Assembly (NCBI GenBank): GCA_016936655.1
Contig: JAFGXL010000028.1
Coordinates: 1-64,000, forward strand
Length of the DNA: 64,000 nt
DNA from: Nitrospirota bacterium
GTDB lineage: Bacteria; Nitrospirota; Thermodesulfovibrionia; Thermodesulfovibrionales; Dissulfurispiraceae
Direction of reading: 5' to 3'
Both the position numbers and the translations under genes were made by a program. This document shows, piece by piece, positions 1 through 64,000 of this stretch; within the stretch, counting starts at the first letter, position 1; every line of letters starts with the position of its first letter. The notes under the pieces are model-generated. The model was not told where the DNA came from, did no database searches, and saw nothing but the letters and a program-made list of their open reading frames with translations.

Positions 1-29
1 TAAACTAGCCGTACAACAAATCAACCTTC

Positions 30-59
30 TTGTCAATACCTTGCCGCAGCAATTATAAT
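30..59 (+). promoter_or_regulatory. Sigma-70-type promoter of leuC
   Basis: TTGTCA at 30-35 and a perfect TATAAT at 54-59 are separated by 18 bases. Transcription would start near 66, giving a leader of about 25 bases before the leuC start codon, too short for a leucine attenuator or riboswitch. Assignment is by motif only. Confidence 0.65.
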
Positions 60-91
60 ATTGACTTCAATTGATATATTTAGGAGGCCTT

Positions 92-1351
92 ATGACTATT
101 ACAGAAAAGATACTTGCAGCTCATTGCGGCAAAAAAGAGGTCGCGCCGGGTGATTTGATAAATGCAAAAGTTGACCTTGTGCTAGCAAACGACATAACCG
201 CACCGATCTCTATAAAAGAATTCAATAAATCTGGAGCCAATACAGTATTCAATAAAGACAGAGTCGCTTTGGTTCCCGATCATTTTACGCCTCAAAAAGA
301 CATAAAAGCAGCTGAACAATGCAAAATGCTGAAAGAATTTTCAAAAAAACATGATCTAAGTCTATATTTTGAAGTAGGCAGAATGGGAGTTGAACATGCT
401 CTTTTGCCTGAACAGGGGCTTGTTGTTGCCGGAGATCTTGTCATAGGAGCTGACAGCCATACCTGTACATATGGTGCTTTGGGAGCATTCGCAACTGGCG
501 TAGGATCAACCGATGCAGCAGCAGCAATGGCATCTGGCGAGTGCTGGTTCAAAGTGCCTGAGTCGATCAAGTTCATATACAACGGAAAGCTGAATAAGTG
601 GGTGAGCGGCAAAGACCTCATCCTCCACACAATAGGCGATATCGGAGTAGACGGAGCGCTCTACATGGCAATGGAGTTTACAGGAGAGGTTATAGATAAT
701 CTCCCAATGTCAGAGAGGCTCACCATGTGCAACATGGCGATAGAAGCCGGCGGCAAGAACGGAATAATCGCACCTGATAAAATCACAGAAGAGTATCTTA
801 AAGGCAGAGCAAAGAGAGAGTATAAATTCTACACCTCAGATGCTGATGCAAAATACGCTATGGTCAAGGAGTATGACTGCACAAAGATACCACTTACAGT
901 CGCATGCCCTCACCTGCCCTCAAACACAAAACCAGCATCAGAGCTTGGACATATAACAATCGACCAGGTTGTTATCGGATCATGCACAAACGGCAGGCTC
1001 GAGGATTTAAGAGTAGCTGCATCCATACTCAAAGGTAAAAAGGTGAATCCAAACATAAGACTGCTCGTAATTCCCGCAACACAGCAGATATACAAACAGG
1101 CGATGAACGAAGGTCTGTTCGACATATTCATTGATGCTGAGGCAGTTGTATCTACTCCTACATGCGGACCATGCCTTGGCGGACACATGGGCATACTCGC
1201 AAAAGGCGAAAGAGCACTCGCAACAACAAACAGAAACTTTGTAGGAAGGATGGGGCATCCTGAGAGTGAAGTCTACCTCGCGAGCCCGGCAGTAGCAGCA
1301 GCAACAGCTGTTCTAGGAAAAATTGGAACACCAGAAGAACTTGGATTGTAA
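92..1351 (+). CDS. leuC: 3-isopropylmalate dehydratase large subunit (LeuC)
   Basis: Aconitase-family [4Fe-4S] enzyme of 419 residues that, with LeuD, isomerises 2-isopropylmalate to 3-isopropylmalate in leucine synthesis in the cytoplasm. Visible family motifs are [27 protein letters not shown] and PTCGPCLGG, which supply the three cluster cysteines. The length fits the shorter LeuC type also seen in homoaconitase-like proteins. I chose ATG 92 because AGGAGG at 82-87 stands four bases before it; an in-frame TTG at 71 lies inside the leader and is rejected. No leuD follows: the next gene is a chemoreceptor on the other strand, so the small subunit must be encoded elsewhere. A homoaconitase-type substrate cannot be excluded. 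Confidence 0.93.
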
Positions 1352-1362
1352 GTAGAATTTTA

Positions 1363-1411
1363 AATAGCCGCATAGCAGTGAAATAAATTTTGCTCTTGCT
1401 ATGCGGCTATT
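1363..1411. terminator. Terminator between leuC and the chemoreceptor gene
   Basis: A 15-bp perfect inverted repeat (1363-1377 with 1397-1411) with a 19-base loop lies in the short gap between two convergent genes. T-rich sequence follows on the plus strand and A-rich sequence precedes it, so it may stop transcription from both sides. Confidence 0.75.
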
Positions 1412-1443
1412 TTATTCGGATACTTCAAACATGTATTACAGTA

Positions 1444-3036
1444 TCAGAGCTTAAACCATCTAACACTCTCATCAAGCGACCTTGCGCGCTGATCAAGTTC
1501 TCCTAAAAGCTCGCGAGATTCATTAACCATTCTGGAGTTGTCATTAACGAGTTTCGTAATTCTTTCCATATTTTGAGCTATCTCTTCTGATGCGGACGAC
1601 TGCTGCTCGGTTGCTACAGCAATCCGCTGTATCATATCCAGGGCTCTCTCAGTAGCTTCAACAATTTCCTGAAGTGCCCTTGCAGCTTCATCTGATAGAC
1701 TCACACCGCCTTCTGCATCTTTTGTGCTTCGTTCCATAGCTTCTACCGAGGCCTCTGCCTTTTTCTGTATTGCTGTAATTTTATCTGTAATTTCCTGCGT
1801 TGCCTTGCCTGTCCTCTCCGCCAGCTTACGCACCTCATCAGCTACAACAGCGAATCCCCTTCCCTGCTCGCCTGCCCTGGCTGCCTCAATGGCAGCATTA
1901 AGCGCCAGAAGATTTGTCTGGTCTGCGATATCATTTATTACAAGCACAATATCCCCAATCTCTTTTGAACTCTTACCGAGCTCATCAATAGTGAGAGATG
2001 ACTCCTTAACCGAGCTTGCTATATTTCCGATAGCGTCTACCGCTTTCTTAACAGCATCCTTTCCGCTTACCGCAATCGTTGTTGCCTGCTTTGCAGCCTC
2101 AGAGGCATATGAAGCATTTTTTGCAACATCAATGATTGTCTGCGAAACCTCTGTCGTAGCTGATGCCACCTGATCCATTTGGGAGAGCTGCTCTTTTGAA
2201 GATGTGTCTACAATATTAATCTTGTCAGATATATCTCTTACTTCATTGTTAATATCTATTGAAGCGGCTCTGATCTTTGTGATCATACCTCTCAAACTTG
2301 CATGAATATTATTATAAATATCTTTTAAAAAATTGGAATTATCCTCTATCCTGTGGTCAGCCGCAAGGTCTCCTTGCTCAAGAGTAGAAAGGCAATGCAG
2401 AGCATTTGACATATTTTTCTGGGTGGATTTATAGATAAACCAGAGCAGCGTTGAAAACCCTAAAAGTGCCAGCACAATAAAGATTATGAGCATCCATGTT
2501 CTTTCTGCCATGTCTTTCTTGTTCTGTTCAAGCCCTTTGGCAAAAACAGCACTCTGTTCTTTAATCAGGTCCCTTAATCCTGCTCGCGCCTCTCTGAAAT
2601 TTGGGGTCTGTTTCTTTGTAATCAGCTCTTTTGCCTCATTCATTGAACCAGCCTTAATAAGCTCCTGCGCCTTCATCTTGAGATTATGATCTTCTACCCA
2701 TAATGCCTTTACTTGTTTAAGCCCGTCTTTTATTTTGCCGGTTGCTAATTTGATAGCCTCATCTGCTGACTGCATCAGCTCCTGATTAGCCTTTAAATAA
2801 TTCTCCCTGGACTTTTCATCTCCTGGGTTAATCATTATATTTCTGAGTGAGGTTACTGTCTGAAGCCCATGAATATGCATATCCTTCATCTGAAGAAGCA
2901 GTGCCTGGTCTGTCTTGATCATCTGCTCCATCTGCAAATTCACTCTACTGGAGTGAAAAACAAATATACCCAAAATAGCTACAAGAACAATAGCGTTTAC
3001 TACCCCTACAATCAATAGCAACCTTTTGATATTCAT
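1444..3036 (-). CDS. Methyl-accepting chemotaxis protein
   Basis: Transmembrane chemoreceptor of 530 residues. A first membrane segment at about 4-27 is followed by a mostly helical periplasmic region of about 150 residues (four-helix-bundle type), a second membrane segment at about 181-203, a HAMP-like linker to about 256 and a cytoplasmic signalling domain. The signalling tip at about 372-403 contains [18 protein letters not shown] and [18 protein letters not shown], the CheA/CheW contact region. The start is ATG 3036 with GGAGGA just upstream; an earlier in-frame codon at 3057 lies ahead of this ribosome site. No CheA or flagellar genes are nearby. The ligand is unknown. Confidence 0.95.
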
Positions 3037-3270
3037 CTCTCCTCCTGAGTAATACACAGATTATTTATTATTAATAAATTCCTATCTAACTTAATCCTCT
3101 ACTAATTCCAAGTTTAAACCAGATATCTGAACATGTATAGTTTTCGTGATTTCATTAATTATATTGAATCTTTTATTGAAATTATTTTTATGAATTTAAT
3201 ACTTACGAAAAAGATCAATCTGGCGCAACTACTACAAATTATCAGCAATTATATGTAAAATAGAAAAACT

Positions 3271-3732
3271 ATGACACCTGAAGAGAAATTGACAGAACTC
3301 GGAATTACTCTGCCTGAACTGCCAAAGCCGCTCGGCTCATATCTGCCCTGCGTGCAGACAGGCAATCTGCTTTTTCTGAGTGGAGTGCTGCCAATGCGCA
3401 AATGCGCACTAACGCGCACAGGAAGGGTTGGAGATGATGTGAGCCTTGAAGAGGCTCAAGAAGATGCAAGGCAGTCTGCGATAAATGCACTTGCCATTCT
3501 CAAGTCGTATCTCGGTAGTTTCAAGAGAGTAAAACGCTGCGTAAAGATAAACGGCTTTGTAGCTTCTGCTGCTATTTTCTTTGATCAGCCAAAGGTGATA
3601 AATCCTGCTTCTGATCTTATGTTTGAGGTCTTTGGTGAAGCAGGCAGGCACGCAAGGGCTGCTGTCGGAGTATTTGCCCTTCCTCTTAATGCACCTGTTG
3701 AAATAGACTTTATTTTTGAGATTCAAGACTGA
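3271..3732 (+). CDS. RidA/YjgF-family protein
   Basis: Small cytoplasmic protein of 153 residues in the YjgF/YER057c/UK114 family, whose archetype RidA hydrolyses reactive enamine and imine intermediates made by pyridoxal enzymes. It shows the family strand LLFLSGVLPM, the helix rich in Ala after DARQSA, and HARAAVGV, where the conserved arginine of active members lies. It is longer than classical RidA (about 130 residues) and resembles the subgroup with an N-terminal extension (KLTELGITLPE), so the deaminase activity is inferred. There is no clear Shine-Dalgarno sequence before ATG 3271. The upstream gap back to the chemoreceptor start (3037-3270) is AT-rich and must hold both divergent promoters; I could not assign them. 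Confidence 0.85.
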   Translation: MTPEEKLTELGITLPELPKPLGSYLPCVQTGNLLFLSGVLPMRKCALTRTGRVGDDVSLEEAQEDARQSAINALAILKSYLGSFKRVKRCVKINGFVASAAIFFDQPKVINPASDLMFEVFGEAGRHARAAVGVFALPLNAPVEIDFIFEIQD

Positions 3733-3777
3733 ACAAGCTTTATAAATACCTCTTCTCCTGATTATAATAAACCCGTT

Positions 3778-4980
3778 ATGCAAAACGGGATACCAAGTCT
3801 CAACATTTTGAAGATTGCGCTGTTCATCCTCATGATATCATGTGCAGATTTATGCGCTTCTACCCTCCCCGAAGGCGTATCGAAACATGCTGATTCTATA
3901 ATATCAGTATCCATAATTGACAAAGACAGTCAGGTTATCCATTCAGAAAACTCTTTACTATTATCAAAAAATGGCATAGTCGCTGCTAGCTGTTACGCTG
4001 TTTCAAGATGGTTTGACAACAGAGACAACAGGATGATAATAACCATCCAAAACAATAAGAATGTTCCTGCTGATTTTATGCTCTCCTCAAAATGCGAGCG
4101 TGGAGTTGCTTATATAAAAATCGACGGCTCTGGGCTGGCTCATACTTCACCTTTGCGAGCCACAACAAACAGGACATCTGACACTAACTATATTGGCGTA
4201 CTTGATGACGGCAGACCTGAATTTAAAAAAGTGAAGCTCACAACATCTTCTTCAGGACGATTTAAACTATCAGCACCGTCCACAGAAATATCCGGCCCGG
4301 TATTTAATTCCAAAGGAGAATTTCTTGGACTTCATATGAAGATAAACTACATAAAAGGTCCTTATACCTCAGGGATACCTGCTGCTGCTGTTACTGCTTC
4401 CTTAAACAGATATCAGGCTCTTCTGAAAAAAGTGGATGATGCACTTGCTGCTGCAGCTAAATCCAAACCTCTGCATACCAAACCTGACATGCCTATTGAT
4501 CAGCCTAAACCTCAAGAAACAGTTCTAGCAAACCTGCCACAGCATGAGCATTTTTTTAATGAAGCCATTATCTTGCAGAATTCTGGCAGATATATAGAAG
4601 CTGCCGAATATTATAAAAAAACTCTGGCAATAAAAAAAGATTTTATACAGGCTCACACAAATCTCGGCGTAGTGCTATTCAACACAGGCAACTACTCTGA
4701 CGCAGCTGCGTCGTTTAAAAAAGCTCTTGCCATTACGCCTAAGTCAGCTTATCTAAACAACAGGCTAGGTACATCACTGCTTGCAGCAGGCAACTATGCT
4801 GGAGCTAATGAAGCATTCAGAATAGCTGTAAAACTGAATCCTTCTGATACAGAGGCTCACTTCAATCTCGGGGTCTCTAAATACCTAATGGGCAACAGGG
4901 AAGATGCTTGGGTACAGTATGTAATATTGAAAGAACTAGATCCTGAAAAGGCAAAAAAACTTTTGAACCTTATAAACTAA
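3778..4980 (+). CDS. Secreted protein: degenerate trypsin-like domain plus TPR repeats
   Basis: Exported protein of 400 residues. A hydrophobic signal peptide covers about residues 9-28. Residues about 30-210 look like a trypsin/HtrA fold: SGPVFNSKGEFLGL resembles the region after the catalytic serine in HtrA proteins, but one glycine of the GNSGGP motif is missing and the stretch expected to carry the histidine reads GIVAASCYAVSRW, with no histidine. It is therefore probably not a protease. After a linker rich in Pro and Lys, residues about 258-400 form four TPR units (for example NLGVVLFNTGNYSDAAASF), suggesting a periplasmic binding scaffold. There is no Shine-Dalgarno sequence and the start codon sits in the loop of a small hairpin (CCCGTT/AACGGG). 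Confidence 0.75.
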   Translation: MQNGIPSLNILKIALFILMISCADLCASTLPEGVSKHADSIISVSIIDKDSQVIHSENSLLLSKNGIVAASCYAVSRWFDNRDNRMIITIQNNKNVPADFMLSSKCERGVAYIKIDGSGLAHTSPLRATTNRTSDTNYIGVLDDGRPEFKKVKLTTSSSGRFKLSAPSTEISGPVFNSKGEFLGLHMKINYIKGPYTSGIPAAAVTASLNRYQALLKKVDDALAAAAKSKPLHTKPDMPIDQPKPQETVLANLPQHEHFFNEAIILQNSGRYIEAAEYYKKTLAIKKDFIQAHTNLGVVLFNTGNYSDAAASFKKALAITPKSAYLNNRLGTSLLAAGNYAGANEAFRIAVKLNPSDTEAHFNLGVSKYLMGNREDAWVQYVILKELDPEKAKKLLNLIN

Positions 4981-5516
4981 GGCTGTATGTCTATCGGCGT
5001 GCCGTCAGCCACAATGTCCCATATCTCATCCATTTCCCCATTAGAGACAGCTATACATCCGTCAGTCCAATCAACTATCCTGTGCATCCTATCAACATCT
5101 GCATAACCTTTGGGCAGTCCGTGTATCATGATCTGTCCGCCAGGTGAACGGCCTGTTGAACGGGCATTGCGCAGATCATTTTCATTTGGATAAGAGACAT
5201 GTATAGCCTTGTAGTATTTACTGTCGTTTTTTCTGTAGTCGAGCACATAAGACCCCTCGGGTGTGCGCTTATCTCCCTCTGTCTGCTTGTGACCAGCAGG
5301 CTTTTTGCCGAGAGAAATTTTATAGGTGCGGATTATTGAGGAGTTCTGCATAAGCAGCATCACTCTTTTATTTTTTATCACTATAACCCTGTCTGCCTTT
5401 TCTGTAACAGCATGGGATAAAGATGCACAGAAAATAAAGCTGATCAGAGCCAGTCCAAAAAGACCAGAAACATACAAACTTGTATTATTAATGAAAAAAT
5501 TATCCTTTAAGCTCAT
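4977..5516 (-). CDS. L,D-transpeptidase (YkuD domain)
   Basis: Periplasmic or membrane-anchored enzyme of 179 residues that would cross-link peptidoglycan stem peptides or attach proteins to them. A hydrophobic segment at about 14-35 is the signal or anchor. The YkuD active-site pattern is visible: IMIHGLPKG followed by WTDGCIAVSN, giving the catalytic histidine and cysteine. The repeat domains often found in the family are absent, so this is a minimal version. Its start overlaps the end of the upstream nitronate monooxygenase-like gene by 17 bases, so the two are probably translated together. Its stop overlaps that of the convergent TPR gene by four bases. Confidence 0.9.
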   Translation of the reverse strand: MSLKDNFFINNTSLYVSGLFGLALISFIFCASLSHAVTEKADRVIVIKNKRVMLLMQNSSIIRTYKISLGKKPAGHKQTEGDKRTPEGSYVLDYRKNDSKYYKAIHVSYPNENDLRNARSTGRSPGGQIMIHGLPKGYADVDRMHRIVDWTDGCIAVSNGEMDEIWDIVADGTPIDIQP

Positions 5517-6582
5517 CCATAAGCGTCTTTACAGGAACAATGCTATCTATCCTGGAGGCATTTGTCCCTACAGTGTAAAGCCCCAGCTCCTGATCGTCAT
5601 TGTAGCCTGCTGAACTAAGCAGGCCGTTGCATATGCAAAAACATTTTTCATTGCTCTCTTTTGCAAGACATTTGGTGAATTTGCCTTCTGCATCTTTGAG
5701 AAGCAGATAGCCCTTGTCGCACTTCGGCTTTCTGCTCTTTTCGAGCGCTGCCACGAACATAGGCGACTGTTTTATAACCCTGAAGGGAAGACCGCACGGA
5801 GAGCCCGGATCAAATGCAACAATTATATCCTGATCCTTTGCTCTCACAACAGCCTCTTTATATTCATAAGAGGCGCTGCTCTCTTCTGTAGCAAGGAATC
5901 TGGTGCCCATCTGTACACCGTCAGCCCCCATTTTGATAAAGCCTACAATATCTGAATGCGAATATATGCCGCCAGCTACTATTACAGGAAAGTCTCCATA
6001 CTTGCGCGCCATATCCTTTACAGGAGGCAGAAGATTTTCGAGCCTGTTCTGCTCAAGATCTACATCTTCAAACTTAAACCCAAGATGTCCTCCTGCCAGA
6101 GGGCCTTCAAGCACAACAGCATCGGGTCTGTATCCCTGCTTTTCCCACTTTCTGCATATAAGCTCCAATGCCCTGGCAGAAGATACTATAGGGATAAGGG
6201 CTGTCTCTTTGGGATCGCATATAGACGGCAGGTTCATTGGCAGGCCTGCTCCTGATATTATCGAATCAGCTCCGGCTGCTACTGCTGCTTTGACAGATTC
6301 ATCATAATCACGCATGAGGGCTGCCATTATATTTATTCCGACAAAGCCGCCTGATGCTTTAGCGTCAGACACCTCTTCATAAACAGCTTCGTAGCAGTTC
6401 AGCTTTTTGCCCTTTTTCTTTGATACTACCCTGTCTATGCATGCGCTGGATATTATTCCCATGCCTCCTTCCCTGGCAACTGCAGCAGCCAAAGGAGCCA
6501 TAGACACTCCTACACCCATGCCACCCTGAATTATAGGAGACTCCATTTTTTTATCTTTTATGACAAGCGGGGGAAGATTCAA
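5500..6582 (-). CDS. Nitronate monooxygenase / 2-nitropropane dioxygenase-family flavoprotein
   Basis: TIM-barrel FMN enzyme of 360 residues. Family signatures are IIQGGMGVGVSM near the N-terminus (flavin-binding) and VIVAGGIYSHSDI followed by GADGVQMGTRFLATEES (phosphate-binding end of the barrel). Members oxidise alkyl nitronates, but many in anaerobes have unknown substrates, and the Cys-rich C-terminal region (KCFCICNGLL) is typical of this uncharacterised bacterial subgroup. ATG 6582 is preceded by CAGGAG. The coupling to an L,D-transpeptidase gene by a 17-base overlap does not suggest an obvious shared pathway. Confidence 0.85.
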   Translation of the reverse strand: MNLPPLVIKDKKMESPIIQGGMGVGVSMAPLAAAVAREGGMGIISSACIDRVVSKKKGKKLNCYEAVYEEVSDAKASGGFVGINIMAALMRDYDESVKAAVAAGADSIISGAGLPMNLPSICDPKETALIPIVSSARALELICRKWEKQGYRPDAVVLEGPLAGGHLGFKFEDVDLEQNRLENLLPPVKDMARKYGDFPVIVAGGIYSHSDIVGFIKMGADGVQMGTRFLATEESSASYEYKEAVVRAKDQDIIVAFDPGSPCGLPFRVIKQSPMFVAALEKSRKPKCDKGYLLLKDAEGKFTKCLAKESNEKCFCICNGLLSSAGYNDDQELGLYTVGTNASRIDSIVPVKTLMDELKG

Positions 6583-6682
6583 CTTAAACTCCTGTACAAA
6601 ACCTGCTGAAGAGATTTCGTCTTTATTTTTGATGCTTAATTATAACAGATAACTGACTTTTGAGTCATTCAACAGGAGACAG

Positions 6683-7177
6683 TTAATACTCTATTGAGAC
6701 TATGTAAAATAGAGTGGTTCCTGCAGGCCTTCGCACAGAGACCTCATCGCCTTCAGTCTTACCCATCAGCGCCTTGGCCACAGGAGAGTCTATGCTTATA
6801 AAATTGCGTCCAGCATCGCTCTCATCTGCTCCGACTATCCGGTATCTGAAGCGGCTGCCTTCTTGATCCTCAATCTCGACATAAGCTCCGAAAAATATCT
6901 TTGTCTGGTCTGAAGGTTTTCTATCCACAACCTTCAGCTCAGTGAGCCGCTTCATAAGAAACCTTACTCTTGAATCTATCTGCCGTAGCTGCTTTTTACC
7001 GTAAATATATTCAGCATTCTCAGACCGATCGCCCATTGCAGCTGCATCTGCAACTGCCTGGGTCACCTGCGGCCGTTTCACCTTCCAGAGATGGTTCAAT
7101 TCGTCATGAAGCACCTTGTAGCCTTCAGGAGTTATATAAGGCGAACCTTTTGGAGTGTCATTCTTCTGTCTCCGCAT
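6683..7177 (-). CDS. greB: Transcription elongation factor GreB
   Basis: Cytoplasmic factor of 164 residues that binds the secondary channel of RNA polymerase and triggers cleavage of the 3' end of stalled transcripts. The N-terminal coiled coil carries the acidic tip GDRSENAEYIYGKKQLR, and the globular C-terminal domain reads FFGAYVEIED and ISIDSPVAKALMGK. These match GreB better than GreA (KRPQVTQ, KKQLRQIDSRVR). The reading frame is open back to 7411 inside the helicase gene, but the homology starts at ATG 7177, preceded by CAGGA. It lies 22 bases downstream of the rhlE stop and is probably cotranscribed with it. Confidence 0.93.
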   Translation of the reverse strand: MRRQKNDTPKGSPYITPEGYKVLHDELNHLWKVKRPQVTQAVADAAAMGDRSENAEYIYGKKQLRQIDSRVRFLMKRLTELKVVDRKPSDQTKIFFGAYVEIEDQEGSRFRYRIVGADESDAGRNFISIDSPVAKALMGKTEGDEVSVRRPAGTTLFYIVSIEY

Positions 7178-7199
7178 ATTCAGTCCTGATTCTGCTCTG

Positions 7200-8510
7200 C
7201 TACCTGGCAGAGCCTGATCTTCTGCTGCCGGACGATCCTGATGATGGACGCCTGCTTCTGCCGGAGCTGGGTGTTGAGGGTTTTCCACTACTATTATGTG
7301 CTCTTTGCGGACGAGCTGATCTCTGCGGCCTTCTGGGTTTCTGCGATGGAGCTGTACCGCTGAGAAACTCCATATCTGCGCTGAGCGGTTTGTTATAGTC
7401 AAAGCCCTCAATCTTGCGGCGCTCTATACGCTCTCCCATAGCGCGCTCAAGCGTGCTGACCATAAGCTCATCGCTGCTTTCAATGAGTGTAAATGCATCA
7501 CCTGTCTTATGTGCCCTGCCTGTGCGGCCGATCCTGTGTGTATAAGCCTCTACAGTATCAGGGATATCGTAATTTATTACATGCGAGATCGAGGATATAT
7601 CTATGCCGCGTGCTGCAATGTCAGTTGCCACCAGTATCTGAAATGATCCGTCACGAAAACCGTTAATCGCAGCCTGCCTTCTGCTCTGTGAAAGATTTCC
7701 CTGCAGCGACGCCACTTTGTAGCCTGCTGCTGCAAGCTGCATATCAAGCCTCTTTGCCCTGTGTTTTGTCTTTGTGAAGACTAGCACTGATCCGGGACCG
7801 GTTGTCTTGAGCAGTTCGAGCAGCAACGCTGTTTTAAGATGCCGTGCAACAGGATAGAGCGCATGTGATACTGTCTCTACAGCAGCTGCAACACTCACCT
7901 CTACTGTTACAGGATTGCGCAGTATATCTTCTGCAAGCCTGCGTATATCCTGCGGCATTGTTGCGGAAAAGAGCAGGGTCTGACGATCAGCTGGAATATG
8001 TCTGATTATTTTTCTTATGTCAGGCAGAAAGCCCATATCGAACATCCTGTCAGCCTCATCAAGCACAAGCACTTCGAGTGCAGAAAGATTAATTGTGCCC
8101 TGTGAAATATGATCGAGCAGCCTGCCTGGGCATGCAACAACTATCTCAACTCCCTTGCGCAGCTTCTGTATCTGCGGATTGATACCTACACCTCCATATA
8201 CCGTAGCACTTCTTAAACCCGTTCTTTTACCAAGAGCATTTACAGATTCATATATCTGTTCAGCAAGCTCTCTGGTAGGAGCGATGACCAGCGCTCTTAT
8301 GCTGCCTCTTGGCCGCTCTGCAAGCCTCTGTATGATAGGCAGGGCAAAGGCTGCTGTCTTGCCTGTTCCTGTCTGTGCAAGGCCCATAATGTCGCTGCCA
8401 TTAAGCACATGAGGTATGGACTGCTTCTGTATCGGAGTAGGCTCTGTATAGCCAAGCTCCTTTATGTTGGACATTATATGCCCGTTAAAACCAAATTGTT
8501 CGAATGCCAT
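7200..8510 (-). CDS. rhlE: DEAD-box RNA helicase (RhlE type)
   Basis: ATP-dependent RNA helicase of 436 residues. Motifs in order are AQTGTGKTAAFALPI (I), PTRELAEQI (Ia), DEADRMFDMGF (II), SATMP (III), ATDIAARGIDI (V) and HRIGRTGRA (VI). The Q-motif region FNGHIMSNIKELGYTEPTPIQ begins at residue 8. The last 45 residues are a basic, low-complexity tail rich in Ser, Arg, Pro and Gly, probably for RNA binding. The family acts in ribosome assembly and RNA turnover, often at low temperature. With greB, ettA and a cold-shock gene nearby, this is a group of RNA and translation functions. Confidence 0.92.
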   Translation of the reverse strand: MAFEQFGFNGHIMSNIKELGYTEPTPIQKQSIPHVLNGSDIMGLAQTGTGKTAAFALPIIQRLAERPRGSIRALVIAPTRELAEQIYESVNALGKRTGLRSATVYGGVGINPQIQKLRKGVEIVVACPGRLLDHISQGTINLSALEVLVLDEADRMFDMGFLPDIRKIIRHIPADRQTLLFSATMPQDIRRLAEDILRNPVTVEVSVAAAVETVSHALYPVARHLKTALLLELLKTTGPGSVLVFTKTKHRAKRLDMQLAAAGYKVASLQGNLSQSRRQAAINGFRDGSFQILVATDIAARGIDISSISHVINYDIPDTVEAYTHRIGRTGRAHKTGDAFTLIESSDELMVSTLERAMGERIERRKIEGFDYNKPLSADMEFLSGTAPSQKPRRPQRSARPQRAHNSSGKPSTPSSGRSRRPSSGSSGSRRSGSAR

Positions 8511-8613
8511 TAAACTCTTTCCTCTTTATGCCGCTGCATATGCATGGCATGTTTTTATTTTAACCTGATGCGCATATTCAGCTAATGCCGGCCTGCGCAT
8601 GATGTTTATACTC

Positions 8614-10299
8614 TTATCCTCTTTCGAGATGCCTGTACTTTATCCTGTGCGGCTGGTCTGCTGCTGCGCCGAGACGCGCCTTTCTGTCAACCTCATAGTC
8701 TGAATAGTTGCCCTCAAACCATACCACCCTGCTGTCCCCCTCAAACGCGAGTATGTGGGTTGCTATGCGGTCGAGAAACCATCTGTCGTGGCTTATCACA
8801 ACAGCACAACCTGCAAAGTTTTCGAGCGCCTCTTCCAGCGCACGCATTGTGTTAACATCTAGATCATTTGTAGGCTCATCAAGAAGAAGCACATTTGCGC
8901 CCTCTTTTAGAATTCGTGCAAGATGCACTCGGTTTCTCTCGCCGCCAGATAGCATAGAGACCTTCTTCTGCTGGTCGCTTCCTGAGAAGTTGAATTTGGC
9001 AACATAGCCGCGTGAATTGATCTGCTTCTTTCCAAGGTCAATCATATCCTCACCTTCAGATATAACCTCCCAGATTGTTTTATCAGGATCAAGGCTCTGT
9101 CTCGACTGGTCAACATATGCAAGTTTTACTGTATCACCTGTTTTAAATGTTCCTGCATCGGGCTTTTCCTGACCTGTAATCATTCTGAAGAGTGTTGTCT
9201 TGCCTGCTCCGTTTGGGCCAATAACACCAACAATGCCTCCGGGAGGAAGCGAAAAGGTCATATTCTCCATCAAAATATTGTCGCTAAAAGATTTGGACAC
9301 ATCATCAGCTACAACAACAACACTACCGAGCCTAGGACCGGGAGGAATGAATATCTCAAGCTCTTTTGCACCCTTGTCCACATCCTGATTAAGCAGTGCT
9401 TCATAAGAACTTATCCTCGCCTTTGACTTGGCATGCCTGCCTTTTGGAGACATGCGTATCCACTCCAGCTCTCGTTGTAAAGTCTTCTGGCGCTCGCTCT
9501 CTGCCTTCTCCTCATTCTGAAGCCTGTTGCCCTTCTGCTCAAGCCAGGAAGAGTAGTTCCCTTTCCAGGGGATGCCCTGACCTCTGTCAAGTTCGAGTAT
9601 CCAGCCTGCCACATTATCCAGAAAGTAGCGGTCATGCGTAACAGCTATAATTGTACCAGCATAATTCTGCAGATGATGCTCTAGCCAAGCAACTGTCTCT
9701 GCGTCAAGATGGTTTGTTGGTTCATCAAGAAGAAGGATATCAGGCTTCTGGAGCAGCAGCCTGCATAAAGCGACCCTGCGCCTCTCTCCGCCTGAAAGGT
9801 TCTTAACAGGAGCATCTGCCGGAGGACAGCGAAGTGCGTCCATAGCCATATCAAGTCTTGAGTCAAGATCCCATGCATTAAGAGCATCCAGCTTTTCCTG
9901 CACCTTGCCCTGTCTCTCGATCAGCTTTTCCATCTCATCATTAGACATAGGCTCTGCGAACTTCTCATTTATGCTGTTGTATTCATTAAGAGCGTCAACA
10001 ACCTCCTGCACGCCCTCCTCAACAACCTGACGCACTGTCTTTGCATCATCGAGCTGAGGCTCCTGCTCAAGCAGACCGACTGTATGGCCGGGAGAAAGCA
10101 CAGTCTCACCAAGAAAATCCGTATCCCTGCCTGCAAGTATGCGCAGCAGAGAGCTCTTGCCAGAACCGTTGAGTCCGAGCACGCCGATTTTTGCGCCATA
10201 GAAATAAGAAAGATATATATCCTTTAAAACCGGTTTCTTGTCATAGTATTTGCTCACTCCTACCATCGAGTAGATAATTTTATTTGGTTCGTTGCTCAT
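8614..10299 (-). CDS. ettA: Energy-dependent translational throttle protein EttA (ABC-F)
   Basis: Soluble ABC-F ATPase of 561 residues with two nucleotide-binding domains and no membrane segments. EttA binds the ribosomal E site and gates entry into elongation according to ATP/ADP. Walker A motifs are GLNGSGKSSL and GPNGAGKTTL; signature plus Walker B are LSGGERRRVALCRLLL with LLLDEPTNHLD and LSGGERNRVHLARIL with LLLDEPTNDLD. The length is close to E. coli EttA (555). I set the start at ATG 10299 (MSNEPNKIIYSM), the usual EttA N-terminus; an in-frame GTG at 10314 is the alternative. It appears to be a single-gene unit. Confidence 0.93.
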   Translation of the reverse strand: MSNEPNKIIYSMVGVSKYYDKKPVLKDIYLSYFYGAKIGVLGLNGSGKSSLLRILAGRDTDFLGETVLSPGHTVGLLEQEPQLDDAKTVRQVVEEGVQEVVDALNEYNSINEKFAEPMSNDEMEKLIERQGKVQEKLDALNAWDLDSRLDMAMDALRCPPADAPVKNLSGGERRRVALCRLLLQKPDILLLDEPTNHLDAETVAWLEHHLQNYAGTIIAVTHDRYFLDNVAGWILELDRGQGIPWKGNYSSWLEQKGNRLQNEEKAESERQKTLQRELEWIRMSPKGRHAKSKARISSYEALLNQDVDKGAKELEIFIPPGPRLGSVVVVADDVSKSFSDNILMENMTFSLPPGGIVGVIGPNGAGKTTLFRMITGQEKPDAGTFKTGDTVKLAYVDQSRQSLDPDKTIWEVISEGEDMIDLGKKQINSRGYVAKFNFSGSDQQKKVSMLSGGERNRVHLARILKEGANVLLLDEPTNDLDVNTMRALEEALENFAGCAVVISHDRWFLDRIATHILAFEGDSRVVWFEGNYSDYEVDRKARLGAAADQPHRIKYRHLERG

Positions 10300-10447
10300 C
10301 CTGATTTCCCTCACGAAACGAGTATTTTAATGATTTGAAAGTATAACATTAGCGGGCATTATGAGTGCAGTATTATGCTGAGCGTAATATATCCACAATA
10401 TTGAATAAAGAGGGGCAAAACGCGGGGCATTACAGAACACAAAAAAA

Positions 10448-10475
10448 TGCCCCCTGCTATAAATAGCAGGGGGCA
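10448..10475 (-). terminator. Intrinsic terminator of the cold-shock gene
   Basis: A 12-bp GC-rich stem (10448-10459 with 10464-10475) with a 4-base loop, followed on the minus strand by seven Ts. It starts five bases after the cold-shock stop codon. The gap between it and ettA (to 10315) shows no gene. Confidence 0.92.
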
Positions 10476-10480
10476 AGTCC

Positions 10481-10681
10481 TTATACTTTTACAACATTGA
10501 TTGCCTTAGGGCCCTTAGGACCTTTCTCGGTTTCAAAGCTGACCTTGTCACCCTCAGCAAGTGACTTAAAGCCATTGCTCTGGATGGAAGAGTAGTGTAC
10601 AAATACATCTGTTCCGTCTTCGCTTGTTATAAAGCCAAAACCTTTGGATTCATTGAACCACTTTACTGTTCCTTCTGACAT
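10481..10681 (-). CDS. Cold-shock protein (CspA family)
   Basis: Single-domain OB-fold nucleic-acid-binding protein of 66 residues that acts as an RNA chaperone. It carries RNP1 (KGFGFI) and RNP2 (VFVHYSSI) and the usual start [15 protein letters not shown]. The ribosome site AAGGGGG lies about five bases before ATG 10681. The gene stands alone: a strong terminator lies just downstream, and an unusually structured region with nested inverted repeats lies just upstream (10708-10803) and would be in its leader or promoter. Whether it is cold-induced or constitutive cannot be told from sequence. Confidence 0.96.
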
Positions 10682-10707
10682 TCCGCACCCCCTTGTAAGA
10701 ATTAAAC

Positions 10708-10803
10708 TTTCAGAAGTGCGCTTTAATATAAGGCCACAAAGACAAAAGTCTTTGTGGCCTTATATTCATAATGGGCAAAAACTTCTGAAACTTATATAAG
10801 TTT
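10708..10803. repeat. Nested inverted repeats upstream of the cold-shock gene
   Basis: Three elements are visible. A perfect 19-bp inverted repeat (10725-10743 with 10748-10766) has a 4-base loop. It is enclosed by a 10-bp inverted repeat (10708-10717 with 10781-10790). A perfect 16-bp palindrome, AAACTTATATAAGTTT, is at 10788-10803. No T-run follows the main stem on either strand, so it is not a standard terminator. It could be a structured 5' leader, an operator or a small mobile-element remnant. Confidence 0.8.
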
Positions 10804-10849
10804 ACCACAGCTAAAACAAAATAGCAAGACAATAAATTAATCTTTTTTA

Positions 10850-11302
10850 TCAGTTAGATCCAAACATATTGATCCCTCTTACAGAATAAAGCAATGCACG
10901 CTCTTTCTTTACCTCAAATATGAGCTGGCTTGTGCCAGTTTTTGTAAGCCTTTTTGTAGTCTTTATGTCTGTATAAGACTTTGTAAAATTTACAGCAACA
11001 TAAACAAATCTGCCTTCTGAATCATTAGTGATATTATTAATGCTGTACCTTAAATCAAGATCATGCATACGGCTGAATACTGTTCTTATCCTCGAATCTA
11101 ATATCTTTTTTTCTCCTGTATAATTTTCTGAAACCTGCTCCATAAATGCAGAAATATTTTTGTTGTTATAGGCGTTCATCATAACATCAAGAGCTGCTCT
11201 CACCTTGTTATGCGAAGCAAAAATGTTTTCTCCGCTGTTTGACATGCCTAATAAAGGAAGTGCAACTATAGCCAATATTGCTAAAAGATATAATCTCTTC
11301 AT
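10850..11302 (-). CDS. Exported NTF2-like domain protein (envelope cluster, gene 4)
   Basis: Protein of 150 residues with a hydrophobic signal peptide (about residues 3-20) and one alpha+beta domain. The pattern of an initial helix (VRAALDVMMNAYNNKN), then DLDLRYSINNI and strands FVYVAVNFTKSY resembles NTF2/SnoaL-like folds. The same domain occurs in the next two upstream genes; RYSINNI here matches RYTINNV and RYSIQNI there. I chose ATG 11302 because GGAGG lies six bases before it; ATG 11308 overlaps that site. The gene follows the 1139-residue gene by 14 bases, so it is probably the last gene of that operon. Function unknown. Confidence 0.7.
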   Translation of the reverse strand: MKRLYLLAILAIVALPLLGMSNSGENIFASHNKVRAALDVMMNAYNNKNISAFMEQVSENYTGEKKILDSRIRTVFSRMHDLDLRYSINNITNDSEGRFVYVAVNFTKSYTDIKTTKRLTKTGTSQLIFEVKKERALLYSVRGINMFGSN

Positions 11303-11316
11303 TACCATCCTCCGTA

Positions 11317-14300
11317 TTATTGCACATACCAGAATCTGCCGCTTAGCGTCTTTGTTATCTTCGGCTTCCCTGACTCTGTAATTGTGACCTCTTCACTTAC
11401 TGTTGACTTCTCCTCATGCTTTATATTGCGCATGAACATTCTGCTTGTAATCGTCACGTCATAAGTAACATTATAAACACCGCTACGGCTGGGCTGCACA
11501 TTGATATTCTGGATGCTGTATCTTATCTCATCGAATGCCCTGAATGTCCTGCTCAGATTCACCTGAAGGTCTGAAAGTGTTGTACCGTCCCCAGCTTCCC
11601 AGCTGTCTCCCATAAAGCTCATAACCAGAGAGTCGTTTCTTGATTCGTAAGCCTCTTTAAATCCTGTATACAACTCCTGAATCTTTGCAGCATCAGGCCC
11701 TGTTGAGCCCATGCCCGTACCGCTCATAGTTACCTTGCTTTTTGCCTCTGCAACAAGCGAATAGAAGCGGGCAAATGCATCATCAATATCCTTTCGCTTT
11801 GACTTAAGATCTTCATACTGCAGCTTGACATCAACAATAGTCGCCTCATAAGCTGCTGCTGTGCTGTAGTCGCCTCTGGTCATGCTCTGTTTAACCGCAT
11901 CTATAAACTGGTTCACCCTATTAAGCACTATGTTGAAGCGCGCCTTTCTGTCATCAATAATTTGCTGGTTGCGCTCTGCTATATCCTTGCGGTCTTTGAA
12001 AGTCTTCAGCAGCAGAGCCGACTGTTCAGAGAGCTTTGCATCATCCTTAAAAATATCCGTAAAATCATTGGCTGATTTAAGAAGCAGCTCCATAACAAGT
12101 CCAGCGCCGCTCTTCTCCTCGCTCAGTTTAAACAGAGGATTGAGAAACGATGAATAATCGCTTGTAGGCGCCTGTTTAATTTTTGAATCAGCTTCCTTGA
12201 AATGATCCTTGGTTATATGTATAAAATCATTGTTTTTCCTCATCTCAACAAAAGGCTCATTCATAAGCTCTTCCACTATTCCAAGCTCGAGCTTTTTGCT
12301 CCACTCTGCAACTCCACTGTCTCGCAGCACGCTGAATATCTTGTCGCTATATAGAACCTTTTTGGGATTGTTTCTTGAATCAGCAATGAACATCACTATT
12401 AGATACTCCACAGACTGCCGAGCCATGTAAAACGCCCTGACAAGCGGCCACATATATTCACTGTCCTGAGCTATTGCAGTATTGTTTTTTAGCGCCCTGC
12501 TTGCATAAGCTTCGAGTTTGTCCCCAAGAGAGCTCGTTTTGGAGAATAGCTGAAGCACATTCTCCATGCTTTTTTTCAGACCCTGAAGGTTCTCGATCAT
12601 TCTATTGTATTCATCTCGGTAAGATATCGGATAAGACCTCACATCAGAGCTTTTTAAAATTGCGAGCGACTTTTCGATTTCTCTAATAACATGGTTGGCA
12701 GACTCCTTAGCTGCTGAAGAACCCATAAAATGAAGAGACGGAATCAATCTTTTTTCCCAATCCACATAGTATGTCATTCTATAGTTATACAAAGAATTGT
12801 GATACTTCATAACAGCTTCATTCATTTTTGTAATAGTATTTCTGATATTCTGCGAACGCGGGGCATCCTTGTCATTAACAAGATGTTTTCGGAGAAACTC
12901 AAAATCGAGTCCTGCATAGCTGTCCTCTGCATTAGCTACGATCTTTTCAACTTCCTGGATCTGCTCAGCAGAGAGGATCTGGCGCACATTAGATTGAGTA
13001 TTGTTAAAAAATGACGAATACACACTGCTGGCGCTTCGATATGCAGCTTTGATAACATCCTGCAGCATCGCATGCCTGTTGGAGTTGCTCTGCACGAATG
13101 TATTTATCTCTTTGATGGAGCCTTCGCACATATCTTTATCTGTATTGAAGTTAACTCCAAAAAGAGATAAATACGCCTGATACCTTTTTTTAAGGTCAGA
13201 GAGCTGGGTCTTGAGCCTTTCTATAGCTATAATAAGTTCGTATCTTTCCTTAGTTTCTTTAGTCCGGCTAAGACGGTCACCAAGTTTTTTTATCTCCTCC
13301 TCAAGCTCTGCTTTTTTTGTGTTATAAAGATTTTCGTTTTCTATTCTGTCTTTTTTATATGCCTCGCTTGACTCATCAATATTCTTTTGAATTTCTGCCT
13401 TGGCATTTCCCACAGCAGACATGGCATCTGCAGCTCCCCTGACAACCTTATCTTCAAATCCAGCCTTTACATCATCAAAAGAGTATTTGCACTCATGCCT
13501 TTTAAAAACAAACTCAGTGCCGGAAACCTCAAGTTTTTTTGATTCTGCTATAAGCCGAGCATTAAGCTCTGACTTATTAGCAGCGCTTATAAGAGAAGCG
13601 AGCTCTTTATAGCCAGTTCTGAGTTTTGTAAGCAGTTCTGTACGCTTGCCTCCGTAAGGCCCGGATGGAGTGAGGAATCTTATCTTTGTGGCATGATTAG
13701 TTATAATGCTCAGCTCATTCATGATCTCCTTGTCCCTTATAGAGACAAGATCTGTAACTGTCGCCTTCTGCATCCTTGTGCGGTACTCTTCTGTCTTGCC
13801 TTTAAGGCTCTGAACATAAGCCTCTACATCAGGAATCCTTTTTGCAGCATCAGCATACTTTACTATGGCTGCTGCGAGTTCATTTGGAGAGAGCTTACCG
13901 AACTGAGCCTCTAACTCCTTTATGGCCTTTGAGAGAACCACCCTCGCCTCTTCCTGTTTTGCCACTTTGTTTAGTTCTTTAAGAAGCCCGGCAATGTGGC
14001 TCTTAAGATTTTTAGCATTCTCAAATAAAACAGCATCTTCCAGCTTGTCTGAATTTACAGTCAACTTGTCCCAAAAAGAGGGCTCAGGCCAGGCCAGGCC
14101 TAATTCAGAGGTGACATAATTTTTAAACAAACCCTTCCACTGTTCATCGAAAATAACTTTTCTCCAGAGGTGATCTATAGTGCTCTGTGTTATAAGTATG
14201 GGGTCGCCCTCGCCGAGCTTTCTGCCCTTCACCTTAAGCACAGGGTCTTGCTGGATAATGTAGTAAAAGCGTTCAAGATCGAGAGCTGTCTTGCTCGCCT

Positions 14301-14736
14301 GCACAGCTTCATAGGATTTGCGTGTTATGTCTATTGTGACCATCAATGCGGTTATGGGGATTGTGCTTATGCCTATGCCTCCGACAATAACCTTATTTGT
14401 AGCGCCATCCTTAAGCAGGCTTATTGCCAGATTTGTAGCTGTTGTTGCAGCATCCAGCGCAGCGCCCATATTATCTCCGCTGTCGAGCTTCAGAGAAATG
14501 TCTCCCAAGGATTTTACATAGCCGAATACCTCGAGCGCCTTAAGCACAGCTGGTATGTTGCCCACCATTTCAGGCGGCAGGCGGTCTATCACCTCTCCAT
14601 AAGCAGCAGGGAATGCAGGCACAAAATAGTTATCCATATCCTCACCCACAGACTCGAGGCTGTAGGCAGAGGCAGAAACAGCAAAGAGCAATGGTAAAAC
14701 AAAAACAGCAAGCGTTCTGGAGATGATTTTAAACAT
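11317..14736 (-). CDS. Large exported coiled-coil protein with C-terminal NTF2-like domain (envelope cluster, gene 3)
   Basis: Protein of 1139 residues with a clear signal peptide (cleavage after SASA, about residue 24). The body is overwhelmingly alpha-helical. A hydrophobic stretch lies at about 115-140 (VIVGGIGISTIPITALMV), and strongly charged coiled coil lies around 455-520 (KKAELEEEIKKLGDRLSR). The last 120 residues hold an NTF2-like domain (IQELYTGFKEAYESRN, then FDEIRYSIQNINV) shared with both neighbours. AGGAGG precedes ATG 14736. It lies 10 bases from the upstream gene's stop, in one operon. I do not recognise the family. A structural or scaffolding role in the periplasm is inference. 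Confidence 0.75.
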   Translation of the reverse strand: MFKIISRTLAVFVLPLLFAVSASAYSLESVGEDMDNYFVPAFPAAYGEVIDRLPPEMVGNIPAVLKALEVFGYVKSLGDISLKLDSGDNMGAALDAATTATNLAISLLKDGATNKVIVGGIGISTIPITALMVTIDITRKSYEAVQASKTALDLERFYYIIQQDPVLKVKGRKLGEGDPILITQSTIDHLWRKVIFDEQWKGLFKNYVTSELGLAWPEPSFWDKLTVNSDKLEDAVLFENAKNLKSHIAGLLKELNKVAKQEEARVVLSKAIKELEAQFGKLSPNELAAAIVKYADAAKRIPDVEAYVQSLKGKTEEYRTRMQKATVTDLVSIRDKEIMNELSIITNHATKIRFLTPSGPYGGKRTELLTKLRTGYKELASLISAANKSELNARLIAESKKLEVSGTEFVFKRHECKYSFDDVKAGFEDKVVRGAADAMSAVGNAKAEIQKNIDESSEAYKKDRIENENLYNTKKAELEEEIKKLGDRLSRTKETKERYELIIAIERLKTQLSDLKKRYQAYLSLFGVNFNTDKDMCEGSIKEINTFVQSNSNRHAMLQDVIKAAYRSASSVYSSFFNNTQSNVRQILSAEQIQEVEKIVANAEDSYAGLDFEFLRKHLVNDKDAPRSQNIRNTITKMNEAVMKYHNSLYNYRMTYYVDWEKRLIPSLHFMGSSAAKESANHVIREIEKSLAILKSSDVRSYPISYRDEYNRMIENLQGLKKSMENVLQLFSKTSSLGDKLEAYASRALKNNTAIAQDSEYMWPLVRAFYMARQSVEYLIVMFIADSRNNPKKVLYSDKIFSVLRDSGVAEWSKKLELGIVEELMNEPFVEMRKNNDFIHITKDHFKEADSKIKQAPTSDYSSFLNPLFKLSEEKSGAGLVMELLLKSANDFTDIFKDDAKLSEQSALLLKTFKDRKDIAERNQQIIDDRKARFNIVLNRVNQFIDAVKQSMTRGDYSTAAAYEATIVDVKLQYEDLKSKRKDIDDAFARFYSLVAEAKSKVTMSGTGMGSTGPDAAKIQELYTGFKEAYESRNDSLVMSFMGDSWEAGDGTTLSDLQVNLSRTFRAFDEIRYSIQNINVQPSRSGVYNVTYDVTITSRMFMRNIKHEEKSTVSEEVTITESGKPKITKTLSGRFWYVQ

Positions 14737-14746
14737 CAGACGCCTC

Positions 14747-16081
14747 CTATCTAAATCTTCTTGTGCCGTTTGTCTGATATTTGTAATTAATTCTCATCGT
14801 TACTCCAACGCCATTAGGCACAGCCGATATAACCTCAAGCAGCCCGTATTTGCCATCCGCAAGTTTGAAAGCATATGTATTGCCCTCACCAAGATAAATC
14901 GCGCCGCCGCCCGGAGGATTCGTTTCTGCACTGTATCCTGATGACGGAGCCTCTGTCACATTATTTATCCCCACTGTTCCAAGATTAGAAATGGTCACAC
15001 CTGCTCCAAGAAAACCGTAACCGGCCTGCGGCGGTGTCGCATTATATCCTGTTATTGATATATCTCCAGGACCTGATATAGCCTCTCCATCAACAAATAC
15101 AAAACCTGCCGGCGGATGACCTGTTGTGCTCAATAAAATATTGCTGCTTGATTCTACTGTTGCCGAAGCAGAATCCTCTTCTAAAGCTTCATTAAGCGGC
15201 ACAAGAGATACATTAAGATTATTATCAACCTTCAGCACATTCTCGTTTGCAAGAGCTACAACAGAACCTGTAGCTATATTTGCCGCATCACTCAGCCCGA
15301 ATATCAACGGGCTTTTCATGCTGAATATCTGGTTCGATCCCAGCTTGAATACCAGCTCTGTCATACCCCTGTCTGTATAGACTCTGGCGTCTTTAGATGA
15401 TGTTACTGATCTGTTGTAGTTGATGGAAACATACACCATGCCGTTTGCGCCTGATGATACATTATTTATTGTATATCTCAGCATTATATTGTCGAATGCG
15501 CTGAAGTCTCTTCTTATCGCCCTGTCGAGGCTGCCGGAGTCTCCGGCAAAGTCTTCGCTCACAAATGACATAAATCTGCCAGCATCTTCAGATGAGTATG
15601 CAGCAACCATCTTATCAAGAACATCGCGGACTAATGCAGCAATATTCTGGTCAGAAATTGTGACCTCTTTGCGAGTTGCTTCTATGTCATTTGTCTTGCC
15701 GGATGTATCCATAATCTCTATGAACATCACATATGTCTTTCCGGATTCAGGTCTGAATCTGAACTCAAATGCTCCGTTTTCTGAGAGCTTGGCATCCTGC
15801 CAGGTCTCTTTATTATTGGTTGTTATCCTTATGCTGCCAACTTTTCCCTTTCTCACGGAAGCCTTGCCGTTTACCAATATCATGCCATCCTGAAGCGCAT
15901 CTTTGTATAGAGTCACTTTGGAACCCGACTCTTCATAGTTGGTCTTGTTTAGATATATATAGCTTGCTGAAACTTCGTCATTAGACTGGCCGAATATCCA
16001 CCATTTTGCATCTGCGGATGTTGCAAGTGCGATTATTAAAACCAGAGCTGCGAATATACTTTTTATGGTCATGTTTTTCAT
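14747..16081 (-). CDS. Exported protein with Ig-like and NTF2-like domains (envelope cluster, gene 2)
   Basis: Protein of 444 residues with a signal peptide ending after ATSADA (about residue 25). Mature sequence begins KWWIFGQSNDEV. Residues about 45-140 form a beta-rich, Ig-like region (GKASVRKGKVGSIRITTNN; AFEFRFRPESGKTYVMFIE). Residues about 145-265 are the NTF2-like domain shared with the two downstream genes (FMSFVSEDFAGD, LRYTINNV). The rest is Gly/Pro/Ser-rich and beta-type, ending YKYQTNGTRRF. AGGAG lies eight bases before ATG 16081. It sits 14 bases after the outer-membrane barrel gene's stop. Function unknown; the cluster suggests an outer-membrane or surface-associated assembly. 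Confidence 0.75.
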   Translation of the reverse strand: MKNMTIKSIFAALVLIIALATSADAKWWIFGQSNDEVSASYIYLNKTNYEESGSKVTLYKDALQDGMILVNGKASVRKGKVGSIRITTNNKETWQDAKLSENGAFEFRFRPESGKTYVMFIEIMDTSGKTNDIEATRKEVTISDQNIAALVRDVLDKMVAAYSSEDAGRFMSFVSEDFAGDSGSLDRAIRRDFSAFDNIMLRYTINNVSSGANGMVYVSINYNRSVTSSKDARVYTDRGMTELVFKLGSNQIFSMKSPLIFGLSDAANIATGSVVALANENVLKVDNNLNVSLVPLNEALEEDSASATVESSSNILLSTTGHPPAGFVFVDGEAISGPGDISITGYNATPPQAGYGFLGAGVTISNLGTVGINNVTEAPSSGYSAETNPPGGGAIYLGEGNTYAFKLADGKYGLLEVISAVPNGVGVTMRINYKYQTNGTRRFR

Positions 16082-16095
16082 ATTCTATTCTCCTG

Positions 16096-17693
16096 TTATA
16101 TCTGAATATTTATGCCGGCCGTTATGCTCGTTTCCCTGAAGTTTCTGTCGCCGGTTGTGTATCTGAAGTCATTAACATAGCATCTCAAAAAGAGCATTCC
16201 CTGATTAAGCTTTGAGAGAAACTTTGGAGAATAAAAAAGATTGAAGTTTGCAAAAACCTTGCTTGTATCATCTCCGGTTCCGCCGTCCTTATCGAGCCTG
16301 TTCTGCCCGAACTTCAGATTCGATGTAATCTTGTAGCCCGGAATGTCAGCGCCGAGTCCGACAGAGTATTCATATATCTTGTCTGTATTATCAGCAAGCT
16401 CATCCCTCATTGTCCAGGCTCCAAGATACATAGAAGGCCTTAGTATGAACATGCCCACAGTATGTCTGCTGTTCAGAGAAGTATTTAGAATAAACTCGTG
16501 ACTCTTTGCAGCAGATGTGCCGCCGGTCTCGTAGAATGTGATCCCAAAATTAGTGTCATTATCAATAATGCCGAATCTGTCTCTGTAATTAATATTAAAT
16601 GTGTGATCTTCTTTTGTTGTTACTCCGGCATTTGTTGCCAGATTAAGCTTGTAAGAGAAGTCAGCAGATGCGTACTGTCTGTTGAATATTCTCCTGAAAT
16701 TAACGCCTATGTCAGGTCTGTATGTATCTGTACGGCCATTTGATCTCTGATTTTCGAGGTTGTTTCTGTACCATAAAAATCCTGAGTTGATGGTTGTTGT
16801 TTTATTGGCCTTGTATCTCCACTTGAACTTGAACTTTTCGCGGTCAGCTGTTGCAGCTCCTGTAAGTGTAATAAAATCAGGGTCTATCCTCTCATATTCA
16901 AGAGTAACCCTGCTGGGAGGTCCGTCACCTGTTGCTGATATTTTATAAGCAGATCCATGAGATTTGTCATAAGGATCTCCATCCTGCTGCGAGAGCTTTG
17001 CCGCATTAAAAGCTGCCTCTGCAGCAATGACGAGTCCGGGTATGGGCCTGTACTGAAAATCTGCTGACATGACCCGGTTGTCATAAAGAGCATCAGTTGA
17101 ATTCACCCTGTCATCATCATAAGACCATACTGCATTGACTCCAGCCTGAAATTCAGGACTGAAATCCTGCTTCACTCTTGCTCCATAAACAAGGCGCTCT
17201 ATTGTCTTTGTCTTGCTGTCCTTCCACATGCTGTCCCAGCGGGGATATGCGTAGCCATAAACAAGCACCACTTCTGGCACGCTCCGCCCCTGTATCTGTA
17301 TGAGCCGCCTTTAAGAGCAGTACTGAGAGAATATTGGGAGAAAGATTCGAATGTATCGCCAAGCGTTAAAACATGTTTGAGAGTACTTATGCGGCTCTGA
17401 AGATTTGTGAGTGAGAGCTGCTTAACATCATTTCTGGGGTCATCAGTGAGCTTAAACCCCATGGTGTAGCTGTAGTCAAAATCTGTTGTCTTTCCATTTC
17501 CATACATGTTGAAGATATTAAGATGCCTTATCCCCTCTGTTAGGGAGGAAGATGCCGCTCCCGGGCCAGAAACATCATTGTAGGTTAATGAAAATTCATT
17601 TGAAAGATGAAACTCATTCTGAGCATAAGACAAGACAGGAAGCAGAAAGATGATTACAGAAAACGCTGCAAGAGCATTGATGCAGAATTTCAT
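16096..17693 (-). pseudogene. Outer-membrane beta-barrel protein, frameshifted (envelope cluster, gene 1)
   Basis: Two overlapping reading frames together make one protein of about 532 residues. The first (from ATG 17693) has a signal peptide ending at LSYAQ and barrel-like strands; the second (to 16096) continues with alternating amphipathic strands such as YASADFSYKLNLATN and HEFILNTSLNSRHTVGMFI, ending TAGINIQI. The frames meet at a run of four Gs on the minus strand (17287-17290). Adding one G joins YRYRG to RSVPEVVLVYGYAYP without a break. It is either a true one-base deletion or a sequencing error. The specificity is unknown, and it may be a porin-like or secretion channel partner of the downstream exported proteins. 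The gap 17694-17975 upstream contains no convincing gene; a 71-codon frame there looks random. Confidence 0.78.
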
Positions 17694-17975
17694 ATGTTCC
17701 CCCGGTGTTAGTACTTTCCTCTGTATTTAAATGAGTGATTCAGAAATTTATTAACAGACATAATGTTAATTTAGATCGCAGTACAAAACAAATATTTTTT
17801 TGAAACAACCAAAGCCGCAAAACCTCGTAAAAACAAGCACTAAGTATATAGCAAATTAGACAAAATTTAGTAATCATAACACTCTTTGACTCTGTTCGTA
17901 AAGGTAGGATTGATACTAGAAAAGTTATAAAACCCAGAGATTGGAATTGCCGCAATATTGAATATTTAATTCTAT

Positions 17976-19634
17976 CTATTCAGCCTTCTCCCCAACTGCC
18001 TCTATATATTCATCCAGCAGCTTTGCCTTGTCAGTTCCCATATCAATGAAATCCCATGGCAATATTTCATCAGCAGAGCGCTTTCTGAATATGAAATAGT
18101 CCATCTCAACGCCTATCCTGTCAATCACCAAAGCGTATGCCCTTCTGAAGTCAGGCTCATCAGCCATCGCCTCAATCAGATAGAACACCCTTCTGTCACC
18201 AAGCGAGAATATAGCCTGAAGCATCGCCTGCCTTACAGAGTCATGATTTATTCTCAACCCGTGCAACCTCGATAGCTCTTTCTTTATCTTCCTGACCCTT
18301 GCCTTTACAGCCTTTGGGGCCTCCATACAATGCCACTGAAATGGAGTGAATGGTTTGGGTACAAATGTGCTTAGAGTTAGCGAGATATTTCCTTTATTTG
18401 ATAGTGCTCTTATCTTTTTTGTAAGTTCAATAATACCTTCCGCATCTTCATCGGTCTCTGTAGGAAGGCCTACCATAAAATAAAGCCGCAGATTTTTTAT
18501 ACCAGAATCAAGAATCAGTTTAGCGGTTTCGAGTATATCTTTCTCTGTTATCTTTTTATTGATAACATTGCGCAGCCTCTCTGTGCCGGCTTCAGGCGCT
18601 ATAGATACGCTCCTAGCGCCGCGCATATGCGCAAGCAGATCAGCACTCCTGCTGCTCGCTCTTAGAGATGTTATGGAGAATGATACTCCCTCAATGTCGA
18701 GTGCCTCTTCTATATGCTGATAGTCTGTCAAAGACGGTCCTATAAGCCCAATCTTTTTTGCCCTCTGTTTTGCTAATTCAATCTCTTTTTTGAGGACTGT
18801 AATATTCTTCTTCCGCGGCGGATTGTAGAGCTGACCCACGAGGCAGAATCTGCATGACCACGGGCATCCGCGCATAACCTCAATAAGACACATATCCGCA
18901 AACTCAGACTCTGGTGTAACAACAGGGGTGCAAAGAGGACTTAAATCAATATCCTGCACTACTGTTCTTTTAATCTGCACAGAAGCTCCAGTCGCCGATG
19001 TTCTGGATAATATTGTTCTGTCACCTGAATAGGTGAGCTCGTATCTGTCTGGAACATATATACCATCAATTGAAAGCGCTGCCATCTTTGCATCCTCTGC
19101 GCTCATGCCCTTGTTGTATACACCCAGAAATTCGTCAATAGATTCTTCAGCCTCTCCGATAAACAGAATATCAAATGCAGGAGCAAAAGGCTCTGGATTG
19201 AATGAAGCTGCAACGCCACCAGCCATTATGAGCGGATAACGACCGCCCCTGTCTGATGATCGCAAAGGAATATTTGAATCTTTAAGTATTTTGATTATAT
19301 TCGGGTAGTCGTTTTCAAACGAAACAGAAAATGCTACTATGTCGAAATCAGCAAGAGCCTTTTTGGATTCATATGAATAGATCGGGGTTCGTGATTTTAC
19401 ATGTTCTGACATATCGTCTTCAGAAGGCAGAAACGACCTCTCGCAAACAACATCATTACGCTGGTTAAGAAGATTATATATGCCCTGAAAACCAAGGTTG
19501 GACATACCCATGCTATAGACATTCGGATACACAAGGCAGACAGACACCTTTGCCTCATGATTCTTAAAAAAAGCGCCCCGCTCTTTTGAGAGCAGGGCAT
19601 CTGTCTTTTGTGTAAGCTTTCTGTTTATCCGCAT
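17976..19634 (-). CDS. B12-binding-type radical SAM protein (TIGR03960-like)
   Basis: Protein of 552 residues. The N-terminal third is a Rossmann-like, B12-binding-type domain (VCLVYPNVYSMGMSNLGFQ; DILFIGEAEESIDEF). The radical SAM core follows with the [4Fe-4S] motif CPWSCRFCLVGQLYNPP (CxxxCxxC) and SVSIAPEAGTERLRNVINKK, a phrase typical of the uncharacterised family often annotated TIGR03960. In relatives it can be fused to a second radical SAM-associated domain; here only the first part is present. It is 31 bases downstream of ftsZ and probably read through from the dcw operon. The reaction is unknown; it is not a MiaB or RimO type enzyme by motif. Confidence 0.85.
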   Translation of the reverse strand: MRINRKLTQKTDALLSKERGAFFKNHEAKVSVCLVYPNVYSMGMSNLGFQGIYNLLNQRNDVVCERSFLPSEDDMSEHVKSRTPIYSYESKKALADFDIVAFSVSFENDYPNIIKILKDSNIPLRSSDRGGRYPLIMAGGVAASFNPEPFAPAFDILFIGEAEESIDEFLGVYNKGMSAEDAKMAALSIDGIYVPDRYELTYSGDRTILSRTSATGASVQIKRTVVQDIDLSPLCTPVVTPESEFADMCLIEVMRGCPWSCRFCLVGQLYNPPRKKNITVLKKEIELAKQRAKKIGLIGPSLTDYQHIEEALDIEGVSFSITSLRASSRSADLLAHMRGARSVSIAPEAGTERLRNVINKKITEKDILETAKLILDSGIKNLRLYFMVGLPTETDEDAEGIIELTKKIRALSNKGNISLTLSTFVPKPFTPFQWHCMEAPKAVKARVRKIKKELSRLHGLRINHDSVRQAMLQAIFSLGDRRVFYLIEAMADEPDFRRAYALVIDRIGVEMDYFIFRKRSADEILPWDFIDMGTDKAKLLDEYIEAVGEKAE

Positions 19635-19665
19635 AATGCGTAAAAAAGATACGATGCTATTTTGG

Positions 19666-20952
19666 TCACAGCTTCTTTCTCAGAAATGTAGGAACATCAT
19701 ATTCATCCTCAAACGGCAGGGATGAGTCTGCCAGCATCTCTTTTTTAATTACGAGCTTCTCTGTCTTGGACTCATTAGACGACTCATCCTGCTTAGTAGC
19801 CACAGGCAGTTCAGCAGGAGTTTCTGCATGACTATCTATAATCTGTGTAGACTCTTCGCGCCGAACAGAAACAGGATTAGATATTCTTACTGCTGAATCT
19901 ATGTTTTTTGAGAGCACCCTTTCTGATCCTCTAAGGGAGATCGGCTCCTTTGATGGAGCCCACTTTTTTATCTGCGGCAAATCAGCCCTTTCTGTCTTGG
20001 GTTCAAGCCCTGTAGCTATTACTGTAACCCTCACCTCGTCATCCATGTCAGGGTTGATAACAGCTCCGAGTATTATATTTGCGTCTTCATGAGCAGAGTC
20101 GTGTATAAGAGATGCAGCGTTATGAACAGCATCCACAGACATATTCACTCCACCTGTAATGTTTATCAAAATACCTTTTGCTCCTTCAATTGTCGAATCC
20201 TCCAGGAGCGGATTTGTTATGGCCTTCTTTGCCGCCTCAAAAGCACCTGTATCACCTGACCCGGCACCCATGCCTATAACAGCTCTGCCGGCGTTCTCCA
20301 TTACTGACCTTACATCAGCAAAATCGAGATTTATAAGTCCCTGAACAAGCACAAGATCAGATATACCCTGAACAGCCTGACGAAGCACATCATTGACTAT
20401 AGAAAATGACTTCATCAGCGGAGTGCCCTTTTCTACAACAAGATGTATTCTGTCATTTGGTATAACGATCAGCGTATCTACATTTTTCTTAAGCTCTCTC
20501 ACGCCGTCATCAGCATTATGAGCGCGTTTTCTGCCTTCGTAATAGAATGGCTTTGTCACAACTCCAACTGTCAATATACCCATCTCTCTTGACATCTGAG
20601 CTATGACAGGCGCTGCTCCTGTGCCTGTTCCTCCGCCCATGCCTGCAGTAACAAAAACCATGTCAGCGCCTTCGAGACAACCTGCAAGAACATCTCTATC
20701 ATCCAAAGCAGCCTGCCTGCCAACATCGGGGTTGGATCCTGCTCCAAGACCCTTTGTGAGATCAGTGCCTATCTGCACCTTTACATTTGCCAAAGAAGAC
20801 TCCAGGTGCTGGCTGTCTGTATTTACAGCAATAAACTCGACACCAAATACTGAGGCAGCAACCATGCTGTTTACGGCATTTGTGCCTCCGCCTCCAACTC
20901 CTACAACTTTAATCTTTGCTATAAGTCTTCCAGCATCTTCTATCTCAAACAT
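19666..20952 (-). CDS. ftsZ: Cell division protein FtsZ
   Basis: Tubulin-like GTPase of 428 residues that forms the cytokinetic ring at mid-cell. The tubulin signature GGGTGTGAAPVIAQ and the N-terminal KVVGVGGGGTNAVNSM are present. The T7 region contains NLDFADVRSVM, the synergy loop for GTP hydrolysis. After the globular core (to about 320) comes a variable linker of about 90 residues and the conserved C-terminal peptide DEYDVPTFLRKKL that binds FtsA and other tethers. It follows ftsA by 11 bases, the classic ftsQ-ftsA-ftsZ order. Confidence 0.99.
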   Translation of the reverse strand: MFEIEDAGRLIAKIKVVGVGGGGTNAVNSMVAASVFGVEFIAVNTDSQHLESSLANVKVQIGTDLTKGLGAGSNPDVGRQAALDDRDVLAGCLEGADMVFVTAGMGGGTGTGAAPVIAQMSREMGILTVGVVTKPFYYEGRKRAHNADDGVRELKKNVDTLIVIPNDRIHLVVEKGTPLMKSFSIVNDVLRQAVQGISDLVLVQGLINLDFADVRSVMENAGRAVIGMGAGSGDTGAFEAAKKAITNPLLEDSTIEGAKGILINITGGVNMSVDAVHNAASLIHDSAHEDANIILGAVINPDMDDEVRVTVIATGLEPKTERADLPQIKKWAPSKEPISLRGSERVLSKNIDSAVRISNPVSVRREESTQIIDSHAETPAELPVATKQDESSNESKTEKLVIKKEMLADSSLPFEDEYDVPTFLRKKL

Positions 20953-20963
20953 ACAACCTCCGC

Positions 20964-22205
20964 TTATTTGCCAACAATGCTTCTAAACCATCCTGTCATA
21001 GCTGACAACATCCTGCCCACAAAATTATCGGCAGCTCCTGATGAATTTGCAGCCTGAGCAGCATACATTACAAGCCCTACTCCGGTAGAGTATACAGGGC
21101 TGTTATACTCACCAGCAGATGCTCCGGTATGGCTCTGATCTGCAGAAAATGCCGGATATCCTATTCTGACAGGCATAGAGAGTACAGCCTCTGCAACACT
21201 CCCCAGCCCTTTTAACAGAGAAGCTCCGCCAGTAAGCACAACACCACCAACAGATATTCCGCTCTCCTGTATAGATGCGAGTTCTGCAGCTATAGTTTCG
21301 AGCATCTCATTTGCTCTGGGATGTATAACCTCAATAAGATATTTTCTCGGAATACCCCTGACCTGCCCGTCAATAGATACAGCATCGACTTCAGTAATAT
21401 CATTAATGTCAGATAACATAGCAGAGCCGTAAGCCTTTTTTATCCTCTCTGCTTCCTGAAATGACAGTCTCAGTCCTACAGAAATGTCATTGGTCACATG
21501 ATTGCCGCCTACGCCTATCACTGAAGTGTGTGCAAGCCAGCCGTCCTTGTAAACTGCAATATCTGTTGTGCCTCCGCCAATGTCAACAAGAGCTATTCCC
21601 ATGTCGCGCTCTTCTTCTGTTAGAGTGGCCTCTGAGGACGCGAGAGGCTGCAGGACAATATCTATAACATTTATACCTGCCCGTTCACAGCACTTCAGCA
21701 GATTCTGGACAGAAGGCATTGCACCTGTAATAATATAAACCTTGACCTCGAGCCTGGATCCTGTCATGCCGACAGGATCTTTTATCCCCGACTGTCCATC
21801 CAGAATAAAATCTGTTGGCAGTACATGTATGGTTTCCCTGTCAACAGGCACATACATAGCGCTTGCGGAATCTATTGCGCGTTCAACATCTGCACGGGTA
21901 ACCTCTCTGCCTTTTATGCCTACAGCTCCATAGCTATGAAAGCTCTTTATATGGCTACCAGCTATGCCAACATATGCCTCTTCTACAGGAATCCCTGTAT
22001 TTTCTGTTATGCCGGCAACAGCCTTGCGTATAGACTGAGCTGCAGCCTCTATGTCTATAACAACGCCCTTGCGCATGCCTCCTGAAGGGTTGGAGCTGGC
22101 TGCAATAATTTCCACCCCGTCATCACTAACCTGACCGGCGATAGCACAGATCTTTGTTGTGCCTATATCCAAGCCTACTATAATGTTATCGTCTCTTTTT
22201 GCCAT
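20964..22205 (-). CDS. ftsA: Cell division protein FtsA
   Basis: Actin-fold ATPase of 413 residues that tethers FtsZ filaments to the membrane. Phosphate-binding motifs are VGLDIGTTKICAIAG and MGIALVDIGGGTTDIAVY; the adenosine motif is VVLTGGASLLKGL. The 1C domain unique to FtsA lies between them at about residues 85-165. The C-terminal residues AMTGWFRSIVGK form the amphipathic membrane-targeting helix. The start codon lies 20 bases inside the end of ftsQ, so the two are translationally coupled. Confidence 0.98.
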   Translation of the reverse strand: MAKRDDNIIVGLDIGTTKICAIAGQVSDDGVEIIAASSNPSGGMRKGVVIDIEAAAQSIRKAVAGITENTGIPVEEAYVGIAGSHIKSFHSYGAVGIKGREVTRADVERAIDSASAMYVPVDRETIHVLPTDFILDGQSGIKDPVGMTGSRLEVKVYIITGAMPSVQNLLKCCERAGINVIDIVLQPLASSEATLTEEERDMGIALVDIGGGTTDIAVYKDGWLAHTSVIGVGGNHVTNDISVGLRLSFQEAERIKKAYGSAMLSDINDITEVDAVSIDGQVRGIPRKYLIEVIHPRANEMLETIAAELASIQESGISVGGVVLTGGASLLKGLGSVAEAVLSMPVRIGYPAFSADQSHTGASAGEYNSPVYSTGVGLVMYAAQAANSSGAADNFVGRMLSAMTGWFRSIVGK

Positions 22206-23022
22206 CTGTCTTTTTATGCTCCACTGTCTTAGGCTTTTCCTCTTTTGGTTTCTCTTCAGCTATCGGCTTGACTATAATTTTATCAGAGAAGCGTAGATCT
22301 ATGTAATCAACCTTAATATCTTTCTTCTCTATTTCATCCTTAACCATAAAAAGCTTTTCGAGCTTTTTCTCAAAATCACCGCTGCCTATTTTGACATTTA
22401 TCGAATTTGCCCGCATAGTAAGATCTTCAGGTCTTGTGCCGGTTATCTCGACCGCGCTCTGAGTTGATATGCGCCTGTTATGAAGCAACTTTATAAATTT
22501 TATGGCTTCCCTGTACGCTGAACTATCCTTCTGAGGATCGATCCCCCTGATAATAGGCAGAAACAACTCTGTACCCTCCCTTAGCTGCTCAAGAAGCACT
22601 CCGTCGGCATCAACAAGATACGGCCTGGGCTGTATATCCTCTGATCCGTCAGATCCAGCATCAATAAGCGCAACAGGCAGAGCCTCTCTTATCCGAACTA
22701 TCATATTGCCCCATGGCTCTCTTCTTATAAAAACCTCTTTAACCCATGGAGATTTTTTAAGCCTCTTGGAAAGCAGATAAGCAGACACGCCATAAAGAGG
22801 AGCAGATTTTTTAACCTGCATAAGATCTTTAAGCTCATCATTTTTAATGTAGTTATTGCCAAAAAATACGATATTTTTAACAGGAAGATGAGACCTTACA
22901 AATATAAAACCCGCAACAACAGAGACAACAACAAGTAGTGAGCTTATAAGAATAATATGTATCTTTTTATGCTCGCTGCTGCGTTTGAGCGACCTGATAT
23001 TTTTTTTAGTCGTATCGTTCAT
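22186..23022 (-). CDS. ftsQ: Cell division protein FtsQ
   Basis: Bitopic inner-membrane protein of 278 residues that links early and late divisome components. A basic cytoplasmic tail is followed by one membrane segment at about 22-43 (ILISSLLVVVSVVAGFIFV), a POTRA domain (LPVKNIVFFGNNYIKNDEL) and the FtsQ beta domain (VKEVFIRREPWGNMIVRI). The C-terminal 25 residues are Lys/Glu/Pro-rich. It starts one base after the ddl stop and overlaps ftsA by 20 bases. Confidence 0.95.
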   Translation of the reverse strand: MNDTTKKNIRSLKRSSEHKKIHIILISSLLVVVSVVAGFIFVRSHLPVKNIVFFGNNYIKNDELKDLMQVKKSAPLYGVSAYLLSKRLKKSPWVKEVFIRREPWGNMIVRIREALPVALIDAGSDGSEDIQPRPYLVDADGVLLEQLREGTELFLPIIRGIDPQKDSSAYREAIKFIKLLHNRRISTQSAVEITGTRPEDLTMRANSINVKIGSGDFEKKLEKLFMVKDEIEKKDIKVDYIDLRFSDKIIVKPIAEEKPKEEKPKTVEHKKTDGKKRR

Positions 23023-23023
23023 A

Positions 23024-23953
23024 TCAGTCTGTCTGCCCTAATATCTCCTCAACAAGATCCCCGAAATTCATGCCTGACAAGCCTGCAATCTTCGGCAGCA
23101 GACTCGTCTCTGTCATGCCGGGTATTGTATTAACCTCAAGAACATAAGCAGCGCCAAATTCATTCAGCATTAGATCCACTCTGGTTGCGCCTTTGCAGCC
23201 TAGTGCCTTATGTGCAGCTAGCGCTGCTTTGCAAATCCTGTTATATGATTCAGAATCAACCTCAGGAGGCAGTATATATTCTGTTGCTCCTGATGTATAT
23301 TTTGCTTCATAGCTGTAAAATTCTGTCGAAGGTCTCACCTCAACTCCTCCGAGTACCCTGCCTGCAGATATGCCTATCTGTATCTCTTTTCCCTTTATAT
23401 ATTTTTCAATGATTACTGTATTGCCGTGATTGAAGCCTTCCTCAAGCGCACTATGAAGTTCAGAAGCATTTTTTACTATGCTCACTCCAATGCTCGAACC
23501 TTCTTCAGAAGGCTTGACAACACAAGGAAGACCAAATGAAGCTATGACAGAAAAATCTGAAACAGCATCATTAATTGATGGATAGTCACTCTTTGAGAGC
23601 ACAGCAAATGGCGGCACAGGTATGCTGTGGTGCATAAATATCTTCTTTGACATGTCCTTGTCCATAGCAGCTGCTGATGCTAGCACTCCTGAGCCTGTAT
23701 ACGGAATGCCCATAACCTCAAGCATGCCCTGCACAGCGCCATTTTCGCCATATCCTCCATGCAAAGCTATAAAAACCCTATTCACTCTCTCGCGGCGCAG
23801 TGCTTCGCACAGATCATTGTTAGCGTCTATAAGCACAACATTGTAGCCGCGCTCCTTAAGTGCTTTATACACAGCATTGCCACTCCTGAGAGAGACCTCT
23901 CTTTCTGCAGACACTCCTCCGGCAAGCACTCCTATCTTGTCTTTCTTTTCCAT
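23024..23953 (-). CDS. ddl: D-alanine--D-alanine ligase
   Basis: ATP-grasp enzyme of 309 residues that makes the D-Ala-D-Ala dipeptide used by MurF. Family motifs are [66 protein letters not shown] and [17 protein letters not shown]. The last includes the metal- and substrate-binding residues and predicts D-Ala rather than D-Lac as second substrate, as does a tyrosine in the omega-loop (FYSYEAKY). It is placed between murB and ftsQ, a common dcw arrangement. Confidence 0.98.
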
Positions 23954-23966
23954 AACTCTCCTGTTA

Positions 23967-24878
23967 TCAGACCCGATGCCTCTTCAATATCCTCACTTCA
24001 GGGTGCAGCTCAATGCCAAATTTGCGGGCCACTTTTTCCTTTACTCGATCCATAAGATTAAGATAATCTTCTGCTGTGCCGCCGCCAGCATTTACAAAAA
24101 AGTTGGCATGAATGAAACTGACCTCAATGCCGCCCACTCTCATTCCCTTGCATCCCGCCTCATCTATCAGCCTGCCTGCTGATGCTGTTTCCGGATTTTT
24201 GAACACACATCCAGCAGAAGGCATATTTACAGGCTGCGACTCTTTCTTTTTACTGATAAAGCTGCTTATTCTCTCTTTCACTTTTGAAGCATCATCCTGC
24301 TTAAGCCTGATTAGCGCGCAAAGAATCACACTATCACCAGATATTCCGCTCTCCCTGTATCTAAAGCCTATCTTACTATTTCCCAGAGTTATGATATCTC
24401 CTGCGTTATCTATTATATCAATAGACTCTACCACATCTTTTATTTCAGATCCGAATGAACCGCTGTTGCCGCGCAAAGCCCCCCCTAGTGTACCGGGTAT
24501 GCCTGCAAGTCCTTCCATGCCTGTGAGCCCTCTTTCTGCGCATACATTCAGCAAGCCTGCAAGGCTGATTCCAGAGCCGCACTTAAGGAACTCTGATTTA
24601 TTGCCCGCCTCTTCGCAGTATGAAATTTTGTTCATGAATATTACAGCTCCTGAAAGGCCGGCATCGTCAACAACAACATTTGATCCGCCTCCCAAAACAA
24701 CATAAGGCATGGAAATACTTTTAAGTTTTTTGATTAGGGGTTGAATATCGCCGGCTTCCGGAAAGAGGAGCAGATCCGCAGACCCCCCGATTTTAAGATA
24801 GGTGTGCTTTGCTAAAGGTTCATTAAACCTGTGGCTGATTCTGCCAAAAAACCTTGTCAGCTCTGCTTGTGATGTCAT
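23967..24878 (-). CDS. murB: UDP-N-acetylenolpyruvoylglucosamine reductase (MurB)
   Basis: FAD enzyme of 303 residues that reduces enolpyruvyl-UDP-GlcNAc to UDP-MurNAc with NADPH. Motifs include [31 protein letters not shown] (flavin), [29 protein letters not shown], the catalytic-serine region [11 protein letters not shown] and the C-terminal HPEVRIL. The shorter form without the extra Tyr-loop domain indicates type II MurB. The frame is open to 24965, but homology and a four-base ATGA overlap with the murC stop set the start at 24878. Confidence 0.97.
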
Positions 24879-26242
24879 AATCTGGTGAGTATTTCCTCCC
24901 CTGCTCTGTATACATCTCCTGCGCCAAGAGTAAGCAGCACATCGCCTCCCTTGAGCGTGCAGCATAGCCTGTCTATAATTTCAGACCTTGCGCTAATATG
25001 AGTCACATCTTTAACACACCTCGATGCGATCATCTCTGCAAGTTCTGCAGAATTTATGCCTTCTATAGGTTTTTCACCTGCTGCGTAAATATCCATCACA
25101 AATATCGAGTCAGCATCATTAAAGCTTTCTGCAAAATCATTCATCAGATCTCTCGTTCTGGTATACCTGTGAGGCTGAAATAGAACGCAAATTCTGTTGC
25201 TGCTGAAACACTCTTTTGCAGCCTTGAGTGTGGCCTGTATCTCTGAGGGGTGGTGTCCGTAGTCATCATAGACTTTTATTCCTTTCACCTCGCCCTTAAA
25301 TTCAAACCTTCTGTGTATACCGCTAAAGCTCTCAAGCGCAGAAGATATGCATGCCACAGAGAGCTTTAGTTCTAGTCCTACAGCTATTGCAGCCAGACTG
25401 TTCAGCACATTATGCCTGCCAGGTACAGTGACCGAAAATCTTCCTATAAAATCCCCTCTTCTAAATACATTAAAGCTGGTCTTTACTCCATCATTCTTTA
25501 TATCGGCAGCATATATGTCTGCCTCATCAGTAAGCCCATAGGTTATCACCTTGCGGCTTATTGAAGGCAAAAGCTCACGCACATAAGAATTCTCTATACA
25601 TACGACCGCTACTCCATAGAAAGGCACCTTATTTATAAATTCCAAAAAAGCATTTTTAAGTGCTCCCATCTCCTTAAAATAGTCCATATGCTCACGGTCT
25701 ATATTAGTAATTACAGCTATGGTAGGGTTGAGCTTCAGAAAAGAGCCGTCGCTCTCGTCAGCTTCAGCAACAAGATAGTCTCCCTGGCCGAGCTTTGCGT
25801 TGCTCCCCATAGACTTTAGCTTGCCTCCTATGACAACCGTGGGATCAAGACCTCCCTCGCTCACTACTGTTGCCACAAGAGATGTTGTTGTAGTCTTGCC
25901 ATGAGCTCCAGCTACGAGTATGCTGTATTTCAGTCTGGCCAGCTCTGCGAGCATCTCTGCTCTGGGGATGACAGGGGTGAGCCTCAGCCTTGCGGCGACA
26001 ACCTCCGGGTTTGACGGCGAAACAGCTGATGATATAACCACAACATGAGCATCGTCTATATTATTTTCGTGATGGCCAATATGTATCTTTATTCCGAGCT
26101 GACGAAGCCTCTGAGTTGTATCGCTCTCTTTTATGTCAGAACCTGTAACCTCATAATCAAGGTTGTGCAATACTTCTGCTATGCCACTCATGCCTATGCC
26201 GCCTATTCCTACAAAATGTATTACTCTGTAAGCATTAAACAT
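24875..26242 (-). CDS. murC: UDP-N-acetylmuramate--L-alanine ligase (MurC)
   Basis: Mur ligase of 455 residues that adds L-Ala to UDP-MurNAc with ATP in the cytoplasm. The N-terminal Rossmann motif is HFVGIGGIGMSGIAEV, the ATP loop is AGAHGKTTTTSLVA, and further motifs are EADESDGSFLKL, HNVLNSLAAIAVG and YDDYGHHPSEIQATL, the last typical of MurC. It starts directly at the end of murG and ends in the ATGA overlap with murB. Confidence 0.98.
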   Translation of the reverse strand: MFNAYRVIHFVGIGGIGMSGIAEVLHNLDYEVTGSDIKESDTTQRLRQLGIKIHIGHHENNIDDAHVVVISSAVSPSNPEVVAARLRLTPVIPRAEMLAELARLKYSILVAGAHGKTTTTSLVATVVSEGGLDPTVVIGGKLKSMGSNAKLGQGDYLVAEADESDGSFLKLNPTIAVITNIDREHMDYFKEMGALKNAFLEFINKVPFYGVAVVCIENSYVRELLPSISRKVITYGLTDEADIYAADIKNDGVKTSFNVFRRGDFIGRFSVTVPGRHNVLNSLAAIAVGLELKLSVACISSALESFSGIHRRFEFKGEVKGIKVYDDYGHHPSEIQATLKAAKECFSSNRICVLFQPHRYTRTRDLMNDFAESFNDADSIFVMDIYAAGEKPIEGINSAELAEMIASRCVKDVTHISARSEIIDRLCCTLKGGDVLLTLGAGDVYRAGEEILTRL

Positions 26243-27346
26243 TTATCTCTTTCCCTTCTTTACAATACTTTTCATTATTTCTATTATTCTGTCAGCTGCA
26301 TCAGACCTGCCGAATGCACGCGCTGACTGCTCCATTTCTTTGCGTTTTGTGGCATCCAGATAAAGCTCCCTTATAGATGCAGACAACATCTCGCCAGACA
26401 GGTTTCTCTCCATTATCACCTTTGCAGCGCCCATATCAGCGAGCTTCATAGCATTGCGCGTCTGGTGGTCAGATGCAGCAAATGGATATGGCACAAGTAT
26501 AGCCGGCTTGCCTATAAGAGTAAGCTCAGCCAGAGTGGTTGCACCTGCCCTGCAGACCACTATATCAGCCGCAGCATAGGCTTCAGCCATATTGTATATA
26601 AAAGGCACGACAACAGAACGGAAGTCGAGCCTTCTGTATGCATCCTTAACCTTTTCAGCATAATTCTGTCCTGTCTGGTGCAGAAACTGGATATTTTGCC
26701 TTATATCCAGCAGATAATTCAATGAATCCAGCACAGCGTTATTAATGCTCCTGGCTCCCAGACTACCGCCAAAAACAAATACAGTAAATTTCTCTTTATC
26801 AAGGCCTAGGCCTTCAGCCGAATCATCTTCACTCCGCGTTGTAATCATTTTCCTGACAGGATTGCCAGTTAAAAAAACTCTACCTTCAGGAAAAAACTGC
26901 ATGCTCTCCTGATATGTGACGCATACTGCATCAACTATCTTACCAAGATATCTGTTTGCAGATCCCGGAATAGAGTTCTGCTCCAGAATCAGGCAGGGGA
27001 TATTCTTAATGCGTGCTGCAAGAACAACAGATACAGAAGCATACCCACCGACACCTACAACTATATCAGGCCTTACTGAACTGAGTATGTTAAGCGCATC
27101 CCTCAAAGAATATATAAGAGTACAGACAGCTTTGATCTTCTTTAAAAATGGTTTGCCAGCTATGCCTTCTGCCTTTATAAACTTTATTTCATAGCCCTCA
27201 CGAGGCACAACACGCGCCTCTATGCCATGTTCAGTTCCGGCAAAGGCAATAGCAGCCCGCTCATCCATATCTCTCAGTGTCTCGGCTATTGCTATGCCTG
27301 GGAATAGATGTCCGCCGGTTCCGCCTCCTGCTATCAGCACTTTCAT
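26243..27346 (-). CDS. murG: Undecaprenyl-PP-MurNAc-pentapeptide GlcNAc transferase (MurG)
   Basis: Peripheral membrane GT-B glycosyltransferase of 367 residues that converts lipid I to lipid II. The N-terminal G loop reads GGGTGGHLFPGIAIAE, the second G loop VGVGGYASVSVVLAA, and the C-terminal donor site VFGGSLGARSINNAV with CRAGATTLAELTLIGKPAILVPYPFA. The start codon overlaps the ftsW stop (ATGA). Confidence 0.98.
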   Translation of the reverse strand: MKVLIAGGGTGGHLFPGIAIAETLRDMDERAAIAFAGTEHGIEARVVPREGYEIKFIKAEGIAGKPFLKKIKAVCTLIYSLRDALNILSSVRPDIVVGVGGYASVSVVLAARIKNIPCLILEQNSIPGSANRYLGKIVDAVCVTYQESMQFFPEGRVFLTGNPVRKMITTRSEDDSAEGLGLDKEKFTVFVFGGSLGARSINNAVLDSLNYLLDIRQNIQFLHQTGQNYAEKVKDAYRRLDFRSVVVPFIYNMAEAYAAADIVVCRAGATTLAELTLIGKPAILVPYPFAASDHQTRNAMKLADMGAAKVIMERNLSGEMLSASIRELYLDATKRKEMEQSARAFGRSDAADRIIEIMKSIVKKGKR

Positions 27347-28695
27347 CTTTTATCTCCGGGACTATTCCTCTTTGGCAACTGAACTAAACCAGCTTTCCAT
27401 ATGATTCGAGGCCTGCTGGCAGGCTGCCCATACTGCCATGAATGTCTCTGCTTACTGCTCATTTTCTTAGACTTAACATCAGACATAGTCATCTGCATTA
27501 CCTTGTTTTTTGCAATATCTGACCTTGAAACTATAGAACCGCTGTCCATGTCCTCATTGACCGGAGACAGCGCGGCAACTGGAGTCTGGCGCTTCTGACC
27601 GCGTGATACGCTCAGCAGCAATCCGATAGCTGTCATATTAATTATCAGTGATGAACCGCCGTAGCTGACAAACGGAAGAGGCAGCCCTTTTGTAGGAACC
27701 ATTCCTGTTACAACAGAAAAATTTATGATTGCCTGCACTGCAATCATTATTGATATGCCAAATGCCAGATAGTATGAAAAATTATCAGCAGCCCTGTTAG
27801 CCACCCTCATGCCGCGCAAAAAAAGCAGCAGAAAAAGAAACACAACTAAAGAAGCTCCTGCAAATCCGAGTTCTTCTCCGATCAATGAAAATATAAAGTC
27901 AGTATGCACTTCCGGAAGGAATGCGAGCTTCTGTCTGCTCTCTCCTAGTCCTACGCCCGTTGCTCCTCCGCTTCCAAGTGCGATAAATGACTGTACTAGC
28001 TGAAATCCGCTTCCTTGCGCGTCCTTCCATGGATCCAGAAATGTCACAACTCTTTTCCATCTGTAAGGCTCCATAATAAGCTTTATGATTACTGGCACAG
28101 CTACAATGCCGAGAGAAAATACATATCTAAGTCTTGTGCCTGATAAAAAAAGCATGAACAATGTGAGCATTCCGAGGCTCATGACAGCTCCAAAGTCAGG
28201 CTGTTTAAGAAAAACTATCTGAAACACTCCCATAACTCCGATTGGTATGATAAATGAGCTGAACTTCTCCTTGTTGTAACTAGATAGGCTCAGATACCAG
28301 GCAAGGAATATAACCATGCAGAGCTTCACAAGCTCGGAAGGCTGAAATACAGAAGGCCACAGCCTAAGCCACCTTCTTGCTCCTCCGGCTGACACCCCGA
28401 GCGGACTGAAAACAAGCAGCAGACATACCATAGAAAATATGAGCAGAGGTATGGAGAGTTTTTTAAGCATATGAGTGGGAAGTTTGTATGCAGCTAAAAG
28501 AGTGAACATACCAAGAAAAAGCGTAAAGAGCTGACGCTTTAGATAAAAAAACTGAGATATCTCCACTCCCTTTTTTTTATATTTCTCTACCACATCAGGA
28601 GAGATAACAGATGTTGAGCTGTAGACAGCAGTAAGTCCAACAACTATAAATAGTATCAGCAGGACAACTATCCACTTGTCATGTTTTGATGTCAC
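27343..28695 (-). CDS. ftsW: Peptidoglycan glycosyltransferase FtsW
   Basis: SEDS-family polytopic membrane protein of 450 residues that polymerises lipid II at the septum together with FtsI. About ten membrane segments are visible; conserved features are WLRLWPSVFQPSELVKL (catalytic Asp-equivalent region nearby), KQPDFGAVMSL and TGMVPTKGLPLPFVSYGGSS. GTG 28695 is favoured: it forms a GTGA overlap with the murD stop and has GAGG five bases upstream. After the last membrane helix there is a hydrophilic tail of about 75 residues, basic and rich in Ser/Lys, longer than in most FtsW proteins. Confidence 0.96.
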   Translation of the reverse strand: MTSKHDKWIVVLLILFIVVGLTAVYSSTSVISPDVVEKYKKKGVEISQFFYLKRQLFTLFLGMFTLLAAYKLPTHMLKKLSIPLLIFSMVCLLLVFSPLGVSAGGARRWLRLWPSVFQPSELVKLCMVIFLAWYLSLSSYNKEKFSSFIIPIGVMGVFQIVFLKQPDFGAVMSLGMLTLFMLFLSGTRLRYVFSLGIVAVPVIIKLIMEPYRWKRVVTFLDPWKDAQGSGFQLVQSFIALGSGGATGVGLGESRQKLAFLPEVHTDFIFSLIGEELGFAGASLVVFLFLLLFLRGMRVANRAADNFSYYLAFGISIMIAVQAIINFSVVTGMVPTKGLPLPFVSYGGSSLIINMTAIGLLLSVSRGQKRQTPVAALSPVNEDMDSGSIVSRSDIAKNKVMQMTMSDVKSKKMSSKQRHSWQYGQPASRPRIIWKAGLVQLPKRNSPGDKR

Positions 28696-30131
28696 ATACA
28701 CCTCACTATGTCCTTGAACTGCTGCCCCCTGTCTTCAAAATCCCTGAACATATCAAAACTGGCGCATGCTGGAGACAGGAGCACAACATCTCCGGAAGCA
28801 GCCTCTCTCTTAGCTATCGAGAGCGCATCTTCGAGACTGGCTGCATCGAATATGGCTGTCGAACCTTCTAGCGCGATCTTTATCTTTTCAGCAGCCTCTC
28901 CTATTAGCACAAGCGCTTTGACCCTGCCCTGTACAAAAGGCCGGAGTTCTGTAAAATCGCTATCCTTATCTCTGCCTCCTGCGATAAGAATAACTCCTTC
29001 GCTGAAACCTTCCAGAGATTTAATTACTGCGCCTACGTTTGTGCCCTTAGAATCATTTATGTATCTTACTCCGTCGACCTCGCGGACAAATTCAAGCCTA
29101 TGCTCAAGACCCTGAAAGCTCCTTGCGCAGCTTTCAACAACAGAAGGTCTACACCCTCCATAAAGTGCAAGCAGAGATGCAGCCATCACATTTTCTATGT
29201 TATGAACTCCCTTTATTCCCAGTTCATTAACCCCTAATGTAAAACTTCCATCTTCAAATTCATTGAACCTTATCACATCCCCGTCAAGATAAGCGCCCCT
29301 TACCTCTTTCTTTCTGCTGAAAAAGAGCGCTTTGGCAACTCTTGCCCCCCTTGCTGCTCTCTGTATCAATCTTAATCCAGCATCCTCAGTAAGAGGGTCA
29401 TCAGCATTAATCACAACCATATCTCCATCTGACTGATTCATAAATACCCTAAGTTTTGCATCAGCATAAAGCTTCATCCAGTGATAGCGGTCCATATGAT
29501 CCTGTGTGATATTCAGTATTACAGAGCCTTTAGGCCTAAATCCGGAAATCCCCTCCAACTGAAAACTCGATACCTCAACAACAACTTTTTGTAGACTTGA
29601 AACAAAGGCTCTGAGTTTCTCATAAAAATCACTCCCTTGCGCTGTTGCTGCACCTACTAATATTTCTTCAGTTATAGCCTTGCCGATGTTGCCGCATATT
29701 AATGTTCTGAACCCTGCAGCGCTCATCATCTCATACAGAAGTGTTGTGGTAGTTGATTTGCCGTTGCTTCCTGTAACAGCATATACTTCAGGTCTATAAT
29801 CAAAAGCTGAAAGAATATCATACCCTAGCTCAAGTTCACCAATCATCTCTATCCCTTTTGAAGCAGCTGACTTGAAGCATGGCATATCCAGCGGCACGCC
29901 AGGGCTGACAATTATCAAGTCCGAGCTTACAAACAGCTCCTCAGGATGACCTCCAAATACAAGCTGCACTCTTTTATCTAAAGACAGAAGCGCATTTTCA
30001 GACTGAGACTCGTTTTTTCTGTCATTAAGGGTGACATCAGCGCCCATCTGTACAAGCAGATTGGCCGCACCGATTCCGCTCCTTGCCATCCCTACCACAA
30101 GAATCTTTTTATCTGAATATTTTTTTAGCAT
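28692..30131 (-). CDS. murD: UDP-N-acetylmuramoyl-L-alanine--D-glutamate ligase (MurD)
   Basis: Mur ligase of 479 residues adding D-Glu. It shows the N-terminal VVGMARSGIGAANLL, the ATP loop TGSNGKSTTTTLLYEM, the region VVEVSSFQLEG typical of MurD, LNITQDHMDRY with the metal histidine, and NDSKGTNVGAVIKSL. It is slightly longer than E. coli MurD (438) because of a short insertion around residues 150-185. Its stop overlaps ftsW; 70 bases separate it from the dacA-like gene upstream. Confidence 0.97.
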   Translation of the reverse strand: MLKKYSDKKILVVGMARSGIGAANLLVQMGADVTLNDRKNESQSENALLSLDKRVQLVFGGHPEELFVSSDLIIVSPGVPLDMPCFKSAASKGIEMIGELELGYDILSAFDYRPEVYAVTGSNGKSTTTTLLYEMMSAAGFRTLICGNIGKAITEEILVGAATAQGSDFYEKLRAFVSSLQKVVVEVSSFQLEGISGFRPKGSVILNITQDHMDRYHWMKLYADAKLRVFMNQSDGDMVVINADDPLTEDAGLRLIQRAARGARVAKALFFSRKKEVRGAYLDGDVIRFNEFEDGSFTLGVNELGIKGVHNIENVMAASLLALYGGCRPSVVESCARSFQGLEHRLEFVREVDGVRYINDSKGTNVGAVIKSLEGFSEGVILIAGGRDKDSDFTELRPFVQGRVKALVLIGEAAEKIKIALEGSTAIFDAASLEDALSIAKREAASGDVVLLSPACASFDMFRDFEDRGQQFKDIVRCM

Positions 30132-30201
30132 TATCGGGTAAATAACCCTTTCTGTTGGTATATGCAGGCAGTTAATTCAGCAGGAAGATTCATATCTTGT
30201 T

Positions 30202-31293
30202 TTAGGATCCGTCATCAGTCTTGATCCCTCTGGCAGAAAGAGCGCCCTCTTTTTTTCTGCTGCTCACTTTCACGCTCTGGGATGATTTCGGCTTACTCGT
30301 CTTTATTTTTGATGTTTTAGCAGTATTTCTTTTGGTTTTTTTGGCTTTTGCTTTTATTGCAACCTTTTGCTTAGATTTTTTATTTGCTTTTTTATATGTA
30401 GTCTTTTTGATAATCCTGTCATCATCACTGCTGGTTATGTTAATTACCGGCTCAGCAGTATTGTTCAATACACTCTGACCTCTATCCATGAGCGCCGATG
30501 TATCATGCCACAAGTTTTCCCTGACAGCCTCTCCAAGCACTACAGAGATGAGCATGTTGCCATCTTTTGCCGCAGCTCCCACAAAACAGTGGCGCGCTGC
30601 TCTTGTGTAGCCTGTCTTGCCGCCGAGCAGGTCATCGTCGCTCCAGAGAAGCTCATTGGTATTTTTGAGGAACATGCTTCTGCCTGATGCTGTTTCAACA
30701 TGCTTGGTACGGGTATTTATTATCTCTCTTATGAGAGGATAACTGAGTGAAGCCTTCATTATCCTAGCCAGATCATAAGCAGTTGTAAACTGGCCTGCTC
30801 CCGGGAGTCCTGAGGCATTTATATAAACTGTGTTGTCAGCTCCTATCTCTATAGCTTTTTCATTCATCATCTTCACAAACTCTGTTTCTGATCCAGCAGC
30901 AGCCTCTGCCAAAGCAACAGCTGCCCCGTTTACTGATCTCATAAGAGATATATAAAGAAGATCTCGGACAGTTAGTTTAGAGCCGGCAACCAAATGCGGA
31001 GCTACAGATGAAGTATTAGCCGCTTTTTTGCTGATAGTAACAACATCTTCAGGATTGAGTTTATCTATTGCTACCATAGCTGTGATGATCTTTGTTGTGC
31101 TTGCAGGGGGGTGCTTCATCTTGGGGTTGATTCCGTAGAGCAGCCTGTCATATCTGGGATACAGCACAATTGCTGACCTTGCAGATATATTTTCAACAGT
31201 CGATGCTTCTGCAAAAGTATACACAAATGCAATAGCTAACATTAGAACAATAATTATAAAAATGCTTTTAAATGTTTTAAAAATAAAATTCAT
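30202..31293 (-). CDS. D-alanyl-D-alanine carboxypeptidase (DacA/PBP5 type) with Lys-rich tail
   Basis: Exported serine penicillin-binding protein of 363 residues that trims the terminal D-Ala from stem peptides. A signal peptide covers about 10-30. Active-site motifs are PASTTKI (SxxK), RSVNGA (SxN) and GGKTGYT (KTG). The second domain of PBP5 is missing. In its place the last 80 residues are extremely Lys/Thr/Ser-rich, without the usual amphipathic anchor helix, and may bind acidic wall or membrane polymers (inference). It lies inside the dcw operon, 15 bases downstream of mraY and before murD, an uncommon place for a carboxypeptidase. Confidence 0.92.
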   Translation of the reverse strand: MNFIFKTFKSIFIIIVLMLAIAFVYTFAEASTVENISARSAIVLYPRYDRLLYGINPKMKHPPASTTKIITAMVAIDKLNPEDVVTISKKAANTSSVAPHLVAGSKLTVRDLLYISLMRSVNGAAVALAEAAAGSETEFVKMMNEKAIEIGADNTVYINASGLPGAGQFTTAYDLARIMKASLSYPLIREIINTRTKHVETASGRSMFLKNTNELLWSDDDLLGGKTGYTRAARHCFVGAAAKDGNMLISVVLGEAVRENLWHDTSALMDRGQSVLNNTAEPVINITSSDDDRIIKKTTYKKANKKSKQKVAIKAKAKKTKRNTAKTSKIKTSKPKSSQSVKVSSRKKEGALSARGIKTDDGS

Positions 31294-31307
31294 TACTCAC
31301 CCCAAAA

Positions 31308-32390
31308 TTACCTTAATTTTAATGTTGCGAGACTAAATAACGCAAGTATAATTCCGGCTATCCAGAATCTTGTAATCACTTTCGACTCTGGCCAACCTTT
31401 AAGCTCAAAGTGGTGATGCAGTGGAGCCATAAGAAACACCCTCTTTCCTGTAAGCTTATATGACGCTACTTGTATGACAACTGACAGGGTCTCTATCACA
31501 AAAACGCCTCCTACAACAGCAAGCACGATCTCGTGCTTTGTAACAACAGCCAGCGTGCCTAATGATCCGCCCAGGCTCAAAGACCCGACATCTCCCATAA
31601 AAACTTCCGCAGGATGCGAGTTGTACCACAAAAATCCGAGAGCAGCTCCAAGCATCGCTCCGCAGAAAACTGTAAGTTCGCCTGTTCCCGGTAGATATAA
31701 AACCTGCAGATATTTGGCAAACATAGCGTGTCCAGATATATAAACCAAAGCTCCGTTTGCTATTGTTGCTATCGCCACAAGACCTATCGCCAAGCCGTCA
31801 ATTCCGTCAGTAAGATTCACAGCATTTGATGAACCAACAATCACAAGTATCGAAAATGGTATATAAAAAAGTCCTATGTCAAAAAACCACTTCTTGAAAA
31901 ACGGCACACTCAAATATGATGTATAAGGATCATTGGGGTTGTTGAAAAGAAAGACGCCAATGATCAGTGATAGCAGCAGTTGTGCTCCAAATTTACAGCT
32001 TGCACTCAGCCCTTTTGGGTTTTTCTTGACAGCCTTAAGGTAATCATCCAGAAAGCCGATCACTCCGAATCCTATCAATGCTGTCATCATTACCCATACA
32101 TAAACACTCTTGAAGTTGCCCCAAAGAATCATTGCAGCAGTTATGGCTGCGATTATGATTATGCCCCCCATTGTAGGAGTGCCTGCTTTGCTGTAGTGAG
32201 TCTTTGGCCCGTCATCCCTTATCTGCTGAGTCATGCTTATCTTTTTAAGCCAGCGGATAATGTGAGGAGCTATTAGCATTGTAACTACCAAAGCTGTAAG
32301 TGCTGCTATGGATGTCCTGAATGTTATATATCTAAATACATTCAGAGGACTCCAGTATGGAGACAAATAATAAAAAAACTCATATAGCAT
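31308..32390 (-). CDS. mraY: Phospho-MurNAc-pentapeptide transferase (MraY)
   Basis: Polytopic membrane enzyme of 360 residues (equal to E. coli MraY) that transfers phospho-MurNAc-pentapeptide to undecaprenyl phosphate, making lipid I. Conserved loops are DDGPKTHYSKAGTPTMGG, FLDDYLKAVKKNPKGLSA, NAVNLTDGIDGLAIG with the Mg-binding aspartates, FMGDVGSLSLGG and MAPLHHHFELKGW. ATG 32390 is chosen because GAGG lies six bases upstream and the encoded start MLYEFFYYLS matches the family. It overlaps the end of murF by 11 bases. Confidence 0.98.
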   Translation of the reverse strand: MLYEFFYYLSPYWSPLNVFRYITFRTSIAALTALVVTMLIAPHIIRWLKKISMTQQIRDDGPKTHYSKAGTPTMGGIIIIAAITAAMILWGNFKSVYVWVMMTALIGFGVIGFLDDYLKAVKKNPKGLSASCKFGAQLLLSLIIGVFLFNNPNDPYTSYLSVPFFKKWFFDIGLFYIPFSILVIVGSSNAVNLTDGIDGLAIGLVAIATIANGALVYISGHAMFAKYLQVLYLPGTGELTVFCGAMLGAALGFLWYNSHPAEVFMGDVGSLSLGGSLGTLAVVTKHEIVLAVVGGVFVIETLSVVIQVASYKLTGKRVFLMAPLHHHFELKGWPESKVITRFWIAGIILALFSLATLKLR

Positions 32391-33777
32391 TTTTTGCCTC
32401 TTCATTGATTATCGGAGATTCGAGCACCATCTCCATCTTCATACCTCTTGAGCCTTTCAGCAGGACAACATCTCCCTGTTTTAACTCGTTTTTAAGAATC
32501 TCTGCTGCCTGCTCAGATGTATCAGCAAGAAGCGATCTGCCGGAGAAAGCCTGAGCTGCAAGCTCCATAAGCGGCCCTACAGCAATAAAAAGTTCTACTC
32601 CAAGTTCATCCAGCAGCTTGCCTATATTTTTATGAGCTTCAACACCATAGTAGCCAAGCTCCAGCATATCTCCAAGCACTGCTACTGCCCTTCGCCTCTG
32701 TCCGGACTCCGCAGCCTGCCGAGTGCGTCTTGAGAGCTCTTTTATAGCCTCAGCCATAGATGACGGATTGGCATTATACACATCGTCAATAAATGTAGCT
32801 CCTGCTCGCTCAACAATCCTGCATCTCATAGGTACACCCTCGAAATTCTCGAGAGCCTTTTTCACCTCTTGAAAGGGAAGACCAAGACTGATTCCAGCAG
32901 CAGCTCCAGCCAGGCAATTGTACACATTGAAAAGACCCGGAAGTTTTGTCCAAACATCAATGCTCTCAGATCTGTAGATAATGCGGAATTGCATGCCGTC
33001 CTTCTGAAACAAAATATCAGCTGCCCTCACATCAGCGGTCTGCGCTTCAATCCCGTAGCTGAGCATATTTTTAGCAGGTCTGCTCAAAACCCCTTCTGTA
33101 AGAAAATTATCATCAGCATTATAAATCGCTGTTTTTATGAAAGGCATTATTTCGAGCTCTGATTCACGAACCTTATTGATTGAGCCGAAGCCCTCGATAT
33201 GTTCAAATCCTATGTTGGTTATTACGGCTGTATCTGGTAAAGCTATGGAACATAATTCGTTAATATCTCCAGGCCTGTTTGTTCCCATCTCTAAAACAAG
33301 GGCTTCTGTGCTACTATCCATTTTCAGTATTGTAAGAGGCATGCCAATATGATTATTAAAATTGCCTGATGTCCTGTGAACACGAAATCTGGCGCCGAGA
33401 ACAGCTGAGGTTATCTCTTTAGTTGTTGTCTTGCCATTGCTGCCCACAACAGCAACAACAGGTCCGCTGAATGCAGACCTCCTTGCATGAGCAAGATCAT
33501 GAAGGGCTCTTAGAGTATCCTCAACAACTATTATCGTCCTGCCCGTAAAATCGAGGCCTGACTTTTCAGCATAAGCCCTGCTAACTATTGCTCCGGATGC
33601 ACTCTTAAGCGCATCAGCAAGAAAATCGTGACCGTCAAACTTATCACCGCAAAGAGGAATAAAAAGATCACCCGCTGATGCTGTCCTGGAGTCTGTAGAT
33701 ATTCCGCTGAACTCCATGGCCGCACTGTTCAGGATTTTGCCTCCTGTAGATGACAATACAAAATCTGATGTCAGCAT
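32380..33777 (-). CDS. murF: UDP-MurNAc-tripeptide--D-Ala-D-Ala ligase (MurF)
   Basis: Mur ligase of 465 residues that adds the D-Ala-D-Ala made by Ddl. Motifs are STDSRTASAGDLFIPL, VVGSNGKTTTKEIT, TSGNFNNHIGMPLTIL, VLEMGTNRPGDI (MurF-type), ITNIGFEHIEGFGS and YNANPSSMAEAI. The start overlaps the murE stop by seven bases, so the two ligases are coupled. Confidence 0.98.
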   Translation of the reverse strand: MLTSDFVLSSTGGKILNSAAMEFSGISTDSRTASAGDLFIPLCGDKFDGHDFLADALKSASGAIVSRAYAEKSGLDFTGRTIIVVEDTLRALHDLAHARRSAFSGPVVAVVGSNGKTTTKEITSAVLGARFRVHRTSGNFNNHIGMPLTILKMDSSTEALVLEMGTNRPGDINELCSIALPDTAVITNIGFEHIEGFGSINKVRESELEIMPFIKTAIYNADDNFLTEGVLSRPAKNMLSYGIEAQTADVRAADILFQKDGMQFRIIYRSESIDVWTKLPGLFNVYNCLAGAAAGISLGLPFQEVKKALENFEGVPMRCRIVERAGATFIDDVYNANPSSMAEAIKELSRRTRQAAESGQRRRAVAVLGDMLELGYYGVEAHKNIGKLLDELGVELFIAVGPLMELAAQAFSGRSLLADTSEQAAEILKNELKQGDVVLLKGSRGMKMEMVLESPIINEEAKNAI

Positions 33778-35417
33778 CTTGCAGCTTCTGACCCCATATA
33801 GTTTGTTCCCCCGCCAAAAGCTGGTCTTGTAATTGTCCTTTTAATAGCTGTTTCAAGAGTTGTCTTGTCGCTAAAGCTAAAACGTGAACCCTGTATCTCC
33901 TGATACTCCTCATGCCCCTTGCCTGCAACAAGCACTATATCTCCTGAAGATGCAAGTTCCACAGCTAGACTTATAGCAACAGCCCTGTCAGGTATTACAA
34001 TATAATTATCACCCTTTATCCCCTTTTCTATATCCTTGAGTATCTTTTTAGGATCCTCTCCTCTCGGGTTGTCAGAGGTTATTATCACAAAGTCGCTAAG
34101 CTTTGCTGCAAGTTCTCCCATTTTTGGCCTCTTGCCTTTATCACGGTTTCCACCACATCCAAAAACTGTGATTATCTTGCCCCTGCCCTTTACTGATGGA
34201 AGTGAAAAGCGGTCTTTTCTCATCTTTGCAAGCCTGCCAACCTTGCCTGCATAGTGATATGAATCCAGAAGCTGATGCGCTGTCTTCAGAAGCCCTTCAA
34301 GCGCATCCTCTGTATGGGCATAATCGACAACTGCCAGAAAATCCTGTCCCAGATCCACGCACTCAAATCTTCCTTTGACCATCTCCGTCATAACAATACC
34401 CCCCTTGATATTATCAATTGATATATTATTCGCCAGCCCTATGGCAGCTGCGCAAAGGGCGTTATATACATTTGCGTATCCAACTAGCCTGGATTCCATT
34501 TCTACAAATCCGGACTTTGGTGACAGTTTATCGCTAAGCCTTATTTTGAACCTAGTGCCTGTATAAGAAAAATCTATACTTTCCGCAATAAGATCTGCTG
34601 CACTATTCTTTATTGCATAGGTTATAACTCTTATATCCTTACCTCTCGATTCTTCAAGTTCAGATACAAGCCTCACTCCATATTCATCATCAATATTTAT
34701 AACAGCGCTTCCTCCATCAACAAGAAGCTCGGAAAAAAGCCTCTTTTTTGCAAGGTAATAGTTCTCCATATCCTGATGGTAATCAAGATGATCTCTAGTC
34801 AAATTTGTAAATACAGCTGTACTGAATCTTGTATAGTCTGCTCTCTTTTGCGCCAGAGCATGTGATGACACTTCCGTGACTACAGCTTTGCAGCCATCGT
34901 CCACCATCTTTCTAAGCAGAGACTGGAAATCCGGAGCCTCTGGAGTAGTGCGGGGAGCATCAATACATGTATCTCCTGATACATAACTTATTGTGCCAAT
35001 CAGTCCGGTCATGCCCTTGGCTTTCGTCATAACAGATCTGGTGATATATGATGTTGTAGTCTTGCCGTTTGTGCCTGTTATGCCGATAACATCCATCTGC
35101 TCAGACGGATGGCGGTAAAATGAATCTGATACATAGGCTAGCGCTTCTTTTGTATCGCTAGCCTCGACGAAAACAGCACCAGGATATTTATCAACATAAT
35201 AATCATAGTTAACTCTGCCTGTCTGAGCGATAACAGCAGATGCTCCCTTATTGAGCGCATCCTCTATATAATCATGGCTGTCCATAATTACGCCCTTAAG
35301 AGCTATAAAAAGATCTCCTATTTTTATAGTCCGAGAATCGTAAGACAGGCCTGAGACCTCTACTGAGAGGTCTCCTTTTGTGATCCACTTTTTATTTATT
35401 ATCTCTTTCAGTTTCAT
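33771..35417 (-). CDS. murE: UDP-MurNAc-L-Ala-D-Glu--meso-diaminopimelate ligase (MurE)
   Basis: Mur ligase of 548 residues adding the third stem-peptide residue. The ATP loop is ITGTNGKTTTSYI (about 113-125), the carbamylated-lysine region is near FTNLTRDHLDYHQDMENY, and DNPRGEDP at about 449-456 is the motif that selects meso-diaminopimelate over lysine. It is some 50 residues longer than usual. Most of the excess is a basic segment at about 385-412 (YHYAGKVGRLAKMRKDRF), inserted just before the strand IITVFGCGGNRDKGKRP. Its start overlaps the ftsI stop in an ATGA. Confidence 0.97.
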   Translation of the reverse strand: MKLKEIINKKWITKGDLSVEVSGLSYDSRTIKIGDLFIALKGVIMDSHDYIEDALNKGASAVIAQTGRVNYDYYVDKYPGAVFVEASDTKEALAYVSDSFYRHPSEQMDVIGITGTNGKTTTSYITRSVMTKAKGMTGLIGTISYVSGDTCIDAPRTTPEAPDFQSLLRKMVDDGCKAVVTEVSSHALAQKRADYTRFSTAVFTNLTRDHLDYHQDMENYYLAKKRLFSELLVDGGSAVINIDDEYGVRLVSELEESRGKDIRVITYAIKNSAADLIAESIDFSYTGTRFKIRLSDKLSPKSGFVEMESRLVGYANVYNALCAAAIGLANNISIDNIKGGIVMTEMVKGRFECVDLGQDFLAVVDYAHTEDALEGLLKTAHQLLDSYHYAGKVGRLAKMRKDRFSLPSVKGRGKIITVFGCGGNRDKGKRPKMGELAAKLSDFVIITSDNPRGEDPKKILKDIEKGIKGDNYIVIPDRAVAISLAVELASSGDIVLVAGKGHEEYQEIQGSRFSFSDKTTLETAIKRTITRPAFGGGTNYMGSEAARC

Positions 35418-37120
35418 CTTTTATCTGTTGTTGATATAAGCAGCAGACCTTTTTCCTGCATATCATCGCGAGGCACGCTCAGGTATGAAAGCGCCTCATT
35501 TGATGTCTTTCTGAAAACAGGACCTGCTACTGCGCCTCCATATATCTTCCCTTTTGGCTCATGTATGACAACTATCATGGCCAGCCTTGGCTTGTCGGCA
35601 GGCACAAAGCCTACAAATGAACTCACATACTTTTCTCTGGAATATCTTTTTGTTCGAGGATCTATAATCTGAGCCGTGCCTGTCTTTCCGGCAACGCTGT
35701 TGCCGTCAACAGCTGCCTCAAGCGCTGTACCACCTTCCTCTGTTACTGTCTTTAGAATATTCTTAAATGTTTCTGCTGTACTCTCTGAAATTATTCTTTC
35801 AGCCTGCGGAACAGTCTTATGGAGCAACCCGCCCTCAGGAGTGCGTATTTCGGAAATCACATGAGGGGTGATAAGATATCCACCGTTTGCTATTGCAGCA
35901 TATGCCCTTAAAACTTGAAGCGGCGTTACACCAACCTCTTGGCCTATGGAAATAGAACCTATGGAAAGGCCTGACCATCTGCTTAAAGGTCTTAGAATTC
36001 CAGAAACTTCGCCAGCCATATCAATGCCTGTCTTTTCGCCGAAACCGAACATTTTTATATAGTCATACATCTTATCTTTGCCAAGCTTGAGCGCTATTTT
36101 TATTGTGCCCACATTTGATGATTTCTGAATAACCTCTTTAAAGCTGAGCACACCATGCTTGTGGGCATCCTTTATCTTCTTGTCGCCAAGTTCGATGCTT
36201 CCAGAGCTGCAGTCAAACTTGGCGGATGGGGAAAAGACCTTCTCTTCAAGAGCAGCAACTCCAGCTATTATTTTAAAGGTTGAACCAGGCTCATAAATGT
36301 CTGTTAAAGAGCGGCTGCGCCTATGCTCAGGCTTAGATCCTGACGGATCATTTGGGTCGTAGTCAGGCATGCTTGACATAGCTAGTATCTCGCCTGTGGC
36401 AGGTGACATTATTATCGCTGTTGCAGATGCAGCCTTCCAGTGCTGCATCGCTTCATGAAGATTCTTCTCGAGTATATACTGAAGCCCTTCGTCTATAGTT
36501 AGGATTATGTTGCTGCCCTTAAGCTCCTTCATCATGCCGTCAGAGAGCATATTCCCCCTTGCGTCTCTATGCACCTTGACATGTTCAGGCTGCGCTTCAA
36601 GATACTTGTTGTACTGCCTCTCTATACCTTCTATGCCGTTATTGTCAATATCAACAAATCCCAATATCTGTGACGCTAATCTCCCTTTTGGATAAGACCT
36701 CTTTGGTTCAGTTATGGTGCCAATGCCCCTGAGCTTCAAGTTGTTAATCCTGCTGCCCAGATCAGGGCTCTGCTTTCTTTCCAGCCAGTTGAACCTCCCC
36801 TCTCCGGCAAGCTTGGCCAAGTATGCCCTGGGCTCTGCATTCATCGTTCTGGAAAGTACTGCAGCAGCTCTTTCGGGCGAAACTATTTCGGATGGATCGC
36901 AGAAAATTGATTCTGTATCAAGATTTATAGCTAGCTCACGGCCTTTTCTGTCATATATTATTCCGCGTTTTACAGGGACAGCCTTTTTACGCACCTGCTG
37001 AAACTGTGCCTTGGCCATGAATCTGTCGTGGTTGACAAGCATTATGTCCACCATACGCAAAAGGACTATGAAAAAACCGAAGATTACGACTGTACTTATT
37101 ATCACAGCCCTTTTTTTCAT
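35414..37120 (-). CDS. ftsI: Septal peptidoglycan transpeptidase FtsI (PBP3 type)
   Basis: Class B penicillin-binding protein of 568 residues with one N-terminal membrane anchor (about 6-25). The pedestal domain contains VKRGIIYDRKGRELA. Transpeptidase motifs are PGSTFKII (SxxK), SSNVGTIK (SxN) and AGKTGTAQ (KTG). It cross-links septal wall as the partner of FtsW. There is no PASTA domain, as expected for a Gram-negative FtsI rather than the sporulation type. It follows ftsL by nine bases. Confidence 0.96.
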   Translation of the reverse strand: MKKRAVIISTVVIFGFFIVLLRMVDIMLVNHDRFMAKAQFQQVRKKAVPVKRGIIYDRKGRELAINLDTESIFCDPSEIVSPERAAAVLSRTMNAEPRAYLAKLAGEGRFNWLERKQSPDLGSRINNLKLRGIGTITEPKRSYPKGRLASQILGFVDIDNNGIEGIERQYNKYLEAQPEHVKVHRDARGNMLSDGMMKELKGSNIILTIDEGLQYILEKNLHEAMQHWKAASATAIIMSPATGEILAMSSMPDYDPNDPSGSKPEHRRSRSLTDIYEPGSTFKIIAGVAALEEKVFSPSAKFDCSSGSIELGDKKIKDAHKHGVLSFKEVIQKSSNVGTIKIALKLGKDKMYDYIKMFGFGEKTGIDMAGEVSGILRPLSRWSGLSIGSISIGQEVGVTPLQVLRAYAAIANGGYLITPHVISEIRTPEGGLLHKTVPQAERIISESTAETFKNILKTVTEEGGTALEAAVDGNSVAGKTGTAQIIDPRTKRYSREKYVSSFVGFVPADKPRLAMIVVIHEPKGKIYGGAVAGPVFRKTSNEALSYLSVPRDDMQEKGLLLISTTDKR

Positions 37121-37129
37121 CAGATTTTA

Positions 37130-37498
37130 TTAATTCCTCACCATCCCCAGAAGATTGCTCCGGCTTTCACGGCCGGGCTGAACTGATGCTGCTGTCTTAC
37201 GCATATCCTGGGAAGTATTCTGCTTTACATAAACAACTCTCACTCTGTCAGGAAACACATATGTCTTAGCAGTTGCCTTTCCAAGTCTCTCTACAGAAAG
37301 CAGGCTCGCTCTTTCAGCTGCCAGGTGTTTGCGCTCTTTGAGCATAGCTATTTTGTTATTCTCGAGTTTTCCAAGACTGTATTCTATAGATACGACACTC
37401 GACCGCAGCCATATAACACTAAATACAGATGCTATCAGCAGCAGCACTGACACAACTTTTAAAAGCATGTTCCCTTTATTATTATTTCTGCATCTCAT
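37130..37498 (-). CDS. ftsL: Cell division protein FtsL
   Basis: Small bitopic membrane protein of 122 residues. A basic cytoplasmic start is followed by one membrane segment (about 12-31, LLKVVSVLLLIASVFSVIWL) and a short periplasmic coiled coil (GKLENNKIAMLKERKHLAAE). It is recognised by this layout and by its position between rsmH and ftsI rather than by strong motifs, as is normal for FtsL. It would join FtsB and FtsQ. Its start overlaps the rsmH stop by four bases. Confidence 0.85.
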   Translation of the reverse strand: MRCRNNNKGNMLLKVVSVLLLIASVFSVIWLRSSVVSIEYSLGKLENNKIAMLKERKHLAAERASLLSVERLGKATAKTYVFPDRVRVVYVKQNTSQDMRKTAASVQPGRESRSNLLGMVRN

Positions 37499-38376
37499 AT
37501 CTTTTCAGCTCCGCGAAGCTTCGCGCTTCTTGATGAAGGATTCTGCCTAATCTCATCTCTCTGGGGCACAACAGGTTTTTTTGTCAGCACCTTAAGCAGC
37601 CCGTCTTTTGAGCTATCCCTGAAAAAGTTCTTCACTATCCTGTCTTCAAGAGAGTGGTAAGATATCACACAGAGCCTGCCGCCCTTCCTCAGCAGTCTTG
37701 TGGACTCAACAAGCCCCTTGCGGAGCTGATCAAGTTCTCTGTTAACCTCTATCCTCAATGCCTGGAATGTTCTTGTTGCTGGATGTGTCTTTCCATGCCT
37801 TCCGCAAGCCTTTTGTATGATTGATGCGAGTTCAGAACATGTATCTATGTTCTTTACCTTTCTGGAGCTCGTTATTGCTCTGGCTATTCTTCTTGCGAAA
37901 GGATCCTCTCCATACTCCTTTATAATCTTCTCAAGCTCTTCCTGCCTATACCTGTTGACAACTTCCCACGCTGAAAGATCTTGTGTGTCGTCCATCCTCA
38001 TATCAAGCCTGTCTTCTGAGTTAAAGCTGAAGCCCCTCTGCATATCCCTCATCTGCAGCATCGATGTGCCGAGGTCAAAAAGTATTCCGTCAAACTCCTC
38101 TGAATGCTCATTTGTTGCCAGCTCAGCTATATCAGAAAAACTTCCCCTGCGGAGTGTAGCCCTCTTGTCAGAAAGCCTCTCAGCTGCAAGAGCAAGCGCC
38201 GCTTCATCTCGGTCAATTCCTATGAGCACGCCGTTTTCACCAATTCCGCTAAGTATGCCTGCGGAGTGACCGCCAAGCCCTAATGTAGCATCAATATATA
38301 TGCCGCTTTCGCGCAGATTAAGCATCTCAACAACCTCCCTAAATAGTACAGGTATGTGAATACTGCTAGAGGCCAT
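37495..38376 (-). CDS. rsmH: 16S rRNA m4C1402 methyltransferase RsmH
   Basis: SAM-dependent N4-methyltransferase of 293 residues acting on cytosine 1402 in the ribosomal P site. Motifs include the start HIPVLFREVVEML, DATLGLGGHSAGIL (SAM-binding), GIDRDEAALALA, GILFDLGTSMLQM, RGFSFNSEDRLDMRMD, TFQALRIEVNRELDQL and CVISYHSLEDRIVK. It is the usual second gene of a dcw cluster and overlaps mraZ by 11 bases. Confidence 0.98.
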   Translation of the reverse strand: MASSSIHIPVLFREVVEMLNLRESGIYIDATLGLGGHSAGILSGIGENGVLIGIDRDEAALALAAERLSDKRATLRRGSFSDIAELATNEHSEEFDGILFDLGTSMLQMRDMQRGFSFNSEDRLDMRMDDTQDLSAWEVVNRYRQEELEKIIKEYGEDPFARRIARAITSSRKVKNIDTCSELASIIQKACGRHGKTHPATRTFQALRIEVNRELDQLRKGLVESTRLLRKGGRLCVISYHSLEDRIVKNFFRDSSKDGLLKVLTKKPVVPQRDEIRQNPSSRSAKLRGAEKI

Positions 38377-38821
38377 AACCAGCCAAAGCTGATTCCACCG
38401 ATTTTATGTCTACTTTGGATGGATCAGTAACAGTCTCCCAAAGATGTTTATCCCATATCTCAATCTTGTCTATCTGCCCGACAACAACTATTTCACTGCT
38501 TATAGAGGAATCCTCTCTATGTGCAACAGGCACAAGGATTCTTCCCTGCTTGTCAAGCTCGCAATCAACAGCTGATGCTACAACTCTGCGCATGAAGTAT
38601 TTGACAGCCTCATCTGTCTTTGGCAGAGAACGAACCTTCTCTTCAAGCCTGTTCCACTCTTCAAGAGGATATATCTGCAGGCACTTGTCAACCGGAGCAT
38701 TTGTGATATATAGTTTGGGATTATTGTATTTTTGAAAAATAATTTCACGCAGAGGTGCTGGAATGATTACCCTGCCCTTGGGGTCAAGTGTGTAATAATA
38801 TTTACCGAGGAAAGACGTCAT
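38366..38821 (-). CDS. mraZ: Transcriptional regulator MraZ
   Basis: AbrB-like DNA-binding protein of 151 residues with two SpoVT/AbrB repeats; it normally represses its own dcw operon. The first repeat begins GKYYYTLDPKGRVIIPAPLR and the second contains VDCELDKQGRILVPVAHR. ATG 38821 is preferred over the in-frame codon at 38836 because the encoded MTSFLGKYY matches the family and GGGAG lies upstream. Its operator repeats are just before the start codon. Confidence 0.96.
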   Translation of the reverse strand: MTSFLGKYYYTLDPKGRVIIPAPLREIIFQKYNNPKLYITNAPVDKCLQIYPLEEWNRLEEKVRSLPKTDEAVKYFMRRVVASAVDCELDKQGRILVPVAHREDSSISSEIVVVGQIDKIEIWDKHLWETVTDPSKVDIKSVESALAGYGL

Positions 38822-38830
38822 TCCCTTTTC

Positions 38831-38856
38831 TCCCACTTTCTACCACTTTTTACCAC
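38831..38856 (-). promoter_or_regulatory. MraZ operator: three decamer-spaced GTGGKA boxes
   Basis: On the minus strand the sequence just before mraZ reads GTGGTA, GTGGTA, GTGGGA at 38856-38851, 38846-38841 and 38836-38831, each followed by AAAA/GAAA. A weaker fourth unit (AGGGA) reaches the start codon. Direct repeats of GTGGG with ten-base spacing are the known binding sites of MraZ, so autoregulation is likely. Confidence 0.85.
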
Positions 38857-38977
38857 AATAATAGGGGTAGAAAATGGTTCGTGTCAAGCACGAATATCGT
38901 TTTTTTTAGGAAAATCAATAAAATGTAGTTTAAAATAATGCACACCACTATATATTGTGTTACTAAAATGGAGCCAG

Positions 38978-40126
38978 ATGTTCAAAAAAGAGCTTAAAAT
39001 ACTTGCAGAAAACGGGATGGAGCGCAGGATTGAAGACCGAAGCTGCCTAAATTTGCCTTTATCAAGAATGATCAGGCTGGATAAGACTGATTATATTAAT
39101 TTTTCATCAAATGACTACCTAGGCCTATCAGGAAGAACTGAGCTCATAAATGCTGCGAAAGATTGCATGGACTCTTGCGGTTTTGGATCAGGAGCATCCA
39201 GACTGCTTTCCGGCGGCACAGAAATACATGCAGAGCTCGAAAAACGGATTGCCAGGTACAAGGGAACTGAATCAGCCGTTATCTTCAATTCAGGTTATGC
39301 AGCAAACATAAGCGCCCTCCCTGCGCTAGCATCAGAAGGGGATCTTATAATCAGCGATGAGCTCAACCATGCCAGCATAATAGACGGATGCAGGATGAGC
39401 CGTGCCGAAACTGCCATCTACAAGCACTGCTATGTTGATGAAATAGAAAAACTACTATCCAGAAAAACCAGAGGTAAAAAAATTGTAGTTACAGACTCGA
39501 TCTTCAGCATGGACGGAGACATCGCGCCAATACACACCATAAATGAGCTCTGCATCCATTATGGAGCAATGCTTTATATAGATGATGCACATGCAACTGG
39601 AGTAATCGGCGCAGGAAAAGGCAGCCTTCATCACTTTGGAATAAAACCTTCCGACCACATAATACAGATGGGAACACTATCAAAGGCATTAGGGGCAGTA
39701 GGAGCATTCATAGCAGCTGATGCTGATACAATAAAATTTCTGACAAATAGCTCAAGAGGGCTGATATTTTCCACTGCGCTGCCGGCATGCGCTGCAGCAG
39801 CCTCAATTGCCGCTTTCAATATCATTGAAAATGAGCCCTGCCTTATAGAAGCCTTATGGGAAAACAGGGAGATAATCTACGCAGGAATTAATAAGCTGGG
39901 ACTTAATACATTTGGAAGTCAAAGCCCGATCATCCCTGTAGAAACAGGCGACATCAACAGTACTATGTTTCATTCAAAATCTCTTATGCATATGGGCATA
40001 TATGCGCCTGCGATCAGGCCTCCGTCAGTAAAAACTCCGCGCATAAGAATTACGGCTACAGCATCACATATCAAAGAAGATATCGTAAAGCTGCTAAATG
40101 CACTTGAGACTATCACAAAAAGCTAA
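38978..40126 (+). CDS. bioF: 8-amino-7-oxononanoate synthase (BioF family)
   Basis: Pyridoxal-phosphate enzyme of 382 residues in the alpha-oxoamine synthase family. BioF condenses pimeloyl-CoA or -ACP with L-alanine in biotin synthesis. Motifs are GFGSGASRLLSGGTEIHAELE, NSGYAANISALPALAS, SDELNHASIIDG, YIDDAHATGVIG and MGTLSKALGA with the cofactor-binding lysine. GGAG six bases upstream supports ATG 38978 over the TTG at 38957. No other bio genes are near. The related 2-amino-3-ketobutyrate CoA ligase is the main alternative, but the length and DELNHASIIDG favour BioF. Confidence 0.85.
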   Translation: MFKKELKILAENGMERRIEDRSCLNLPLSRMIRLDKTDYINFSSNDYLGLSGRTELINAAKDCMDSCGFGSGASRLLSGGTEIHAELEKRIARYKGTESAVIFNSGYAANISALPALASEGDLIISDELNHASIIDGCRMSRAETAIYKHCYVDEIEKLLSRKTRGKKIVVTDSIFSMDGDIAPIHTINELCIHYGAMLYIDDAHATGVIGAGKGSLHHFGIKPSDHIIQMGTLSKALGAVGAFIAADADTIKFLTNSSRGLIFSTALPACAAAASIAAFNIIENEPCLIEALWENREIIYAGINKLGLNTFGSQSPIIPVETGDINSTMFHSKSLMHMGIYAPAIRPPSVKTPRIRITATASHIKEDIVKLLNALETITKS

Positions 40127-40171
40127 GCTATATTTTACTGGGGGCAAGGTTTTTTGTTATAGTCAATCTTC

Positions 40172-41194
40172 ATGACAAACAGCTCATCTTTTGAACAACC
40201 CTACATATCAGTCATAGGAGGAGGCAGCTGGGGCACAGCCTTGGCATCCATCCTCGGCAGAAAAGGCTATGATGTTATGCTCTGGACATTTGAGCAGGAT
40301 GTTGCCGATCAAATAAATGAGGTAAGAGAAAACAGTATCTACCTGCCAAATGTGCAGCTGCCTGACAACCTTACAGCCACAACATCCATACAAAAAGCTG
40401 TTTCCAAAGCTAGGTATATACTCTCTGTTGTTCCAACGCAGCATATAAGAAGCGTATTTGAGCCTGCTGCTTCTTTTGTAAATAATGAGGCTGTAATTGT
40501 GAGCGCTTCAAAAGGCATAGAGATAAAAACACTGCTTACACCGTCTTTAATTCTTAATGAGATTTTCAACAGGCCAGTTGCAGCGCTTTCAGGTCCGAGT
40601 TTCTCTTCAGAAGTGAGCGCCGGGCTGCCTACGGCAGTAACGCTTGCTGTGCAGGATAAAAAGACAGGGCTGATTCTGCAGGAGATATTCAATACTGAGT
40701 CTTTCAGAGTATATACTCATAATGATGTGCTGGGAGCAGAGATAGGCGGAGCCCTTAAAAATGTTATAGCAATAGCATCAGGCATAACAGAAGGGCTGAG
40801 TTTGGGCAAAAACGCTCTTGCAGCTCTAATAACAAGAGGCCTTTCAGAAATAGTGAGACTGGGAGCAAAACTCGGAGCTGATGAGGTTACATTTTCCGGC
40901 CTCAGCGGACTCGGAGATCTTGTACTCACATGCACTTCATCGCTTTCAAGAAACTACTCAGTAGGGAAAAGACTTGGACAGGGAGAAACCCTTCAGGAGA
41001 TAACCAGCTCCACAAAGTCAGTGGCAGAAGGAGTCCCGACAACAATATCTGCCAGAGAGCTTGCAAACAGGCATAGCGTAGAAATGCCAATTGTTGAGCA
41101 GATATACCAAACCTTATACAACAACAAACCTCCCAGAGAGGCTCTAAAAGATCTTATGACAAGATCGCTCAAGTCTGAATTCAATGCATACTGA
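40172..41194 (+). CDS. gpsA: Glycerol-3-phosphate dehydrogenase [NAD(P)+] (GpsA)
   Basis: Cytoplasmic enzyme of 340 residues that reduces dihydroxyacetone phosphate to sn-glycerol 3-phosphate for phospholipid synthesis. The nucleotide-binding loop is ISVIGGGSWGTALASIL; further motifs are LPDNLTATTSIQ, VSASKGIE, ALSGPSFSSEV, GGALKNVIAIASGI with the catalytic lysine, and TFSGLSGLGDLVLTC. There is no clear Shine-Dalgarno before ATG 40172. It overlaps larB by 11 bases. Confidence 0.98.
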   Translation: MTNSSSFEQPYISVIGGGSWGTALASILGRKGYDVMLWTFEQDVADQINEVRENSIYLPNVQLPDNLTATTSIQKAVSKARYILSVVPTQHIRSVFEPAASFVNNEAVIVSASKGIEIKTLLTPSLILNEIFNRPVAALSGPSFSSEVSAGLPTAVTLAVQDKKTGLILQEIFNTESFRVYTHNDVLGAEIGGALKNVIAIASGITEGLSLGKNALAALITRGLSEIVRLGAKLGADEVTFSGLSGLGDLVLTCTSSLSRNYSVGKRLGQGETLQEITSSTKSVAEGVPTTISARELANRHSVEMPIVEQIYQTLYNNKPPREALKDLMTRSLKSEFNAY

Positions 41195-41951
41195 ACATAT
41201 AAAAGAACTGCTCAACAAGATCAAAAACAAAAGCATCTGTATTGATGACGCTGTTAATATACTCAAAGACCTGCCATACCACGATCTGGATTACGCCAAA
41301 ATAGATCACCACCGAGAACTACGCAGCTCAATACCTGAAGTGATCTTTGCAAAAAACAAGACTGTTGAGCAGACCATATCAATCGCAAAAGCGATGCACA
41401 CAAAAAGCAGGAGGTTCCTGATTACAAAAGCTAGTTCTGAGATATCAGAAGCTCTCGGCATCAAAAACATCTCTTTCAACCCAATAGCCGGCACCATAAG
41501 CTGCGGCCAGCCCAAGAAGAAAAATGGATTGGTTCTTATTGTTTCGGCAGGCACCTCTGACATGCATGCTGCAGAAGAGGCAAAAGAGACCCTGCTGTTC
41601 CTTGGAAGCAACGTCAAAACACTTTACGATGTAGGTGTAGCAGGCATACACAGGATATTGAGCAATAAAAAGCTCTTCACAAAACCGAGGGCTGTTATTG
41701 TAGCTGCAGGGATGGAGGGGGCGTTGCCATCTGTTGTCGGCGGACTGACTGACAAGCCCGTTATAGCCCTGCCTACATCAGCAGGATACGGAACAAGCTT
41801 TGGCGGAATCACAGCTCTCTTTGCCATGCTAAACTCATGCGTGCCCGGGATAGCTGTTGTAAACATTGACAACGGATTCGGAGCTGCATGCCATGCCCAT
41901 AAGATAAACTGCCAAAAAATATCAGCATCAAAACAGAAGTCAGCTCTTTAG
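41184..41951 (+). CDS. larB: Nickel-pincer cofactor biosynthesis protein LarB (PurE-like)
   Basis: Protein of 255 residues with a PurE-like C-terminal domain. LarB carboxylates and hydrolyses nicotinic acid adenine dinucleotide at the start of the nickel-pincer nucleotide pathway. The PurE-type signature is VSAGTSDMHAAEEAKETL, followed by AAGMEGALPSVVGG and LPTSAGYGTSFGG, which are typical of LarB rather than PurE. The N-terminal 100 residues are the LarB-specific part. larC, larE and a LarA-type racemase are not in the window. The stop lies 12 bases inside the convergent downstream gene. Confidence 0.9.
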   Translation: MHTEHIKELLNKIKNKSICIDDAVNILKDLPYHDLDYAKIDHHRELRSSIPEVIFAKNKTVEQTISIAKAMHTKSRRFLITKASSEISEALGIKNISFNPIAGTISCGQPKKKNGLVLIVSAGTSDMHAAEEAKETLLFLGSNVKTLYDVGVAGIHRILSNKKLFTKPRAVIVAAGMEGALPSVVGGLTDKPVIALPTSAGYGTSFGGITALFAMLNSCVPGIAVVNIDNGFGAACHAHKINCQKISASKQKSAL

Positions 41952-42401
41952 CGTATAAATAAGTTCTGCTGTATCAGTTTTTATCCTGACCACAGCCTCT
42001 ATCCCCTGAACCATGGAACTTATATTCCCGAAAGCTCCGCTTATAAGAATAATCTTCAGCCCAATCCTTTTTTCGAGAAGCAGAGACCTGATAAACTCCT
42101 TATCCGCCGGAGTGAGCTTCTCATAATTATCTACAACCAGCAGACTGAACATCTCGTCAGCAGGTTTTATAGAATCAACAAAAGGCCGGATTTCTGATGA
42201 AGCTGACCTCTCAGCTATTTCCTGAAGCGGCAGCCTGCCAAGCGGATCAAAATAGTATGTATCTGCAATACTCATAGCTGCCTTGAGAGCAGATAAACTC
42301 TTGCCGGACTTTTGCCATCCTGTAACAAGCAGGCTGTTGTGGCTCTTGATTATATTGCGTATTATTTCCTCTTTTACAAAGGGGATTACCTGGGGATCCA
42401 T
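41940..42401 (-). CDS. Small P-loop protein, function unknown
   Basis: Protein of 153 residues with a Walker A motif, TGWQKSGKSLSAL (about 28-40), and a hydrophobic Walker B-like strand, FSLLVVDNYEKL (about 86-97). After that come KEFIRSLLLEKRIGLKIILIS and nothing resembling a sensor 2 or lid, so it is a minimal ATPase core. It may be a truncated AAA-type or STAND-type module; I do not recognise the family. GCAGGAG precedes ATG 42401. It follows the HDOD gene by 31 bases on the same strand, so a joint signalling role is possible. Confidence 0.65.
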   Translation of the reverse strand: MDPQVIPFVKEEIIRNIIKSHNSLLVTGWQKSGKSLSALKAAMSIADTYYFDPLGRLPLQEIAERSASSEIRPFVDSIKPADEMFSLLVVDNYEKLTPADKEFIRSLLLEKRIGLKIILISGAFGNISSMVQGIEAVVRIKTDTAELIYTLKS

Positions 42402-42432
42402 ATAACTCCTGCTGCGTATTTATTAAGGGCAA

Positions 42433-43983
42433 TCAAAGACCGTGCTTCTGTTTGATCGCAAGCACAGCCTGATCCCGCATTATCTTAAGATAGTTAAGCT
42501 GGGATGCGGTCAGCTTGCTGAAAGAATCTCGTTCCCCCTCAAGGTAGAAGAGACCGAGCGGTTTTTTATTGACAACAATAGGAAGTATTATAACAAAGAT
42601 CGGAGTCTCAATATGATCGGAATACCAACTAGGCATCATAGACCGTATGTCATTAGCGGTTATGTCCTTTACAACAAAGTCGGTCTGTTTGGTCATTGAC
42701 GAATTAAAAATATCATCAGAATTGCTTAGCTGTATTCTGAACCATTGTCTTGCCTCATCAACCAGACTACCAAAGCCATACCTTATGCTCATGGAAGCTG
42801 ATGTCGCATCCTTGATAAAAAAGAGGGTCCTCGAATGGCCAGACAGCTGCATCCCCCTGTACATGGTCTCAAGCAATATCTTGAACATATCATTAAGGGA
42901 AAAACCACCAAGTATGGCGCTGTTCATATCCTGAATACCTTTTGTGAATATATTCTCAGGTGTTTCGGCATCTTCAGGAATTATCATCGAATCTATTGTG
43001 CTTATTGCTCCAGATGCAAATGCAGGGTGTTCCTCAACCGCATCATTCTTTACAGGAGCAGCCTCCTTTGCAGGCCATGCAGCAGCGCGCTTAACAAATA
43101 CGCTCCTGCTCGCATCAATATCTATGCTGCTCATAAAATCAGAAAGATTTTGAGCAGAGCCGGACATATACTCCTTCAATTTTTCATTAGATATTGGCAG
43201 ACCTCCCTTTACCCTTGCAGCCAGTTCAGCTATCTTGCTGTATATCTCCTTTTCATCACGGCCAAGATAAACCAGTCTTGATATTTCATTGGCCATAACT
43301 GTAACCACATATAGAGGATCAGACATTATGCCTTTCTCAGAATTACGCATTGTCCGCATGCTGTGTATAACCTGCTTTGGAAAGTTCCATTCGCCAGCTA
43401 TTGTCATGCCGATATCTTCGAATGTTGCGCCCATGACACTTACTGAGGCAACATCTTCGTTAGACTTCCACTTATCCTCCATCTTGGCTATCTCAGACAG
43501 TTTTTCCGGAAGATAAAAGGCTGCCATAACTCTGCCGAACTTGTGAAAGAGCGAGCATATGAACGCCTCTTCTGCATCCGGTATTCGTATGTCAGAAGCT
43601 ATCTTTTTTGCGAGCATTCCACTGAAGAATGACTGCATTATTGTTTCTAGCAGATCGTTGCTGCTGTTTTTATTAAGATGATCAAAAAGCATTAATGTCA
43701 TAGCTATATTTCGGATGTTTTCAAATCCAAGAAGTATTATTGCCCTGGAAATGGTCGTAACTTCACCGAACTGTGAAAAATAGACTGTATTTACTAACCT
43801 TAATATCTTGGTTGTAAGCGCATAATCCTTCAGAACAAGGTTCGCAAAATCAGAAAGAGAAGACTCAGGCTGTGTATCAAAACTGTTTATGATATTTACT
43901 GTTTCTGACATAACAGGAAACTCGCTGTTCTGTCTTATTCTGTTAAGTACTGACTCTTTGAGCTTCTGTCCTGTAGGTTCCAA
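42433..43983 (-). CDS. HDOD-domain signalling protein with C-terminal GAF-like domain
   Basis: Cytoplasmic protein of 516 residues. Residues about 14-215 are an HDOD domain (FDTQPESSLSDFANLVLKDY; TTISRAIILLGFENIRNIAM; CSLFHKFGRVMAAFY), a relative of the HD phosphohydrolase fold used in regulatory proteins. The C-terminal region from about 350 resembles a GAF domain (MYRGMQLSGHSRTLFFI; LPIVVNKKPLGLFYLEGE; LNYLKIMRDQAVLAI). This architecture is typical of proteins affecting c-di-GMP, motility or stress responses, but the output here is unknown. Confidence 0.88.
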   Translation of the reverse strand: MEPTGQKLKESVLNRIRQNSEFPVMSETVNIINSFDTQPESSLSDFANLVLKDYALTTKILRLVNTVYFSQFGEVTTISRAIILLGFENIRNIAMTLMLFDHLNKNSSNDLLETIMQSFFSGMLAKKIASDIRIPDAEEAFICSLFHKFGRVMAAFYLPEKLSEIAKMEDKWKSNEDVASVSVMGATFEDIGMTIAGEWNFPKQVIHSMRTMRNSEKGIMSDPLYVVTVMANEISRLVYLGRDEKEIYSKIAELAARVKGGLPISNEKLKEYMSGSAQNLSDFMSSIDIDASRSVFVKRAAAWPAKEAAPVKNDAVEEHPAFASGAISTIDSMIIPEDAETPENIFTKGIQDMNSAILGGFSLNDMFKILLETMYRGMQLSGHSRTLFFIKDATSASMSIRYGFGSLVDEARQWFRIQLSNSDDIFNSSMTKQTDFVVKDITANDIRSMMPSWYSDHIETPIFVIILPIVVNKKPLGLFYLEGERDSFSKLTASQLNYLKIMRDQAVLAIKQKHGL

Positions 43984-44078
43984 AAAAGTCCCTCCGCTAT
44001 ATGTATGGCGCTACTGAATAATTATCGTAACTATATGAATATTATTGAACAGAACTGATTGGATGGCAAAACTATAAC

Positions 44079-44882
44079 CTATAAGGCTATATATCTTTTA
44101 AATGCAGCCTCAAACAGTCTCTGCGGCATGAACCGCCTGAGCGCCAAAAACCATCTGCTCCAGCCTGCGCAAAGGTATCTGAGCTGTGGGGTGTCAGACT
44201 CAACTATCCTCTTGACCAGAGATGCCAGCTCTTCAGAACTTTTGCCTGTCTTTACAGAGCTTCTGAATATCTTAAGAGCCTTGTTTCTTGCTGTCTCATA
44301 CGCTGATACCCTCTGCTCAGCCAGAACAAGCGAATCTGCAATATTCGACCTGAAAAATCCGGGCTGCACTAAAGAGACGCATATGCCCTTGTCATGGACT
44401 TCGCGGCTCAAGGCTTCTGCATAACCTTCGAGCGCATACTTTGATGCACTGTAATATGCATGATAAGGCAGTCCGATCATGCCAGCAACAGAACTGGTAA
44501 TGATTATCCTGCCGCTGCCCTGCTGTCTCATATGAGGCAGACAAAAACAGACCATCCTGACAACACCAAAAAAGTTAGTCTCCATTAGAGACTTCGCCTC
44601 AGAAACTGATACCTCTTCAACAGCTCCGCTCAGTGCATATCCTGCATTACATAGCAGCACATCAATGTGTCCCTCTTTATTTAAAACTTCAGAAATACAT
44701 GCCCTTACTGAATCATCGTCTCTCACATCGAGCCTGAGCATATTGAAATTATCTGAAGCAGATGAAGCAGGATTGCGGCTTGTACCATATACAACATATC
44801 CGCTGGATGCAAGTAGATCAGCAGCAGCCCTGCCTAGTCCAGATGATGCTCCTGTTATTAAAACAACCTTTTTATCAAGCAT
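44079..44882 (-). CDS. Short-chain dehydrogenase/reductase
   Basis: Classical SDR of 267 residues. The cofactor loop is VLITGASSGLGRAAADLL, followed by LCNAGYALSGAVEE, the catalytic serine in IIITSSVAGMIG and the YSASKYALEGYAEAL motif (YxxxK). The C-terminal 60 residues are basic and hydrophobic. The substrate is unknown; many such proteins are generic oxidoreductases. It starts 13 bases after the SbtM gene and shares its strand, so it may be the distal gene of the RiPP operon. No Shine-Dalgarno sequence is visible, which weakens that. Confidence 0.88.
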   Translation of the reverse strand: MLDKKVVLITGASSGLGRAAADLLASSGYVVYGTSRNPASSASDNFNMLRLDVRDDDSVRACISEVLNKEGHIDVLLCNAGYALSGAVEEVSVSEAKSLMETNFFGVVRMVCFCLPHMRQQGSGRIIITSSVAGMIGLPYHAYYSASKYALEGYAEALSREVHDKGICVSLVQPGFFRSNIADSLVLAEQRVSAYETARNKALKIFRSSVKTGKSSEELASLVKRIVESDTPQLRYLCAGWSRWFLALRRFMPQRLFEAAFKRYIAL

Positions 44883-44895
44883 TGGAGGGTGTTTG

Positions 44896-46503
44896 TTAAT
44901 TTGAAGAATTGTCTTTCATAAAACACATCGGATCTTTCTGTCTGAATATATCCAGACCAAAACTGTTTGCAACAGCAAGACATCCGCCGCATACCGGCCT
45001 TATTTCACACTCAGCGCATTCGGTAGGACCCATACGGTATTTTTCAGCAATTTCTGAATCATAAATCTGCAGCAGATTATACGTATTAATATCACCGATC
45101 TTTGATGGAAATTTGCGGCAGGCATGCACCTCGCCATCGGGCAGTAGTGACAGAAAATTAAACGCTGCGGAACAGCCATGTCCAGCGCATCCTCCAAACA
45201 GTTCTTTGCATTTATCTCTAAGCAGGATATTTATAAGATTATCCTTGCATGTCAGCACATCATTAACCTCAGATTCTTGAAGAAAATCTTGCAGGAATTT
45301 CCTGTACTCTTCTTTATCAGGAAGCAGCATATTATGAGCTTCTCCAACAATTGATAGCCTGTTGAATGTAAAAAGATCTGCCCTGCCCTGCAGTGTTCTT
45401 GCCAACGGTATTACCTGATCCATATTTGCCCTGCTGAGAGTCAGCATAACCATAGAATAGATATCAAACTCCTTCAACAGATCCAAAAAAACGAGGGTTC
45501 TGTCAAAATGCCCCTCTCCCCTCACATAGTTATTGTATTCTGCAAGGCCTTCGAGACTCACCTGATAAAATACCGGCTTCTCGATACTAACAATATCTTC
45601 AAGCGCTTCAGAGCTTACAGGGTTGCCTAAAACAGCGAGTGCAAATCCTCTGAATGATGCCTCGCTGTATATTTTTTTGAAATCAGGGTGTAAAAAAGGG
45701 TTGCCTCCGGAAAATGAGACCTGGCCTGTTACATTCTTAGCTGTGCAAAAGTCATAAAGCTGATCAAGTATTTTAACAGCTGAATCGAAACTAACATTTG
45801 CCCTGTCAGACCTGTCGTAGCAGTGTCTGCAGTGCAGGTCACATGACTGGGTTATATGCCACTGAAGCGTAAAGACATCAGAGCTGAAAAATCCCTGATC
45901 TATATTTTTACCGCGAGGATAGCTTAATGATCTTCTGATCTTCGATTGCTGTTCAACAAGAGCGCCTCTTGCAGTGCTGTTTCTGAGCGCGCAATATAGT
46001 GGCCATACAGTTGTTTCAGCAGCTTTGGCAACATCCCTCAAATCGAGTCCTTCAACAACTATCTTTAGTGCAAGCAGCATCTCATCTGTAGCGTCCTCAA
46101 CAATAATATCTGCCCTCCCTGATTGTTTGTAAACAACAACAAATCCGTCTTTTTTGACAGGCTCTGATTGATTATTTTCTTTAGGGATTATTATGCTGGG
46201 CAAATTCATCCATGATACAGGAACGATTTTAAGAGTAGGATTAAGAGCGAACTTCTTTTCATCCATGCTTGCAGGATTTGAAAATACTGATGCATTGTGA
46301 ACAGCGAGCTCTACTGATGCAAGATCTGCTATATACGGATACATCTTATCAAGATCATTGTGTGATTTTAGTCTGGATGTAAACACTACAGGATCAATAT
46401 CTTGTGAATTTACGGATGAAAGCTGACCCCAGATATTATCTGGAATCAGCTTTCTGCTTTCCGGGAAAATATCTTCCAGAGACAATCTGCATTCAGTGCT
46501 CAT
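44896..46503 (-). CDS. sbtM: Thio(seleno)oxazole-type radical SAM/SPASM maturase (SbtM)
   Basis: Protein of 535 residues. Residues 1-205 are a family-specific N-terminal region that probably contacts the precursor. The radical SAM core opens with CDLHCRHCYD (C221, C225, C228 bind the [4Fe-4S] cluster and SAM) and continues with GQVSFSGGNPFLHPDF. The C-terminal SPASM region has about ten cysteines, including CAGHGCSA, CAECEIRPVCGGC and a final DPMCF, for auxiliary clusters. Relatives annotated as the selenobiotic or SbtM family modify small Cys/Sec peptides. Its assignment here rests on this architecture plus the two adjacent precursors with in-frame TGA codons. It begins 87 bases after sbtA1; ATG 46503 has only a weak ribosome site. 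Confidence 0.88.
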   Translation of the reverse strand: MSTECRLSLEDIFPESRKLIPDNIWGQLSSVNSQDIDPVVFTSRLKSHNDLDKMYPYIADLASVELAVHNASVFSNPASMDEKKFALNPTLKIVPVSWMNLPSIIIPKENNQSEPVKKDGFVVVYKQSGRADIIVEDATDEMLLALKIVVEGLDLRDVAKAAETTVWPLYCALRNSTARGALVEQQSKIRRSLSYPRGKNIDQGFFSSDVFTLQWHITQSCDLHCRHCYDRSDRANVSFDSAVKILDQLYDFCTAKNVTGQVSFSGGNPFLHPDFKKIYSEASFRGFALAVLGNPVSSEALEDIVSIEKPVFYQVSLEGLAEYNNYVRGEGHFDRTLVFLDLLKEFDIYSMVMLTLSRANMDQVIPLARTLQGRADLFTFNRLSIVGEAHNMLLPDKEEYRKFLQDFLQESEVNDVLTCKDNLINILLRDKCKELFGGCAGHGCSAAFNFLSLLPDGEVHACRKFPSKIGDINTYNLLQIYDSEIAEKYRMGPTECAECEIRPVCGGCLAVANSFGLDIFRQKDPMCFMKDNSSN

Positions 46504-46574
46504 GCAAGATTATGAATCATAATAACAGAGCCTGTCCATTATAAATGGATGCGCTCTCTGGAGTTTGCTCTTCA

Positions 46575-46589
46575 AGTGCGAACCGCACT
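46575..46589 (-). promoter_or_regulatory. SECIS-like hairpin for UGA codon 92 of sbtA1 (beyond the stop)
   Basis: Minus strand stem AGTGCG/CGCACT, six pairs, with loop GTT. The loop begins 22 bases after the UGA at 46608-46606 and has G in first position. It starts only one base past the TAA stop codon, so this hairpin lies wholly outside the coding region and cannot be explained by peptide coding. Confidence 0.7.
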
Positions 46590-46590
46590 C

Positions 46591-46881
46591 TTATTTTTTT
46601 GCTCCTCAGCTGCTGCCTCCTGCTGGCTTTGCATCTTCTGGCTTAACACCTTTAGGAGCAGCTTTTTTCTTCTTGTCCTTCTTCTTTTCAGCGCCAACTG
46701 CGCTGTCTTTTTTAGCGCCTCAGCCGCTCTGTCCTGCCTTGATCTCTTTTTTGGTGTCGCCGGCACCAGCAGCTCCGCCTCAGCCGGAAGCAGCGATGCT
46801 CTGAGATGGCACACCAGCTCCAGCAATAAGGCCAGCAATGCCTATCCCTGCAAGCATAGTTTTCAAATACTCTTTTTCCAT
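46591..46881 (-). CDS. sbtA: SbtA-family RiPP precursor peptide 1 with three in-frame UGA (Sec) codons
   Basis: Reading through TGA gives a peptide of 96 residues with U at 34, 54 and 92 (codons at 46782-46780, 46722-46720, 46608-46606). The leader MEKEYLKTMLAGIGIAGL is followed by a Gly/Ala-rich stretch and three core sites: ASGUGGA, QSGUGAK and SSUGAKK, the last next to the TAA stop. Lys/Ala-rich spacers separate them. The leader motif LAGxGxAxLxAG is shared with precursor 2, which shows that the frame is real. GGAGGGG lies three bases before ATG 46881. It sits directly upstream of sbtM. SECIS-like hairpins follow each UGA. Antisense frames here are shadows. Sec insertion would need SelA, SelB, SelC and SelD, which are not in the window. 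Confidence 0.88.
46690..46704 (-). promoter_or_regulatory. SECIS-like hairpin for UGA codon 54 of sbtA1
   Basis: Minus strand stem AGCGC/GCGCT, five pairs, with loop AGTTG. The loop begins 20 bases after the UGA and has G in second position. The distance and the early loop G fit the usual model of bacterial SECIS elements. A competing stem nearer the UGA (GCGCT/AGCGC with a nine-base loop) is also possible. Confidence 0.6.
46752..46768 (-). promoter_or_regulatory. Weak SECIS-like hairpin for UGA codon 34 of sbtA1
   Basis: Minus strand stem TGGTG/CACCA, five pairs, with loop CCGGCGA starting 16 bases after the UGA. The first loop G is in third position, so the match is weaker than at the other sites. 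An overlapping alternative is TGCTG/CGGCG with loop GTGC, G first, 13 bases after the UGA. Confidence 0.4.
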
Positions 46882-46930
46882 GCACCCCTCCTGTTTAATT
46901 TGGTAGTCCGCTAAAAGCGGAAGTAAAAAA

Positions 46931-46960
46931 ATAAGGTTTCAGCTGCTGCCGAAACCTTAT
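46931..46960 (-). terminator. Terminator/attenuator between the two sbtA genes
   Basis: A perfect 10-bp stem (46931-46940 with 46951-46960) is followed by six Ts on the minus strand. It lies after the sbtA2 stop and SECIS hairpin and 49 bases before sbtA1, with no room for an obvious promoter between. The maturase and sbtA1 would then depend on read-through, leaving sbtA2 in excess. The loop and downstream arm contain GGCAGCAGCTGA, identical to the last Sec site of both peptides. Confidence 0.82.
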
Positions 46961-46974
46961 TTATCTTGATCAAT

Positions 46975-46989
46975 GGCGCTGACCGCGCC
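46975..46989 (-). promoter_or_regulatory. SECIS-like hairpin for UGA codon 63 of sbtA2 (beyond the stop)
   Basis: Minus strand stem GGCGC/GCGCC, five G-C pairs, with loop GGTCA. The loop begins 21 bases after the UGA at 47008-47006 and has G in the first two positions. The whole hairpin lies after the TAA stop codon (46993-46991). Confidence 0.72.
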
Positions 46990-46990
46990 G

Positions 46991-47194
46991 TTATTTTGAA
47001 CCGCCTCAGCTGCTGCCTGAAGGCTGCTTTGGCTGCTGCTCCTGTGTTTGAGTGCTCCCGGCACCCTTTTTAGCTCCTCAGCTGCTTCAGCTGCTTGTTC
47101 CTGTGGTCGCACATCCGCTGATAAGCACTGAACCTGCCATCAGGCTTGCCAGACCGACTCCAGCAAGAATCTTTCTGATTTCAGTAAGTTCCAT
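46991..47194 (-). CDS. sbtA: SbtA-family RiPP precursor peptide 2 with three in-frame UGA (Sec) codons
   Basis: Reading through TGA gives a peptide of 67 residues with U at 36, 39 and 63 (codons at 47089-47087, 47080-47078, 47008-47006). The leader MELTEIRKILAGVGLASLMA resembles that of precursor 1. It then reads LISGC, which looks like a lipobox with the only cysteine at residue 28. Core sites are TSSUSSUGAKK and GSSUGGSK, the last just before the stop. AAGGAGG lies seven bases before ATG 47194, an excellent ribosome site. The gene is first in the locus: it is followed by a terminator, then sbtA1 and sbtM. Without Sec insertion the product would stop after 35 residues. Confidence 0.88.
47050..47066 (-). 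promoter_or_regulatory. SECIS-like hairpin serving UGA codons 36 and 39 of sbtA2
   Basis: Minus strand stem GGGTGC/GCACTC, six pairs with one G-T wobble, and loop CGGGA with G second. The loop begins 17 bases after UGA 39 and 26 bases after UGA 36. One hairpin could therefore serve both codons. Confidence 0.65.
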
Positions 47195-47299
47195 GTACTG
47201 CCTCCTTATGATTCATCAGAAACACCAGCTCTGGCATATTTTAGAGCAGGCAAAGAAATATTGGTTATTACAACTATAATGTACGCACCTTATAGATAA

Positions 47300-47328
47300 A
47301 GCCTATCAATACATTGTGCTGATGTCAA
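47300..47328 (-). promoter_or_regulatory. Possible promoter of the sbtA2-sbtA1-sbtM locus
   Basis: On the minus strand a perfect TTGACA (47328-47323) is followed after 17 bases by TAGGCT (47305-47300), a poor -10 match. The rest of the gap 47195-47355 is AT-rich with no gene. Confidence 0.35.
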
Positions 47329-47355
47329 GTGGATATACAAGGGAACCAAACGGAG

Positions 47356-48681
47356 CTAATTTTCGTAATGTATCTTTATTAAATCTGTGGCCAACCTTAG
47401 TTTAAGCCATTGATTTATCTTATTCTTATCAATTAATTTTAGCGGTTTGCCTTTTACTTTTAGTACAACCACAGCAATATTTTTTGGATCTTCTGATGAG
47501 CTCTCAAACTCAACAGTATCCGAATAAGCACATGAAACAACCTGAGGATAGATCGCCCTGAGTTCAGACAATAACTGCCTTCCTATCATAGGTTTATTTG
47601 ATATTGTCTCGAGCTCCTTTTCCTTGGCTCTTACAATAAGTGAAAGACGGTTTATCTCTGCCTTAAGGGTATTAACCTCAGATACACGCACATTAACATC
47701 ATCAAACGAAAAGCCCTGCTGAAAAACGAGCTCTGCATCTGTCAGGTCAAAATCGCGCGCCCTCTGCCTTATAAAATCCTTGTGCTTGTCAGACAACGAG
47801 CTGCCGCCATAAACAAGAGTAATGGATTCAGCCCTTGCATCAACATCACTCTTCAGAAGATATGCCCCCTCAACAACACTCACATTCCTGGCAAATTTTG
47901 CTGCATTATCTGTAAATCTATCCTTCTGCACAAGGCCGTATCCAAAGTAAATGCTCGGAACAACTGTTACGAGTATCACAACAGTTATCCAGTGGTTAAC
48001 CCTGCTTCTGCTAGCCTCATCTACGATAGTCCTGATCGGGAACCTGAGCATCTGGGATACTGCAACAGATGAGAGTGCTATGAAAACCGCGTTAATAGTG
48101 AACAAATAGAGTGCGCCAAAAAAGTATGCAAACTGTGCTGTGGCTAGTCCATATCCTGCTGTACAGAGCGGCGGCATAAGGGCTGTTGCTATAGCCACAC
48201 CTGGGATTACATTCCCTTTGAGTTTGCTGCTGATGGCGACTATTCCGGCCATGCCGCCAAACAGGGCTATCAGCACATCATATATCGTAGGGCTTGTTCT
48301 GGCTAACAGTTCTGAATGCGCTGTTGATACAGGTGAAATGGAGAAATAGAGCGTAGAGGCTATCAAGCTGGCTGCAACAGCGAATGAGAGGTTCTTTGCC
48401 GCCTTTCGAAACAGCGGAAAATTATAAGTGGCTATGCTGTAGCCCATGCCATTAATCGGTCCCATTAATGGAGAAATAAGCATTGCGCCGATTATTACGG
48501 CAGTTGAATTCATATTCAGACCAATGGATGCAACAATAATCGCGCACATCAGAATCCATAAATTGGTGCCTTTGAAGATGACCTCTTTTTCTATGGTTGC
48601 ATGAATAGTATCCGGGCTGTCCAGCTGACCCCTCAGGTTTGTGAGGTTTATAATCTTTTTTAGCAGGGTAGTTCTCTTCAT
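47356..48681 (-). CDS. DUF389-family multipass membrane protein
   Basis: Protein of 441 residues. A short cytoplasmic N-terminus is followed by about six membrane helices between residues 35 and 260. The DUF389 signature lies in GAMLISPLMGPINGMGYS and GVAIATALMPPLCTAGYGL. The C-terminal 180 residues are a soluble domain with a coiled-coil stretch (LKAEINRLSLIVRAKEKEL). Members are widespread and of unknown function, possibly transport or stress-related. No Shine-Dalgarno is obvious. It stands upstream of the sbtA locus on the same strand with a 161-base gap, and I see no functional link. Confidence 0.9.
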   Translation of the reverse strand: MKRTTLLKKIINLTNLRGQLDSPDTIHATIEKEVIFKGTNLWILMCAIIVASIGLNMNSTAVIIGAMLISPLMGPINGMGYSIATYNFPLFRKAAKNLSFAVAASLIASTLYFSISPVSTAHSELLARTSPTIYDVLIALFGGMAGIVAISSKLKGNVIPGVAIATALMPPLCTAGYGLATAQFAYFFGALYLFTINAVFIALSSVAVSQMLRFPIRTIVDEASRSRVNHWITVVILVTVVPSIYFGYGLVQKDRFTDNAAKFARNVSVVEGAYLLKSDVDARAESITLVYGGSSLSDKHKDFIRQRARDFDLTDAELVFQQGFSFDDVNVRVSEVNTLKAEINRLSLIVRAKEKELETISNKPMIGRQLLSELRAIYPQVVSCAYSDTVEFESSSEDPKNIAVVVLKVKGKPLKLIDKNKINQWLKLRLATDLIKIHYEN

Positions 48682-48809
48682 GATTTACGCAAATATATTA
48701 GCACAAAAATCAGCGATATTTATAAGGAGATAGGCAAAAAAGCATTTATTGAATAAACAAGACTAACTATCAGAATAAAAGGACAAAATATATGACAGTT
48801 TGCTAAATC

Positions 48810-48899
48810 TGGCGGAGGGGGTGGGATTCGAACCCACGGTAGAGTTGCCCCTACAACGGTTTTCAAGACCGCCGCTTTCAACCGCTCAGCCACCCCTCC
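48810..48899 (-). tRNA. tRNA-Ser (anticodon UGA)
   Basis: Class II tRNA of 90 bases including an encoded CCA (48812-48810). The 7-bp acceptor stem is GGAGGGG with CCCCUCC, the D arm contains GGCTGAGCGGTTG, the anticodon loop is CTTGAAA (anticodon TGA, reading UCA), the variable arm is long, and the T arm contains GGTTCGAATCC. The anticodon is UGA, not UCA, so this is not the selenocysteine tRNA. Confidence 0.96.
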
Positions 48900-48936
48900 A
48901 AATCAAATCGCACAACCAAAATCTTAACCTACGCTT

Positions 48937-48979
48937 TTCCGCCTCTGGCGGACTCGCTGCGCTGAGCAACCGCTCAGCC
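48937..48979. repeat. Two small hairpins with a tRNA-Ser D-arm copy
   Basis: TCCGCC/GGCGGA and GCTGAG/CTCAGC form two short stems in the gap between tRNA-Ser and the DUF502 gene. The 13-mer at 48967-48979 is identical to the tRNA D-arm segment at 48879-48891, so this may be a tRNA-derived fragment. No gene is present between 48900 and 49100. Confidence 0.45.
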
Positions 48980-49100
48980 GCAACTTCAAAACCAGGAGTA
49001 GAAATAATATCAGACCTGTAGCTAAAAATTCCATATCAGCATACAATATGCATTGCACTTATAATATGACCAGCCTGGTTTATAATCTATGGAGGATCTG

Positions 49101-49646
49101 ATGAAGAAACTGACAAAATATTTTCTCGAAGGACTGCTTTTTACAGTGCCCCTTGTGGCAACAATATATGTTATCTATCTCGTATTCACCAAAATAGACA
49201 ACCTCTTTAATTTCGGCGTACCGGGTGCGGGGTTTGTACTCACTATAGCAATAATAATTATGGTAGGATTTATTGCCTCAAACTTCCTGACGCGCAAACT
49301 GTTGAGCGTAGTGGACAATATATTCTGCCGCCTGCCTCTTATAAAGCTGCTATACACATCCATCAAAGACCTTATCAGCGCTTTTGTTGGCGACAAAAAA
49401 GCATTCAATAAGCCTGTAATGGTTGAGCTCGGCCCTGGCAGTAAGGTTTATGTGCTCGGGTTTGTTACACGCGAGAGCCTCGATAATCTCGGAATGATAG
49501 ATAAAGCTGCTGTGTATCTGCCCCAGTCCTACAATTTTGCAGGCAATCTTATAGTAGTGCCCAAAGAGCAGATAACTCCGCTCGATACTGACAGCGGCAA
49601 CCTCATGACCTTCATAGTATCAGGCGGAATAACAGTAAACAAATGA
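49101..49646 (+). CDS. DUF502-family membrane protein
   Basis: Protein of 181 residues with two membrane helices (about 11-32 and 47-72) followed by a soluble domain. The family signature appears in FLEGLLFTVPLVATIYVIY, PLIKLLYTSIKDLISAFVG, KPVMVELGPGSKVYVLGFVT and VYLPQSYNFAGNLIVVP. The role is unknown in bacteria; plant relatives are trafficking-associated. GGAGG stands seven bases before ATG 49101, and an in-frame codon at 49089 is rejected. It is a single-gene unit convergent with the PPC-domain gene. Confidence 0.9.
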   Translation: MKKLTKYFLEGLLFTVPLVATIYVIYLVFTKIDNLFNFGVPGAGFVLTIAIIIMVGFIASNFLTRKLLSVVDNIFCRLPLIKLLYTSIKDLISAFVGDKKAFNKPVMVELGPGSKVYVLGFVTRESLDNLGMIDKAAVYLPQSYNFAGNLIVVPKEQITPLDTDSGNLMTFIVSGGITVNK

Positions 49647-49691
49647 CAGTGCAAGCGGTCTGATGAGAAGCAGCCTTGACAGGAAAGTTTA

Positions 49692-49748
49692 AGGGTTGAC
49701 TGTTACTCGCAGGTAGTTTCAGCACGCCGATTAGAAGCAGTCAACCCT
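49692..49748. terminator. Inverted repeat between convergent genes
   Basis: An 11-bp perfect inverted repeat (49692-49702 with 49738-49748) encloses 35 bases in the 111-base gap between DUF502 and the PPC-domain gene. No T-run follows, so a terminator role is only likely from position. Confidence 0.45.
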
Positions 49749-49757
49749 GATATCCAT

Positions 49758-50192
49758 CTAAATTTTCAGTAGCACCATATTCGATACAGGATCAAGCTCA
49801 CGCTGCGCACTCACACCCTTGATCTCCATAACAATAGCCTCAAGCACAAGAAACGCCTTGGCATTTTGCCTCAGGCATCCTGCCTTCACCTCATCCCTCT
49901 TTGCGTAAGCACCATGGAAATGTACCCTCGGCTCTTTTTCATCCCAAAAGATAGTTCCTATACCAACAATCTCATGGCTCTCTGATATCTCGCGCCAGTC
50001 AGGTACTGGAGGCATCTGTTCTGTCTTGGGATCAACAACAAACCTGCCCTCCTTCATGCCGCCGACCAGATAAAAGACCCCTGCTCTTATATTTTCCTTA
50101 ATAGCGATATCAACAAGGCCTTTGAGTATGTCATCGCCATCCTCAAACCTCGCAACAGCAATTCTCCCCGGCTCGCCTATCTGGTATTTCAT
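49758..50192 (-). CDS. PPC (DUF296) domain protein
   Basis: Single-domain protein of 144 residues of the plant/prokaryote conserved family, which in plants carries AT-hooks. Here there is no AT-hook. Family features are the start RIAVARFEDGDDILKGL, AGVFYLVGGMKEG, and RVHFHGAYA with the histidines that bind metal in relatives, ending VSAQRELDPVSNMVLL. The bacterial role is unknown; proteins of this family form trimers. Its start overlaps the waaC stop in an ATGA. Confidence 0.88.
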   Translation of the reverse strand: MKYQIGEPGRIAVARFEDGDDILKGLVDIAIKENIRAGVFYLVGGMKEGRFVVDPKTEQMPPVPDWREISESHEIVGIGTIFWDEKEPRVHFHGAYAKRDEVKAGCLRQNAKAFLVLEAIVMEIKGVSAQRELDPVSNMVLLKI

Positions 50193-51217
50193 CTCTCCTC
50201 CTGAAATCTTTTGACAACAGCATCATAAACCATATCAACTGTTATGGCTGTCATGCACTTTGGATCACTGCACCTGCGCTTGTAGCACGGAGCGCAATCA
50301 AGACCGGACTGCACAACAACATGACCGCTGCCGTACGGTCCTGTTCTTGCAGGATTAGCTGGCCCGAATATCGCAACAACAGGCACACTGTAAGCTAGTG
50401 CTATATGCATAGGACCTGTATCGTTAGATACAACATAGTCAGCATCTTTTATTATTGAGCAGAGCTCAATCAGATTCGTCTCTCCTGCTATTGATCTGGC
50501 AAATCCTCCTGAAAGCTCCTCTATCGTCTTTCCGAGGTCTACATCAGCCCTGCTGCCTATCACAAGAAAATTTTTCTTAAGCTGCCTTACAAGATCAGCG
50601 TATCTCTCTGCAAGCCATTTGTTAGCCTCTTTCCGAGCACCCGGAATTATAACCGAGTATCTGCCAACCCCCTGCTTTATGTCTTTAACATTTTCCGTCT
50701 CTTCAATATTCGGCATCGGGAAAGTTGGATTTGATATGTTGCATCCAAGCTCAGCAGCTATCTTAAGATAGCGGTCTACAGCATGAATGTCACGGCCTCC
50801 CTCAACCTTATGTGTATAAAAAAACCTGCTGCCCTCCCTAGCCTCTTTGAACCCTATTCTAACAGTAGCATTTGATGCTTTAATAAGCAGACCGCTTCTG
50901 AATAGCCCCTGCAAATCTACAGCAAGATCATAATGTTCGTTTTTTAATGCCCTGAATATGAATTTGAGTTCTGCTGCTGTCCTGCCAAGCAGTCTGAGTT
51001 TTTTCCATCTGTCTTTGTCTATAATCCATACCTTAGTGATCATCGGATGTTTAGCAATAATTTGTTCAAAACCTCGGGCTATTACCCAATGAATCTCAGC
51101 ATCTGGAAAACGGAGATGGAGGGCATTAAGAAAAGGAAGGCTGTGTATCACATCGCCAAGAGAACTAGGTTTTACAACCAGTATTTTTTGGGGAATATTA
51201 TTTAGTATGTTCTTCAT
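50189..51217 (-). CDS. Lipopolysaccharide heptosyltransferase (WaaC-like, GT9)
   Basis: GT-B glycosyltransferase of 342 residues that would add heptose to the inner lipopolysaccharide core on the cytoplasmic face of the inner membrane. The N-terminus ILVVKPSSLGDVIHSLPFL is typical of heptosyltransferase I. The donor site carries SNDTGPMHIALAYSVPVVAIFG. A Cys cluster, CAPCYKRRCSDPKC, near the C-terminus is common in anaerobe members. It overlaps the upstream waaF-gmhB gene by 20 bases. Confidence 0.88.
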   Translation of the reverse strand: MKNILNNIPQKILVVKPSSLGDVIHSLPFLNALHLRFPDAEIHWVIARGFEQIIAKHPMITKVWIIDKDRWKKLRLLGRTAAELKFIFRALKNEHYDLAVDLQGLFRSGLLIKASNATVRIGFKEAREGSRFFYTHKVEGGRDIHAVDRYLKIAAELGCNISNPTFPMPNIEETENVKDIKQGVGRYSVIIPGARKEANKWLAERYADLVRQLKKNFLVIGSRADVDLGKTIEELSGGFARSIAGETNLIELCSIIKDADYVVSNDTGPMHIALAYSVPVVAIFGPANPARTGPYGSGHVVVQSGLDCAPCYKRRCSDPKCMTAITVDMVYDAVVKRFQEER

Positions 51218-52742
51218 CTCTTAATATCTCTTCAACACACTGCGAGAGATTTTCGCATACAGCATCCGCGTATTCAGATGTCTGCTGTTTTCCTGTCTTC
51301 ACCAGCAGAGTCTTTGCGCCTATGTTTCTCCCCAGCAGCATATCAGCATCCTTGTCGCCAACAATATAAGAATTTTTAAACTCTATTTTATACTTTGCTC
51401 TAGCCCATAGCGCCATAGCAGGCTCCGGCTTTCTGCAAGAACAATTTTCATCAGGCCTATGCGGACAATAAAAAAAATCATCAAAATTGTACTCTTTTAT
51501 AAATTTATCATTCACGCTCTTTGTAAACTCTTCATCAACTATTCCGCGTCCTATGCCAGACTGGTTCGATATGCCGATAAGCAGATAACCTGCTTGCTTG
51601 AGTTTTTGCAGGCTGTTTATATCCTCGTAAATATTAAGATTTTCCCATCTGTTAAGGTAGTCAGCATCCCTGCATAGAGTGCCGTCCCTGTCAAAAAAAA
51701 CAGCTTTTTTATCAGGCAATGCCTCTTTGATCCTGAAAAAGACATCATCAGCCCTTACAAAAGCCATACAGCGAAGATCTCCAAGTCCGCATGTCCGCTC
51801 AAAACATGGCCTGCATGTTACTGATGAAGAAAGCACATGAGTGTTTGGTGAAGTTGGCCGTGTAAGTTCTTCTGATGTTGAGCCGAATATTGCTACAAGA
51901 GGAGTTATGAGCGCATCAGCAATATGCATCGGGCCTGAATCATTAGATACAAAAACATCACAATCAGAAATCAGCGCAGCAAGCTGCCTGAGCCCGGTCT
52001 TGCCTGCAAGGAACAGCTTGCTATCGTATATATGCTTATCGATCTCCTGCGCAATATCTAGCTCTTTAGGCCCTCCAAATATTACAACACTGCCGCCTGT
52101 TTCCATCTGAAACCACTTTGCAACTTTTGCAAATCTTTCAGGAAACCATCTCTTAGATGATCCATATGTGGCTCCCGGATTTATGCCGAGTATCGGCCTC
52201 CTGAGACCTAAAAACATCTGCCTTGCCGACATCCTCTCTTCATATGTAAGATATATCCATGGTCTTGAATGTGAAGGTTCAATACCTGCCTTGCTGATTA
52301 GATTCAGATAGTAATCTATATGGTGAATTTTTCTATCAAGCTTTTCATAAGGTATTTTTTTTGTAAGAAGGAAACCTCTTCCATCTCTGTCATATCCTAT
52401 CCTCTCCGGTATACGAGCCAGAAATGCTATAAGAGCAGCATCAAAAGCATTCTGTAGCAATATAGCCTTGCTGAATTCCTTTTTTCTTAACAAACTGGCG
52501 AGTTTTAGTCTGCCTAAAATGCTCTTATGTTTATCTTCATAAAGGATTATCTCATCTATTAGAGGATTATTCTCAAAGAGTGGAGCTACAAACGGCTTTA
52601 CCAGCAGGCTTATGTGTGAATCAGGATATGCCTTTTTTATAGCATTTATAGCCGGCATAGACATAACTGCATCGCCTATCCAGTTTACACCTCTTATTAA
52701 TATCTTAGGGGTCCCGTTTTGAGTCACCGTGTAGTTTACCAT
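51198..52742 (-). CDS. Heptosyltransferase II (WaaF) fused to heptose-bisphosphate phosphatase (GmhB)
   Basis: Bifunctional protein of 514 residues. Residues 1-340 are a GT9 heptosyltransferase of WaaF type (ILIRGVNWIGDAVMSMPAI; NPGATYGSSKRWFPERFA; SNDSGPMHIADALITPLVAIFG). Residues about 345-500 are a HAD phosphatase of GmhB type: FFDRDGTLCRDADYL, ISNQSGIGRGIVDEE, zinc-site CPHRPDENCSCRKP and GDKDADMLLG. One polypeptide would dephosphorylate D,D-heptose 1,7-bisphosphate for ADP-heptose synthesis and later transfer heptose to the core. ATG 52742 has no clear ribosome site. Confidence 0.92.
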   Translation of the reverse strand: MVNYTVTQNGTPKILIRGVNWIGDAVMSMPAINAIKKAYPDSHISLLVKPFVAPLFENNPLIDEIILYEDKHKSILGRLKLASLLRKKEFSKAILLQNAFDAALIAFLARIPERIGYDRDGRGFLLTKKIPYEKLDRKIHHIDYYLNLISKAGIEPSHSRPWIYLTYEERMSARQMFLGLRRPILGINPGATYGSSKRWFPERFAKVAKWFQMETGGSVVIFGGPKELDIAQEIDKHIYDSKLFLAGKTGLRQLAALISDCDVFVSNDSGPMHIADALITPLVAIFGSTSEELTRPTSPNTHVLSSSVTCRPCFERTCGLGDLRCMAFVRADDVFFRIKEALPDKKAVFFDRDGTLCRDADYLNRWENLNIYEDINSLQKLKQAGYLLIGISNQSGIGRGIVDEEFTKSVNDKFIKEYNFDDFFYCPHRPDENCSCRKPEPAMALWARAKYKIEFKNSYIVGDKDADMLLGRNIGAKTLLVKTGKQQTSEYADAVCENLSQCVEEILRDEEHTK

Positions 52743-53039
52743 TTAGTACTTTTGAGTGCCAGATGTTATGCATGATAAAAAGTTGACAGATCTAGACCTT
52801 ATTGATAATCTATATTTAAATAGAATAATTACGATTTTATAATATTTTGCTTTATAATAAAATGTCTTATAAATAGCGATATAGACATGAAGTGTAAAAG
52901 CAGGTTAATTTATTTTTGTTCAGGTTTATTAGCATAATAGGCTGAATTCGTTTCTGAGCAAACCTTAGAGAAACAACTATTATTGATATAAGCAATATAC
53001 ATATGATATTTTAATAGACTAACTAAATAAGGGGATCTT
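52743..53039. other. AT-rich divergent intergenic region (waaF-gmhB / perR)
   Basis: No gene is visible in these 297 bases. They must hold promoters for both divergent units. A TTGACA at 52783-52788 with GATAAT 15 bases on, and several TTATAAT-like stretches around 52830-52865, could be promoter or PerR/Fur-type operator sequence, but no complete inverted-repeat box could be fixed by eye. Confidence 0.5.
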
Positions 53040-53453
53040 GTGGAGAAACTTAAAAAAACAGGAATGAAACAGACACCCCAGAGGCTGGCAATAATGCATC
53101 ATCTTGAAGGCAATAAATGCCATCCATCTGCTGAGGATATCTACAAGTCAATCTCTCCAAAGTTTCCAAGCATGTCTTTTGCAACAGTCTATAACACTCT
53201 TGAAAACCTAAAAGATCACGGACTGATCAAAGAACTCACCATAGAGTCAGGCAAAAAAAGGTTCGACCCAGACACATCTGACCATCACCACCTAATCTGC
53301 GTAAAGTGCAAAAAGATTGTTGATCTTCCGCAGGAGATTCAGCTGCAGCAAAAAGCACTCACCACAGCAGGCGTTATTAAAGGATTTAGGATACTCAGCA
53401 CACAGATTAATATCTATGGCTTGTGTCCTGAATGCACAAAAACCTCCAGCTGA
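53040..53453 (+). CDS. perR: Fur-family regulator, PerR type
   Basis: Metal-dependent repressor of 137 residues. Winged-helix residues 1-85 include QRLAIMHHLEGNKCHPSAED and SFATVYNTLENLKDHGLI. The dimerisation part has DTSDHHHLICVKCKKIVDLP, combining the regulatory metal-site histidines with the first structural-zinc CxxC, and ends with CPEC, the second CxxC. This layout favours the peroxide sensor PerR over Fur. The start is GTG 53040 with AAGGGG upstream. It precedes flavodiiron, cytochrome and flavoprotein genes that fit a peroxide- or oxygen-response regulon, probably including itself. Confidence 0.85.
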   Translation: MEKLKKTGMKQTPQRLAIMHHLEGNKCHPSAEDIYKSISPKFPSMSFATVYNTLENLKDHGLIKELTIESGKKRFDPDTSDHHHLICVKCKKIVDLPQEIQLQQKALTTAGVIKGFRILSTQINIYGLCPECTKTSS

Positions 53454-53543
53454 AAAACCGCGGATTCAGACATTTTTACAAACAACTGTTTCAGATTAAT
53501 TCTAGTTATATAAATTTCGCATATTTTATATCGGAGGTATTTA

Positions 53544-54758
53544 ATGAACGCAATCGAAATAAAAAAGGATATTTACTGGGTAGGGGCTATAGACTGGGCT
53601 GTAAGAGACTTTCATGGATATGAAACCCCCAGGGGCACCACATACAACAACTACCTGATTATGGATAAAGACATAACACTTGTAGACTCTGTAAAGCATG
53701 ACTTTTCAGAAGTAACAATTAGAAATATCAGCAGCATTACTGACCCTGCCAAAATAAAGAACATTGTCATAAACCATATAGAAAATGACCACGCCACCGG
53801 ATTAGCAGAGATTATGGCGCTATGCCCGAAAGCTACTATTTACATTACAGAAAAGGGCAAAAAAGGGCTTGACAGATTTTTTAAAACCTCATCATGGGAT
53901 ATAAAAATTGTAAAAACAGGAGATACTATAAATATAGGATCTAAAACACTTATGTTCTTAGAGACACCTATGCTTCACTGGCCTGACTCTATGATGACCT
54001 ATGTAAAAGAAGATAAACTTCTTATAAGCCAGGACGCTTTTGGCCAGCATATCGCATCAGCAGTACGCTTTGACAAGGACTTCATAGTATCTGAATCTCT
54101 GACAATGCTTGATGATTCTGTTATTGACTACTACGCAAACATACTCATGCCCTTTGGCCAGCTCATAAAAAACAAAATAGCTGAGATACAAAAACTCGGG
54201 CTAGAAATAGACATGATAGCTCCTGACCACGGCATTATATGGACAGACCCTTCAAAGATAATACAGATGTATCTGGATATGGCAAACGGAAAGGCTAGGC
54301 TCTGCGTGCCTATAATCTACGACACAATGTGGCACAGCACAGAAGAGATGATACCTCACATTATTCAGGGCCTCGCAGACGCCGAAGTAGATTCAAAAGT
54401 TATAAAGCTGCGTGCAACTCCTTACAGCATAGCGCTCAAGGAATTCTGGAAGAACAGGGGAGCAATAATAGGCACACCAACGCTTAACAACCTTATGTAT
54501 CCCACTGTAGCCCAGTTTTTACACATGTTGAAAGGAATGAGGCCAAAAGACCGCATTATGGCTGCATTCGGAAGCTGTGGATGGGCTGGTGGAGCTGTTA
54601 AAGGCGCGTATGCAGAGTTTGCTAACATGAAGCTTGAAGCATTTGAGCCAGGACTTGAAGTAATTTACAAACCATCAGATGACGACCTGAAAAAATGCAG
54701 AGAATTCGGAAGACAATTTGGAGAAAAAGTTAAGGAATACCATTTAAAATTCGAGTAG
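53544..54758 (+). CDS. fprA: Flavodiiron protein (FprA family)
   Basis: Cytoplasmic protein of 404 residues that reduces O2 to water or NO to N2O. The N-terminal metallo-beta-lactamase domain has all diiron ligands: HIENDH (H78, E80, D82, H83), H145 in MLHWPDS, D164 in SQDAFG and H229 in APDHG. The C-terminal flavodoxin domain starts near 255 (CVPIIYDTMWHSTEEMI) and holds one FMN. There is no fused rubredoxin, so a separate electron donor is needed. GGAGG lies seven bases upstream of ATG 53544. It is the second gene after perR. Confidence 0.95.
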   Translation: MNAIEIKKDIYWVGAIDWAVRDFHGYETPRGTTYNNYLIMDKDITLVDSVKHDFSEVTIRNISSITDPAKIKNIVINHIENDHATGLAEIMALCPKATIYITEKGKKGLDRFFKTSSWDIKIVKTGDTINIGSKTLMFLETPMLHWPDSMMTYVKEDKLLISQDAFGQHIASAVRFDKDFIVSESLTMLDDSVIDYYANILMPFGQLIKNKIAEIQKLGLEIDMIAPDHGIIWTDPSKIIQMYLDMANGKARLCVPIIYDTMWHSTEEMIPHIIQGLADAEVDSKVIKLRATPYSIALKEFWKNRGAIIGTPTLNNLMYPTVAQFLHMLKGMRPKDRIMAAFGSCGWAGGAVKGAYAEFANMKLEAFEPGLEVIYKPSDDDLKKCREFGRQFGEKVKEYHLKFE

Positions 54759-54998
54759 CTCTATTCAACAATGCACAGCAATTTAAATCGAATTGTTTGA
54801 ATTTGCAAATGCAGCAAAAAAGACTCATGCTGATTTATATAAAGTTGCTTTAACGCTATGGCTATAATCAACAGCTTAATATTGAATATGAACTACAAAA
54901 ACAGAACTAATGCCAGAAATATGCAATATATGCAGAGCAAATAAGCAGATATTAAAAAATAATGATTGATTGTCCGACTTCATATTTCAGGAGGCTAT

Positions 54999-56537
54999 AT
55001 GACAACAGTCAGCAAAAAGCTCACAAAGACAATATCTGTACTGGTCATTCTTGCAGCTGGCATTTTCATCTTTACAAGTTCAAAAATTATAACAGCACAA
55101 GAGAAGCCCCAGCAGACAAAACTGAGTCCTCAGACACAGACCTGCTTAGCCTGCCACAAACTATACACACCCGGCATTGTTGAAGATTGGCTCACGAGCC
55201 GCCATTCAAGAACAACACCATCTCAGGCAATGAAGAAAACAGAGCTTGAGCGCAGAGTAACAGCACAGTCAGTTCCTGATGAGCTTGCTGATGTTGCTGT
55301 AGGCTGCTACGAGTGCCACAGCAGAAACGCTGACAAGCATAAAGACAACTTTCTGCATAATGGTTTCAAGATCAATGTGGTCGTATCTCCCAATGATTGC
55401 AGCACCTGCCATACAGAAGAGGTTAAACAGTATGCTGGCACAAAAAAGGCACATGCAAGAAAAATTCTGCTAGGAAATCCTGTTTACCATAATTTAGTAA
55501 AGACAATTACAGGAGTAAAAAAGGTTGATGCTTTAAAAATATCATCAGCTGATCCTACAGATCACACTCTTAACGAGACATGCATAGCTTGCCACGGCAC
55601 AGAAGTGCAGGTAAAAGGAATGAAGAAAATAAAAACCGGAATGGGAATTATGGAAGTTCCTGATCTTGCAGGATGGCCAAACCAGGGGGTTGGCAGGCAC
55701 AATCCTGATGGATCATTCGGTTCATGCACAGCATGTCATCCGCGCCACTCATTCTCAATCGAGATAGCGAGAAAGCCGGCTACATGCGGACAGTGCCATC
55801 TAGAACCCGATGTTCCGGCATACAATGTGTACAAAGAGAGCAAGCACGGAAACATCTACTCATCTAAATGGCACACATGGAACTTTAGCAATGTACCGTG
55901 GGTTGCGGGCAAAGACTTTACTGCGCCCACATGCGCAGCATGTCACAACAGCCTTATAGTTTCGCCAAGCGGCAAGGTTATTGCAGAACGCACCCATGAT
56001 TTTTCCGCAAGATTATGGGTAAGGCTATTTGGTCTGATATACAGCCACCCGCAGCCCAAATCAGGCGACACATCAATCATTAAGAATAAAGACGGACTGC
56101 CCATGCCAACAACCTTCACAGGCGAATTGGCTTCAGAGTTTCTTATAGACAAAAATGAGCAAGACAGGAGAAAAGAGAAAATGGTCGCTGTCTGCAACAG
56201 TTGCCATAACATAAGCTGGATAAACGGCCACTTCGCAAAGATGGATAATACTTTAAAAGAGACAAACGAGATGACAGCTGCTGCCACAAATCTTATGGCA
56301 TACGCATGGTCAAAGGGAATAGAGGACAAGACAAACCCGTTTGACGAGACCATAGAAAAGATGTGGATAAAGCAGTGGCTCTTCTACTCCAACTCAATCC
56401 GTTACGCATCTGCAATGACAGGCGCTCCTGACTATGCTGCATTCAAAAACGGGTGGTGGAGTCTTTCAGAAAATCTGCAGAACATGAAAGACCAGATTGA
56501 ACTCAAAGCGAAGATGAAGGGAATAAGCCTTAAATGA
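54999..56537 (+). CDS. Octaheme c-type cytochrome, hydroxylamine oxidoreductase (HAO) family
   Basis: Exported protein of 512 residues with a signal or anchor helix at about 11-27. Eight CxxCH heme sites start at residues 49, 103, 134, 195, 243, 263, 312 and 399 (for example CLACH, CYECH, CSTCH). After the last heme, a helical C-terminal domain runs to the end, as in HAO. A tyrosine at 479 (TGAPDYAAF) lies in the region where HAO carries its cross-linked catalytic tyrosine; an alignment must decide whether it corresponds. Without that tyrosine the enzyme would be a reductase (nitrite or hydroxylamine). No NrfH/CycX-like partner follows. ATG 54999 has AGGAGG; upstream, TATAAT at 54863-54868 may be its -10 box. 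Confidence 0.88.
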   Translation: MTTVSKKLTKTISVLVILAAGIFIFTSSKIITAQEKPQQTKLSPQTQTCLACHKLYTPGIVEDWLTSRHSRTTPSQAMKKTELERRVTAQSVPDELADVAVGCYECHSRNADKHKDNFLHNGFKINVVVSPNDCSTCHTEEVKQYAGTKKAHARKILLGNPVYHNLVKTITGVKKVDALKISSADPTDHTLNETCIACHGTEVQVKGMKKIKTGMGIMEVPDLAGWPNQGVGRHNPDGSFGSCTACHPRHSFSIEIARKPATCGQCHLEPDVPAYNVYKESKHGNIYSSKWHTWNFSNVPWVAGKDFTAPTCAACHNSLIVSPSGKVIAERTHDFSARLWVRLFGLIYSHPQPKSGDTSIIKNKDGLPMPTTFTGELASEFLIDKNEQDRRKEKMVAVCNSCHNISWINGHFAKMDNTLKETNEMTAAATNLMAYAWSKGIEDKTNPFDETIEKMWIKQWLFYSNSIRYASAMTGAPDYAAFKNGWWSLSENLQNMKDQIELKAKMKGISLK

Positions 56538-57106
56538 AGCTGATCGCACTCAACGGCAGCCCCAGATCAGGCGGAAATACTGACCTTCTGCTGCAGGAAG
56601 CTGTGAGGGCTGCCAGAGACTCTGGGGCTGAAACTGAGGTATTCAATCTCAACAGTATGGCTATAAGGCCGTGCCAGGACTGCGGCCTCTGCGAAAAGAG
56701 CGGCAGATGCATAATTAAAGACGATATGTACGACCTTTATAACGCCATAAGAACAGCAGACAGGATAGTGCTTGGATCACCAATATTTTTCTTCGGACTT
56801 AGCGCACAGGCAAAAGCTATAATCGACAGGTGCCAGTCATTCTGGTGCGAAAAATATCTGCTAAAAAAGGAAATACCACCAGGTCCAAACGGCAGAAAGG
56901 GTCTGCTCCTTCTTGTGGGCGGAATGAAGAAGGAGACCGGAGCCCAGTGCTCTGAAGCAACAGCACGGGCATTCTTCAGGACAGTAAGCATCCCGCATCA
57001 TGAGACTCTAAGCTATTTGGGAATTGATGCAAAAGGGGCTATAATAGACCATCCCACTGCGCTCAGCGAAGCATACGAAGCGGGGAAAAAACTTATTTCG
57101 ATTTAA
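56534..57106 (+). CDS. Iron-sulfur flavoprotein / NADPH-dependent FMN reductase family
   Basis: Protein of 190 residues with a flavodoxin-like fold. It begins IALNGSPRSGGNTDLLL, the FMN-phosphate loop. It then has C47, C50, C53 and C59 in CQDCGLCEKSGRC, the compact cysteine motif that binds a [4Fe-4S] cluster in iron-sulfur flavoproteins (Isf). VLGSPIFFFGLSAQAKAIIDR is the family flavin-ring contact. Isf proteins of anaerobes take part in O2/peroxide defence. The start overlaps the cytochrome stop in an ATGA, so the two are translated together. It could pass electrons to the flavodiiron protein (inference). Confidence 0.88.
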   Translation: MKLIALNGSPRSGGNTDLLLQEAVRAARDSGAETEVFNLNSMAIRPCQDCGLCEKSGRCIIKDDMYDLYNAIRTADRIVLGSPIFFFGLSAQAKAIIDRCQSFWCEKYLLKKEIPPGPNGRKGLLLLVGGMKKETGAQCSEATARAFFRTVSIPHHETLSYLGIDAKGAIIDHPTALSEAYEAGKKLISI

Positions 57107-57122
57107 ACACGGGGGGAATTAA

Positions 57123-57464
57123 ATGAAAAAGACAGCAAAGATGCCGACTCAATATGTAAATCTCAAAAAGAAATTTAAGGGCTATATGGATGCTGTGGAC
57201 AATCTCGGCAAGGCAGTAAAAGAGGCAGGTCCTATTGATGAAAAGACAGCGCACCTTATACAGCTTGCTGCTGCTGCGTCAAAGTGGTCTGAAGGCTCTG
57301 TGCACTCACACACAAGAAGGGCGCTTGAAGCCGGAGCAAAACCTGCTGAGATATATCAGGCGCTGATGCTCATAACCAGCATAACCGGATTTCCGACTGT
57401 ATCTGCTGCAATAAGCTGGGCTGATGACGAGATAATCAAAAAGAAGAAGACAAAGAAAAAATAG
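57123..57464 (+). CDS. AhpD-like (carboxymuconolactone decarboxylase) protein lacking the active cysteines
   Basis: Small helical protein of 113 residues of the CMD/AhpD family. The usual CxxC-x-x-H peroxidase-partner motif is replaced by SEGSVHSHTRRALEAGA: the histidines remain, but neither cysteine is present. It therefore should not act as a thiol disulfide reductase like AhpD. The Lys-rich C-terminus (KKKKTKKK) is unusual. The ribosome site GGGGG precedes ATG 57123. It lies 16 bases after the flavoprotein gene in the perR-led group and ends at a strong terminator. Confidence 0.85.
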   Translation: MKKTAKMPTQYVNLKKKFKGYMDAVDNLGKAVKEAGPIDEKTAHLIQLAAAASKWSEGSVHSHTRRALEAGAKPAEIYQALMLITSITGFPTVSAAISWADDEIIKKKKTKKK

Positions 57465-57486
57465 AGACAGAAAAAACTGTTTTTAG

Positions 57487-57523
57487 AAGATGGGGGCTTT
57501 CACTCTGTGAAAGCCCCCATCTT
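57487..57523 (+). terminator. Terminator overlapping the end of the convergent ABC-F gene
   Basis: A 17-bp perfect stem (57487-57503 with 57507-57523) with a 3-base loop is followed by Ts on the plus strand. It lies 22 bases after the AhpD-like stop. The downstream arm also encodes the last residues and the stop of the ABC-F gene on the other strand. Confidence 0.85.
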
Positions 57524-59359
57524 TTCTTCATACTCCCTTGTCTTTTCATCAAGCTGTGCTGAAAGTCCGGCAAGCTCTCCAAAAAGCCTGTCTATCTCAC
57601 TGCTGCATTCATGAACAGATATCGAGAGTGACTTAATGGCATCTGAATCTCCGTTCATTGAAGATTCCACAAGCAGCCTGTTATCATTTTCGAGCCTTGC
57701 TTCTAGCTCAATAATTCTCTGCTCAACACCCTGTATTTTTTTCTCAAGAGCGCTCAGCTCTCTTGATCTTGCTGTTATAATTCCAGCTTTCAGACGCCTC
57801 ATCTCCTTTTTATTTATCTGTTGAACCTTGCCGGAAGAAGATTTATCTGGTGCAACGATCCTTTCATCGCTCCAGCCAACTCTCTGCAGAAATTCCTGAT
57901 AACCGCCCTCAAACAAAAAGCAGCCTCCTCCATCAAACACAATCAGGCGGTTTGCAACAGCATTGAGCATCATTTCGCTGTGTGTAACAACAGCCACTGC
58001 ACCGTCAAAAGCATCTATTGCCTCAACAAGCGTCTCTGTTGACTCCATATCAAGATGGTTTGTCGGTTCATCGAGCATCAGCAGATTTGCCGGAGTCACG
58101 AGTATCTTGCCGAGCAGCACCCTGCTCTTTTCACCGCCAGACAGCACGGATATCTTTTTAAGCGCAGTATCGCCCTCAAACATCATGATACCGCATATAG
58201 TCCTTGCCCTTGTCCTGTTGTACTCAGGCATTATATCGATAATCTCATCCTCAACAGTCTTGGCAGGATTAAGTCTCTGCACATTTGTCTGTCCGAAATA
58301 TGCAGATTGCAGCTTTGGGCTGCGCTGTACCTCTCCCTTTGTTGGAGAGAGTTCTCCTGCCAAGATATTGAGCAGGGTGGTCTTGCCTCTGCCGTTTTTG
58401 CCTATTATTGCTATCCTGTCGTTTTTACCTATCGAAAAGCTGAGCCCATTTATCAACGGCCTGCTCTCAGGGCTGTATGAAAAAGAGATCTCCTTCACAT
58501 CCATCAGCACCTTGCCCTGAAAAGGAGCTGCATTAAAAGAAAAGTCGAGATCGCGAACCTGCTCCATCTTCTGAAGCTGTTCCTTTTTACCAAGCAGTTT
58601 TATCTTTGACTGCACAGCACGCGCCCTTGTTGCCTGCGCCCTGAAGCGGTTTATAAACTGCTCTGTCTCCCTGCGCTTCTTCTCGTCATTTACGCGCGTC
58701 TTTTCATAAACCTCTTCTTCCATCAAAATCTGCTGATACAGCTTATGCGTGTCGCCCTCCACCTTTCTCGCCTTCTGCCTGTGTATGCAGAGCGTATGAG
58801 TGGTTACACTATCCATAAACTGCCTGTCATGTGTGATGATCATCAACTCCCTTCTCCATGAAGAAAGAAACCCCGAGAGCCATCTCATAGAGACAATATC
58901 CAGATAATTTGTCGGTTCATCAAGAAGCAGAAGATCAGGCTCAGACACGAGCAGCTTGGCCAGGTTGAGCCGCACCTGATACCCGCCGGAGAGCTGATAC
59001 GGATTTATACTGAACTCAGCATCAGCAAATCCCAGACCGGAAAGTATCTTCTCTGCCCTGTAAGACTCGTCTCTTCCATCATCGTTGTTCGGGAGACCAA
59101 GACAGCACTCAGCAAGAACACTCGACTCTGTAAAATGGATATGCTGCGATAGATGGCCTATCCTGTAACCGTCAGGCACGCTCACAACACCCTCATCAGC
59201 ATATTCCTGACCGAGTATGATCTTAAAGAGCGTGGTCTTTCCATGCCCATTTCTGCCGACAACGCCGACCCTTTCACCTTTATTTAGGCTGAATGTTACA
59301 CCATCGAATATTATCTGTGAGCCGTAGGATTTTTTGAGTCCATTAACTTTTAGCATCAT
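57500..59359 (-). CDS. ABC-F ATPase (Uup/YheS type)
   Basis: Soluble ABC-F protein of 619 residues with two ATPase domains. Walker A: GRNGHGKTTLFK and GKNGRGKTTLLN. Signature and Walker B: LSGGYQVRLNLAKLL with LLLDEPTNYLD, and LSGGEKSRVLLGKIL with LMLDEPTNHLD. The interdomain linker is the usual basic helical arm (about 205-260), and a C-terminal coiled coil covers about 530-610 (SALEKKIQGVEQRIIELEARL). It is a paralogue of ettA in this window but differs in its long tail. It probably acts on ribosomes. The extreme C-terminus overlaps a terminator. Confidence 0.92.
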   Translation of the reverse strand: MMLKVNGLKKSYGSQIIFDGVTFSLNKGERVGVVGRNGHGKTTLFKIILGQEYADEGVVSVPDGYRIGHLSQHIHFTESSVLAECCLGLPNNDDGRDESYRAEKILSGLGFADAEFSINPYQLSGGYQVRLNLAKLLVSEPDLLLLDEPTNYLDIVSMRWLSGFLSSWRRELMIITHDRQFMDSVTTHTLCIHRQKARKVEGDTHKLYQQILMEEEVYEKTRVNDEKKRRETEQFINRFRAQATRARAVQSKIKLLGKKEQLQKMEQVRDLDFSFNAAPFQGKVLMDVKEISFSYSPESRPLINGLSFSIGKNDRIAIIGKNGRGKTTLLNILAGELSPTKGEVQRSPKLQSAYFGQTNVQRLNPAKTVEDEIIDIMPEYNRTRARTICGIMMFEGDTALKKISVLSGGEKSRVLLGKILVTPANLLMLDEPTNHLDMESTETLVEAIDAFDGAVAVVTHSEMMLNAVANRLIVFDGGGCFLFEGGYQEFLQRVGWSDERIVAPDKSSSGKVQQINKKEMRRLKAGIITARSRELSALEKKIQGVEQRIIELEARLENDNRLLVESSMNGDSDAIKSLSISVHECSSEIDRLFGELAGLSAQLDEKTREYEEKMGAFTE

Positions 59360-59424
59360 CTATTTTAACCTATATCGATAACCTGTACCTACAAATTCGA
59401 ACAGAAAAAACCTGAAATATTTTT

Positions 59425-59453
59425 TTGACAAGCAGACTTAATTGGGTCATACT
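59425..59453 (+). promoter_or_regulatory. Candidate katA promoter
   Basis: A perfect TTGACA at 59425-59430, a 17-base spacer and CATACT at 59448-59453 lie about 100 bases upstream of the katA start codon. The leader between contains a 10-base palindrome, TCAGCGCTGA. No complete PerR box was found by eye. Confidence 0.55.
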
Positions 59454-59555
59454 TTCAACAGAAGAACCTCCGGGACTAATCACAAAAAAAACGTAAAAGC
59501 ACCTCAGCGCTGATGAAATTTACCTGCTAAGGGTACCAGAAAAAGGAGAAAGAAA

Positions 59556-60993
59556 ATGTCAAAAAAAAAGACTTACAACGCGAAACGGCGCTCCTGTTGT
59601 TGACAATCAGAATGTATTGACAGCAGGTTCGCGAGGGCAGCAGCTTCTTCAGGATGTATGGTTTTTGGAAAAGCTGGCGCACTTTGACCGCGAAGTTATT
59701 CCTGAGCGCAGAATGCATGCAAAAGGTTCAGGCGCGTACGGCACATTTACCGTCACTTACGACATAACAAAATACACAAAAGCGAAGATATTTTCAGAGA
59801 TCAACAAAAAGACCGATCTCTTTATCAGGTTCTCGACTGTTGCCGGCGAGCGCGGCGCTGCTGATGCTGAGAGGGATATCAGAGGTTTTGCGATAAAGTT
59901 TTATACTGAAGAGGGCAACTGGGATTTGGTCGGCAACAATACGCCGGTATTTTTTCTGCGTGACCCGCTCAAGTTCCCAGACCTTAATCATGCTGTTAAA
60001 CGCGATCCGCGTACAAACCTGCGAAGCGCGCTGAACAACTGGGATTTCTGGACATCTCTGCCTGAGGCGCTTCATCAGGTAACAATTGTGATGAGTGACC
60101 GCGGCATACCAGCAACATACCGTCATATGCATGGCTTTGGCAGCCACACATTCAGCATGATAAATGCAGACAACAAGCGCTTCTGGGTAAAGTTCCATCT
60201 GCGCACACAGCAGGGAATAAAAAATCTTACAGATGCTGAGGCAGAATCTGTTATAGGCAAATGCCGTGAAAGCCACCAGCGCGACCTCTACCACAGCATC
60301 GAAAAAGGCGACTTCCCAAAATGGACATTTTATATACAGGCTATGCCTGAAGAAGAGGCTGACTCTTTCACATACAATCCCTTTGACCTGACCAAGGTCT
60401 GGTATCACAAAGACTATCCACTCATTGAAGTCGGAGTGCTTGAGCTTAACCGGAATCCTGAAAATTATTATGCAGAGGTGGAGCAATCTGCATTCAATCC
60501 GGCAAATGTGGTGCCTGGCATAAGTTTTTCACCTGACAAAATGCTCCAGGGCAGGCTCTTTTCATATGGTGACGCGCAGCGATACCGGCTTGGAGTAAAC
60601 CATCACCAGATTCCGGTCAACGCGCCGCGCTGCCCTTACCACAGTTATCACCGCGACGGCAGCATGAGGGTTGACGGCAACTACGGAAGCACACTCGGAT
60701 ATGAGCCAAACAGCTACGGAGAGTGGCAGCAGCAGCCAGAATTTGGAGAGCCGCCGCTCAAGATCAAGGGCAATGCTGACCACTGGGACTTCAGAAAGGA
60801 TGACAGCGACTACTTCACACAACCGGGCAAACTCTTCAGGCTGATGACACCACAACAGCAGGAGGCGTTGTTTGGCAATACAGCAAGGGCAATGGCTGAC
60901 GCGCCAAAAGAGATAAAGATACGCCACATAAGCAATTGCCTAAAGGCAGATTCTGCCTATGGCAAAGGCGTTGCCGACGCACTCGGCATATGA
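59556..60993 (+). CDS. katA: Catalase KatA with a +1 frameshift in an A9 tract at codons 2-5
   Basis: Heme catalase of about 478 residues (small-subunit, clade 3 type) that dismutates hydrogen peroxide. Motifs: distal His in [50 protein letters not shown], and the proximal heme tyrosine in [14 protein letters not shown]. The family N-terminus is encoded, but after ATG 59556 (AAGGAG upstream) a run of nine As at 59561-59569 puts it out of frame, giving a stop after 15 codons. Removing one A restores [20 protein letters not shown] in the main frame. The frame that is open without correction begins only at TTG 59617 and lacks a ribosome site. The gene is richer in G+C at third positions than its neighbours, suggesting acquisition by transfer. 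Confidence 0.88.
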
Positions 60994-61042
60994 CTGGATG
61001 AAGTGCCTAAATAGAATACTGAATATAGACCACTCAACAAAC

Positions 61043-61091
61043 TGACAAAGCGCAGCAGGATTTGAATTAGCCATTCTGCTGCGCTTTGTCA
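61043..61091. terminator. Terminator after katA
   Basis: A 16-bp perfect stem (61043-61058 with 61076-61091) encloses 17 bases and is followed by a T-rich stretch. It lies 50 bases after the katA stop and could work for either direction. Confidence 0.8.
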
Positions 61092-61131
61092 CATGTTTTA
61101 TTCTACTGGATTCGATTTTGTAAAATTTAAT

Positions 61132-61284
61132 TTATTTTTCTGAATTTCTTTTGTCTAAATCACCAATTAAAAGAGATACCGGTGTTATTCCCACATTGTT
61201 TGCGTAACGAATATCAGCAACATTTTTGATTAGAGCGTTAACTGTTTTTATATGTCCCCTTAATGACGCATAAAAAAGCCAGGA
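61132..61284 (-). pseudogene. Ankyrin-repeat gene fragment
   Basis: A minus-strand frame without a start codon, closed upstream by a stop, reads WLFYASLRGHIKTVNALI, then KNVADIRYANNVGITPVSLL, ending at TAA 61134-61132. This matches an ankyrin repeat (xxLHxAxxxGHxxxVxxLLxxGADxxxxxxxGxTPLxxA) plus the beginning of the next unit. It is about 50 residues, so only the end of a gene remains. Ankyrin genes next to catalase genes are known in other bacteria, but there they usually share the catalase strand. The remaining bases of the katA-downstream gap (61092-61131 and 61285-61356) show nothing. Confidence 0.7.
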
Positions 61285-61356
61285 TTAGTTTTTTATCATG
61301 GCAACATACCCTGTTTATTCACCAAATTTATATTATGCCTGTGCTGTTACGATGAT

Positions 61357-62118
61357 CTACTGCGCATTTATAATCTTCTCTGCCAGCACATCACTACCGC
61401 TCTTGAGCACAACCTTCAAAGTATTGGGGCTGCCCGGCCATCCCTGCGGAGCAGCAACATTTTCAACAATGGTCTGCCCTGCTCCTGCGCACATCCCTCT
61501 GCCGCCGATTGACTTCCATCCGCCTTGTGCAGCAGCATCAGGCCTGAATACATTAAAAAACATATTTGCCGCAACATTGGATGTGTTTTTAACGCTCACA
61601 TTCACCATTCCAGATTCGACTTTTGCAGATGTTATCTGCGCTGTGTAGTGGATATTGAGGTCAATCATCTTTGTGTCCACAACTTTGGATCCGCTGGTTA
61701 GATTAAGACTCTGCTTGTTGTATTTTGAATTTGCAGCTTCGATTATAGGTTTGATCTCTGTATATGTTTTGCCGGGAGCCAGGTTGGTTATGTGCAGTGT
61801 ATTTGTGCCGCCTGTAATTTTGTTCTGTCCCTGATGCAGATACACTTCCAATCCGATTGTGCCTGTAACGCTCTTTGATCCAGCGTTTTTCACAGTCACT
61901 TCATACTGCCATTGGCATGAATCTGGTGATTCTTTCAATTTCAGGGAATCTATCTTCAGCCCTGCCACGCCCAGATCAATTACATTGACAACTCCGGGTT
62001 TTACAGCTGTTTTGGGCTGTACTGATTTAAATGGCGGTTGAGTATCAGCAGCAACACCGGCTGCGCAGAACACAAAAGAAATAATCAAAAACGCAATAAC
62101 TCTTAGTGCATCTCGCAT
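61357..62118 (-). CDS. Exported beta-rich protein (CARDB-like), function unknown
   Basis: Protein of 253 residues with a signal peptide ending near AGVAADTQ (about residue 25). Two Ig-like beta domains are suggested: about 45-130 (QWQYEVTVKNAGSKSVTGTI, a phrase typical of CARDB-type adhesion domains) and about 150-253 (VNVSVKNTSNVAANMFFNVF). It is probably periplasmic or surface-located. ATG 62118 is chosen because GGGGGAAG lies just upstream; an earlier in-frame ATG at 62130 overlaps that site. It stands alone, divergent from the histidine kinase, with 268 AT-rich bases between. Confidence 0.75.
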   Translation of the reverse strand: MRDALRVIAFLIISFVFCAAGVAADTQPPFKSVQPKTAVKPGVVNVIDLGVAGLKIDSLKLKESPDSCQWQYEVTVKNAGSKSVTGTIGLEVYLHQGQNKITGGTNTLHITNLAPGKTYTEIKPIIEAANSKYNKQSLNLTSGSKVVDTKMIDLNIHYTAQITSAKVESGMVNVSVKNTSNVAANMFFNVFRPDAAAQGGWKSIGGRGMCAGAGQTIVENVAAPQGWPGSPNTLKVVLKSGSDVLAEKIINAQ

Positions 62119-62386
62119 ATCTTCCCCCATAATAAATGTTTCTGTTAGATTTGCTCGAATTATTCAAAGTATAGTTAATTTATGTGTGGTTTACAACAAT
62201 AATTTCTGACTACAGCAATATCTTTAAAAACCTGACTACTTAGGCATTTCATCTTTTTCTGCTCAATATTGTATTATCTATAAAACATTTTTTGTACTAA
62301 CCATTTTAATGCATCACATCAGGCTTTCCTGGATTTCTCGTATTAACACCATTTTAATTTACTGATTAATGAGGCAGGCGTTCAGA

Positions 62387-63835
62387 GTGAAACTAACTAT
62401 ATTTAGACGGCTTGTAATCGGCTATTTGATAATTCTTGCCATGCTTATGGCTGTGAGTGCCTCAATGCTTTTTGAGCTGGACAATTTCAATGAAATAACC
62501 CAGTCCATTCTTAAGGTTGATAACCAGCTGCTCGAAAATGAGAAGAAGATGTCTGACGCCCTGCTTTCGCAGATACTTTATGAGAAAAAGTATCTGATCA
62601 TACATGATGATGCGCTTTATGACCAGTTTCTCATAGCTAAAATGGACTTTAACAAGGCATTTCAGAACAGCCTCACTCTTGCGGCTGATGATGATGAAAA
62701 GAAGAAAATGCTTACCATGATCCATAGCTCATTCAAGCAATACCAGTCAGTTTTTGAGCAAGAGGTTGAACTAATACGCTCCGGCAAAAAATACACACTT
62801 GATAAGCACTCGCAGATGAAGGAAAAGGCTGTAAATGCGATAATGGATGAGCTGAAGAACATAAAGGCATACTCGCAGAATCATACATATGAGCAGATAA
62901 GAAGACTCGAGACCGCCATGGCTGATGCAAAAAAGACTGCAGGTCTGTTTGTTGTGGCTGCGCTTGTGCTGGGGTTGCTGATATCGCTTGTTATAACAAG
63001 GAGCATAACCAAACCATTATCATCTGTAATAAATAAAACACGCGATGTCTCAAACGGCATTCTAAAAGGAGATCTGAAAGTTGCTTCTCCACCTGAGCTC
63101 GGAGATCTGTCAAAGGCATTCAACATGATGTGCGAGAGACTTAAGAAGCTGGATTATATGAAGTCTGACTTCTACGCTATGATGTCTCACGAGTTGCGTA
63201 CTCCTCTGACGTCAATACGCGAGGGTACAAACCTAATGCTTGAAGGAGCTGCTGGTGAGCCTAACGCAAACCAGATAAAACTGCTGAGGATTATTTCTGA
63301 AGAGAGCAACAGACTTATTAATCTTGTAAATTCATTGATGGATCTCTCAAAGATGGAGGCAGGCATGATGGTCTTTAACTTCGGCTGCCATGATATAACT
63401 CCATTGATAAAAAGGGCTGCTCTAGAGGTGGCGCCGCTTGCAGCATCTAAGCAGATAAAAATGGAGACCACTATTTCGGACAAGCTGTCATGTATTAAGA
63501 TGGATGATGAAAAGATAATGCAGGCTCTCAGAAATCTTCTTGGCAATGCTCTAAAGTTCACTCCGGAGGGCGGCAGTGTTAAAATCGCTGTCTCAAACAG
63601 CGGAGGTTCTGTGCGCATCGCTATATCAGACACAGGCCCCGGGATACCTCAGGAAAATCTGGGGATGATATTCGAAAAGTTTCAGCAAGCGCAATACCAC
63701 ATGCAGCACAATATAAAAGGCACAGGACTAGGACTGGCTTTGGCAAAAAATATAGTTACCGCACATGGAGGCAAAATATGGGCAGAGAGCATTGTGGGAG
63801 AAGGAAGCTCATTTATATTCTCATTGCCTGTTTAG
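62387..63835 (+). CDS. Sensor histidine kinase (QseE/GlrK-like)
   Basis: Membrane kinase of 482 residues. Membrane segments lie at about 10-28 and 185-208, with a helical periplasmic domain between. A HAMP domain follows (SITKPLSSVINKTRDVSNG), then the phosphoacceptor SHELRTPLTSIREGTNLM and the ATPase boxes LLGNALKFTPEGG (N), ISDTGPGIPQE (G1), FEKFQQ (F) and GTGLGLALAKNI (G2). GTG 62387 (VKLTIFRRLVIGY) is favoured because the first ATG at 62369 has no ribosome site. The next gene overlaps its 3' end by 58 bases and encodes a lipoprotein, as in qseE-qseG-qseF loci; the regulator would lie beyond the window. Confidence 0.9.
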   Translation: MKLTIFRRLVIGYLIILAMLMAVSASMLFELDNFNEITQSILKVDNQLLENEKKMSDALLSQILYEKKYLIIHDDALYDQFLIAKMDFNKAFQNSLTLAADDDEKKKMLTMIHSSFKQYQSVFEQEVELIRSGKKYTLDKHSQMKEKAVNAIMDELKNIKAYSQNHTYEQIRRLETAMADAKKTAGLFVVAALVLGLLISLVITRSITKPLSSVINKTRDVSNGILKGDLKVASPPELGDLSKAFNMMCERLKKLDYMKSDFYAMMSHELRTPLTSIREGTNLMLEGAAGEPNANQIKLLRIISEESNRLINLVNSLMDLSKMEAGMMVFNFGCHDITPLIKRAALEVAPLAASKQIKMETTISDKLSCIKMDDEKIMQALRNLLGNALKFTPEGGSVKIAVSNSGGSVRIAISDTGPGIPQENLGMIFEKFQQAQYHMQHNIKGTGLGLALAKNIVTAHGGKIWAESIVGEGSSFIFSLPV

Positions 63836-64000
63836 CTATACAACTTTCAGGCTGTGCTGTTCTTAATAATCAAACTGGCAGAACTGCCCAGCATGATACA
63901 AGAAAGCGCGTAGATTCTGAAGAGGAGATACGAGCCAAATCCGCAGTTCGACATCTTTCACTCTCCAAAAAACTTCTTGAGCAGGGAGACCATGACAGCT
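63778..64000 (+). CDS. Lipoprotein, partial (QseG-like), cut by the window end
   Basis: A frame open from ATG 63778 to the end of the window, with GGAGG six bases upstream inside the kinase gene. The 74 visible residues start with a charged n-region (MGREHCGRRK), a hydrophobic core LIYILIACLAIQL and the lipobox LSGC (cysteine 26), followed by a polar, charged mature sequence ending in SKKLLEQGDHDS, which looks like the start of a TPR-type helix pair. Position after the kinase suggests the accessory lipoprotein of a QseE/QseF-type system. That function is inference from context. Confidence 0.72.
   Translation, partial: MGREHCGRRKLIYILIACLAIQLSGCAVLNNQTGRTAQHDTRKRVDSEEEIRAKSAVRHLSLSKKLLEQGDHDS

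Follow-up and report, generated by a model that had tools for sequence, protein, structure and literature searches.

The closest described systems are the SbtA/SbtM thio(seleno)oxazole RiPPs (precursor family TIGR04081, maturase family TIGR04082), which Lewis et al. reportedly described in 2021 (Biochemistry 60:3347). With a characterised SbtM, both Cys- and Sec-containing peptides lose four hydrogens (PMC11002830), and the entry for SbtA in a review table reads SGUG with 2 Sec (PMC13188914). RiPPs made by MNIO enzymes offer a second point of comparison, namely the bufferins and oxazolins (PMC12452194) and DAG-RiPPs such as DybA and NedA (PMC12636315); the latter study is a mining survey of MNIO (and some AIP) precursors in which neither radical SAM enzymes nor selenium is mentioned. 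Here we analyze a 64,000-nt stretch of DNA (the window) from an uncultured Nitrospirota bacterium that carries two sbtA genes, sbtA1 and sbtA2, both of which are genuine Sec-coding RiPP precursor genes of this already known family. For the locus as a whole, we favor with good confidence an SbtA/SbtM-type selenium RiPP pathway in which SelB reads the UGAs, SbtM makes selenooxazoles, and the leader directs delivery to the envelope.

Locus, family membership and relatives

The genes lie on the minus strand in the order sbtA1, sbtA2, sbtM, with the following features:

47300..47328, minus: candidate promoter TTGACA-17-TAGGCT, also conserved 5' of sbtA in sister genome L051
47201..47206, minus: sbtA1 ribosome site AGGAGG
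46991..47194, minus: sbtA1, 67-aa precursor with Sec36/39/63 and lipobox LISGC (Cys28)
47078..47095, minus: exact 9-nt tandem repeat, two copies of AGCAGCTGA, encoding SSUSSU of SbtA1 (U36/U39)
46929..46962, minus: strong hairpin resembling an intrinsic terminator, followed by a T tail, in the gap between the two sbtA genes
46887..46892, minus: sbtA2 ribosome site AGGAGG
46591..46881, minus: sbtA2, 96-aa precursor with Sec34/54/92 and no Cys
44896..46503, minus: sbtM, 535-aa radical SAM/SPASM maturase (TIGR04082)

A preliminary description of this DNA had proposed two precursors hidden by in-frame TGA codons beside a maturase gene. The locus is real, with the correction that its strand is the minus strand. 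Reading TGA as U reproduced the 96- and 67-aa peptides with U34/54/92 and U36/39/63. Every U lies in S-(S/G)-U as claimed, with Gly after five of the six and Ser after U36, and both leaders contain the shared motif LAGxGxAxLxAG. The good ribosome sites reported are the AGGAGG sequences immediately 5' of both ATGs; both genes terminate in TAA, and sbtM does follow on the same strand, starting 87 nt past the sbtA2 stop. Because of the terminator-like hairpin between the two precursor genes, the sbtA1 product may be made in excess. The sister genome, a Nitrospiraceae MAG, retains the promoter-like TTGACA-17-TAnGCT and encodes a single SbtA with two Sec, matching the first and last U of SbtA2; thus either the window genome gained SbtA1 and the second of the three Sec in SbtA2, or L051 lost them.

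Assignment to the thio(seleno)oxazole family, also part of the preliminary description, holds above curated cut-offs for SbtM (681.4 bits vs. TIGR04082, cut-off 350, with positions 1–516 of the 516 in the profile covered) and for SbtA2 (43.4 bits vs. TIGR04081, cut-off 30.5), while SbtA1 falls slightly short (28.9–29.8 bits, the lower value being 1.6 bits below the cut-off). SbtA1 clearly matches a leader profile of 30 relatives, itself built with SbtA1 included, and the two precursors are the only TIGR04081 matches in the whole genome. The source assembly (2.0 Mb, 97% complete) contains selA, selB, selD and tRNA-Sec (anticodon TCA). Two findings had been named beforehand as able to overturn the Sec reading, absence of the Sec-insertion genes and a frame not conserved in homologs; both were looked for, and the genes are present and the frame is conserved. 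The selD product (L009, G000:C18) is itself a selenoprotein, with Sec17, and the loop of the selD hairpin (CGGCG) also occurs in several sbtA hairpins, with near-equal UGA spacing. A tRNA gene of the window, tRNA-Ser(TGA) at 48814-48899, scores 48.7 bits against the Rfam tRNA-Sec model RF01852 (gathering threshold 47); as a tRNA-Sec it was rejected as a false positive of that model, ARAGORN assigning it to Ser.

A contig search with one SbtM query returned a single relative, and our survey covered Nitrospirota. Of 396 genomes sampled across the phylum, 27 encode an SbtM above the TIGR04082 cut-off, as do 22 of 231 from the class, and a search with a leader profile recovered 30 SbtA precursors at 25 sbtM loci. 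Five SbtM loci have no precursor. Two of these (L078, L082) are at or near contig ends; the other three (L079, L080 and L081, in genomes G016, G025 and G006) encode SbtM-like proteins that score above the cut-off and lack the first 195 residues, i.e., the N-terminal domain. No SbtA was found near these three genes, whose products possibly act on another substrate.

The 30 precursors contain 68 in-frame TGAs, 67 of them likely Sec, and 65 of the 68 come straight after S or G. Two precursors have one TGA, 20 have two, six have three, and two have four. Past the TGAs, the frame, the S-(S/G)-U motifs, an SGxKK-like end and the stop are kept in 28 further precursors. The proposed check for TGA/TGC exchange gave one site, the third motif of L069, where Cys replaces Sec; at the third motif of L064 the replacement is Glu. 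In L077 (5564-5929), one TGA (U67), five codons past the last Sec and immediately 5' of the hairpin belonging to the Sec codon before it, probably acts as a genuine stop in a gene whose earlier TGAs are read as Sec. The six Sec of the window locus are the most among the 25 loci, but its earlier characterization as a dense case is overstated, since precursors with several Sec, and tandem ones, are commonplace in the family: L065 and L074 have four Sec per peptide, and five of the 25 loci, spread over three distinct regions of the SbtM tree, carry tandem precursors.

Hairpins downstream of the UGA codons

Hairpins were searched for and scored with the loop starting 12–35 nt 3' of each TGA. Five of the six sbtA UGAs in the window have a SECIS-like hairpin of their own; U36 has none at the usual distance and faces that of U39:

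47048..47068, minus: GGGTGC-CGGGA-GCACTC, for U39 and U36 (loop at +17 from U39, +26 from U36)
46972..46992, minus: GGCGC-GGTCA-GCGCC, for U63 (loop 3' of the TAA)
46750..46770, minus: GGTGCCGGCGACACC, for U34 (one C-A mismatch)
46687..46707, minus: CAGCGC-AGTTG-GCGCTG, for U54
46572..46592, minus: AGTGC-GGTTC-GCACT, for U92 (loop 3' of the TAA)

Scores of at least 17 were obtained for 50% of TGAs, compared to 8% of control positions within those genes and 2% for shuffled sequences. At 48 of the 68 TGAs the hairpin has the form GTGC-nGKn-GCAC, or a compensated version of it, with the loop 17–23 nt past the UGA, and loop position 2 is G in all 48. The 43 distinct hairpins have 88.7% paired cells (vs. 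75.7% for shuffled sequences and no more than 47% once the partners are slid), and both-sided changes occur at all 7 stem pairs. Where the last UGA of a precursor has a scored hairpin, that hairpin's loop falls beyond the stop codon in 26 of 27 cases, so protein constraint cannot account for it. These elements agree with the published bSECIS model, which calls for G in the first two positions of the loop, in many cases followed by G or U, at 16–37 nt from the UGA (PMC13188914). When the whole genome was scanned with the hairpin model, the four perfect window sites ranked top (the model includes those four). Mean folding energy 3' of the UGAs is the same as in control windows of those genes, only the positioned hairpin being different, and an Rfam search at the locus returned nothing real. 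Conservation and covariation together support decoding by SelB of the in-frame UGAs as Sec in both sbtA mRNAs, at hairpins approximately 17–22 nt downstream.

The common hairpin is absent at about 20 TGAs, mostly internal ones of one family, f25 (L059, L063, L064, L072). Some UGAs of this family, such as U44 of L064, have a different hairpin that starts within the UGA, perhaps a second SECIS class.

For the SSUSSU stretch of SbtA1, either one hairpin decodes both U36 and U39, or U36 mostly terminates. Poor decoding of U36 is a serious contender, if somewhat short of an even chance: the exact 9-nt repeat and the loop at +26, beyond the 17–23 nt span of the 48 scored hairpins, are as expected if a duplication made a SECIS-less UGA, in which case SbtA1 would mostly end at 35 residues and the full-length peptide would be rare. 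Against this, +26 is within the 16–37 nt permitted by the bSECIS model, and two UGAs per hairpin are also found in L065 (U67/U69) and L069 (U37/U42). The locus offers a natural setting in which to ask whether a single bacterial SECIS can act on two UGAs.

Leaders, maturase and a proposed route to the envelope

Judged by sequence, the leaders resemble signal peptides, and 16–18 of the 30 carry a lipobox Cys. A lone Cys occurs at leader positions 23–29 in 18 of the 30, with Gly before it in 17, and 16 of these 18 leaders fit the PROSITE lipobox pattern (the mean for shuffles is 6.7, and not one of 2000 reached 16). Its codon is TGT or TGC and never TGA, Asp never follows it, and Cys is nearly absent from the cores. 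Most Cys-less leaders finish in an Ala/Ser-rich stretch, e.g., AxA. In all five tandem loci the lipobox-type precursor comes first and the Cys-less one lies beside sbtM, and the two types alternate over the SbtM tree. The host genome has lspA and lgt.

These leaders are also highly conserved, and their N-regions contain acidic residues (net charge 0–2), weaker than in textbook signal peptides. Both features would suit a leader that is purely a RiPP leader, cut by an unlinked protease from precursors that are simply Sec-coding SbtM substrates, with an incidental lipobox-like Cys. We consider this unlikely given how tightly the Cys is confined in position and preceded by Gly, its codon usage, the lack of a following Asp, its near absence from cores, and the alternation of the two types across the tree. 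We infer instead that the SbtA leader serves both as the site recognized by SbtM and as a signal peptide.

The SbtM radical SAM motif CxxxCxxC (C221/C225/C228) and the SPASM/C-terminal Cys residues 439, 444, 462, 496, 499, 505, 508 and 527 are invariant in 24 sequences. An AlphaFold2 model (mean pLDDT 86.9) has as its closest solved folds SuiB, CteB and SkfB, all peptide maturases. In this model, residues 116-184 begin with two paired strands, continue through three helices and end in a further strand, an arrangement compatible with a leader-binding domain; the N-terminal region alone had no match by sequence among PDB chains. SbtM would bind the conserved leader, probably via its N-terminal domain, and, by analogy with the characterised enzyme, would oxidize each S-(S/G)-Sec to a selenooxazole with loss of four hydrogens.

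Around the precursors, SbtM alone is conserved in relatives. No conserved protease, exporter, immunity or regulator gene was found around sbtM in the neighborhoods of relatives, nor was a metal, redox or transport gene linked to sbtA/sbtM found in the neighborhoods searched. Four f25 loci (L059, L063, L064, L072) share a conserved MsrA-like gene that is oriented divergently from sbtA and recurs only within that family. If the leader doubles as an export signal, as its sequence suggests, no dedicated protease or transporter would be needed. The lipobox, together with the lack of any other conserved gene, points to SbtA1 as a membrane lipoprotein, cut and lipidated at Cys28 and retained in the membrane, and to SbtA2 as a peptide released to the periplasm. 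The more specific proposal, that SbtA peptides form a selenium branch of the lipoprotein-RiPPs, their SbtM-made selenooxazoles reaching the envelope through the general signal-peptide pathway in a conserved pairing of a lipid-anchored with a soluble form, and with one SbtA1 SECIS serving two UGAs nine bases apart, is put forward tentatively. We found no report of a lipoprotein-RiPP nature for SbtA in the literature searched. Such a pairing would give the selenium RiPP family a likely cellular address and make its function testable.

By analogy with the thiooxazole bufferins, the likeliest role may be soft-metal binding in the envelope, a suggestion we regard as rather speculative. That the products are antimicrobial or signaling peptides seems improbable: the old name selenobacteriocin is used in PMC13188914 and the peptides are small and Gly/Ser-rich, but immunity, exporter and regulator genes are not conserved around sbtM. 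Although TGA ends 19 of 43 open frames of at least 200 aa in the window, the idea that the sbtA TGAs are ordinary stops, giving short leader-like peptides or none and a downstream frame due to chance, can be dismissed in view of the frame, motifs and SGxKK-like end retained in 28 homologs, the covarying hairpins, the Cys in L069 and the complete Sec machinery. Recoding of TGA as Trp was ruled out, as TGA terminates many normal ORFs.

Comparison with known systems

The locus shares with known SbtA/SbtM RiPPs a maturase above the family cut-off, the leader family, an S-G-U-G type motif and Sec decoding; it differs in having two precursors with three Sec each and one SSUSSU. SbtM resembles SuiB, CteB and SkfB in its succession of N-terminal region, radical SAM core and SPASM domain, with only 16–20% sequence identity to them. 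Those three enzymes make carbon-carbon or thioether crosslinks.

Bufferins and oxazolins likewise have an N-terminal signal peptide, some lipoprotein forms and a periplasmic destination, and form their thiooxazole from a Cys adjoining Gly (PMC12452194). They use an MNIO enzyme and Cys, in clusters with partner proteins, whereas this locus has a radical SAM maturase, Sec, and no other conserved neighbor. In DAG-RiPPs, as may be the case here, a RiPP core follows a lipobox signal peptide, and related precursors switch between SPI and SPII signals (PMC12636315). SbtA1 has the features by which their lipobox is recognized (LISGC closing a hydrophobic leader, with lspA and lgt in the host), but DAG-RiPPs have MNIO enzymes and Cys cores. 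Relative to all of these, the selenium RiPP system itself is known; what is new is the family-specific set of covarying SECIS hairpins, through which an RNA search can find hidden sbtA genes, together with the pairing of lipobox and soluble forms and the question of a shared SECIS.
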